Shown here piece after piece: positions 1 through 34,527 of a DNA stretch of 34,527 bases; the stretch's first letter is position 1; the number at the start of each line of letters is the position of its first letter. Source of the stretch: a virus. The stretch covers positions 1 through 34,527 of IMG/VR virus record IMGVR_UViG_3300028274_000025; one strand, written 5' to 3'. The notes under the pieces are model-generated. The model saw only the letters and a list, made by a program, of their open reading frames with translations. It ran no database searches and was not told the DNA's origin. A program made the translations under genes and the position numbers.

Positions 1-27
1 TAGCTATATAGGGCGTTAGGTATCCTT

Positions 28-96
28 AAAGGGCTGTATTTTTTATTCGAGAATAATAACTCAAAGGGCTGTCTTTTTCTTTTGAAATAATAAACG
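28..96. repeat. Two-copy imperfect direct repeat
   Basis: Both copies begin with AAAGGGCTGT (28-37 and 63-72), continue with a T-rich tract and end in AATAATAA. The period is about 35 bases. Read on the minus strand the units end in CAGCCCTTT. The function is unknown; binding sites (iterons) or a relic of tandem duplication are possible. Confidence 0.55.
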
Positions 97-127
97 AATA
101 TATTGACCCCCATCTATATATTGTCAA
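97..127 (-). promoter_or_regulatory. Candidate leftward promoter
   Basis: A perfect -35 hexamer TTGACA lies on the minus strand at 127-122, and TATATT follows at 102-97 after a long 19-base spacer. It would transcribe toward position 1. That makes sense only if the window end joins the early operon starting at 34507 (circular or permuted genome). The spacer is longer than ideal, so this is a weak call. Confidence 0.3.
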
Positions 128-362
128 CATATATATGGACTCTCCAAAATTTTTTAATAATTCTGAGATTTTCGGTATTTTACATGATTTATGGGTACTA
201 TGTCCAGAAAACGTGGACATACTGGTATCAAATGTGCATTATATTAGCCCTTAACTTACAATCAGCCGTATAAGAGATAATATATTAGCCGAATATCGAG
301 CCAGCCTCAATATTGTGTAAGAAAAACTACCCCATATTTCTTACAGAACGTCAAGATACCAC

Positions 363-384
363 TTATACGCTCATGACCGTATAA
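363..384. promoter_or_regulatory. 22-bp near-perfect palindrome (operator candidate)
   Basis: The arms TTATACG (363-369) and CGTATAA (378-384) flank a centre containing the palindrome TCATGA. Only the C/C pair at 370/377 breaks symmetry over 22 bases. A related half-site CCGTATAA occurs near 265-272. The shape and size fit a dimeric repressor or activator site lying between the two candidate promoters. No matching regulator is recognised in the window. Confidence 0.45.
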
Positions 385-450
385 ATTAGTATAAACGTGT
401 CTAAATATATAGATTACTGCGCCACGTTCTGAAGTCATATCTACGACAAG

Positions 451-478
451 TTGCCTTGATGACTATTCTGGTTATATT
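451..478 (+). promoter_or_regulatory. Candidate promoter for the late operon
   Basis: TTGCCT at 451-456, a 16-base spacer, then TATATT at 473-478 (4/6 and 5/6 matches to the sigma-70 consensus). It lies about 70 bases upstream of the terminase start. The same TTGC..-N16-TATATT layout recurs at 17969 (+) and 28041 (-), each in a large intergenic gap, which raises its credibility. Confidence 0.4.
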
Positions 479-546
479 GGTGACGTTTAACATGGGAGAC
501 TATCATAGAAACTACATTTAAGTTAAACCAGCAACCACTAGAGCTG

Positions 547-2139
547 GTGAAAAAGATTAAGTCCAAAGAAGACAAATCAGACTTCTTGCAGGCCTGTGAA
601 GTGTTACCGATGCGCTACTGGTGTCCCAATGGGGCGCAAGAGAAGTACATTAAAGCCATTGCCGAATCATATGAAGAGCATCCGATTCCTGTTACTTTGG
701 TTACTTTCGGAAACGGTTGTGGCAAGACTACTGCTTCTGTACATGTTCTGCTGAATATAATACTGGGGGCTCAGAACGCATGGTTTGATTATCCATTGTT
801 TACCCAGCCATTCAAGTATCCCAAGCTGGCGTGGATTATGTCTACTGCTGAAGCCATTGATGGCACTATTGTTCCGCTTATTGACGCGCTTGTTCCGAAA
901 AAATACTCTAAATATAAAATCCACAAGAACAAAAAGGGCAAGTCTATTGTTACCGAGATTCTTCTTGGTGACTGGACTATTATGTTCAAGACATTTGAAC
1001 AAGACCCGAAGACATATGAATCTGCTAATGTTGGCATCGGTATCATTGATGAGCCAATGGGCGAGGAATTGTGGAAAGCCTATAAGTCAAGACGCAGAAT
1101 GGGTAACGTAACCATGATGCCAATGACACCACTTGACTGTCCACCCTACATTATTGATGAGATTAAAGATGCCGCAGACTCAGGGCAGAAGGGTTATCGC
1201 CATTTGACTGCTTCTGTCTACGATGTATGCAAAAGGCGCGGTGTACGTGGTCACTTGGATGACGTTATTATTGATGCAATGGTAGATGGATATGATGCGG
1301 AAGAAAGAGATGCACGTGCATACGGCAAATTCATGTACTTCAGTGGTATGATATACCCCGAATGGGACGATTCTATACACATTGTTACACCCTCTAAATT
1401 TCCACTGCCCGACCCGAATGAAATGCGGTACGAAATAGTCCAAGTCGTTGACCCACATGACGGGCGGTTCTCTGCCTCGATATGGGCTTTTGTGCAGGTA
1501 TTACCTACTGGTGAAGAGCGAATTGTTATCTTTGGTGATGCTCCCGATAAACGCGACAGACATTTTTGGGAGTTCAAGCAATCCATGACAACTGAAGAAG
1601 AAGTGCAGTCTTGGATGGACAAAGAAAAAGACCTCGGCATTAGCCGAAAGTATGTGTATCGGATTATGGACAAAAGATTCGGGTGGCAGACACGCGGTTC
1701 TACTTGTTTGGCTGACTTGTACTCCGAGGCTGGAGAAAAGCTGGGAAGAGACTTTGCGTTCAGTCCGTCATATGATTCACCCACCAAAGAAGGCGAGATT
1801 CATTATGGACACAAGATGGTTAAACAGTCGCTACAATTGCTATCTGACGGATACCCAAAATTGGTAGTCTGGAGGACTTGTACCCATGTTATTGCTGGCA
1901 TGAAGCACTATATACGTAAGAAAATGACTGGCAAAGCAAGTGATGACTTTGCTACTGCTGATGGCAAGATAGTTGAAAGATTTAAAGATTTCCCTGATAC
2001 GGTTCGTTATCTAATTTGCTCACGCCCAGAAGGTGCGATGCATGAGCGTCCACTCACAGAGAGCGAAAGGGACATTGAAGACCTTTTTAATGACGATAAC
2101 AGTGACAATGACTGGAACAAAGGACTGTATGCACATTAG
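547..2139 (+). CDS. terL: Terminase large subunit (packaging ATPase/nuclease)
   Basis: This is the motor that pumps DNA through the portal and cuts the concatemer. The 530-aa length is normal for the family. Residues 55-62 form a Walker A loop (GNGCGKTT), and 162-170 form Walker B with the catalytic acid (VGIGIIDEP). A TP-containing coupling motif is near 194. The RNase H-like nuclease part starts about residue 295, with likely metal ligands D302 (VVDPHDG), D375 (YRIMDKR) and D481/D484 (KDFPDTVRY). The annotated GTG start has a poor ribosome site. The frame stays open back to 484 without ATG/GTG/TTG, and a GGGAG sits at 494-498, six bases before an in-frame ATA. The true start may therefore be upstream. 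The portal gene follows directly. The family call is secure; the start is not. Confidence 0.95.
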   Translation: MKKIKSKEDKSDFLQACEVLPMRYWCPNGAQEKYIKAIAESYEEHPIPVTLVTFGNGCGKTTASVHVLLNIILGAQNAWFDYPLFTQPFKYPKLAWIMSTAEAIDGTIVPLIDALVPKKYSKYKIHKNKKGKSIVTEILLGDWTIMFKTFEQDPKTYESANVGIGIIDEPMGEELWKAYKSRRRMGNVTMMPMTPLDCPPYIIDEIKDAADSGQKGYRHLTASVYDVCKRRGVRGHLDDVIIDAMVDGYDAEERDARAYGKFMYFSGMIYPEWDDSIHIVTPSKFPLPDPNEMRYEIVQVVDPHDGRFSASIWAFVQVLPTGEERIVIFGDAPDKRDRHFWEFKQSMTTEEEVQSWMDKEKDLGISRKYVYRIMDKRFGWQTRGSTCLADLYSEAGEKLGRDFAFSPSYDSPTKEGEIHYGHKMVKQSLQLLSDGYPKLVVWRTCTHVIAGMKHYIRKKMTGKASDDFATADGKIVERFKDFPDTVRYLICSRPEGAMHERPLTESERDIEDLFNDDNSDNDWNKGLYAH

Positions 2140-2147
2140 TGGTGCAT
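2129..2147 (+). other. Hairpin across the terL stop codon
   Basis: ATGCAC (2129-2134) and GTGCAT (2142-2147) form a perfect 6-bp stem around a 7-base loop containing the TAG stop. Another GTGCAT lies at 2152-2157. A similar hairpin sits on the portal stop codon. It could affect mRNA stability or translation coupling. No T-tract follows, so it is not a classical terminator. Confidence 0.4.
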
Positions 2148-2170
2148 ATTTGTGCATGTTGGAGAAATAG

Positions 2171-4042
2171 ATGCCTAGTGATGTAATGACAGACGCGGTT
2201 TTTAACGAAGAAGAGCAAGATGCCGTAGACAGCGCATCTGCCCAGGTAACTAAAGTGCTTAATTGGTTTGAAGAGGCCAAGAAGTACCGCAGAACCCGTG
2301 AGAACCAATGGCGTATAAATGAAGACGCATTGCGTAACCGTATTGACATGTCTGGTGCAAAAACCCAGACAGATATGCGTTTCAACATTCCGCTTGCTGT
2401 TGTTGAGTCAATCAAGCCAACTATTAATGACTTCCTACCTACATTTGATGTGATGCCAGAGGGACAGAACGATGTATTCTTTGCAGACATGGTTAACAAG
2501 CGTAAGAAGCAAATTACGTCTGTGGGCAACTTTCATTCTAATATCATGGAGTCTATTTCTGATTCTTTGGAGTATTCAGACGGTTTGTTTGAGATTCGCC
2601 CAATACTGGAGGATGAATTAGATGAGAACGATGAAGTTATCTCGCAAACACTCAAGGGAATTGACTTTAATGCTCTTGACCCGTTTACGTGGTATCCAGC
2701 GCCTCATTCGGTTGGTATGCGCTTGGGTAAAGATTCGCGTTATCATATATTTGCTGTTCCGATGCACAAAGACGAAATCGAAATCGAATACGGAATCAAA
2801 GTCCAAGGCGAGGGACGCTTAGACGAACAACGTGCATGGATTAAGAATGATGACGATGATGTTGATGGTGAATACTCGCTAGTTATTACTTGCTATGCGG
2901 TTGATGTTGACCAAGAGACTTACCCAGATGGACGAGTAACCGTTGTTGTAGAAAATGAATTGGTTACAGACGAGCCACTTGAGATGTATCGGATTAATAT
3001 ATTCCAATTCTCTAACTACAAGTCAGAACATGATACCTTTGGCTATTCAGACGTAGAATTAGTACTTAGCCAGACAAAAGCAATCAACGAGGGCATGTCC
3101 TCAATGTTTGATGGCTTACGTGAAGCTGGTAATCCAAAACGAAGAATTGTCAAGTCGTTATTCAACAAAGTAACAAAGAATTTTAACAGACTTAAGAATA
3201 TTGAAGTAAACCGTCACGATGACGTCACATATCTACAGCCATCATCTCCATCTGCTACCATGTTCTCCGCTATAGAGCTGGTGTTGCGATTGGTGGACGT
3301 TGTAACAGGCCAGAATGATGTGTCTGCTGGTAGAAATCAAACCAGCAACGTAACAAGTGGTAAAGCTATTGTCGCACTACAAGAAGCCAGCCAAGCACGT
3401 GTACGTTATAAGATTTCCAAGGAAATTGTGCCAATCATGGAAGACATTGGCGAGTTTGTCATATGGTTAGTCCAAAACTTTGACAATGAGATTGTCTCTA
3501 TACGTGAAGAAGCCACTAACGGCCAGCTTCAATTCACCGAGTTTAATCCGCGCATGAATAAAGAAGACGCACAAAAACTGGCAGATGAAGACCCAGACTT
3601 TGACCCGCGCACATGGAATACACTGGAAGACACATCTCTTAATATCCGTGTAACTGCTGGATTCAGTCAGCCATCTGGAAGATTGTCACGTAAGGAAGAA
3701 GCTGACATTAACTTTGATTCTGGTAGAATCGGTATCGAGCAGTGGGCATTAGAGACAGACCAGCCCAACAAGCAAGAGACTATTGACTCGTTCTATGAGC
3801 GCCAAGGTGAGGAACAACGCAAGGCAATCCAAGAAGAAGTAGCCAAAGAACTACCAAAGATTATTGAGTCTGCCCGCAACAACCCAGAAGAGTTCGAGGG
3901 TTCAGTCGAGGAAGACAAATTAATGGAGATGGCATTACAATTGCCAGAGATTATGGTTGGACAAGACTTCCAATCTCTCCCAGCCAGCACAAAGACAAGA
4001 ATTGCAACTGCGGTTGCTAATAGCGGTAATGAAGGTGCATAA
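2171..4042 (+). CDS. Portal protein (P22-like)
   Basis: It forms the dodecameric ring at one head vertex through which DNA enters and leaves, and it docks terminase and adaptor. At 623 aa it is in the range of P22-type portals. The N-terminal segment (RTRENQWRINEDALRNRI, about residues 41-58), followed by a stretch on fixing prior states (FNIPLAVVESIKPTINDF), is typical of this family. A long, charged, helical C-terminal region (about 440-623) fits the wing/barrel part. Position between terL and scaffold supports the call. The ATG start has GGAGA nine bases upstream. A short hairpin overlaps its TAA stop. Confidence 0.9.
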   Translation: MPSDVMTDAVFNEEEQDAVDSASAQVTKVLNWFEEAKKYRRTRENQWRINEDALRNRIDMSGAKTQTDMRFNIPLAVVESIKPTINDFLPTFDVMPEGQNDVFFADMVNKRKKQITSVGNFHSNIMESISDSLEYSDGLFEIRPILEDELDENDEVISQTLKGIDFNALDPFTWYPAPHSVGMRLGKDSRYHIFAVPMHKDEIEIEYGIKVQGEGRLDEQRAWIKNDDDDVDGEYSLVITCYAVDVDQETYPDGRVTVVVENELVTDEPLEMYRINIFQFSNYKSEHDTFGYSDVELVLSQTKAINEGMSSMFDGLREAGNPKRRIVKSLFNKVTKNFNRLKNIEVNRHDDVTYLQPSSPSATMFSAIELVLRLVDVVTGQNDVSAGRNQTSNVTSGKAIVALQEASQARVRYKISKEIVPIMEDIGEFVIWLVQNFDNEIVSIREEATNGQLQFTEFNPRMNKEDAQKLADEDPDFDPRTWNTLEDTSLNIRVTAGFSQPSGRLSRKEEADINFDSGRIGIEQWALETDQPNKQETIDSFYERQGEEQRKAIQEEVAKELPKIIESARNNPEEFEGSVEEDKLMEMALQLPEIMVGQDFQSLPASTKTRIATAVANSGNEGA

Positions 4043-4082
4043 CTATGCACTCATATAAACTTTCAGGACTCCCATTGTGGGA
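4035..4082 (+). other. Two small hairpins after the portal gene
   Basis: GTGCAT (4035-4040) and ATGCAC (4045-4050) pair around a 4-base loop and overlap the portal TAA stop. They use the same arms, in swapped order, as the hairpin at the terL stop. A second stem, TCCCA (4070-4074) with TGGGA (4078-4082), follows in the 66-base gap before the scaffold gene. Possible roles are tuning of scaffold and capsid expression or RNA stability. Confidence 0.4.
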
Positions 4083-4108
4083 ATAACCAATAACGAAAGG
4101 AACGCCAA

Positions 4109-5005
4109 ATGAGTGAAGTACTTGACCCAGAGAAGCTGTTTGTAACAGACCCTAATATACCAGAGTTTGATGTGGACGGTATTGGACAACAAGGAAAGCC
4201 AGATGACGAAGTGGAAGACGAGAGCGCCACTGAAGAAGAAGACTCAGAAAAGGCCAGTGAAGATGAAGTTACTGAAGACGAATCTGAAGATGAGGAAGCG
4301 GTAGATGAAGACGAGACTGGCGACAGCGAAGAAGACGACACCAAGGCTGACGATGGCGAAGACGCTGACGAAGGCGATGTCTTTGAGATTGATGGGAAAG
4401 AGTACACTCCAGAAAGCCTCTCTGCTAAAATTGTGGAGTTGGAACGAGGGAGCCTCAGACAATCCGATTATACCAAAAAGACACAAGAACTTGCTGACAC
4501 CCGTAAAGGGATAGAATCTAATGTTGCATTTGTCAATGCTGTAAAAGATGCAGACCTGATGGACTCAATCGTAGAGGCGCTAGAGACTAGTGGCGTAGCG
4601 AATGCAAAAGAGATGGTTCAGGCAGTTATTAATGGAGATGCTGGAGAACACCCAGACTCTATTGAATTGGCTGGCATGAAAGACCATCTTGCTCAACTTG
4701 ACGATGAGAAGGAAGCTGAAGCTAAATTGGACGAAGAAGTTCAGTCACTTGCAGACAGAAAAGAGATTGACATTAGTGAAGCAAACAAGGTTCGTAGATT
4801 TGCTGAAGAGCGTTACAATGAGACAGGAACAGTGCTGAACATGGATGATGCATATGACTTGTTTTTAGTTCGTAATGGAAAATTGAAAGTTAAACGCAAA
4901 CAACCAACCGTACCAAACACTCCCCGCGCCAAGAAGGGCGTAAAGCCGAAGGGCGAATCTGGGAAGTTTGAAAAAATGAGTGCGGAACACTTGTTTATAG
5001 ACTAA
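4109..5005 (+). CDS. Capsid scaffold protein
   Basis: It is an internal scaffold that directs procapsid assembly and then leaves. The 298-aa protein sits between portal and major capsid, the standard place. Residues 26-90 are dominated by Glu and Asp, encoded by GAAGAC-type triplets. A small motif (VFEIDGKEYTPESLSAKI, near 92-109) and long amphipathic helices follow. The C-terminus is basic (KLKVKRKQ and RAKKGVKPKG), as expected for a coat-binding end. No protease domain is visible, so this is a separate scaffold and not a protease fusion. The call rests mainly on context and composition. Confidence 0.85.
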   Translation: MSEVLDPEKLFVTDPNIPEFDVDGIGQQGKPDDEVEDESATEEEDSEKASEDEVTEDESEDEEAVDEDETGDSEEDDTKADDGEDADEGDVFEIDGKEYTPESLSAKIVELERGSLRQSDYTKKTQELADTRKGIESNVAFVNAVKDADLMDSIVEALETSGVANAKEMVQAVINGDAGEHPDSIELAGMKDHLAQLDDEKEAEAKLDEEVQSLADRKEIDISEANKVRRFAEERYNETGTVLNMDDAYDLFLVRNGKLKVKRKQPTVPNTPRAKKGVKPKGESGKFEKMSAEHLFID

Positions 5006-5021
5006 AGAAAAGGATTTAGAA

Positions 5022-6047
5022 ATGGCTCTAAATTATGATTACATCACAGGAATGATGAACAACAAGTACCTTCCTAAAGCAGAAGATAATATCTTCCGTG
5101 AAGACCACTATGTTCAGGCTAAACTTATGGGAAAAGCAAAGACTTTCTCAGGTCGCCAGATTGTAGTTCCAATTGAATACAAAGCATCTGCCAATGTTGG
5201 CTTTATCGCTGAAGGCGGTAGCTTCACCCCAGCAACCACAGATGAGTTCACAGCCGCACAGTACAGTCCAAGCATGTTGACATCTCATGTCACAATCACT
5301 GCTGAAGACGAACTGCGCATGAATGATTCTTCTGCACGTATTGTAGAGAATATCATCAAGGCCAAGGTAAAAAATGCTGTTAAATCAACTGATGAATATA
5401 TTTCTGACCATCTCTGGTCACGTACTGGCGCTACAACTAACCAGTGGAATAACTTCACAGACCTGATTGCCGCTTCTGGTACAGTTGGTGGGATTGCTCC
5501 TGCTGATTTCGCTGGTTGGGTATCTCCAGTTCTTGACCTAAGTTCTGGGTATGTTGGCGATGCAACAAAAGAAGCTGACCTTGTAGACCCAAGCTCAGAT
5601 GTTTACCTGAAGAAAATCCTTGCTTCCATCGTTGCCAAAATGAAATGGCGTGTTGGTAGTGATAAAGTCTTGGTACTGCCTCAGTATCTATGGGACTTGC
5701 TTGAAGGTATCTTAGACCCACAGAAAACTGGTTCCAAGATGAATTTATCTGCTGGTAAAATGGGTTTCACCGCACTTGATTTTCGTGGTATCCCCGTTGT
5801 TGCTGACGATGACATGGTAGACGCACAGTCTGGCGACAGTGATGGCCGTATCTATGGCTTGAATCTTGACCACCTGTACTTCTTCTTTAACAAGGGTGCA
5901 AAAATGACTGCTGGCAAATTCATTGAGCCACGCGATGTTAATGCCAGGACTTCCAAGATTAATACTTTTGGTAACTTGGTTATTTCTAATCGTGCTTCTC
6001 AGGTATATGCAACTGGCTTTAGAAGCCCACAGGCATACATCCAATAA
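5022..6047 (+). CDS. Major capsid protein
   Basis: This is the shell protein of the icosahedral head. At 341 aa it is the size of an HK97-fold coat protein. It has an N-arm-like start (LNYDYITGMMNNKYLPKAED) and then a region rich in strands (FSGRQIVVPIEYKASANVGF), which is typical of coat proteins annotated in phages of this type. An AAAGGA ribosome site lies about ten bases before the ATG. The downstream hairpin at 6056-6084 separates it from the decoration genes. Fold assignment is by context and pattern, since no catalytic residues exist to check. Confidence 0.88.
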   Translation: MALNYDYITGMMNNKYLPKAEDNIFREDHYVQAKLMGKAKTFSGRQIVVPIEYKASANVGFIAEGGSFTPATTDEFTAAQYSPSMLTSHVTITAEDELRMNDSSARIVENIIKAKVKNAVKSTDEYISDHLWSRTGATTNQWNNFTDLIAASGTVGGIAPADFAGWVSPVLDLSSGYVGDATKEADLVDPSSDVYLKKILASIVAKMKWRVGSDKVLVLPQYLWDLLEGILDPQKTGSKMNLSAGKMGFTALDFRGIPVVADDDMVDAQSGDSDGRIYGLNLDHLYFFFNKGAKMTAGKFIEPRDVNARTSKINTFGNLVISNRASQVYATGFRSPQAYIQ

Positions 6048-6055
6048 ACGATAAC

Positions 6056-6084
6056 ATGGGGTGGTTGAAATATACCACCCCCAT
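6056..6084 (+). other. Hairpin after the capsid gene
   Basis: ATGGGGTGGT (6056-6065) pairs with ACCACCCCCAT (6074-6084), leaving one extra C bulged and an 8-base loop. It has a strong GC stem but is followed by ATTATAAAGG, not a T-run. It may be a partial terminator or an mRNA 3' stabiliser that lets the capsid message accumulate. Confidence 0.5.
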
Positions 6085-6100
6085 TATAAAGGAATAAATT

Positions 6101-6475
6101 ATGGCTGAAAGCTATGCAGTAGTAGATAATTTTGGGGGTCGTCCTCAAACAAAGAAAGTAAGATGCTCTCTGCTCGTTGATACCGCCGCAGGACACCTTG
6201 GTAACACTGGGATTTACCTCCCAACAGATTGCCTTGTGACTCGTTGCTATATTGACGTTATTACAGTAGATGCCGCAGAAACAGTTAATGTTGGATATAC
6301 AGGCGCACTAACCGCGCTTGCCGATGGACTATCTGTTGCTAGTGCAGTACAAGTAAACTCTGCTGTTACATTTCCGTTAATGAATCTTGGTGGAAAAGAA
6401 ATCCTCATTAGTTCAAAAACTGGAACATGGGACACTGGCGTTTGCGATGTATTCATTGAGTATATCGAACTTTAA
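6101..6475 (+). CDS. Decoration-like virion protein A (paralog of next gene)
   Basis: A small 124-aa, strand-rich protein directly after the major capsid gene, the usual place for head decoration or stabilising proteins. The middle (GIYLPTDCLVTRCYIDVITV, about 38-57) and the end (DVFIEYIEL) match the next gene's product. The two genes are therefore paralogs, and each is preceded by a GC-rich hairpin. An AAAGGAATAAATT ribosome site precedes the ATG. The role in the head is inferred from position; the exact function is not known. Confidence 0.7.
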   Translation: MAESYAVVDNFGGRPQTKKVRCSLLVDTAAGHLGNTGIYLPTDCLVTRCYIDVITVDAAETVNVGYTGALTALADGLSVASAVQVNSAVTFPLMNLGGKEILISSKTGTWDTGVCDVFIEYIEL

Positions 6476-6491
6476 AAACAATTAACTCAAG

Positions 6492-6523
6492 GTGGGGCTT
6501 ACATGAAAGACTGTAATCCCCAC
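6492..6523 (+). other. Hairpin between the two decoration-like genes
   Basis: GTGGGG (6492-6497) plus TTACA (6499-6503) pairs with TGTAA (6512-6516) plus CCCCAC (6518-6523). There is a single C/T mismatch and an 8-base loop. It is followed by TAATTTGAAAGG, so there is no classic T-tract. It matches the hairpin after the capsid gene in size and placement. Confidence 0.5.
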
Positions 6524-6543
6524 TAATTTGAAAGGATTTAATT

Positions 6544-7041
6544 ATGGCGTTTTCACAACATAGAATGGCAGTTATTCAGGCGATGTCTGGTGGCTCTCAT
6601 GGTTTTGTAAAGATGAAGAAAGCTAGAGTCTCATCTGCACTAGCGGCAGAAACAGAAACAGGCATCGTATTACCAACAAAATGTATGGTTCTTGATGCGT
6701 TTATTGATGTTATAACAGTAGATACTGGCGAGACGGTAGATATTGGAACCTCTGGAGATGCTTCAGATGACCCAGATGGCTTCTGTGACGGACTGTTGCT
6801 AACAACTGCTGGAATTATTCAGGGTTCGGCTGTAGTGACTACTGGTGGAAATGAGACATACTTTTCCTCTAACACAAGAGGCGTATTACTGTCTGATTTT
6901 CTAGCTGGTTCAAATGTAGCTACCGATGTTGGTACATATAGAGAAAAGTCTGATGCAACAAGTGGTGGCGAGGCTGTTACCTATACTGCTTCTGCGGCTG
7001 GCGCGGCATTTGATGTCTACGTTATCTACATCGAACTGTAA
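6544..7041 (+). CDS. Decoration-like virion protein B (paralog of previous gene)
   Basis: A 165-aa paralog of the preceding product. It shares the core pattern G-I-x-LPT-x-C-x-V then IDVITVD-x-x-ETV (about 36-67) and the C-terminal DVYVIYIEL. Relative to the first copy it carries about 40 extra residues in its second half, rich in Gly, Thr and Ser. It is probably another surface or decoration component of the head. AAAGGATTTAATT precedes the ATG. The name is inferred from context. Confidence 0.7.
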   Translation: MAFSQHRMAVIQAMSGGSHGFVKMKKARVSSALAAETETGIVLPTKCMVLDAFIDVITVDTGETVDIGTSGDASDDPDGFCDGLLLTTAGIIQGSAVVTTGGNETYFSSNTRGVLLSDFLAGSNVATDVGTYREKSDATSGGEAVTYTASAAGAAFDVYVIYIEL

Positions 7042-7054
7042 AAGGAATAGATAA

Positions 7055-7894
7055 ATGACTCCATCAGAAATGCTAACATTACTGGGTTATCGCTTAGAAG
7101 ACCCGCAAGGTGACGTTTACACGACTGCCTTAAAAGTACTGATGATAAACAGGGCGCAAGCGCGTGTATATACTGAACTTAACGAACATGTCGTTCCTGA
7201 ACTTATGGAGAAAGAAGCCGCCGTATCATTAACATCTGGCGCATTTGACCAGACAGGTTTGACATATACGTTACTTGGCGGTATTTCTGGTGGAGTTGAT
7301 TCTATAAGATTGGTTGATTATGACTTTACGCACAAAATTAGCCTCGATGAATGGCGAGAAAGCGTTAGTCGTTCTATCACATATACTAGTTCTTCTGGTA
7401 AGCATTATTTTCTGGGTAGCAAGTGTTATGTACTTCCTGATGATTATGATGTTGACGTATACTACAAGAGGCAACCTGTTCAAGTTTCTGTTTCAACAAG
7501 TGGAACGCTAGTTGTTGGGCAGGATTATATCATAACAACATTCGTGGCTGGTGATGACTTTGCCAATGTTGGTGTGGCATCAAACGCAACTGGTGTCGTA
7601 TTCACTGCAACTGGAACGACTCCGACTACTTGGAGTAATGCAAGCACGTTAACTGTTAACGCCTTCACGGTGGCCTCTGAGTTGGTGCTTGATGCTGTTG
7701 CTTATATGGCCGAGTCCTTGTGCTGGCATGTAAACAATGACTCACGCGAGGGTTCTGCACTTGAGCAAGCCGCAAGCCTGATTGAGACACTTAATACTAC
7801 TATTACTGCCACAGATGCCAATGACAATGATGACGAATACTATTACGGTAGTGACTCGGATTATATTTTACCAATTTCTACTTGGGAATCTTAA
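7055..7894 (+). CDS. Head-tail adaptor with an inserted small module
   Basis: It likely forms the ring between portal and tail nozzle, like T7 gp11 or P22 gp4. The N-terminal helices (residues 1-50, LLGYRLEDPQGDVYTTALK) and C-terminal helices (205-250) are typical for podoviral adaptors. Between them, about residues 149-200, sits a compact strand-rich block (LVVGQDYIITTFVAGDDFAN to ATGTTPTTWSNASTL). I recognise this block as a small module recurring in unrelated phage virion proteins, so it looks like an insertion. The C-terminus is acidic and Tyr-rich. The stop overlaps the next start as TAATG. Confidence 0.75.
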   Translation: MTPSEMLTLLGYRLEDPQGDVYTTALKVLMINRAQARVYTELNEHVVPELMEKEAAVSLTSGAFDQTGLTYTLLGGISGGVDSIRLVDYDFTHKISLDEWRESVSRSITYTSSSGKHYFLGSKCYVLPDDYDVDVYYKRQPVQVSVSTSGTLVVGQDYIITTFVAGDDFANVGVASNATGVVFTATGTTPTTWSNASTLTVNAFTVASELVLDAVAYMAESLCWHVNNDSREGSALEQAASLIETLNTTITATDANDNDDEYYYGSDSDYILPISTWES

Positions 7895-10800
7895 TGACAC
7901 AGCGCATAGACATTGATGACTTCAAGGGCGTGTTTACACATGCCGACCTAAGTAACTTGCCCAACAGCATTTCGACAGAGCTGAAGAATTTTCGGCCTGT
8001 TAATGGCAAGCTGGTTAAAACTTATGACTTAAATGATATTGATGGCGTGTGTCCGATACAGCTTGCAACTGGATACTCCGTATTAAATGTTTATACATAC
8101 ATTAATGAGAATCTTGATAATGGATTCGTATATTTAGCGACTATACAGAAAGCATCTGACGGACAGATATGGATTGTACTGTTTGATGATAATATTGCAA
8201 GTGGAGAGCCAGACACTTTATTGCCATTCGGTACAAATTCATTCTGGGTTAAAGGCGACTCCATGACCTTTAACACTTATGGCAAAGTGATGCTGACTAA
8301 TGTTTCTGTTACTGGCAACACCAGCGCAAACAGTTATAACTTTCCAGCTTCTTCGTTATTCCATATGCCACATACAGTCGAAGACACGGATGCCTCTGGA
8401 GCCATCGCGTATGGCGGGGGACAATCCGTACTTGGTCATGCCGTATATCAAGAAGACGATGTGGAAATTACGAAATTTAACGATACCGCGTGTTTTCATA
8501 ATGAGATTATTGACGGGTTGATTTTTAATGCTGGTGCGCCAGATTACGACTATGGTGTTGTGCGTATGCAGGAAGCAAGCGGGAGAGTATTCGCAATAAC
8601 CCGTAGCAAGGACACGGATGCTGGATACGACAAGTTGTGGTGGTATAATTCTGGCTGGACACGGATACCAGAAGCACACTTCGGAGAAACAATAGATACA
8701 GACGACTATATCCAACTGCTTCATATCGCAGAGATGGATGGCGATTTATACCTTGTTTTCATGCACTATGATGATTCTGATACTGGGACTGAGTATCATT
8801 ATAGAATGTCAAGACTTTCTGACATTAACGGAACTCCAACGTGGACAGATGACCTTATTGATTTAGACCTTGGTGCCGCAGACAAGTATGGTTCTGGACT
8901 CACGGTATTTCCACAAGATGATGTTACATCAGTCACTTATTCAACTGGTGGGACTGACTATTTAATTGTTTACATAAATGACTCATCTGCATCAACTACA
9001 TGTGGTGGCCTCTTGTGTAAATATAAAGCGCCAGATGCCAGTGTCACAGTGATGACAAAACCGACATTTGCAGACTCAGACAATAGAAGTACGGTTGGAA
9101 TAGCAACCGCAGAGGCAGTCGGCACTATATATATGGCTGTCAACAATACTACAGATACGACACTTGAGATATACTGGGAGGATGGAATACTTGCGCCTTC
9201 ATCGTGGAGTTTGATGAATTTACCGTCGTCCATTAGTGGATTGACTGGCACCTTTACATGGCAAATGACCGATTATTTTATTACTGCATTTGTAGACCGA
9301 GGCTCGGCATACCCAAGCAGCATTGCGACTATCGCAAAGCTGAACGATGATGAGGGCGATGACTACTATGCCTTGGTGGAGTATGATACTGTGGAAGAAG
9401 AGTGGACGGGTCATTCGAGTTATTACTTCGATGCCTCGACACATACAGTCCACAGTTTGTATCAGTCTGTCCATCATGATAGAACTGGATATTACTACCT
9501 GTCTAATGTTGTTGAGACTGGAGTTTCGTCAAAAGTCTATTTATCCACTTCCGCGCTTACAACCACACCGATACATACCGCAACAGCGTCACTTTATTGG
9601 GTGCCAGCACTACTTTCTTACGAACAGACGATTCCTTCTGGTACGGATGCCGATGACTGGCTAACTTCAATTAGTTTCTTATTCGGTGATGCAGACCAAG
9701 CACTTTCAGCAAATCCAACAATATCAAGAGTCATTTCCATTGGTGCGAACCCAGACTATACTGAATATAACGGGCTTATAGAATACAATGCCTCTTTTGG
9801 TGCGTGTATGGGATGGGTAGAATTATTCCAATCGCTAAATCAAGATTTAGACCAATCGTTTTATCAGAAGACAGCGCAAAACCCGATTGTCATGGACAAG
9901 GGTATTTTAAGGCTTTATGGTGGCGCACAAGCTCTGTTTGGTGCAAATGAGATTGAAAACCTGTGGTTTGGATATGTAGACAGGGACTTTTATGACGAAC
10001 TATATAGCCCGACTGCTGGATTTTTCGCATACCAAAATACGCCAGAAAAGCCAGCTAGTTATGAGAATACCTCTGGAACGACTGCTGAATTGTCACTTAT
10101 AGGCACTGGTGATGGTTCTGGCGCAGAGACAAGATTCTTGGCTCGCTCGCTTGTCTATGACGGTGAGCAGGAGTCGTTACTTAGTGACACTATAAAAACG
10201 ATTGTTGATGTAGATACTGATTTAGCCACTCTCAGAATGCGATTGCTTGACGCTTCTGCATTACTTGAACCCAGAAGCTCAATAAGGGCTACTGGGGCAA
10301 AGCTATATAGCATGACATCTGGTTCTGATACGGCAACGGCTTCACTAATAACGGATGCGTCGTTTATTCTAAAGGCATCAGACAGGCAGTTTTATAGTAA
10401 AACTGGCAAGGGTTCTGGATGGCTTTGGGTGGATAATCAGACAACGACTCCCGTAGTGACAAAGTTTGTTAGCTATAACAATGTGGATTATGGAACAATA
10501 ACATCTGTGACGGATTTGGGTGACGGATTTTTAATCAGCTATACGGGAAGCGCAGGAACTACTGGTTCATTATATAACGCCGTATGGTATTACAATACTG
10601 TAGACCTTCCAACTGGCACTGCTGGAGTGAATGGCTATTGGGGTGGAACCACTGGGGTTTTAATAGATACCGCCATTGATTTTACATCGAATACCCCGCT
10701 TGGATTGCTGGTTGCCGCAATAGACACAGATGGCACTGCAAGGTTTGCGGCTGGAACTGGAGCAGGGGATAATCACTCACTTGCAGTCACATCAGTTGCA

Positions 10801-11976
10801 AAACACGCAGTTCTTATAGACTCTAATACTGGTGGTAGTGCATCATTCAAATATATATTTAATGCTAATCCATATCTATTCTATAAGGTATCTAACGATT
10901 ATTATTTATATGCTATAATCTCTTGGGCTAACATAGACGGTTCTGAATATCCACTCGCTGGAGTAAAATCATTACGAGTCAACTCTGATTATGCAAGAGT
11001 TATTGCGAACCGAATGTGGCAGGGCAGGGTTGTCTTAGATGTTGGCGGTGAAAACGAAGAGCAAGTCTCTGCCGTTACATATTCAGAACTTAATAAGTTA
11101 GATGTCACGCCTGTAAGTAACTTAATCAAATTCCATGACCGCGAAGGCGGTGGAATTACTGGAATAACAGAGATATTTGGTCGCCCAGTCATTACAATGA
11201 AGCAGGGAATCTCAATTATAGATAGCAAGACAGCCCCAGCATCGCCCAATAACTGGACTGTCTCTGAATCTGTGCATAATATTGGCAATATTGCGAAACA
11301 TGGCATGGTATCTGCAATAGGGACTGTTTATGTCTGTTATTATGACGGTATCTATGGATTGAATGCTAACAATCTGGCTGAGACAGACCAGACACCAACT
11401 GAACGCCTGAAGATTTCACAAGAGATTGATGAAGTCTACCAAGCCATTACAGACAAGACTGCAATCGTTGGCGAATACAACCAGCAGTTAAATGAGATTG
11501 TATGGAACTTTGGCTCAGAGGTATGGGCTTACTCGCTGGTTAGAAATGACTGGCGTGAGATAGCAACACAGACAAGTATTGACATACTCACTATTGACGA
11601 AAATGCCGACTTATTGGCATTCGATAAAACTGATGGTGATTTGCGCTCATTTGAGTTTTCAAAGACTGCGGCGCTTGGTACTGCACAATCAACATGGAAG
11701 TCTAAACGCTATGCTTTTAACTTAGATAGAAAAAGCCTTGTACGCACTTTAAGTGTATATTACGACACGGATGACGACTTTACCATTAACATATTTCTTA
11801 ATGATAATGATACAGTCACTCCTGATGGCACATATAGCGTTGCAAAACGTGCTGGAGAGAATGTGAGACATATCCCACTCAAAAGATATGCCAGAAACTT
11901 TCAGGTAGAAATAGTAACCGAGGATTCTGTTAATAGCTTTGAACTGCATAAAATAAGATTGGAAGTAGAGGAATAA
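7894..11976 (+). CDS. Tail nozzle / tail tube protein (gp10/gp12-like)
   Basis: A large 1360-aa, strand-rich protein located between adaptor and internal proteins, where the nozzle of short tails is encoded (T7 gp12, P22 gp10). The N-terminus (FKGVFTHADLSNLPNSISTE) and the C-terminal third (near residue 1030-1150, with ITEIFGRPVITMKQGISII and GIYGLNANNLAETDQ) resemble propeller-like nozzle proteins. It is much longer than T7 gp12 (about 790 aa), so extra surface domains are likely in the middle. I placed the start at the ATG overlapping the previous stop. An upstream in-frame TTG at 7882 would lie inside the adaptor gene. Confidence 0.75.
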   Translation: MTQRIDIDDFKGVFTHADLSNLPNSISTELKNFRPVNGKLVKTYDLNDIDGVCPIQLATGYSVLNVYTYINENLDNGFVYLATIQKASDGQIWIVLFDDNIASGEPDTLLPFGTNSFWVKGDSMTFNTYGKVMLTNVSVTGNTSANSYNFPASSLFHMPHTVEDTDASGAIAYGGGQSVLGHAVYQEDDVEITKFNDTACFHNEIIDGLIFNAGAPDYDYGVVRMQEASGRVFAITRSKDTDAGYDKLWWYNSGWTRIPEAHFGETIDTDDYIQLLHIAEMDGDLYLVFMHYDDSDTGTEYHYRMSRLSDINGTPTWTDDLIDLDLGAADKYGSGLTVFPQDDVTSVTYSTGGTDYLIVYINDSSASTTCGGLLCKYKAPDASVTVMTKPTFADSDNRSTVGIATAEAVGTIYMAVNNTTDTTLEIYWEDGILAPSSWSLMNLPSSISGLTGTFTWQMTDYFITAFVDRGSAYPSSIATIAKLNDDEGDDYYALVEYDTVEEEWTGHSSYYFDASTHTVHSLYQSVHHDRTGYYYLSNVVETGVSSKVYLSTSALTTTPIHTATASLYWVPALLSYEQTIPSGTDADDWLTSISFLFGDADQALSANPTISRVISIGANPDYTEYNGLIEYNASFGACMGWVELFQSLNQDLDQSFYQKTAQNPIVMDKGILRLYGGAQALFGANEIENLWFGYVDRDFYDELYSPTAGFFAYQNTPEKPASYENTSGTTAELSLIGTGDGSGAETRFLARSLVYDGEQESLLSDTIKTIVDVDTDLATLRMRLLDASALLEPRSSIRATGAKLYSMTSGSDTATASLITDASFILKASDRQFYSKTGKGSGWLWVDNQTTTPVVTKFVSYNNVDYGTITSVTDLGDGFLISYTGSAGTTGSLYNAVWYYNTVDLPTGTAGVNGYWGGTTGVLIDTAIDFTSNTPLGLLVAAIDTDGTARFAAGTGAGDNHSLAVTSVAKHAVLIDSNTGGSASFKYIFNANPYLFYKVSNDYYLYAIISWANIDGSEYPLAGVKSLRVNSDYARVIANRMWQGRVVLDVGGENEEQVSAVTYSELNKLDVTPVSNLIKFHDREGGGITGITEIFGRPVITMKQGISIIDSKTAPASPNNWTVSESVHNIGNIAKHGMVSAIGTVYVCYYDGIYGLNANNLAETDQTPTERLKISQEIDEVYQAITDKTAIVGEYNQQLNEIVWNFGSEVWAYSLVRNDWREIATQTSIDILTIDENADLLAFDKTDGDLRSFEFSKTAALGTAQSTWKSKRYAFNLDRKSLVRTLSVYYDTDDDFTINIFLNDNDTVTPDGTYSVAKRAGENVRHIPLKRYARNFQVEIVTEDSVNSFELHKIRLEVEE

Positions 11977-11977
11977 C

Positions 11978-12637
11978 ATGGGTTTAGCGGCTGGGTTAGC
12001 AATTGCAAGTGGAGTGAAAGCTCTTGGGTCTTTTGCGTATAACAAGTACAAGAACAACAAGCGCAAGAAGTTTGGCGACTCTTCACTTGGAAAAGAATTG
12101 AAACGCATTGGCGAAGAGGGTAAATTCAGCCAGAAAGCCAAGGGGTTAATTCAAGGAGGTGCTAATCGCGCATCTGCCAATGTTGCCCAAACAGGCAAGG
12201 CTTCATTTGCTGGTAGACTTGCATCTCGAGGACTAGAGGGCAGTGTAGCTGGACAACGTGGACTCAATGAGTTTGATATTGAACGTCAAAGAGCCGTTGC
12301 CGAGACTGGCCGTGAGGTAGAATTAGCCAACGAAGGCTCCAAGGTAGAGGCTAAGTTGTCATTTGCTGAACGTAAATTGGCAGACGAGAGAGAGCGAGAA
12401 GGCTTAGAACGTGCTAATGTGAATCAGTTGATTGGTGGCCTTGGTGAAGCGCCAAGTCTTGGAGTAAAAGCCTATTATGGAGACATGGCAACAAAGAGGC
12501 GTGTAGACGCATTTAAAAATGTTGACAATATTGGAGCATTGCAAGACGCTGTAGCTAACAATGATATTACGCAACAAGATTTTCTTACTATTATATATCT
12601 TAAACGCCTAGATGAACAGCAGGGAGTGAGGCCATAA
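11978..12637 (+). CDS. Internal virion / ejection protein (gp14- or gp7-like)
   Basis: A 219-aa protein with a Gly/Ala-rich hydrophobic N-terminus (LAAGLAIASGVKALGSFAY, residues 3-21) followed by long charged helices (about 95-150, ERQRAVAETGREVELANE). This layout is typical of ejected proteins that insert in the host envelope in podoviruses. It directly follows the nozzle gene with a GAGGAATAAC ribosome site, and its stop overlaps the next ATG by one base. The family call is by architecture and position. Confidence 0.65.
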   Translation: MGLAAGLAIASGVKALGSFAYNKYKNNKRKKFGDSSLGKELKRIGEEGKFSQKAKGLIQGGANRASANVAQTGKASFAGRLASRGLEGSVAGQRGLNEFDIERQRAVAETGREVELANEGSKVEAKLSFAERKLADEREREGLERANVNQLIGGLGEAPSLGVKAYYGDMATKRRVDAFKNVDNIGALQDAVANNDITQQDFLTIIYLKRLDEQQGVRP

Positions 12638-13170
12638 TGCCATTAACTTCAGATGATATGCTAAAGGCATACAACGAGATATTCAAAGGCGAAACTGAAA
12701 CATCGAGAAGGGCAAAAGAGCTTTCTGGAAAGACTGCCCAGTTAAATTACGACAATGCGCTATATAAGTCATCTCCAGAGTATAGAGATAAGCAAGACGA
12801 AGCAGACAGACTAGATAACGAATACCGACAAAGTAGACTGGATGCAGAAAATAAGAGAATCGAACAGGCTGGCGAAAGAATTTCAATTTCAAATCGCGCC
12901 CAAAGATTAAGAGAGTCTAAAGAAAAGAGACTGGGAATATCTTCCGACAGGCTTTACCAGTTAAGGCTTCAGGACTCAGAACTTGACAGGCTGATGATAC
13001 CGCTAGATTTGGCTGAGAGTAGATGGAAGAAAGCCGATGAGGGTTCACCAGAAGAGATAGCCGCACAGCAGGACATAGATGCACAGACGATTATCTTGGA
13101 AAAATATATTGCTAAAAGAGGGAGTAGCAACCCAATCAAGCCATCCCCCAAAAATACATTGGGACTATAA
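12637..13170 (+). CDS. Coiled-coil internal virion protein candidate
   Basis: A 177-aa, highly charged and helix-rich protein, for example residues 55-110 with many Arg, Lys, Glu and Gln. No catalytic motif or membrane segment is visible. It sits between two likely ejection proteins, the place of T7 gp15 or P22 gp20, and overlaps the previous stop (TAATG). I infer that it is co-ejected or a chaperone for the next protein. The sequence itself does not name a family. Confidence 0.55.
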   Translation: MPLTSDDMLKAYNEIFKGETETSRRAKELSGKTAQLNYDNALYKSSPEYRDKQDEADRLDNEYRQSRLDAENKRIEQAGERISISNRAQRLRESKEKRLGISSDRLYQLRLQDSELDRLMIPLDLAESRWKKADEGSPEEIAAQQDIDAQTIILEKYIAKRGSSNPIKPSPKNTLGL

Positions 13171-13173
13171 TAG

Positions 13174-16100
13174 ATGCCATACACCAAAGATGAGTTTCTT
13201 GGTAGATTAGTAAAGAAGTATCCAGAATATGAATCTTGGGATAAGGATGAGCTATACACAAAGGTCTTGACTAAATACCCAGAATATATCCCTCAGATAA
13301 CTGACTATACCGAAACCTATTCCAACAATAGTCAAATAACGAGCGAGAATGCCCCTGTAGGCGATTCTACGCAAGAAGCCGAACCAGTAGCCGAACAGGC
13401 ACAACAGGAGCTTGTAGTTCAACCAGAAGATAATTCTCCAGCACCAGCAGAATCCACAGCTACAACAATTGGTGGAATGCAATCTATGGGTGGTGATGGA
13501 CAGTCTTTACCACTGCCCTCAATTGAACAGGCAAAAGTCAGAAATAGAGTTGACGAATTAGTTGAGACATCCAAGGCCAAAGAGGCCAGTATTCAGGATA
13601 CGCTCAACAAGATGGAAAAGAACATTGAGAACTCCGTAACGACATCTCCAGAATGGCTTGCAAACAAGGCGACTGAGATTGGAAGGTCTGTATTATCTGC
13701 TGGCGGTACATTAATGTCAATGGCTGGCGCTGGAGTTCAGTTGTTATCCAGAAAGAAGGATTTTACTGGAGAAGAGCCAGATGCGTCCAAGGGCATGTTT
13801 CAATATGTTGGCGCATCGAATGCAGAGCTTGGCATAGAGCCACCAGTAAGCGCATTAAATGAAAAAATGTTTGAGTTCGGTGGCGCGGTTCGTGAATTTG
13901 GGAATGAGTTTGAGGAAAAATATAGAGACAATTATGAGTTAAAGAGCTTTGAGTGGACTGATTTAGGTGACTCAAGATTCTATACAACCAAAGGCGCGAA
14001 GCAATTGGCCGTTATACTGCCAATCATTGCAGCGACATACGCAACAAGGGGTAAGCTAGTATCTAAGTATGGTGCAAGTGCAATACCTGAGATAGCGGCT
14101 GGTGTAGCTGGTAGAGAGATTGAATCTGCAATGGAAGCCACAGGCACATACAATAGTTTAATACAGCAAGGCGCAAGTGAAGAAAAGGCGGCAGAAGCGG
14201 CATCTGACGTATATAAGAAGAATATGGGTCTAGCTGTGCTTGATATTGCACAGACAGCAGTTGCATTCGGAAAACTTCATAAGTTATTTAGGCCAAGTTT
14301 TGCTAAGTTTGTAAAGTCAAAATCTGCGCGTGGTGGTGCAGTCGGAGCATCAGTTCTGTCAGAAGCTCCAGAAGAGCTTATCCAGAATTATTTCGCAGAC
14401 CAAGCCAGTGCAATAGCGATGGGCGAACCAGACATTGACTTCATTAAGGCAATGAAGTTCTGGGCTACACCAGAGCAAAGAGAAGTATTCGTAATGTCAA
14501 TACTTATGGGCGCTGGATTTCAGGCTGGTGGTTCGGTTCTGAGTAAGCAAGAGATAGATACATTTATTGATGACATTGCGGATGACTATGGCATAACCGA
14601 GGAGGACAAGAAATCATTTCTTCCAGATGGTGATGCAAGTAAATTCGCACCAGAAGTGAATCCAGAAGATGCTGGAGTTAGCCCAAAAAGTACGCTTGAA
14701 CGTAACCAGATAATACAAAAAGAGGCTATACGTCAAAAGCGTGAAAGCGTCACGGCTGATGACCTTAAAGATGTGGGCGAAACTGAACTTACGCCAAGTG
14801 AAATATCTGGAAATATAAACAATTTAAAGAATAGCGACCCAGAGGAATTTTGGTCTGTAAGCCCTGTGTCAGAGCAGGAGGCTTCCGATGGCACCATAAT
14901 AACCGTTGCTGGAGGTGGTGGAGTTGTCACTAGGGATGGTGACATTATTGGTATTCACTCACTCGGAACCAACACTGGCGTTGCAAAGAGGACTCTAAAA
15001 AAAGCTATTGAGGCTGGAGGCGTAAAGCTCGATGCGTATGACATCCAGAAGGGGGGCGCACCACTACAGCGCATCTACGAGGAGGCTGGATTTAGAGTCG
15101 CTGGAAGAACACCCTTTAATGAAGAGTTTGCAGATGATGGCTGGAGCGAGGAGAAGCATGGTAGACCAGATGTGATAGCTATGGTTTACGACCCAGACGG
15201 AAAGCTGGATATAAGAGAAAAAACTTTTACAGATAAAGAACAGGGCTATAACGAGGCTCTTGCATACAGAGATTTATATACAGATAAAGATGCTAGTCCC
15301 GAAGGAAATCTCGGAGATATATCCACTCTTCCATTTGATGTTGCCGAAACCAAGGTAAAAGAGCCGTTTGTTGAGAAACTGAAGGACTCACACAAGGCTA
15401 TCATAGAGATTGACGACACAATATCTAAAATAGAAGAGCGTATAGCTGAAGGTAATGACCCGTCACTATTTGAGGCATCTCAGAAGGAAATCGAAGAGCT
15501 ATCTCAATTAAGAGCAGATATAGTCAATGAAATCAATGCGTTACCAAGACGCTCTAAGATTGACATTCCACTTGATGATTCTGGGCAGACCATTTATGAT
15601 ATTGATTTATCGCTTGAGGATGATGTAAAATCAGTACCAGTTGCAACCGAATACGCAACAGCGCCACCAAGAGAGCCTGTAGCTGGCGATACTCCAGTTA
15701 AGTTAAATATGATTAATGCGCAACTATTAAAGATTTCAAGAGAACTTGAAGAGGTTGGCGTTAAATATGCTGGCAAGGAAAACGCAAAGATTCGCAAGCA
15801 AAAAAGGGCTGAAATACAGCAACGCCTCAATGATAAGTATGTTGAATTTCTCCAAGAGCAAGACTCAAGACTCAAGATAGAAGACGAACAAGATGTAAAA
15901 CCAAGCGAAATAGCAGATGCTACCCTTGAGGGGGATGCACTTGCAGAAGAGAGTCTATATACACCAGCCAATGACATCACTCAAAAGCGAAAGGTTTACA
16001 AGGAAACCCAGAGAAGAAAGATATTTGCACCTATGTCTGACAGATTTGACGATATATCTCCAGTCTTGAAAGAGTGGGCTAGAAGATATGAGTTTAATGT

Positions 16101-17955
16101 CCTTGATAATGTGCATCAAGATTTGGTTGCGTCTGAGCCATTCATGAGGAAGTTCAAGAAGTTAAAAAAGGACGACCATGATGCGCTAGATATTGCGCTC
16201 AAGAATGGTGACAATGAAACAGCATCAGAGATAATGTCAAGAAACAACATGACAACTGAGTACGAAGCCGTTGTAGAGATACTTGAGGGATTAAAGCAAC
16301 GAGCAGTTGATTCTGGCTATCAAATAGGTGAGATAGATAACTATTTCCCACGCAGGGTTGAGGATTACAAGGGCTTGCTTGAGTATTTCGGGAAAGACCC
16401 AGAACTTGAGGGTAATTACCAGAAGCGCATAAGGGAGGCAGAAGCAGAACTTGGTCGCCCACTTGCAGAAGACGAGAAGACTGTCATTGCAAATACTGTA
16501 ATGCGTGGCTTTCACGGAAAGACAAATGCCAAGAATCCAAGTGGAACAAAGAGCCGTACAATAGAGACTGTCTCCAAGGGGGCAAATGATAACTATTACG
16601 ACTCTATAAATGCACTTTATATGCACATTCACGACATGAACGAGGGTACAGAGCAACGCAAGGCTCTTGGAGTTGGCGCAAAAGCTGATGGCAAGACTCC
16701 AATACCAGAAGAAGCTATTGGGAATTTCGTTTCAGAACTCATTGAAAGTGGTGAAATAAACGCATCCCAGCAAACAGAACTAGAGGGGCTTATTCGCTCT
16801 AGATTCAACGTGCGCGGAATGAGTGCTGGTACTCAGGCGATAAGAGATATTGGGCTAATAACAACCCTTAGTGATGTTACAAACTCGATTACACAGCTTG
16901 GCGATATTGCTTGGGCTATGTATCAAGGCGGAATGGTTGAGACAGTGAAAGCCCTGTCGGTTAAAAAACTAGGAAAGAACAGAAAAGACTTCATAACAAA
17001 AGAAGATGCTGGAATTGACAATGTAATTGAAGAGTTAAACGGTAAGGGTGGACTATCAAAAGCACTTGATAACGTATTGAGCGCAACTGGATTCAAGGTG
17101 ATTGATTCAGTTGGAAAAGAGACTCTAATAAATGCTACCATGAACAGAATAAAAAAAGAAGTTGACAGTGGAAAATTAGCGCCAAAGACAAAAGATATAC
17201 TTGACGCTATGTTTACAAATGAAAGTCAACGTGCTGAAGTCTTGCAAAAGATAAAGGATGGAACGCTTGACGAGAAGACGAGAAGGTATATGGCCTTCTT
17301 TACGATGTCTGAGTTCCAGCCAATATCTAGACTTGAAGTTCCGCAGTCATACCTTGATGCACCAAACGGAAGGCTTCTATATACCCTAAAGACTTTTACC
17401 ATTAAACAGCTTGCCGTATATAGGCGAGAAGCTATTAAGAAGATTCAGAATGGTGACGTAAAAACTGGGATGAAAAACCTAATCCACCTTTCGGTTGTAT
17501 TAATGCTGGCTAATGCCACAAAGGACGAGATGAAAGATGCCCTGCTTGGCAAGAGCGAGAGCATGTCAGACTTGGTATTTGAGAATATTCTAACCTTAAT
17601 GGGTTTGTCTAGATACGGGGTAAGAAAGGCATCAAAAGATGGCCTTGGTAAACTCGCGGTAGACACCGTAGCACCTCCAACTAACTTTTTTGATGATATA
17701 TATAAAGATTTAGTTAATATCAACAAAGGCAAAGCGGAAGAGTTTGAAGACTTTAATGCAGTAAAATATATTCCAGCAGTCGGTGACTTCCTTTATTACA
17801 GATATGGAAAAGGAAGAAAGATGGAAGCCAAGTATGCGGATGAGCCACCAACTATTGACAAGATGCTAGAGGATATGGGCTTTAAGGAAAGTGATGGTTC
17901 CGAAACTGGGAAAACCAACAAGTCCCAAAAAACAGGCAAGATTAAGAAGCGGTAG
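13174..17955 (+). CDS. Giant polyvalent ejection protein with acetyltransferase-like domain
   Basis: A 1593-aa protein, the likely gp16-type protein delivered with the DNA. Residues 1-45 form a small helical head. Residues 60-100 are a low-complexity Glu/Pro/Ala/Thr linker. Weakly hydrophobic Gly/Ala-rich segments at about 172-192, 277-290 and 438-455 could cross a membrane. Residues about 545-672 look like a GNAT-type domain of phage polyvalent proteins (GVAKRTLKKAIEAGGVKLDA, then PLQRIYEEAGF, PFNEEF and GRPDVIAMVYD). Residues 940-1110 match a helical block also seen in polyvalent proteins (MSDRFDDISPVLKEWARRYE, DNYFPRRVEDYKGLLEYF). The rest is helical. No lysozyme motif was seen. The ATG follows the previous stop by three bases with only a weak ribosome site. 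Confidence 0.7.
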   Translation: MPYTKDEFLGRLVKKYPEYESWDKDELYTKVLTKYPEYIPQITDYTETYSNNSQITSENAPVGDSTQEAEPVAEQAQQELVVQPEDNSPAPAESTATTIGGMQSMGGDGQSLPLPSIEQAKVRNRVDELVETSKAKEASIQDTLNKMEKNIENSVTTSPEWLANKATEIGRSVLSAGGTLMSMAGAGVQLLSRKKDFTGEEPDASKGMFQYVGASNAELGIEPPVSALNEKMFEFGGAVREFGNEFEEKYRDNYELKSFEWTDLGDSRFYTTKGAKQLAVILPIIAATYATRGKLVSKYGASAIPEIAAGVAGREIESAMEATGTYNSLIQQGASEEKAAEAASDVYKKNMGLAVLDIAQTAVAFGKLHKLFRPSFAKFVKSKSARGGAVGASVLSEAPEELIQNYFADQASAIAMGEPDIDFIKAMKFWATPEQREVFVMSILMGAGFQAGGSVLSKQEIDTFIDDIADDYGITEEDKKSFLPDGDASKFAPEVNPEDAGVSPKSTLERNQIIQKEAIRQKRESVTADDLKDVGETELTPSEISGNINNLKNSDPEEFWSVSPVSEQEASDGTIITVAGGGGVVTRDGDIIGIHSLGTNTGVAKRTLKKAIEAGGVKLDAYDIQKGGAPLQRIYEEAGFRVAGRTPFNEEFADDGWSEEKHGRPDVIAMVYDPDGKLDIREKTFTDKEQGYNEALAYRDLYTDKDASPEGNLGDISTLPFDVAETKVKEPFVEKLKDSHKAIIEIDDTISKIEERIAEGNDPSLFEASQKEIEELSQLRADIVNEINALPRRSKIDIPLDDSGQTIYDIDLSLEDDVKSVPVATEYATAPPREPVAGDTPVKLNMINAQLLKISRELEEVGVKYAGKENAKIRKQKRAEIQQRLNDKYVEFLQEQDSRLKIEDEQDVKPSEIADATLEGDALAEESLYTPANDITQKRKVYKETQRRKIFAPMSDRFDDISPVLKEWARRYEFNVLDNVHQDLVASEPFMRKFKKLKKDDHDALDIALKNGDNETASEIMSRNNMTTEYEAVVEILEGLKQRAVDSGYQIGEIDNYFPRRVEDYKGLLEYFGKDPELEGNYQKRIREAEAELGRPLAEDEKTVIANTVMRGFHGKTNAKNPSGTKSRTIETVSKGANDNYYDSINALYMHIHDMNEGTEQRKALGVGAKADGKTPIPEEAIGNFVSELIESGEINASQQTELEGLIRSRFNVRGMSAGTQAIRDIGLITTLSDVTNSITQLGDIAWAMYQGGMVETVKALSVKKLGKNRKDFITKEDAGIDNVIEELNGKGGLSKALDNVLSATGFKVIDSVGKETLINATMNRIKKEVDSGKLAPKTKDILDAMFTNESQRAEVLQKIKDGTLDEKTRRYMAFFTMSEFQPISRLEVPQSYLDAPNGRLLYTLKTFTIKQLAVYRREAIKKIQNGDVKTGMKNLIHLSVVLMLANATKDEMKDALLGKSESMSDLVFENILTLMGLSRYGVRKASKDGLGKLAVDTVAPPTNFFDDIYKDLVNINKGKAEEFEDFNAVKYIPAVGDFLYYRYGKGRKMEAKYADEPPTIDKMLEDMGFKESDGSETGKTNKSQKTGKIKKR

Positions 17956-17968
17956 ATAATGCACATAC

Positions 17969-17996
17969 TTGCACTATAAAGAGTAATTGTTATATT
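17969..17996 (+). promoter_or_regulatory. Candidate promoter for tail-spike/lysis genes
   Basis: TTGCAC (17969-17974), a 16-base spacer, then TATATT (17991-17996) preceded by TGT, giving an extended -10. It lies in the 88-base gap before the small virion gene. A short palindrome GCCAA-CA-TTGGC (18002-18013) sits at the expected transcript start. The layout matches the candidates at 451 and 28041. Confidence 0.4.
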
Positions 17997-18043
17997 AAAC
18001 CGCCAACATTGGCAAGACACGATTAGATTAGAAAGGTAAACCC

Positions 18044-18346
18044 ATGCAAAACTTAACTGGCGTAACTGGATTTTTAAGAAACTGGCTCTTTGGAATGAGG
18101 GGCTTTGATGAATTAGCTTCTGGAGCAACACACACACGCGGAGACTCTGATACGGGTGGATGGTATGTCATCTATAGTAATGAAGATGCCGTATATTCAG
18201 CAAAGACTGTATCTGGAGATGACTTATCTAGTGGAGACTGGATTCAAGGGACAGCACTTTATGGTGACTTCTATGAGATTACAGTCACATCTGGCAGTGT
18301 AATGGCATATCGCATTAACAACAAACAAACTACCGTGAGCGTGTAA
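18044..18346 (+). CDS. Small virion structural protein
   Basis: A 100-aa, strand-rich protein just before the tail spike. The pattern GGWYVIYSNEDAVYSAKTV, then LYGDFYEITVTSGSVMAYRI, with an aromatic plus IYG/LYG-F and a final AYR, resembles small virion proteins common in marine phages. AGAAAGG lies upstream of the ATG. It ends one base before the spike gene, so the two are co-translated. The precise position in the virion is unknown. Confidence 0.6.
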   Translation: MQNLTGVTGFLRNWLFGMRGFDELASGATHTRGDSDTGGWYVIYSNEDAVYSAKTVSGDDLSSGDWIQGTALYGDFYEITVTSGSVMAYRINNKQTTVSV

Positions 18347-18347
18347 T

Positions 18348-20063
18348 ATGGCTATTGGATTAGGCGGGTTCGGAAACCCAAGTAGCGGTAATTTTTCAAG
18401 AGATGTTGACGGTAATGGCAATTATCTTCTAAACGACCAAACCACAACGAATATGATGTCAAAGGGTACGGTGTACCGATTTGATGGGGTGGATGATAAA
18501 ATAGTTATCCCAGATAGTGCTGATTTGAGCTTTGGTGATGGCACAAGTGATTCACCATTCACCTTTTCGGCCGACCTCTATATTGAGGATGCGACTAACT
18601 TTATTATTATTGCTAAAGGAGTTGGTGGTGGCGCTGACAGAGAGTATAAATTCAATATAAACGCAAGTGATAGACTTGCAATGTTGCTTGAGGATGAGAG
18701 TGGCAACTGGGCGCCAGAACGCATACAAAATGGTACAATGACAGCCTATGAGGGCAAGTGGGTAAATGTCGCCGTTACCTATGATGGAGGTGGTGGTGCA
18801 ACTGCCGCAAGCGGAATTGCTTTCTATATAAATGGTATTCCTGAAGCATCTACCGCAACAGAAAACGCCTCCTATGTAGCAATGGAGAATCTCGGTGGAG
18901 CCTTGTCTATCGGGTGGGATAACGCATCTACTTATGCAGGTGGCTCTTTTGCTAATGTCCAACTAGATAACTTTGCAAGAACCGCCGCAGAGGTAAAAGA
19001 CCTCATCTCAGGTAATATCCCGTTTAAATGGCAGTACGGTAGTCAGACTGATTTGGTATCTAATGGTGGATTCCCCTCGGACACCGCTGGGTGGGCTGGT
19101 TCAGATGCCACTATTGCGAGTGTTGCAGGAGGTGAGGCTGGGAACTGCTTAGAGGTAACAAGAACAGGGGGAACTTCACAATTTGCTATTAATTCGCTGA
19201 CTCCAACTGTGGCGGGTAAAAGGTATAGACTAACTGGATGGCTAAAGAGTGGTACATCTGGTGATGAACTTGCACGAATCTATATAACTGCTTCTGGTGG
19301 AGACCCACACTATGCGGCTTATGACGTAACCTCTACAAGCACATGGACTAAATATACTGTTGATTTTACCCAAGACATTACAGACACAACCACAAGTCTT
19401 TTAATGATAAAAAACTCATCGACAGCAGGAACTATGCTCTTTGATTCGATTTCGCTAATCGAACTCGGCGCAGTAGCCCTATACACCCAAGACTCGATTA
19501 GCGAAACAGCGTGGTACGATAAAGCCAACGGAAACGATGGCGCGGTGACAGGGGCGAGTGTGTTGAATCCTCATGGACACGCAGTAGACTCAGCAGGAGC
19601 AATTCCTGGGATTTTATTCCCCGTTACTCAGGTTGCGTCAAGTGATGCCAATATGCTTGATGATTATGAGGAAGGTACTTTTACACCAACGGCATATTAC
19701 CAGAATGGGACAGACCAAGCGAATGTATCTTATACAACACAAACTGGATGGTACACGAAAATAGGCAATTTAGTAACAGCAACTATCTACTTGAACTATT
19801 CAATTTCCTCAACACCCCCAGCTAATGATAATTGTGGTATAGGGGGTCTACCATTTCCAGCTAGGAACTCTACCAACTATAAGGCGGTTGGAGCTTGTAC
19901 TGTTACCAATAGTGCGAGTGTCCCAGGCACGGGATATGTTTTACAGACCCAGTCAAACTCTCAGATTTTTCTGCTAAAAGATGGTGAGGACGCACCAAAT
20001 CTTGGTAATGAGGTTGGTACTGGAGCTCATGTATTGACCACAACAATAAGCTATCAGGTGTAA
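18348..20063 (+). CDS. Tail spike / receptor-binding protein with LamG domain
   Basis: A 571-aa modular adhesin. Residues about 40-222 form a laminin-G/concanavalin-like jelly roll (VYRFDGVDDKIVIPD, GKWVNVAVTYDG, AFYINGIPEA). Residues about 233-373 are a second strand sandwich resembling a carbohydrate-binding module (GGFPSDTAGW, GKRYRLTGWLKSG). A linker (ELGAVALYTQDSISETAWYD) leads to the C-terminal domain from 425 (FPVTQVASSDANMLDDYEEG, then TQTGWYTKIGNLVTATIYL). I recognise this C-terminal domain from marine phage spikes. It probably binds surface sugar. A 13-bp inverted repeat lies in the linker coding region. The start follows the upstream stop by one base. Confidence 0.8.
   Translation: MAIGLGGFGNPSSGNFSRDVDGNGNYLLNDQTTTNMMSKGTVYRFDGVDDKIVIPDSADLSFGDGTSDSPFTFSADLYIEDATNFIIIAKGVGGGADREYKFNINASDRLAMLLEDESGNWAPERIQNGTMTAYEGKWVNVAVTYDGGGGATAASGIAFYINGIPEASTATENASYVAMENLGGALSIGWDNASTYAGGSFANVQLDNFARTAAEVKDLISGNIPFKWQYGSQTDLVSNGGFPSDTAGWAGSDATIASVAGGEAGNCLEVTRTGGTSQFAINSLTPTVAGKRYRLTGWLKSGTSGDELARIYITASGGDPHYAAYDVTSTSTWTKYTVDFTQDITDTTTSLLMIKNSSTAGTMLFDSISLIELGAVALYTQDSISETAWYDKANGNDGAVTGASVLNPHGHAVDSAGAIPGILFPVTQVASSDANMLDDYEEGTFTPTAYYQNGTDQANVSYTTQTGWYTKIGNLVTATIYLNYSISSTPPANDNCGIGGLPFPARNSTNYKAVGACTVTNSASVPGTGYVLQTQSNSQIFLLKDGEDAPNLGNEVGTGAHVLTTTISYQV
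19450..19506. repeat. 13-bp perfect inverted repeat inside the spike gene
   Basis: TTTCGCTAATCGA (19450-19462) and TCGATTAGCGAAA (19494-19506) are exact complements separated by 31 bases. They encode the SIS parts of residues 366-372 (DSISLIE) and 382-387 (DSISET), at the junction between the carbohydrate-binding-like domain and the linker. Such a long perfect stem in a coding region is uncommon. Confidence 0.7.
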
Positions 20064-20065
20064 TT

Positions 20066-20410
20066 ATGAGAATACGATTTAAAGACTCAAAAGAAGAATA
20101 TCAAATAGGTGGAATAGGCAAAAGCACATACGGTAATGGTGTTGTTAGACATACTGTTGTAGGTGGGCGAATTATAGCACATCACGGCATACTCTCAGAA
20201 GGTGTCGAGGACATAACAGAATACCGAACAGAGATAGACGAGGACGGAAACGAAATCCAAGTCGAGGTGATTCCAGAGGTGATAGATGAATCCCCTGATG
20301 CGCCTGATGATGAATGGCTTATTATCGACATAAAGGAATGGTTGTTTGAACATGAGATACCATTCAAGGCGTCCATGACTAAGGCACAATTACTGGATTT
20401 GGTGCCATAA
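20066..20410 (+). CDS. Small tail-region protein with HeH/LEM-like C-terminus
   Basis: A 114-aa protein. Its N-terminal two-thirds is strand-rich then very acidic (residues about 50-82). The last 27 residues (DIKEWLFEHEIPFKASMTKA then QLLDLV) have the pattern of a HeH/LEM helix-extension-helix domain, which in phages often sits at the end of small virion or tail-assembly proteins. It is located between spike and another virion gene, two bases after the spike stop. Its role is unknown beyond that. Confidence 0.55.
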   Translation: MRIRFKDSKEEYQIGGIGKSTYGNGVVRHTVVGGRIIAHHGILSEGVEDITEYRTEIDEDGNEIQVEVIPEVIDESPDAPDDEWLIIDIKEWLFEHEIPFKASMTKAQLLDLVP

Positions 20411-20413
20411 GAA

Positions 20414-21196
20414 ATGCCCCAAGAAGTCATAGCACGTGCCGTCCAGCATACAGACCCAATCCTTATTGCGAAGGGTCGCATAGAGGGGTTAAGCTATCTG
20501 AATAAGTTTGGTCAGACTGGAGCAAATGTTGATGCGGCAGATGGTCTTGTTGACGTGTGGGAGGGTGTCGATAACGCAAACGTAGACAAAAACTACACGT
20601 ATTCAACGACTGCTGATATTGACTCGCTATCTTCATCTAACAATGGTGACACTCAAGACATACTGATATATGGGCAAGGTATTGATAATGTTGAGGTTAA
20701 GCAGACAATAACGCTAACTGGACAGGCGAGAGTCGCACTAGATATCCCACTGTATAGAGTCTACCGTATGATAAATATGGGTGCTACCGACATATCTGGA
20801 GAGGTGTATTGCTATGTTAATGGAGCAATATCTGGTGGAATACCAACGACACCATCAACCATTCGCGCAATAATTACCGATGGCTACAACCAGACGTTAA
20901 TGTGCATATATACCGTCCCAGCGAACAAAACTCTTTATCTCGAAAAGGGCGAGGCTGGGCTGGTCGGCAAGCTGTCTGGGTATATGTCTGGGACTTTTGA
21001 AGTTCGAGCGCCTGATGGCGTTTTCCAAACAAAACGCACATTCGGATTGTCATCCTCTGGGACGTCATATGTAAATGTTCTATTCCCAATTCCGTTGTTA
21101 ATACCGCCCAAAACAGATATTCGCGTCAGGGTTGACTCAAGCGCAAACGACATGAGTGCTATAGCGTCATTCATGGGAACACTGGAGGAGTGCTAG
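20414..21196 (+). CDS. Virion structural protein
   Basis: A 260-aa, strand-rich protein with no membrane segment. The opening (SYLNKFGQTGANVDAADGL then VDVWEGV) and the sections on TQDILIYGQGID and GEAGLVGKLSGYMSG match a family I often see among marine phage structural genes, sometimes annotated as a head or fibre protein. The ribosome site is weak. It ends one base into the alternative GTG start of the next gene. The family call is from memory and the function is not established. Confidence 0.6.
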   Translation: MPQEVIARAVQHTDPILIAKGRIEGLSYLNKFGQTGANVDAADGLVDVWEGVDNANVDKNYTYSTTADIDSLSSSNNGDTQDILIYGQGIDNVEVKQTITLTGQARVALDIPLYRVYRMINMGATDISGEVYCYVNGAISGGIPTTPSTIRAIITDGYNQTLMCIYTVPANKTLYLEKGEAGLVGKLSGYMSGTFEVRAPDGVFQTKRTFGLSSSGTSYVNVLFPIPLLIPPKTDIRVRVDSSANDMSAIASFMGTLEEC

Positions 21197-21198
21197 TG

Positions 21199-21624
21199 AT
21201 GTTACTGCATTATAGATTGCTATCTTGGGAGAAAAAGCAGAAAAACAAGATTAAAAGATGGTTCCGTATTCAATATTACGGAATTGTAGATGTCGGACAA
21301 ACCATACCCGTACATAACTATTTTGGGTTTAAAATGAGATGGCAACCATTGTCAGTCCACCACTTCTGGTGGGGATGGCTTTTAATGGCTCCAGCAAGCC
21401 ACTGGACGCGTTCCGATGACTTATTGGTGTATTGTGTCGCATACGCTGTTTTCTGCCTTGGTGGGTACATTACGCTGGATGACGTTTACCAGCACCACAG
21501 AAACGTTAAACACCCTGAATATCATTCACCCATACATAATTTTTATGGTAAATATATTTATAATGGAACTGGCTGGATGGCAAAAGCTATCCGCAAACTA
21601 AACGACTGGGCAGATGGAAGGTAG
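21199..21624 (+). CDS. Membrane protein of unknown function, His-rich
   Basis: A 141-aa product. The ATG at 21199 is preferred because GGAGGAG at 21184-21190 lies eight bases before it; the GTG at 21196 or 21190 is possible. There is a basic N-terminus, then hydrophobic stretches HHFWWGWLLMAPASHW and LLVYCVAYAVFCLGGYITL. An acidic/His motif follows (LDDVYQHH, then SPIHNFYGKY). The first gene of the membrane-protein cluster, it could belong to lysis or to superinfection control. No family is named with confidence. Confidence 0.6.
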   Translation: MLLHYRLLSWEKKQKNKIKRWFRIQYYGIVDVGQTIPVHNYFGFKMRWQPLSVHHFWWGWLLMAPASHWTRSDDLLVYCVAYAVFCLGGYITLDDVYQHHRNVKHPEYHSPIHNFYGKYIYNGTGWMAKAIRKLNDWADGR

Positions 21625-21823
21625 AGTACATTACGTGAAAGAATTATTTGGCAAGTCCACATTCGGGCTTGCGAGTCTTGGTGGTGGTGTCGCACCATCT
21701 TTATTTGGAATAGCATCACATGAATTGCAGTGGTGGGCATTATTATTTGGTGTCATTATTGGTGGCGTAACTGCGTCATTTAAAGTACACGAATTTTACG
21801 TGAGATTCATAAAGCGCAAATGA
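21614..21823 (+). CDS. Holin-like small membrane protein
   Basis: A 69-aa protein with a Gly-rich hydrophobic section (about 18-55, LASLGGGVAPSLFGIAS and WWALLFGVIIGGVTASF) and a basic end (RFIKRK). Two weak membrane segments and a charged tail fit a class II-type holin, which would open the inner membrane to release the endolysin. The start overlaps the previous gene by 11 bases. An in-frame GTG at 21635 would give 62 aa starting MKELFGKS. The stop overlaps the next gene as ATGA. The function is inferred from size, topology and neighbours. Confidence 0.55.
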   Translation: MEGRVHYVKELFGKSTFGLASLGGGVAPSLFGIASHELQWWALLFGVIIGGVTASFKVHEFYVRFIKRK

Positions 21824-21987
21824 GTATTGTTTTCAATACGCGTTTCATAGTCCTGTTTACAATAATCTTGGGTACGGCGCTATCGGTTTATCTGGAGAGT
21901 GCCATTCCATTCACAGGGGTTGCGAATGGCGCATTGTTAGCCTTGATTAATCATAAACATCAAGAAACAAAGCAGTTAGCGAAATGA
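21820..21987 (+). CDS. Short membrane protein in the lysis cassette
   Basis: This 55-aa frame starts MSIVFNTRFIVLFTIILGTA and ends HQETKQLAK. One membrane segment covers about residues 8-25, followed by a small Gly/Ala-rich part and a polar tail with HKH. It overlaps its neighbours by 4 bases on both sides (ATGA at 21820 and 21984), so the four genes are translationally coupled. It could be a second holin, an antiholin, or a partner of the next protein. The coupled context makes it believable despite the short length. Confidence 0.7.
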   Translation: MSIVFNTRFIVLFTIILGTALSVYLESAIPFTGVANGALLALINHKHQETKQLAK

Positions 21988-22469
21988 AGATTCTAAAAGA
22001 TTTTCTCTGGGCGCTATTCTTTGTAATTGTATTACTTCTGGCTCTTGGTATTTTCTATAAGCCTACACCTCCGGTTCAGATTATTGACAGGGAGATTATA
22101 AAGAGAGATACAATAGTCGTGGTTGACTATATAGAGGCCGACCCGATATACATTAAAGAGCAGATATTTGTCCGAGACACAATTTACATCAGTACAGACG
22201 GAGATAGCACAGCTACGGGAGTCGCTAGTCTCGATACAGCCTTTGTTGATGGCGCAGAACTATCAGTCCTTTATTACATTAAGCCACGAATATATGAGAT
22301 TGAGTACACGTCTGCACCAGTTGAAGCACAAACTATTAATGTCACAAACACCGAGTACGTCTATATAGATTCATCTGCACGCCCGTTCTGGGACAGGTTC
22401 AAATACGGATTCGCCACTGGCGTTCCGGTTATCGCAACCATTATATACCTTGTAAAACCGAATAAATAA
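21984..22469 (+). CDS. Envelope-spanning lysis protein candidate (spanin-like)
   Basis: A 161-aa product with a strong N-terminal membrane segment (about 8-26, LWALFFVIVLLLALGIFY), a polar strand-rich middle (DREIIKRDTIVVVDYIEADP, IYIKEQIFVRDTIYIS) and a C-terminal hydrophobic segment (about 141-157, YGFATGVPVIATIIYLV). There is no lipobox Cys, so it is not a standard outer-membrane lipoprotein. The two-anchor layout in a coupled membrane-protein cluster suggests a one-protein spanin-type role, but that is inference. The two hairpins at 22473-22535 follow it. Confidence 0.5.
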   Translation: MKILKDFLWALFFVIVLLLALGIFYKPTPPVQIIDREIIKRDTIVVVDYIEADPIYIKEQIFVRDTIYISTDGDSTATGVASLDTAFVDGAELSVLYYIKPRIYEIEYTSAPVEAQTINVTNTEYVYIDSSARPFWDRFKYGFATGVPVIATIIYLVKPNK

Positions 22470-22472
22470 CAA

Positions 22473-22498
22473 AAGCCCCGCCGGAGGTAGCAGGGCTT
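22473..22498 (-). terminator. Terminator hairpin at the convergence point
   Basis: AAGCCC (22473-22478) with GC (22480-22481) pairs with GC (22490-22491) and GGGCTT (22493-22498), with one mismatch and an 8-base loop. On the minus strand the stem is followed by TTTTGTTATTT, so it should end leftward transcripts from the early block. On the plus strand there is no T-tract. Confidence 0.6.
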
Positions 22499-22502
22499 AA
22501 GT

Positions 22503-22535
22503 CAAGGAGAACGCTTTAATATAAGCGAACTCTTG
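22503..22535. terminator. Second hairpin between the convergent operons
   Basis: The inner stem CGCTT (22512-22516) with AAGCG (22523-22527) and the outer stems GAG/CTC and CAA/TTG make a long, interrupted hairpin with one bulged G and an AA/AA internal loop. It lies just beyond the first hairpin, before the metallophosphoesterase stop. It may stop plus-strand readthrough into the early block. Confidence 0.45.
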
Positions 22536-22545
22536 GATTATGCTA

Positions 22546-23775
22546 TTATATTACAATTGAATGCACCACTGTTTGTGGTTTTAATTTGCTTGCTGATTTT
22601 ACATTGTACTCAGCCAGCTTCGTGTCTATTTCGTAACACTCGTCACCAGTAAATTGTAAGTCAACCTTCATGCCATTGATATTGCCAATGCCATCAACAA
22701 CATATATGTTCTGACTGGCCTTTGACAGCAGATTTAGCCCGTGTTCAGAGTAAGCATTAGAACCAACGAGACTACTTGAACGGGAATAGATGTCGCCAAT
22801 GGATGCCTCGTGGACATGCCCAAAGATAACATAGTCTATTCTTATTCCGCGTCCGGCATACTTGCCAATAATCTTCGTTACAATGTCACTCAGATTGGAC
22901 TTTGCGCCTATTGAATGGCCGTGAAGCAACAGTAAGTTAGAACCGGCCACATTGACAACTTGTTCCATTGCATCTCCATGCAGAAATTCAACCTTGGTGC
23001 CTTCAAACAGCAACGCCAGCATATTGTGTATGGTAAAGTCATAGTTGTGGGTGGCGACTACCTCATCCCAGCCACTCTCTTTGTCTACGCGCCCCTCGTT
23101 CCCGGTTACAGATGCCACAGTTACGTTAAATCTGGTTGCTATTTCTGAAATAAACTGTTGGAGTAAATCAACAGCCAAGAATGTAGCCTTTGAGCGATTG
23201 GTTGCATTTGACAGTAATTCATCCATGCGTCTATCGCTATTCATTAAGTCGCCAGTACACGCTATTAAGACGTTAGAGATGCCACGATACCCAAAATACG
23301 CAGAAGCCTCTCCAGCAAGCCGTTTGAGGCGTTTTGAGGCCACTTCAAATGAATACTTGTTGTGTGGCAAGTCAACCAACTCGTTAAAGTGCAAATCAGA
23401 CAATTGAATTACACCAGCACCGACTCCGGCATCATGTTCAACCATTAGTGCGCTATTGTGAATCCGGTTGTCTTCCAGCACATTAATCAACTCTTGCGTA
23501 TATTCTGAATAAGCGTTTTCTATTCTGGCGTACTCTCTGAATGCCTTTCGCTCTATTCGGTTTGTGTCCATGTACTTCTGTGTTCTCTTGCGATACCTTA
23601 CATTCTCAGCAACTACCTCAAAGTCTGCCTCGTCAGGAATTATACCACGTTCTGTTGCAAGTTGCATGTATCGAACCAGTGACTTTTCAGAAATGTCGAA
23701 CTTTGTCATAGTGTCCAAGAATCCATATCTCTCAACAGCATTTACATATTTCAGTAATCCATTATCAGAAATCAA
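22546..23775 (-). CDS. Calcineurin-like metallophosphoesterase
   Basis: A 409-aa product; a start at TTG is preceded by AGGAGAA. The C-terminal part has all metal-site motifs of the superfamily: LSDLHFNE (D127, H129), CTGDLMNS (D176), VTGNEGR (N226), LLHGHS (H285/H287) and FGHVHEAS (H320/H322). Residues 20-60 look like a helix-turn-helix-type region and 60-110 are helical. The family includes DNA repair nucleases and phosphodiesterases, so a role in processing phage or host DNA is plausible. Which substrate it uses cannot be read from the sequence. It is the last gene of the leftward block, next to the M15 peptidase. The 17-base repeat at 23780-23796 contains its ribosome site. Confidence 0.85.
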   Translation of the reverse strand: MISDNGLLKYVNAVERYGFLDTMTKFDISEKSLVRYMQLATERGIIPDEADFEVVAENVRYRKRTQKYMDTNRIERKAFREYARIENAYSEYTQELINVLEDNRIHNSALMVEHDAGVGAGVIQLSDLHFNELVDLPHNKYSFEVASKRLKRLAGEASAYFGYRGISNVLIACTGDLMNSDRRMDELLSNATNRSKATFLAVDLLQQFISEIATRFNVTVASVTGNEGRVDKESGWDEVVATHNYDFTIHNMLALLFEGTKVEFLHGDAMEQVVNVAGSNLLLLHGHSIGAKSNLSDIVTKIIGKYAGRGIRIDYVIFGHVHEASIGDIYSRSSSLVGSNAYSEHGLNLLSKASQNIYVVDGIGNINGMKVDLQFTGDECYEIDTKLAEYNVKSASKLKPQTVVHSIVI

Positions 23776-23779
23776 AATG

Positions 23780-23796
23780 TTCTCCTATTTTGGTTA
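23780..23796 (-). repeat. Gene-junction repeat (copy 1)
   Basis: TTCTCCTATTTTGGTTA is present here and identically at 27165-27181. On the minus strand it spans the stop of one gene and the AGGAGAA ribosome site of the next. Seventeen matching bases at two junctions suggest copying or selection of a whole translation-start module. Confidence 0.7.
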
Positions 23797-24195
23797 TCTA
23801 CTTTTACCAGTAAACAGTATTCCTTTTTCAACTCCACGTATGCCAAGATGTACGTGTGCGTCACATATCTCAATGACATCAAAGCCAAGGCTAATGCCAT
23901 GCTGAACCAGCGCATAACGCCTCTCGTAGCTAAACTCGTCTACCTTGATGTCTATGGCGCCTCTTTCGTCCGTGTCTTTGCGCATTGCCCGAACAATATG
24001 GTCGGACTGTTTAGCCCCACCAATGTTTGAGTTGTGTGTTGCGCACCTTGCACAACTACCCACGCGGAATGGGAAACCACACATCACCCTCAGAGTCTCC
24101 ACTTTATCCATGAAAGCAATTGACGGCATTCCACCGCAACCACACCGACACTCGATTTCATCGCGGGTAAAGTGTTTAGTTATTTGATTGCTCAT
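23794..24195 (-). CDS. M15-type zinc peptidase, endolysin candidate
   Basis: A 133-aa product with the pattern of peptidase M15 (D-alanyl-D-alanine peptidase/endolysin) proteins. It begins FTRDEIECRCGCG, then has a Cys-rich CARCATHN segment, SDH (H66), GAIDI (D82) and HVHLGIR (H114/H116), which are the likely zinc ligands. The gap from H66 to D82 is longer than usual, with a charged insert. The enzyme would cut peptidoglycan cross-links. It lies in the leftward block, opposite the membrane lysis genes. I use the ATG at 24195, with GAGG nine bases upstream; ATGs at 24204 and 24210 are alternatives. It overlaps the end of the upstream gene by 20 bases. Confidence 0.75.
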   Translation of the reverse strand: MSNQITKHFTRDEIECRCGCGGMPSIAFMDKVETLRVMCGFPFRVGSCARCATHNSNIGGAKQSDHIVRAMRKDTDERGAIDIKVDEFSYERRYALVQHGISLGFDVIEICDAHVHLGIRGVEKGILFTGKSR

Positions 24196-24520
24196 TGTAT
24201 ACATCCTCATCGTGTTCTTCGGTTAAATGGAAGCCATTTTGTAGCCACACCAAGTAACAATAAGTAGCTATCTTGAGCAAGTCTTTTTCACGCCCAAGGT
24301 TTTGGAAGCGATATAGGTATTTATTCATGGTTCCAAGCACCCACTCCTGCCCGTATGCCTCAACCAACATGTCAGTGGCTTCTCTATTATCTCCTTCAGA
24401 TGCATACTTGGTTGCGCCGTATTCAAGCTGTCGCTTAATTGCGCCAAAGAAGTCATCGAAGTGCTTGAGCTTATTATCTATATTGGTTTGGTAATACTTA
24501 CCTATTTTAACATCTGCCAC
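24176..24520 (-). CDS. Helical protein, possibly MazG/DUF3310-like
   Basis: A 114-aa, mostly helical product. The segment FFGAIKRQLEYGATKYASE, with WVLGTMNKYLYRFQNLGREK and DLLKIATYCYLVWL, resembles the K-Y-x-x-R-x...DL-x-K pattern of small phage nucleotide-metabolism proteins (MazG or DUF3310-type), but key acidic residues of MazG are not convincingly present. I moved the start from a TTG (24556) to the GTG at 24520, two bases after the upstream stop, because a GGAGG lies just before it; the spacing is only 4 bases. Function not established. Confidence 0.5.
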   Translation of the reverse strand: MADVKIGKYYQTNIDNKLKHFDDFFGAIKRQLEYGATKYASEGDNREATDMLVEAYGQEWVLGTMNKYLYRFQNLGREKDLLKIATYCYLVWLQNGFHLTEEHDEDVYNEQSNN

Positions 24521-24521
24521 G

Positions 24522-24791
24522 CTACCTCCGTTCTGGGCAAGTCTTAATATTTTCAAGACTCCCGTTATACAATGTGCAATTCAGTATTATCCGTCTATCT
24601 GCCCAATATCGGCATGACTTGGTTTCACATGCGTTGCCTTTTATCTTGTCAATACCTTCACAGAATAGTCTTTGGTCAACCCTGAAGTTACCACCAGCAG
24701 AATGTCTGTCCTTGCCAGATTCGGGTGGATTCTGTTCGTGACGGACTTTATCCCAGTCCAAGTCTCTTGATTTCTGGCTACGTTTTGGCAT
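24522..24791 (-). CDS. Cys-rich small protein of unknown function
   Basis: An 89-aa product with five Cys (44, 55, 60, 72, 85) in the C-terminal half, for example LFCEGIDKIKGNACETKSCR. That spacing could bind zinc or a metal cluster. The N-terminal 40 residues are very polar and basic with likely disorder. GGAGG lies six bases before the ATG. It overlaps the preceding small gene by 14 bases. Unrecognised family; possibly linked to the neighbouring ABC-GNAT gene because they share an operon. Confidence 0.6.
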   Translation of the reverse strand: MPKRSQKSRDLDWDKVRHEQNPPESGKDRHSAGGNFRVDQRLFCEGIDKIKGNACETKSCRYWADRRIILNCTLYNGSLENIKTCPERR

Positions 24792-24918
24792 TAGTCACCT
24801 CCATTTCACGCCTTTTCTTAAATGACTCCCATAGCTCAATAAGTATCTCGGCCTGAAAGAAGTTAATACCGTCTACCTGCGGAGTCATTTTCATTAACTC
24901 CCAAAATTCTCTATCCAT
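24778..24918 (-). CDS. Short acidic helical protein
   Basis: This 46-aa frame begins MDREFWELMKMTPQVDGINF and ends FKKRREMEVTNAKT. It has GGGAG five bases before its ATG, overlaps the ABC-GNAT stop by 8 bases and the next start by 14, and has no other claim on its DNA. It is helix-prone with no Cys or known motif. The context of coupled overlaps on both sides supports translation; the role is unknown. Confidence 0.6.
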   Translation of the reverse strand: MDREFWELMKMTPQVDGINFFQAEILIELWESFKKRREMEVTNAKT

Positions 24919-25996
24919 TACAACTCCCTATATATTCGTGTGAGTAACACAATCTACTCAGGTGTTTTTTATAATATTCTGATGAAAAGCCTCCAAATGC
25001 CTGCTTCCCGTCACCAAGCCTTTCTGCGACTGCCTTGTATGACGTTCTTGACACTAGATTTGTTGATGTTGCCCTCCACCTACCATCTTTCTGTCTACTT
25101 TCGCCAAGTTTGGGATGGGCAGTTTTAGAGAAGTATCTACATCCCTCATCAATAAAGAACTGTGCGACTGTATTGCTTAACGCCTTACCAACTCCAAGCC
25201 CTTGAAATTCTGGAAGTATAACCACTCTTGATTCCCTCCACGCATTCTTCAAGTCTCTACTTGGGAATACTAATGATGCCACAAAGCCGACCTTTACATT
25301 TCCCCACCACGCTATCCAACACCGACTACTTTTATTGATATTGGCGCTTAGATAATGATGCTTTGAGAACGCCTTCCACTCGGAATAGTGGCATGGGGTG
25401 ACATCAATTTCGATTCGCGGGAATTGCCGAAGGAACCCCCTTGGTATGAACTCACCCTTGCTTGCATCAAACACCCAGTCTGGGTCAAGCCAGTCTATCA
25501 CATCATAATGACATGTTGACAAAACAACTCCTGTTATTCCAGCCTTGCGAACATAAATACTTAGTGATTTTGATATTGACTTTGCCGTTGCTCTGTCTAC
25601 TGTGCTTGTAAACTCGTCAATAACCGCATCGTCACCAATCGCCATCGCTATGTCAGCCCTGTGTTGTTCTCCTGTACTCAAGAGGCGATGCGGTAAACAC
25701 CACGCTGGGACAGAACTTAACCCACAATGATTTAGTTTATCAACTCCAATCTTCTCAGTTTCAAATTCAGATAATATTGGTAACGTCATGCTCCAGTCGC
25801 GCTTTGGAGTTACATTGTAATTACGCCTAAGTATAGTTGTCTTCCCACTACCACTATTACCAACGATAAGACCGATGCCCCAACTACCATCCTGCTTTAC
25901 GGTATTAAAATTAGGCGCATCAAAGGATTGGTCTGATGTAGGTATATAATCAAATGGCGCACAAGCCTCAATTAATCCTTTTGTTATTGTTATCAC
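24911..25996 (-). CDS. ABC-type ATPase fused to a GNAT acetyltransferase
   Basis: A 361-aa two-domain protein. Residues 1-185 are an ABC ATPase head: Walker A GNSGSGKTT (46-54), signature LSTGEQ (106-111), Walker B AVIDEF (124-129) and switch His 163 (STCHYD). Residues 195-330 are GNAT-like: FSKHHYLSANINKSSRCW, then VVILPEFQGLGVGKAL (acetyl-CoA loop 265-271). An HHY motif followed by a one-domain transferase resembles the Mom family, which modifies adenine in phage Mu DNA, so a base-modification role is likely but not proven. No transporter subunit is present, so the ATPase acts on something else, perhaps DNA scanning. The GTG start has GGGAG seven bases upstream. Confidence 0.85.
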   Translation of the reverse strand: MITITKGLIEACAPFDYIPTSDQSFDAPNFNTVKQDGSWGIGLIVGNSGSGKTTILRRNYNVTPKRDWSMTLPILSEFETEKIGVDKLNHCGLSSVPAWCLPHRLLSTGEQHRADIAMAIGDDAVIDEFTSTVDRATAKSISKSLSIYVRKAGITGVVLSTCHYDVIDWLDPDWVFDASKGEFIPRGFLRQFPRIEIDVTPCHYSEWKAFSKHHYLSANINKSSRCWIAWWGNVKVGFVASLVFPSRDLKNAWRESRVVILPEFQGLGVGKALSNTVAQFFIDEGCRYFSKTAHPKLGESRQKDGRWRATSTNLVSRTSYKAVAERLGDGKQAFGGFSSEYYKKHLSRLCYSHEYIGSCNG

Positions 25997-26009
25997 TTTA
26001 CCTCTCCCT

Positions 26010-26222
26010 CTACCATCCAGCAGAACTCATTAGACTTCCGTCTGCCGTTACCTCATTAAAAATTCCAATCTTAGTTTTCGGTAGTGACTTAATATACTTC
26101 CTCGCCTCCATTGGTGTATCAAAGTCTTTGCGTATGACACCCTTAATTCCCTGACCTTTTGTAAACACTTCAACCGCATAACCGACTACCGTACAATCAA
26201 TAACTTTCTTAGACCAGTCCAT
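26010..26222 (-). CDS. Small conserved-looking protein next to the ABC-GNAT gene
   Basis: A 70-aa product with a strand-helix pattern (DCTVVGYAVEVFTKGQGIKG, FDTPMEARKYIKSLP) and a final SSAGW. AGGAGG five bases before the ATG makes it a strong start. It is the first gene downstream of the candidate promoter at 26298 and precedes the ABC-GNAT gene by 13 bases. No family is recognised. Confidence 0.65.
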   Translation of the reverse strand: MDWSKKVIDCTVVGYAVEVFTKGQGIKGVIRKDFDTPMEARKYIKSLPKTKIGIFNEVTADGSLMSSAGW

Positions 26223-26269
26223 TTGAACCTCCTGTTAAATTAAACCGCATTGTCAAATTAATCAGATGT

Positions 26270-26298
26270 AATGTACAAAACTTTTCACCAAAAGTCAA
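26270..26298 (-). promoter_or_regulatory. Candidate internal promoter for the ABC-GNAT gene group
   Basis: TTGACT at 26298-26293, a 17-base spacer and TACATT at 26275-26270 (5/6 and 4/6 matches). It lies in the 107-base gap between the PD-(D/E)XK gene and the 70-aa gene. The first ten bases TTGACTTTTG recur at 31249-31240 before the ERF gene. Confidence 0.45.
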
Positions 26299-26329
26299 GA
26301 ACTTTCGTAAACTGTTAATTTTTATTGAC

Positions 26330-26737
26330 TTATAATCTCTTAAAAATTGCAAAAAACTGGCTCAAAGTTACCAATACCATTTCGGTACGGTTTCCATCAC
26401 CGCCCATGACGCGTCTTGTCTCTATTGACTTCAGAAATGTCTTTAATTCTTGTGTTCGTACATACCAAAATGCCGATACGCCATCCAAGACATAGACATA
26501 TATATCCGAATCAGTAGTAGACAGCCCCGTTGGTTTTCCATCTCTGCGTATCTCAATAGCAATGTTACCAGTCTCTTGCCACTTTCTGTCGGTCTTGACC
26601 TCTACCATCACTTCGTATCTTAAGTCTCCAGATGCGTCATTTATGGACGTAGAATTGATACCCTCTAGCTCAAGATGGTGCTTTAATAGAAACTCACTGG
26701 CATTTCCAAATTCAAGGTCTTCCTTAAATGCGTTCAT
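26330..26737 (-). CDS. PD-(D/E)XK nuclease-like protein
   Basis: A 135-aa product with a phage restriction-like nuclease pattern. An N-terminal helix (FGNASEFLLKHHLELEG) precedes D38 (GDLRYEV), then E46-V-K48 (VEVKTD) and a conserved block ETGNIAIEIRRDGKPTGLST (55-74). These residues would bind metal and cut DNA. It may help process replication or recombination intermediates. A ribosome site AGGTAAGG precedes the ATG. An open frame upstream ends in an ATGA overlap with this start, but I do not accept it as a gene. Confidence 0.75.
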   Translation of the reverse strand: MNAFKEDLEFGNASEFLLKHHLELEGINSTSINDASGDLRYEVMVEVKTDRKWQETGNIAIEIRRDGKPTGLSTTDSDIYVYVLDGVSAFWYVRTQELKTFLKSIETRRVMGGDGNRTEMVLVTLSQFFAIFKRL

Positions 26738-26810
26738 GCCTTACCTGTAAAACAAGTAAAATTATAATTACAAATTGAACCATTATTATTATATCCATAC
26801 ATTCTCCATG

Positions 26811-26835
26811 TGGGGCGATAACCGATACCGCCCCA
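26811..26835. other. GC-rich hairpin between the SSB-like and nuclease genes
   Basis: TGGGGCG (26811-26817) and CGCCCCA (26829-26835) form a perfect 7-bp stem with an 11-base loop. It sits in the 117-base gap before the nuclease gene. On the plus strand it is followed by TTTATTTA, and on the minus strand it lacks a T-run. Attenuation or RNA stability is possible. Confidence 0.5.
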
Positions 26836-26854
26836 TTTATTTACTAGGCCAGTA

Positions 26855-27157
26855 TTAAAATGGTAATTCACTTCCAACGTCACCGCCTGATGGTGGTGCG
26901 CCTTGTGGTTCTGAGCCACCGTCTTGATTGCTTGGCTTGAAAGTGTCCAAGGTTATTGACAAGTCACCATTATCGTTACTTAGAATCTGACACGGTAACT
27001 GCTTGGCGCCCTTGTAATCGCGCATGTACTGTTCGTTGGCCTTGGCGAATACAATTAAGTCATTCACCGTAATTAATAGTGTACCCTTTACGAAATCTGG
27101 CGCATTCGCGTGTGGCTTGAATACCCGCATTCCGTCTACATAAACTGTTTTTGCCAT
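26855..27157 (-). CDS. Single-stranded DNA-binding-like protein
   Basis: A 100-aa product with a strand-rich body (MRVFKPHANAPDFVKGTLLI, FAKANEQYMRDYKGAKQL) then a Gly/Pro linker and an end GSELPF. A flexible linker with a final acidic-hydrophobic P-F tip is a hallmark of SSB proteins, where it recruits partners. The same type of body occurs in phage proteins located with RusA and recombination genes, as here. AGGAGAAAAAGTAA precedes the ATG. The call is good but not certain, since the OB fold cannot be read directly. Confidence 0.6.
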   Translation of the reverse strand: MAKTVYVDGMRVFKPHANAPDFVKGTLLITVNDLIVFAKANEQYMRDYKGAKQLPCQILSNDNGDLSITLDTFKPSNQDGGSEPQGAPPSGGDVGSELPF

Positions 27158-27164
27158 TTACTTT

Positions 27165-27181
27165 TTCTCCTATTTTGGTTA
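27165..27181 (-). repeat. Gene-junction repeat (copy 2)
   Basis: Identical 17-base copy of the sequence at 23780-23796. It covers the end of the RusA gene (stop at 27179) and the ribosome site of the SSB-like gene. Confidence 0.7.
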
Positions 27182-27610
27182 ATTACTATCTGTTGGTTCC
27201 GTTATTTTAATCGAGGTGTAGCCCTCGCCAACCTCTGACCAGCACTTTCTTGCGACTACCTCATCAATGTATGAGTCGTCCTTCCAGAAGACACCATTGA
27301 GCGCGTCAAATACGAACTTCTGCAAGTTGTCAATATCTGGCTTCTTGGTGTGAAACTTCGGTGCTGACGGCTTCAGCTTGTTAGCGTTACGCCCACTGCC
27401 ATAATGCGCTTTCGGACGCTTAAAGGCAAAGACAATCTCTACCGATGTCGGACTTTCAAATGGCTCAAGTGGCGATACCTCATCAGTCTCAGTCAAGAAG
27501 TCTTTCTTGTCTTGCTTCGATTTGTCATACACCGTTACAAAACTGCTCCGCTTAACAAACCTTGGACGCGCCTGTGGTTTGGGGTTGCCATTTATTGTGA
27601 TGCTAATCAT
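27179..27610 (-). CDS. rusA: RusA-type Holliday junction resolvase
   Basis: A 143-aa endonuclease that cuts four-way DNA junctions formed in recombination-driven replication, needed before packaging. It opens with NGNPKPQARPRF, and the diagnostic core is PDIDNLQKFVFDALNG (91-106) with D92, D94 and D102, plus the WKDDS motif with D111/D112. Typical length. A strong AAAAGGAGAACAA site precedes the ATG. It is followed by the SSB-like and nuclease genes, forming a recombination group with ERF and YqaJ. Confidence 0.93.
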   Translation of the reverse strand: MISITINGNPKPQARPRFVKRSSFVTVYDKSKQDKKDFLTETDEVSPLEPFESPTSVEIVFAFKRPKAHYGSGRNANKLKPSAPKFHTKKPDIDNLQKFVFDALNGVFWKDDSYIDEVVARKCWSEVGEGYTSIKITEPTDSN

Positions 27611-28048
27611 TTGTTCTCCTTTTTTAGTTACACCACCACTTATAACCGTAATATATACATGTGGCAGTTATTTCACTGCAAGGAACAAGAGGTTACAACC
27701 GTAATTGAGAATGAAACCTTGACTAGACTCAACTTCTAAAACTCGCCCAAGTGACTGTGCCCTGTCGGGGCTATTACTTTGCGGTATGATTTGGGTGGTG
27801 GAAACCATACCTTGCCACTTTCTTGCCCCACCTTGGTCAAATGCGATATGTGTTCGCATCACCTTCCGCACTCTCTTTGCTCTGGACGCGTTGACAGATG
27901 CCAGCCACCCCCTGCCGAAACAGGGGTTGTGAGATTACGTGCCAAGACGAAACGTGGCTGTGCTTTTATTGTAGTCGTTATGTCAGTATATAATACACGT
28001 ATCTCACGCCTATAATATACAAACGACCAGTATCTTTGCAACACTTTA
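27611..28048. other. Structured 438-bp gene-free stretch
   Basis: No acceptable gene is found, although two open frames of 67 and 72 codons cross it. I see at least five hairpins: GCAGT/ACTGC (27664-27679), GCCC/GGGC (27759-27771), GGTATG/CATACC (27783-27811), ATGCGA/TCGCAT (27841-27859) and CCCCTG/CAGGGG (27909-27926). AACCGTAAT occurs twice. A promoter-like element on the minus strand (28041-28014) could drive the RusA group, with this stretch as a long leader. Options are a regulatory RNA, a riboswitch-like leader, or the replication origin, as it lies beside the DnaB helicase gene. Not resolved. Confidence 0.6.
28014..28041 (-). promoter_or_regulatory. Candidate promoter upstream of the structured leader
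   Basis: TTGCAA at 28041-28036, a 16-base spacer, then TATATT at 28019-28014. It is the third element with TTGC..-N16-TATATT. It would start transcription into the structured stretch and the RusA gene. Confidence 0.4.
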
Positions 28049-28228
28049 TTAGCCCTTAAGGTGTTTAGATTCAGCAAACGCTTTGAATTTATCCATATCC
28101 GACCCTCTTAGAAACTCAAGAATGGCAACACGGAACTCAGTATTCTCTTTCTCTAGCTTAGTGTACCCTTGTGCGAGTGCGACATTTGCTCCAATTAAAA
28201 ACCGTGGGTCTAAATTAACAGTCTGCAC
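28049..28228 (-). CDS. Small helical protein after DnaB
   Basis: A 59-aa product using the GTG at 28228 that overlaps the helicase stop (TAGTG), with AGGTG six bases upstream; a GTG at 28237 is the alternative and adds three residues. The body is helical (FLIGANVALAQGYTKLEKEN) with a basic end. No family is recognised. Since it is coupled to DnaB it could help replication, but this is a guess from position. Confidence 0.55.
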   Translation of the reverse strand: MQTVNLDPRFLIGANVALAQGYTKLEKENTEFRVAILEFLRGSDMDKFKAFAESKHLKG

Positions 28229-29472
28229 TATTCGCACCTGTTATCAAGCGCGTCTATACGACTGGCTGGTTTGTCAAATCTACATCCGAAGAATCCAGTC
28301 GAACCGCCCCTTGCTCCAGCGACAATAATCTTAACCATATCGTCAGATTCATTATCTTTATGCAGAAATACAATCACGTTGGCATCTTGCTCGATACTGC
28401 CTGAGTCACGCAAGTCAGAAAACCTTGGCTCTCTGTTTCCGTCACGCTCAGATAGCCTACTCAATTGGCTTAACAATATAATCGGTGTCTTATATCTACG
28501 ATTAAACTGCTTAATGGCTCTGGTTATCTCGCTGATTTCATTATTGCGATTGACGGACTGATTGCCAGTCATTAGTTGTAAGTAATCAATTATGATAACT
28601 TTGACATTGTGTTTTCTGATTAGCTGTCTGCACTTATTAAGAATAGCCCTGTAGTCAGAACTTGTGTTGTCTACTATATGTAGTGGTAGCTTGTCTATTT
28701 TCCGCTTTGCTTCTACTGCATGTAGCAACTTCTCTTTATCCAGAAAGTTCAATCCCTTAACATTACTGTCTATGCCAGCCAGCTTGGTGATTAATTCATC
28801 AGAACCCATCTCAAGCGATATAATTGCTGTCTCGATACCACGTCTAGCCATGTCATATGCTTCGTTAAGCCCGTATGTAGTCTTACCAACCTTGGGTCTT
28901 GCGCCGACGACGACAAGATGGTTGTGTTTAAACCCACCAGTCATGGCATTGTAAGCTCCAAACTTGGATTGTATGCCCGTTGTGCCTCCGTTATCAAGTG
29001 CTTCTGTCAACTCTTTTGTCCATCTGTCTGTTTGCTCCGACAAAGAATCTTCATCAGCACCACCAATATCGTTCAGCGAGTCTAATTCGTCTTGCATTAA
29101 CGACAACATATCCCCAGAATCGGATGCGTCTGCCATTATTTTCCGAAACGTGTCCTCCATTCGCCGCTTCCGAAACGCATTTGTTATAATGTTTACGTCA
29201 GTTCTGACAAAATCAGTGGTTAATATAAATCTATCCACCATATCAACCAGTGCAGATGGCTTAATCCAGCCCAGTTTCTCACATAATGGTATGTAATCCA
29301 CTTGCTCTCCAGCGTCTACCATCTCCATGAGTGTCTTATACATGGTTCCGTACTTGGTTACCGAGAACATTTCTGGTGATAGATGCCCGATACGTGATGT
29401 TGCAGACTCCGCATCAAACAATATGGCAGAAATCAGCCTTTCTTCGGACTCTTTTACTGGTGTGTTATTCAC
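28228..29472 (-). CDS. dnaB: Replicative DNA helicase (DnaB-like)
   Basis: A 414-aa ring helicase that unwinds DNA at the fork. It has an N-terminal helical domain (from PVKESEERLISAIL) and a RecA-like C-terminal domain with Walker A GARPKVGKTT (190-199), motif SLEMGSDEL (219-227), Walker B IIIDYLQLM (293-301), LSQLSR, DLRDSGSIEQDA (353-364) and the finger Arg in AGARGG. I moved the start to a GTG at 29472 because GAGG lies six bases upstream and the earlier 23 codons overlap the previous gene; a GTG/ATG further up is unlikely. No DNA polymerase or primase gene accompanies it, so host enzymes probably complete the fork. Confidence 0.95.
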   Translation of the reverse strand: MNNTPVKESEERLISAILFDAESATSRIGHLSPEMFSVTKYGTMYKTLMEMVDAGEQVDYIPLCEKLGWIKPSALVDMVDRFILTTDFVRTDVNIITNAFRKRRMEDTFRKIMADASDSGDMLSLMQDELDSLNDIGGADEDSLSEQTDRWTKELTEALDNGGTTGIQSKFGAYNAMTGGFKHNHLVVVGARPKVGKTTYGLNEAYDMARRGIETAIISLEMGSDELITKLAGIDSNVKGLNFLDKEKLLHAVEAKRKIDKLPLHIVDNTSSDYRAILNKCRQLIRKHNVKVIIIDYLQLMTGNQSVNRNNEISEITRAIKQFNRRYKTPIILLSQLSRLSERDGNREPRFSDLRDSGSIEQDANVIVFLHKDNESDDMVKIIVAGARGGSTGFFGCRFDKPASRIDALDNRCE

Positions 29473-29734
29473 TGGATACCTCGCCAGTTGCACACAATTC
29501 AACATCTTCTCGGCAAATAAGGTTGATAGAGCGCATCGCATTCTCCCTCTTCGCCTTAATCAATTTTTTAATAGTGCTGTATTGCAACGTAGATATTTCC
29601 AACTCAGTCAAAATAATTCCATCAGAATACATCCATCCAAATTCTGGGTATTTTATATAAATATCTTTAACTCTTATTGGCAACTTATTACTTTTTCGCC
29701 AAGGCTTTTCAGTTATTACGGGCGTGTTATTCAT
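29465..29734 (-). CDS. Small protein of unknown function in the replication group
   Basis: An 89-aa product. It has a basic N-terminus (KPWRKSNKLPIRVKDIYIKY) followed by helices (LTELEISTLQYSTIKKLI). Its first six residues MNNTPV equal those of the following helicase gene, and both start inside an upstream GAA-TAA end with an 8-base overlap, so the two junctions look duplicated. GGAAG lies upstream of the ATG. A helicase-loader or DNA-binding role is possible only from location. Confidence 0.6.
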   Translation of the reverse strand: MNNTPVITEKPWRKSNKLPIRVKDIYIKYPEFGWMYSDGIILTELEISTLQYSTIKKLIKAKRENAMRSINLICREDVELCATGEVSSE

Positions 29735-30128
29735 TTCTTCGCTTCCATTCTTCTGAGCCGAACTCTACTGAGCCGTTACTTCCAGCAAGCACTTCTTTGC
29801 CACGATTTGACAGCCACTTATTGATTGTCAAATAAGCACTCTTGTATTTCTTCAGATTTGCATAGTTCTGCATATCCTTGATTATTACATCAATTGCTTC
29901 GGGTTTGTATTTCTTGCATAATTTCTCATATTCGGGAATCGTCAACGTCAAGTGTTGTATCTTGGCGTATGTCTTTTCTACCACTGGTGCTTCGCACTTG
30001 CCTTGATTGGCCAACGCTATACCGACATAAGTATTTGAAAATAATAGAATTATGTCGTCTATTGTCAGTGGACTCATGTGTTCCAGCAACCCGAATGAGT
30101 CGTCTGATATTGTGACTCTTCTAGTCAT
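29727..30128 (-). CDS. Replisome-organiser C-terminal-like protein
   Basis: A 133-aa product using the ATG at 30128, which overlaps the upstream stop by 8 bases; the longer form from 30179 lies mostly inside the upstream gene. Its C-terminal half (YEKLCKKYKPEAIDVIIKDM, then LKKYKSAYLTINKWLSNRGK) has the pattern of the C-terminal domain of phage replication organisers, which interact with helicase loaders. It sits two genes before DnaB. Recruitment of the helicase to the origin is the likely role, but the origin-binding N-terminal domain is missing, so it may need a partner. Confidence 0.5.
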   Translation of the reverse strand: MTRRVTISDDSFGLLEHMSPLTIDDIILLFSNTYVGIALANQGKCEAPVVEKTYAKIQHLTLTIPEYEKLCKKYKPEAIDVIIKDMQNYANLKKYKSAYLTINKWLSNRGKEVLAGSNGSVEFGSEEWKRRNE

Positions 30129-30408
30129 CTTCTTTATATTCCTCCGATTGTATGTCATAACCCAGACATCTCGTATCAAACTTCACCGATGCTTGGCGTT
30201 TAAATGCCTTCATTAGCGACTTGACGGAGTGGTTTACCTCTGGGTCTGATTCCTGTCTGTCCATGATTGCGATTATTCTATCGAGTCGGCGGTATAATTG
30301 TGAGCAATACTCCAACAACTCGTTCTGATTCATCTCCTTCATCTCATCGGTGATATGTCCGTGAGCGTATATTCTGAAAAAGAATCTCTCTTCGATTACG
30401 TCATTCAT
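30121..30408 (-). CDS. Small helical protein between ERF and replication genes
   Basis: A 95-aa product with two helical stretches (MNQNELLEYCSQLYRRLDRI; VNHSVKSLMKAFKRQASVKF) and an acidic end (SEEYKEDD). No motif is recognised. The ATG overlaps the ERF stop (TAATG), and its own stop overlaps the next start by 8 bases. Confidence 0.55.
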   Translation of the reverse strand: MNDVIEERFFFRIYAHGHITDEMKEMNQNELLEYCSQLYRRLDRIIAIMDRQESDPEVNHSVKSLMKAFKRQASVKFDTRCLGYDIQSEEYKEDD

Positions 30409-31199
30409 TAGAAGGGAACTACAGTACCATCTTCGATACCAGCCTTTAGTTTCGTCATTGCATCTATCGTGGCATTACTCAATGAATTAGTCTTCAGCTT
30501 TACAAGCAACTGGCTAACGGTGTTATCTTCGTCATCAGATTCCCATTTAGACATACTTGTTTCAATTAAGTCGTCAATTAACTTCTCTTTTGGCGTTTTC
30601 TTTGAGTGCTTGGCCTTGTCTACCATGCCCTGTAATTTAATGATAAATGAGGTGGCCTGAGTTTCGGTTGTGTTTTTGTTATTAGCAAAGTCATTGGCTT
30701 TCTTCTTGTGTTCCTCAGTCAGCCCAGCCTTGGATGCTAAGTCGTTGATTTTAATTGTCTGGTCTGGGGTTATTTTATTGGCTGGCTTATTTGGTGGCGC
30801 TGGTTTATCGCCCTTGCCGTGAGTATTGGTTGCGTCTGCATCGGCTGTGTCGTCAATTGCGAACATGCCATTGAGTCCGTATTTACGAGAATAGCTTGAA
30901 GTGCTACCTGTAATCTGGCTATCATCCATACCCTTCTTTGTTAGTGACTCCCTAGCAAAAGCACTTACCGAAACCTCTTCACCAGACTTATTCTTCAGCA
31001 GTATGGTTGACTTAACATACACCCTGTCTAATATCGCCACCATGTCATCCGTGATTGTTAATGTGCATTCATTCTTTGACAGTAATGGCTTCAGCGCAGA
31101 AAGTATATCCTCACTACTGCGATACCGATAACCACCGAACTTATTCGTCTGTCCCTTTGGTACATTTAGCTCCGCCTGTATCAACATCAATTCTTTCAT
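30408..31199 (-). CDS. erf: ERF-family single-strand annealing protein
   Basis: A 263-aa recombinase that anneals complementary single strands in phage recombination. It shows the family signature: QAELNVPKGQTNKFGGYRYR, then EDILSALKPLL, an FARESLTKKGMDDSQITG block and STSSYSRKYGLNGMFAIDD. The C-terminal third is a charged linker and helices, ending GTVVPF. It pairs with the YqaJ exonuclease in the next gene upstream, the classic two-component system. AAAAGGAGAACAAG precedes the ATG. A promoter-like TTGACT lies in the 53-base gap before it. Confidence 0.92.
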   Translation of the reverse strand: MKELMLIQAELNVPKGQTNKFGGYRYRSSEDILSALKPLLSKNECTLTITDDMVAILDRVYVKSTILLKNKSGEEVSVSAFARESLTKKGMDDSQITGSTSSYSRKYGLNGMFAIDDTADADATNTHGKGDKPAPPNKPANKITPDQTIKINDLASKAGLTEEHKKKANDFANNKNTTETQATSFIIKLQGMVDKAKHSKKTPKEKLIDDLIETSMSKWESDDEDNTVSQLLVKLKTNSLSNATIDAMTKLKAGIEDGTVVPF

Positions 31200-31221
31200 C
31201 TTGTTCTCCTTTTACTATGAT

Positions 31222-31249
31222 AGTTTAATAATGGATTATCAAAAGTCAA
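31222..31249 (-). promoter_or_regulatory. Weak candidate promoter before the ERF gene
   Basis: TTGACT at 31249-31244 shares its first ten bases with the element at 26298. The best -10, TAAACT at 31227-31222 with a 16-base spacer, matches only 4/6. It lies in the only gap of the upper operon except near 33600 and 33830. Confidence 0.25.
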
Positions 31250-31252
31250 TAG

Positions 31253-32113
31253 TTATTGTTTATTAACTCGCAATATTCTAGTGCCTTTTGCATTCGCTTT
31301 TAATGTAGCCAGTACAACTTGATGGTCAACCAATACTTCGCAATCAGTCATACTTTTCTTCAAGTTGAATTTTGCATCGTCCATATCCAGTGTTGCGATA
31401 CCTTTACGTTGCTGGGCATCCAGATATTTCTCAATATTGATAATATCCAGCATGTCGGCTTCGATTTCTTTGCCCTTTTCTTCAGTTGGGAACAGTTTAG
31501 CCAAGTCTTCGTCACTCATTGGTTCTGGTTCCACGCCCTTTAAGACGTTTTGCTTCCAGAATTTGATTGCTTCGGCCTCTATTTCGGCAATCAGCTTGTC
31601 ATCACGCTCGTAATAGTAATCTGCGTAATCATATCCGTCAATTAAGATGGCTACATATCCATAATCATATCCCATTACGTTTAGGTAGTGCTGAAGTTGG
31701 CAATAATACTGGTATGGAATGGATTCTTCCCACGTTTTTGCGTAAAATGAAGACGTTGTTTTAATTTCTAACACTCCCAGCTTGCCATCTTCGTCTTGCA
31801 ACAGTCTATCGGTGTTGGCATATAAGAAGTTATGCTTGTGATGCACTCTCATTCGCGTGTCCTTGCGTACTTTCATCTCTGGATGGTTGTCTTCAAACAA
31901 ATCAGCAACCGCACCCTCCAAGAAACGCCCAGCTTTCATGCGTGGGTTGTCTGGAATTGGCTCAGACATGCCCATTTTGTCATAATACACATCCAGTGGG
32001 GTACTCCAAGGCGACTGTTTCATTATAGAGGCGATGTCACTGCCACCTAAACCTTGTTTGCGAATCTCCAGCCAGTTCTCACGGCTTAATCCAGCTAGTT
32101 TTGTGTCTTTCAT
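31253..32113 (-). CDS. YqaJ-type viral exonuclease
   Basis: A 286-aa PD-(D/E)XK exonuclease that chews one strand from double-strand ends, giving substrate to ERF. It shows GLGGSDIASIMKQSPW (21-36), a helix with E66 (FLEGAVADLF), TDRLL with D102, the catalytic LEIKTT (E116, K118) and YYCQLQHYLNV (136-146). Length is close to lambda exonuclease relatives. Located immediately upstream of erf with only a 53-base gap. GGGAG/GGTAG lies before the ATG. Confidence 0.93.
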   Translation of the reverse strand: MKDTKLAGLSRENWLEIRKQGLGGSDIASIMKQSPWSTPLDVYYDKMGMSEPIPDNPRMKAGRFLEGAVADLFEDNHPEMKVRKDTRMRVHHKHNFLYANTDRLLQDEDGKLGVLEIKTTSSFYAKTWEESIPYQYYCQLQHYLNVMGYDYGYVAILIDGYDYADYYYERDDKLIAEIEAEAIKFWKQNVLKGVEPEPMSDEDLAKLFPTEEKGKEIEADMLDIINIEKYLDAQQRKGIATLDMDDAKFNLKKSMTDCEVLVDHQVVLATLKANAKGTRILRVNKQ

Positions 32114-32121
32114 GAGTCTAC

Positions 32122-32610
32122 CTACTCCCTTTGGTCGTCCGTTTCGTTACACTCTACCTCTATCATAGATGAGTCGATGCGTTGGACTCTGCCATAATGG
32201 TATTTATAGGGTTTTAATACTTCGTCTACCTCGTCATCATCAAGTGAGCAGTTGTATAAGTCGAGTCCCGTTGCGCCCCTTGCCACGATAGTAACCTCCT
32301 GCCCATTAATAACGCCAACCCATGCAGTGCCAGTTTCTTTCATGTAGAAACTCTTACCTTCAAACACTTCAGGCTTTTTCTCTTTAGGCTTGATGCGCCA
32401 ATTGTCCAAAGGATTACCAAAGGTTGGGCAATTATCTCCCAGCCAATCATCCCAATCGCCGTAGCCATCGACCTGCATTTGCAGTTGCTCACCATTCTTA
32501 TGTGCTTCCTTTAGGTGGGCGTATGGGTCAGACTTGGAAGCACTCAGCGCGTCCAGTTTCTTAATGGCATCGCCTAACATCATTGATACCTCTAGCAATT
32601 TATCACTCAT
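32122..32610 (-). CDS. Tandem paralog B, unknown function
   Basis: A 162-aa relative of the upstream gene. The start MSDKLLEVSMMLGD and the middle LKEAHKNGEQLQMQV and NWRIKPKEKK match it closely. The middle block, with a W-D...RIKP motif, is common to many small phage early proteins of unknown function. It adds an extra GKSFYMKETGTAWVGV region that the other copy lacks. Overlap with the upstream stop is 8 bases, with GAGG six bases before the ATG. It presumably arose by duplication and then diverged. Confidence 0.65.
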   Translation of the reverse strand: MSDKLLEVSMMLGDAIKKLDALSASKSDPYAHLKEAHKNGEQLQMQVDGYGDWDDWLGDNCPTFGNPLDNWRIKPKEKKPEVFEGKSFYMKETGTAWVGVINGQEVTIVARGATGLDLYNCSLDDDEVDEVLKPYKYHYGRVQRIDSSMIEVECNETDDQRE

Positions 32611-32980
32611 CTTCTACCTCTATCATTGTGCTGTCTAGGCGATAAAAATCATCTACCCATAAGTAATCTTGCTCAACAAATCTATCCGTCAATTTCCAAG
32701 ACTTTGTTACCTTGTCTTGATACGCCCACAAATACAGCTTCTTTTTCTCTTTGGGCTTGATGCGGTAGCAGTGAGCAGGGTTATCCCACGCAAAGAAAGA
32801 CATGGTTGTCCAGTCATCTTCTTTTGGGTTCTCTATATTAGAGAGGTGCGCCTGTATCACTTCCCCTCGCTCTTGTGCCTCTTTTAACTCTTTATAGGGG
32901 TCTTTGTATGCACTAAGGCTGTTCAACTTCTCTATGACATCGCCTAGCATCATTGATACCTCTAATAGTTTATCAGTCAT
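32603..32980 (-). CDS. Tandem paralog A, unknown function
   Basis: A 125-aa product using the ATG at 32980 (starting MTDKLLEVSMMLGD), since GGAGAACAAGAA precedes it; an ATG at 33013 would run through the small zinc-ribbon gene. It is homologous to the next gene: shared start, PY..LKEA..GE, DDW and the YRIKPKEKK segment, plus a similar C-terminal end (RLDSTMIEVEDE versus RIDSSMIEVEC). The overlap with the previous gene is ATGA. The function is not known. Confidence 0.65.
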   Translation of the reverse strand: MTDKLLEVSMMLGDVIEKLNSLSAYKDPYKELKEAQERGEVIQAHLSNIENPKEDDWTTMSFFAWDNPAHCYRIKPKEKKKLYLWAYQDKVTKSWKLTDRFVEQDYLWVDDFYRLDSTMIEVEDE

Positions 32981-33123
32981 TTCTTGTTCTCCATTTCTGC
33001 CTTCTTTCGGCATTCTCTACAAGCCCATACATAGCCATTATTAGTTTTCCATACAAATTCAGCTTCCGTGTTATATGTCAGCTTGCATTTGCAAACAATA
33101 CAGTGTGAATTTCTCTTAGCCAA
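32977..33123 (-). CDS. Short zinc-ribbon-like protein
   Basis: A 48-aa frame with a TTG start and AGGA upstream. It begins with a KRNSHCIVCKCKLTYN segment, and ends ACRECRKKAEMENKK. Cys8, Cys11, Cys35 and Cys38 form two C-x2-C pairs, the layout of a treble-clef or zinc-ribbon finger. It overlaps its neighbours by 8 and 3 bases. The pattern and coupled position make it likely real. It may bind nucleic acid or a host protein. Confidence 0.65.
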   Translation of the reverse strand: MAKRNSHCIVCKCKLTYNTEAEFVWKTNNGYVWACRECRKKAEMENKK

Positions 33124-33304
33124 TGCGTTTCCTTTCCTTCTCTACCAACTTAATGTTGGTATCGTAAAATACAACCTTGTTTTTCTTGTCCAGTATGACG
33201 TTCTCTTGGAATGTCTTGATTGTATGTCGCTGGCACGTTCTGTCCCAGCTATTGTTGCTGTAGCCAACTCTGCCACAGTGGGCGCATATCATTATTGGAT
33301 TCAT
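33116..33304 (-). CDS. Small zinc-finger-like protein
   Basis: A 62-aa product: MICAHCGRVGYSNNSWDRTC, with Cys7, Cys10, Cys24 and His27 (CAHC ... CQRH) as likely zinc ligands. The remainder is strand-like and basic. It overlaps the upstream stop as ATGA and the next start by 8 bases. No family is recognised; an anti-host or regulatory role is a guess. Confidence 0.6.
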   Translation of the reverse strand: MNPIMICAHCGRVGYSNNSWDRTCQRHTIKTFQENVILDKKNKVVFYDTNIKLVEKERKRIG

Positions 33305-33564
33305 CTGAGAGTCAGCTTCGGTAGCTTTTTATTGACACCGTTTATCTGCTCTTGCCTCCATAGCTCAAGAACTGTGTCGTAATTCTCATGTTCGTATCTA
33401 CGCATCAGCTTGAATACTAATGTACGCAATGATACTTGCCCCTTGCGTCCACGTTTAGTGGTGTGGTATAATATCCGATAGCAGTTGTTCCAAGTTTTTA
33501 AATCTTCCATCGTTAGGCTAAATCGGCGTGCCGTGACATACGGAAGTCCCGTCTCTGGGTTCAT
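33301..33564 (-). CDS. Small basic protein of unknown function
   Basis: An 87-aa basic product with helices (SLTMEDLKTWNNCYRILYHT; GQVSLRTLVFKLMRRYEHEN), and KKLPKLTLR at the end. It may contact nucleic acid because of its charge. AAAGGAGAAATAGATT precedes the ATG and is a strong start. No named motif. Confidence 0.6.
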   Translation of the reverse strand: MNPETGLPYVTARRFSLTMEDLKTWNNCYRILYHTTKRGRKGQVSLRTLVFKLMRRYEHENYDTVLELWRQEQINGVNKKLPKLTLR

Positions 33565-33635
33565 AATCTATTTCTCCTTTAGTCTTAATGTATACTGTCC
33601 TCCGACTGGCAGTTTTGCACCCTTAAGACACTATT

Positions 33636-33794
33636 TTATTCTGACAACCTTTCTTCGGCCTCCAGCTTCAACAACTCGTAACTCACCAGTAAGTTATTAA
33701 TTGCTTCGGCATGTTCAACCATTCGCCAATCAAGCAACCATGCAATTGCCTTGATTACCAATTTATGTTGTTTCTCATTCATATTCATTCTCAT
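33636..33794 (-). CDS. Small helical protein
   Basis: A 52-aa product using the ATG at 33794, with GGAGG seven bases upstream; a TTG at 33830 is the longer alternative. It is helical with Trp-rich hydrophobic part (AIAWLLDWRMVEHAEAINNL) and an acidic end (EAEERLSE). No family is recognised. Confidence 0.5.
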   Translation of the reverse strand: MRMNMNEKQHKLVIKAIAWLLDWRMVEHAEAINNLLVSYELLKLEAEERLSE

Positions 33795-33863
33795 CGCATT
33801 ACCTCCATATCCAAAACAGTCTATCTTCAAAATCCAGATACAGCCATATAATTAGACTACGCA

Positions 33864-34070
33864 TTAAACATACCGCGTACTTTTGAAAGTACACTTGCTA
33901 CATTTAATGTCACATTGTGCAGGCCAAGACATTTTTAAGGTACTTGCATTTATGTCCATCAACTCAGCACCACAATTAGGACAGGCAATGCCGTTTGGCG
34001 TACCATCTTCAAATGCTTTCAGTCTTTCCATCACCCTCTTATCGCTTTCTTCAAGTGAAATTAATGCCAT
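33864..34070 (-). CDS. Zinc-ribbon small protein
   Basis: A 68-aa product using the ATG at 34070 (GGAGA eight or more bases before it); a GTG at 34091 would add seven residues. It contains an N-terminal helix (EESDKRVMERLKAFEDG) and a zinc ribbon: CPNCG and CDIKCSKC (four pairs of ligands). Such proteins are common in early phage operons; the role may be binding to host polymerase or nucleic acid. Confidence 0.65.
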   Translation of the reverse strand: MALISLEESDKRVMERLKAFEDGTPNGIACPNCGAELMDINASTLKMSWPAQCDIKCSKCTFKSTRYV

Positions 34071-34098
34071 CTTTCTTTCTCCTTGTTTCACGTATTAG

Positions 34099-34296
34099 TT
34101 ATTGGGGGTTATCCTGCGTTGTCGGTGTAATGAGGTCTGGGTGCAACTCTATCTCGACTGTCAACAATATGACCTCCTGCACATACACCCCATTATCAAA
34201 ATGCTCAATGTCTTTGCCAAGCACGGCATCTCTCACAACGCCCTTTAGCTCCGTACCATCAATCACCACTTCTTGTCCTAAATGAAACTTTTTCAT
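34099..34296 (-). CDS. Small strand-rich protein
   Basis: A 65-aa product with a probable SH3-like barrel pattern (KFHLGQEVVIDGTELKGVVR), a short loop and a second set of strands (VQEVILLTVEIELHPDLI). GGAGAAGTAGA precedes the ATG. It begins one base after the previous stop. No family is named with confidence. Confidence 0.5.
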   Translation of the reverse strand: MKKFHLGQEVVIDGTELKGVVRDAVLGKDIEHFDNGVYVQEVILLTVEIELHPDLITPTTQDNPQ

Positions 34297-34297
34297 T

Positions 34298-34507
34298 CTA
34301 CTTCTCCGATTCTATGGGGTTAGTGTTCTCATGGCGAATATCTTTCATGTGTCCTGCATTGTCCCAATAGTATTCACAATTCCCATCCTCATGAGGTGCT
34401 TTAGTAAACCATGATTGCCAATGTTCCGATTGTGGTGCGGTAAACCTGTGACATTCATCTCTTTCAAGTGGGCATCCATGTCCATTACACATTGATATAT
34501 CAGCCAT
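34298..34507 (-). CDS. Conserved Cys-rich phage protein (first gene of the early block)
   Basis: A 69-aa product with an arrangement I recognise from many phages: DISMCNGHGCPLERDECHRF, then WQSWF and NCEYYWD. The four Cys (7, 12, 19, 44) and aromatic residues suggest a metal-binding fold. The function of the family is not known to me. GAGGAAGATAAAA precedes the ATG. It lies 20 bases from the window end, so its promoter is outside or, for a circular genome, in the left region. Confidence 0.65.
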   Translation of the reverse strand: MADISMCNGHGCPLERDECHRFTAPQSEHWQSWFTKAPHEDGNCEYYWDNAGHMKDIRHENTNPIESEK

Positions 34508-34527
34508 TTTTATCTTCCTCCTTATCG

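What the first reader, a model, noticed from the sequence alone, without database searches (positions are those of the whole stretch)
24911..25996. ABC ATPase-GNAT fusion, a candidate DNA base-modification enzyme
One chain carries a full ABC ATPase head (Walker A, signature, Walker B, switch His) and a GNAT domain with an HHY motif and acetyl-CoA loop. Phage Mu Mom is a GNAT-fold enzyme that modifies adenine. A one-protein version coupled to an ATPase in a lytic phage, in an operon with a 46-aa helical gene, a Cys-rich gene and a 70-aa gene and with its own candidate promoter, may be a compact DNA-modification or anti-restriction system. Domain order and motifs are seen; the Mom-like role is inferred.
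Basis: partly seen in the sequence, partly recalled or inferred. Interest (0 to 1): 0.75.

Follow-up and report, generated by a model that had tools for sequence, protein, structure and literature searches.

The report
Phage ATPase-acyltransferase, probably modifies phage DNA
This phage gene encodes an ATP-driven enzyme that probably attaches a small chemical group to the phage's own DNA to shield it from bacterial restriction enzymes; it belongs to a large family already predicted to do this, and some close relatives sit in exactly the genome slot where sister phages keep the known DNA-modifying gene mom.

Summary
Window 24911-25996(-) is an intact 361-aa protein: a compact ABC ATPase head fused to a GNAT domain, with every catalytic motif invariant across 43 aligned sequences. 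It belongs to phrog_11143 (E 4e-99), a widespread phage family for which Iyer and Aravind had already predicted 'acyl modification of a DNA base'. The specific claim that it is Mom-related is not supported: no match to the Pfam Mom family, negligible profile similarity, nearest folds generic GNATs. The claim that it works like Mom gains real support from relatives. In sibling Mu-like Porphyromonas phages the right-end slot holds either a true Mom or ABC-GNAT plus a formyltransferase, between flanks about 82-91% identical in DNA. The same ParB-like gene lies directly upstream of ABC-GNAT (132 of 205 loci) and of Mom (65 of 93), and that domain is also fused to phage DNA methyltransferases. Two clades add enzymes that could supply or decorate the acyl group: PanD plus a class-III CoA-transferase, or a formyltransferase. 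The window copy is the solo type. Its 46-, 89- and 70-aa neighbours are conserved in no other locus examined, and the promoter is no better than chance. Function remains untested.

The parts
24911..25996 (-). ABC ATPase-GNAT fusion protein, 361 aa, GTG start; member of phrog_11143
25427..25996 (-). Compact ABC ATPase head, about residues 1-190
   Evidence: fold matches to MJ0796 and other ABC ATPases, Z 12.5-13.5; motifs invariant
25838..25861 (-). Walker A, residues 46-53 GNSGSGKT
   Evidence: G46, S48, G49, G51, K52 invariant
25667..25681 (-). ABC signature, residues 106-110 LSTGE (family LSNGE)
   Evidence: L106, S107, G109 invariant
25613..25627 (-). Walker B and catalytic Glu, residues 124-128 (D127, E128)
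   Evidence: invariant
25508..25510 (-). Switch histidine H163 in the family motif CHYDVIDW
   Evidence: invariant
24923..25414 (-). GNAT acyltransferase domain, residues about 195-358
   Evidence: PF00583 E 4e-9; GNAT folds Z up to 14.1
25352..25360 (-). HHY motif, residues 213-215; H214-Y215 weakly aligned by hhalign with the invariant H-Y-S of Mom
25187..25204 (-). Acyl-CoA pyrophosphate loop, residues 265-270 QGLGVG
   Evidence: G266 and G268 invariant, Q265 94%

Best explanation
It is a phage nucleic-acid acyltransferase that most likely acylates an exocyclic amino group of bases in the phage's own DNA, so that restriction enzymes no longer cut it. Proposed mechanism: (1) ATP drives head-to-head dimerisation of two ABC heads, as in other soluble ABC ATPases, and this clamps double-stranded DNA; (2) each head presents its GNAT domain to a base; (3) the GNAT takes an acyl group from an acyl-CoA held by the QGLGVG loop and transfers it to the base amine, with the H-Y pair at the active site; (4) ATP hydrolysis resets the clamp. 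The window copy is of the solo type, without ParB or a donor enzyme, so it probably uses a host acyl-CoA. Shown here: domain make-up, intact and invariant motifs, predicted folds, family membership, and the Mom swap and ParB sharing in relatives. Inferred: DNA as target, the base, the acyl group, clamp mechanics and the anti-restriction benefit.
For: 1) Published prediction for this family, with Tenacibaculum phage pT24 as example (PMC7824862); the pT24 locus matches the window protein at 37.7% over 94%. 2) Allelic swap: Mu-like Porphyromonas phages 008a, 009a and 006a carry ABC-GNAT plus formyltransferase, and 012a a true Mom (PF25680 E 5.9e-56), in one right-end slot between a tail gene 85-88% identical in DNA and a terminal end 82-83% identical. 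This is where com-mom lies in Mu. Mu-like Komp_PAO1_1 also has the pair after its tail-fibre genes. 3) A ParB-like gene lies directly upstream of ABC-GNAT in 132 of 205 non-redundant loci and of Mom in 65 of 93; the Jace and Appa ParBs both score best against phrog_723, and both match the N-terminus of phrog_498 DNA methyltransferases. ParBc proteins also accompany the experimentally shown DNA modifier CmoX (PMC12783734). 4) Adjacent PanD, class-III CoA-transferase or formyltransferase genes fit acyl-donor supply or decoration. 5) All ATPase and CoA-loop residues conserved.
Against: No biochemical test exists in what I could read. The GNAT domain has no sequence link to Mom and its nearest folds are N-terminal or small-molecule acetyltransferases. 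Swap and ParB evidence come from other clades: in the window's own clade (at least 40% identity) ParB is adjacent in only 6 of 52 loci and no donor enzyme is seen. Aeromonas phage PX29 carries both a Mom and an ABC-GNAT, so the two are not strictly redundant.
Confidence: 0.62

Rival explanations
1. A protein acetyltransferase acting on a host or phage protein (RNA polymerase, a ribosomal protein or the terminase), with the ABC head as an allosteric or recruiting module.
For: The closest solved folds are RimI, Naa50 and other N-terminal acetyltransferases. Phage GNATs that modify RNA polymerase are known (Rac, described in PMC7824862). In many relatives the gene sits next to terminase genes.
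Against: Fold similarity is shared by the whole GNAT superfamily, and a profile of the domain finds no PDB sequence at E 0.01 or better. A protein acetylase does not explain replacement of Mom in the same slot or the ParB partner shared with Mom and DNA methyltransferases.
Confidence: 0.17
2. An RNA (tRNA or rRNA) acyltransferase, analogous to the ATP-dependent tRNA cytidine acetyltransferase TmcA, protecting phage translation from host RNA-targeting defences.
For: The combination of ATPase and GNAT on one chain resembles TmcA (own knowledge, not tested here).
Against: TmcA's ATPase is helicase-like, not ABC (own knowledge). Links to ParB, terminase and the mom slot point to DNA.
Confidence: 0.08
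3. A DNA-marking enzyme whose acyl mark serves packaging or self-recognition by terminase rather than anti-restriction.
For: The order HNH - ParB - ABC-GNAT - TerS - TerL recurs in many loci.
Against: The Mom-slot relatives and Jace are not next to terminase large subunit genes, and Mom in Mu is an anti-restriction gene (own knowledge). In the window the gene is far from the terminase at 547-2139.
Confidence: 0.1
4. An ordinary transporter-type ABC ATPase or an accidental fusion without a shared function.
For: Many relatives are annotated as ABC transporter or siderophore transporter.
Against: The fusion or strict gene pair recurs across more than 200 non-redundant loci, with both domains catalytically intact in the 43 aligned; no permease lies nearby in the window.
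Confidence: 0.03

Closest known systems
ABC ATPase-coupled GNAT DNA-modification system predicted by Iyer and Aravind (example: Tenacibaculum phage pT24); PHROG family phrog_11143
   Same: Same domain order, same family by full-length profile (E 4e-99) and 37.7% identity to pT24
   Different: The window copy belongs to a mostly solo clade without ParB and is one chain; in the pT24 record the ORF is annotated in two pieces
Mom of phage Mu and the Mom family (Pfam PF25680, phrog_1384; structure 8bv8)
   Same: GNAT superfamily; an H-Y pair weakly aligned with Mom's invariant H-Y-S; relatives share Mom's genome slot and its ParB partner
   Different: No sequence-family relationship; has an ABC head that Mom lacks and a canonical CoA loop
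ParB-domain DNA methyltransferases of phages (phrog_498)
   Same: The same ParB-like domain accompanies a DNA-modifying enzyme
   Different: The modifier is a methyltransferase; the window has no ParB
RimI / Naa50 / IAA acetyltransferase GNATs (1y9k, 5isv, 6yzz)
   Same: Closest solved folds, Z about 13-14 over 135-140 residues
   Different: 7-15% identity, no profile match, no ABC head

Membership tests
phrog_11143 / ABC-GNAT system of Iyer and Aravind | Full-length profile match over both domains | tested here: met
   E 3.8e-99, residues 34-358
phrog_11143 / ABC-GNAT system of Iyer and Aravind | Intact ABC ATPase catalytic residues | tested here: met
phrog_11143 / ABC-GNAT system of Iyer and Aravind | GNAT fold with acyl-CoA loop | tested here: met
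   PF00583 E 4e-9, fold, QGxG loop
phrog_11143 / ABC-GNAT system of Iyer and Aravind | ParB-like gene directly upstream (common, not universal, so not strictly defining) | tested here: not met
   no ParB match in any window ORF; common in other clades
phrog_11143 / ABC-GNAT system of Iyer and Aravind | DNA acyl modification activity | not testable with these tools
   needs nucleoside mass spectrometry; not shown for any member in the papers held
Mom (PF25680) | Match to the Mom family profile | tested here: not met
   not among Pfam matches at E up to 1; three true Moms match at 1.6e-46 to 2.4e-75
Mom (PF25680) | Profile-profile similarity to Mom | tested here: not met
   hhalign probability 2.4%, E 0.019, 64 columns
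Mom (PF25680) | Structural similarity to Mom crystal structure 8bv8 | tested here: inconclusive
   8bv8 is not among the rows shown; one Mom model appears at rank 42 in BFVD, E 3e-4, among many generic GNATs
Mom (PF25680) | Invariant H-Y-S motif | tested here: inconclusive
   H214-Y215 conserved and aligned with it, but followed by Leu
Mom (PF25680) | Adenine methylcarbamoylation | not testable with these tools
   needs nucleoside mass spectrometry
ABC transporter ATPase | Membrane permease partner | tested here: not met
   neighbouring genes are RusA, M15 peptidase, phosphoesterase and small proteins

The most novel reading that the evidence does not exclude
The family is a modular phage DNA-acylation toolkit: one ABC-clamped GNAT core, with clades that make their own donors. 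In one clade PanD makes beta-alanine and a class-III CoA-transferase activates it, giving beta-alanyl bases; in another a folate-dependent formyltransferase formylates the attached group or its donor; the window's clade runs on a host acyl-CoA. The core can replace Mom gene for gene. These base modifications would be new as far as I know.
Probability: 0.35. Interest if true: 0.82.

Novelty: new member of a known kind. Interest (0 to 1): 0.5.

Why it matters
The ABC-GNAT family was predicted to modify DNA but, in the papers I could read, is untested and lacks a named modification. Cultured phages carry each subtype (Jace: PanD type; Yago84 and Komp_PAO1_1: formyl type; P12024S: solo; LE4: ParB without donor enzyme), so mass spectrometry of virion DNA can now test it directly. 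The Porphyromonas swap gives a natural near-isogenic comparison with Mom. If true, it adds several unknown base modifications that block restriction and could foil sequencing or nuclease-based tools.

Tried and rejected
Neighbour genes as system parts: the 46-, 89-, 70-, 126- and 135-aa window proteins have no homologue beside ABC-GNAT in about 330 loci, so I dropped the 'compact operon' idea. Promoter: at chance level. Mom homology: Pfam, hhalign and fold searches gave no specific link; the absence of 8bv8 from the fold lists is not proof. The PanD and formyltransferase scans of viral contigs found few loci. Iyer et al. 2013 (NAR, doi 10.1093/nar/gkt573) is not held, so I cannot tell whether the ParB, PanD or formyltransferase links were already described there. 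Paper searches for those combinations found no report. N-terminal extensions of 500-600 aa in some loci look like ORF-calling artefacts in GC-rich DNA. PADLOC matches (mad3) cover only the ABC motif.

Full report
WHAT IS THERE. The ORF at 24911-25996(-) encodes 361 aa from a GTG with a purine-rich stretch before it. Pfam finds a GNAT domain (PF00583, E 4e-9) and weak P-loop/ABC matches. PHROGs gives a full-length match to phrog_11143, E 4e-99, function unknown. In an alignment with 42 relatives from viral contigs, the Walker A, signature, Walker B, D-loop and switch-histidine residues are invariant, as are W207, F210, Y215, R257, P262, G266 and G268 of the GNAT. AlphaFold2 gives mean pLDDT 86 for the whole chain and 90 for the GNAT alone. 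The N-terminal domain matches ABC ATPases such as MJ0796 (Z 13.5) and the C-terminal one matches GNATs such as 1y9k, RimI and Naa50 (Z 13-14). Only about 53 residues separate Walker A from the signature, so the helical subdomain is short.

KNOWN FAMILY. Relatives at 30-45% identity occur in 60 records of the phage collection (about 50 cover both domains) and in several hundred viral contigs. Firmicutes phages encode the two domains as adjacent genes (P335 Orf24/Orf25). [quoted passage not shown] pT24 is a direct relative of the window protein. The idea is therefore not new, and the window protein is a further member.

IS IT A MOM? Not by descent, as far as can be tested. The window protein lacks the Pfam Mom profile PF25680, which true Moms match at 1e-46 or better. 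Profile-profile comparison gives probability 2.4%, although it pairs the HHY region with Mom's invariant H-Y-S. Fold searches list generic GNATs first; a Mom model is rank 42 among viral models.

DOES IT WORK LIKE A MOM? Three lines from relatives say probably. First, position. In Mu, mom is the last gene at the right end. In Mu-like Porphyromonas phages 008a, 009a and 006a the last substantial genes are ABC-GNAT and a formyltransferase, while sibling 012a has a true Mom there. DNA alignment of 012a with 008a shows 88-91% identity up to the end of the tail gene and 82% over the last 93 bp, with unrelated sequence in the slot between. Mu-like Komp_PAO1_1 has the same pair just after its tail-fibre genes. 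Second, partner. A ParB-like gene lies within 200 nt upstream in 132 of 205 non-redundant ABC-GNAT loci. A profile built from these ParBs finds one directly upstream of Mom in 65 of 93 loci (Mom loci were not made non-redundant). The ParB of Jace (ABC-GNAT) and that of Appa (Mom) have the same best PHROG, phrog_723, and both match the N-terminal part of phrog_498 DNA methyltransferases. ParBc proteins also accompany CmoX, an experimentally shown cytosine modifier (PMC12783734). Chemically different DNA modifiers thus share one ParB partner. Third, donors. Some clades carry, overlapping or just after the GNAT stop, a formyltransferase (31 of 217 loci) or PanD with a class-III CoA-transferase (PanD in 9 loci, CoA-transferase in 13). 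PanD keeps its self-cleavage Gly-Ser, and the shortened CoA-transferase keeps a conserved G-D-T motif that I take, from memory, to hold the catalytic Asp. On a tree of 157 sequences each partner type falls on one side of a branch with support 100 when compared with the other (FastTree, local support only).

LIMITS FOR THE WINDOW COPY. The window's clade is mostly solo: ParB is adjacent in 6 of 52 loci and donor enzymes in none, and no ParB is present in the window. So for this copy the role is carried over from relatives at 30-45% identity.

MECHANISM. Best reading: ATP-dependent dimerisation of ABC heads clamps DNA and presents two GNAT sites, which acylate base amines from an acyl-CoA. Dimer, clamp, DNA target, base and acyl group are all inferred. 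In the formyl type, the partner's homology to enzymes acting on 10-formyl-THF, including glycinamide ribonucleotide transformylase, makes formylation of an attached aminoacyl group a reasonable guess; in the PanD type, a beta-alanyl donor is the simplest guess. PanD could instead just raise CoA supply.

VERDICT. Real, intact, and a member of a large, previously predicted but uncharacterised phage DNA-modification family. The support found here (Mom swap, shared ParB, donor modules) makes the prediction directly testable in cultured phages. I could not read the 2013 paper, so priority for these context findings is unsettled.

Noticed in passing
L092 32470-32565 and L339 (BK068091 32470-32566): Between the tail gene and the ABC-GNAT/formyltransferase pair of Porphyromonas phages 008a and 009a (99.7% identical in this region) lies a segment of about 95 bp with inverted-repeat arms whose core is inverted between the two phages: an invertible, possibly phase-variable, switch just upstream of the modification genes.
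   Followed up: partly
L018 4932-8192, L085 5426-8191: PanD (aspartate decarboxylase) and a shortened class-III CoA-transferase encoded directly after ABC-GNAT, in L018 between two tandem ABC-GNAT copies; annotated phage 'aspartate decarboxylase' genes may belong to DNA modification rather than host metabolism.
   Followed up: yes
L086 5984-6601, L087 1823-2473: Phage genes annotated as phosphoribosylglycinamide formyltransferase or tRNA-methyltransferase overlap the ABC-GNAT stop; they are probably tailoring enzymes of this system.
   Followed up: yes
window 26330-26737 (-): 135-aa protein (phrog_13596, unknown function) with a D...E-V-K pattern reminiscent of PD-(D/E)xK nucleases, two genes upstream; not conserved next to ABC-GNAT.
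   Followed up: partly
L341 4136-5288: Microbacterium phage Appa: ParB-like gene overlapping a true Mom; ParB-Mom pairs are common in viral contigs (65 of 93 loci).
   Followed up: yes
BFVD A0A8S5PZ92 (Siphoviridae sp. ctG0D7): A 214-aa protein named aspartate 1-decarboxylase is the third-best viral fold match to the GNAT domain, suggesting a mislabelled GNAT or a GNAT-PanD fusion.
   Followed up: no
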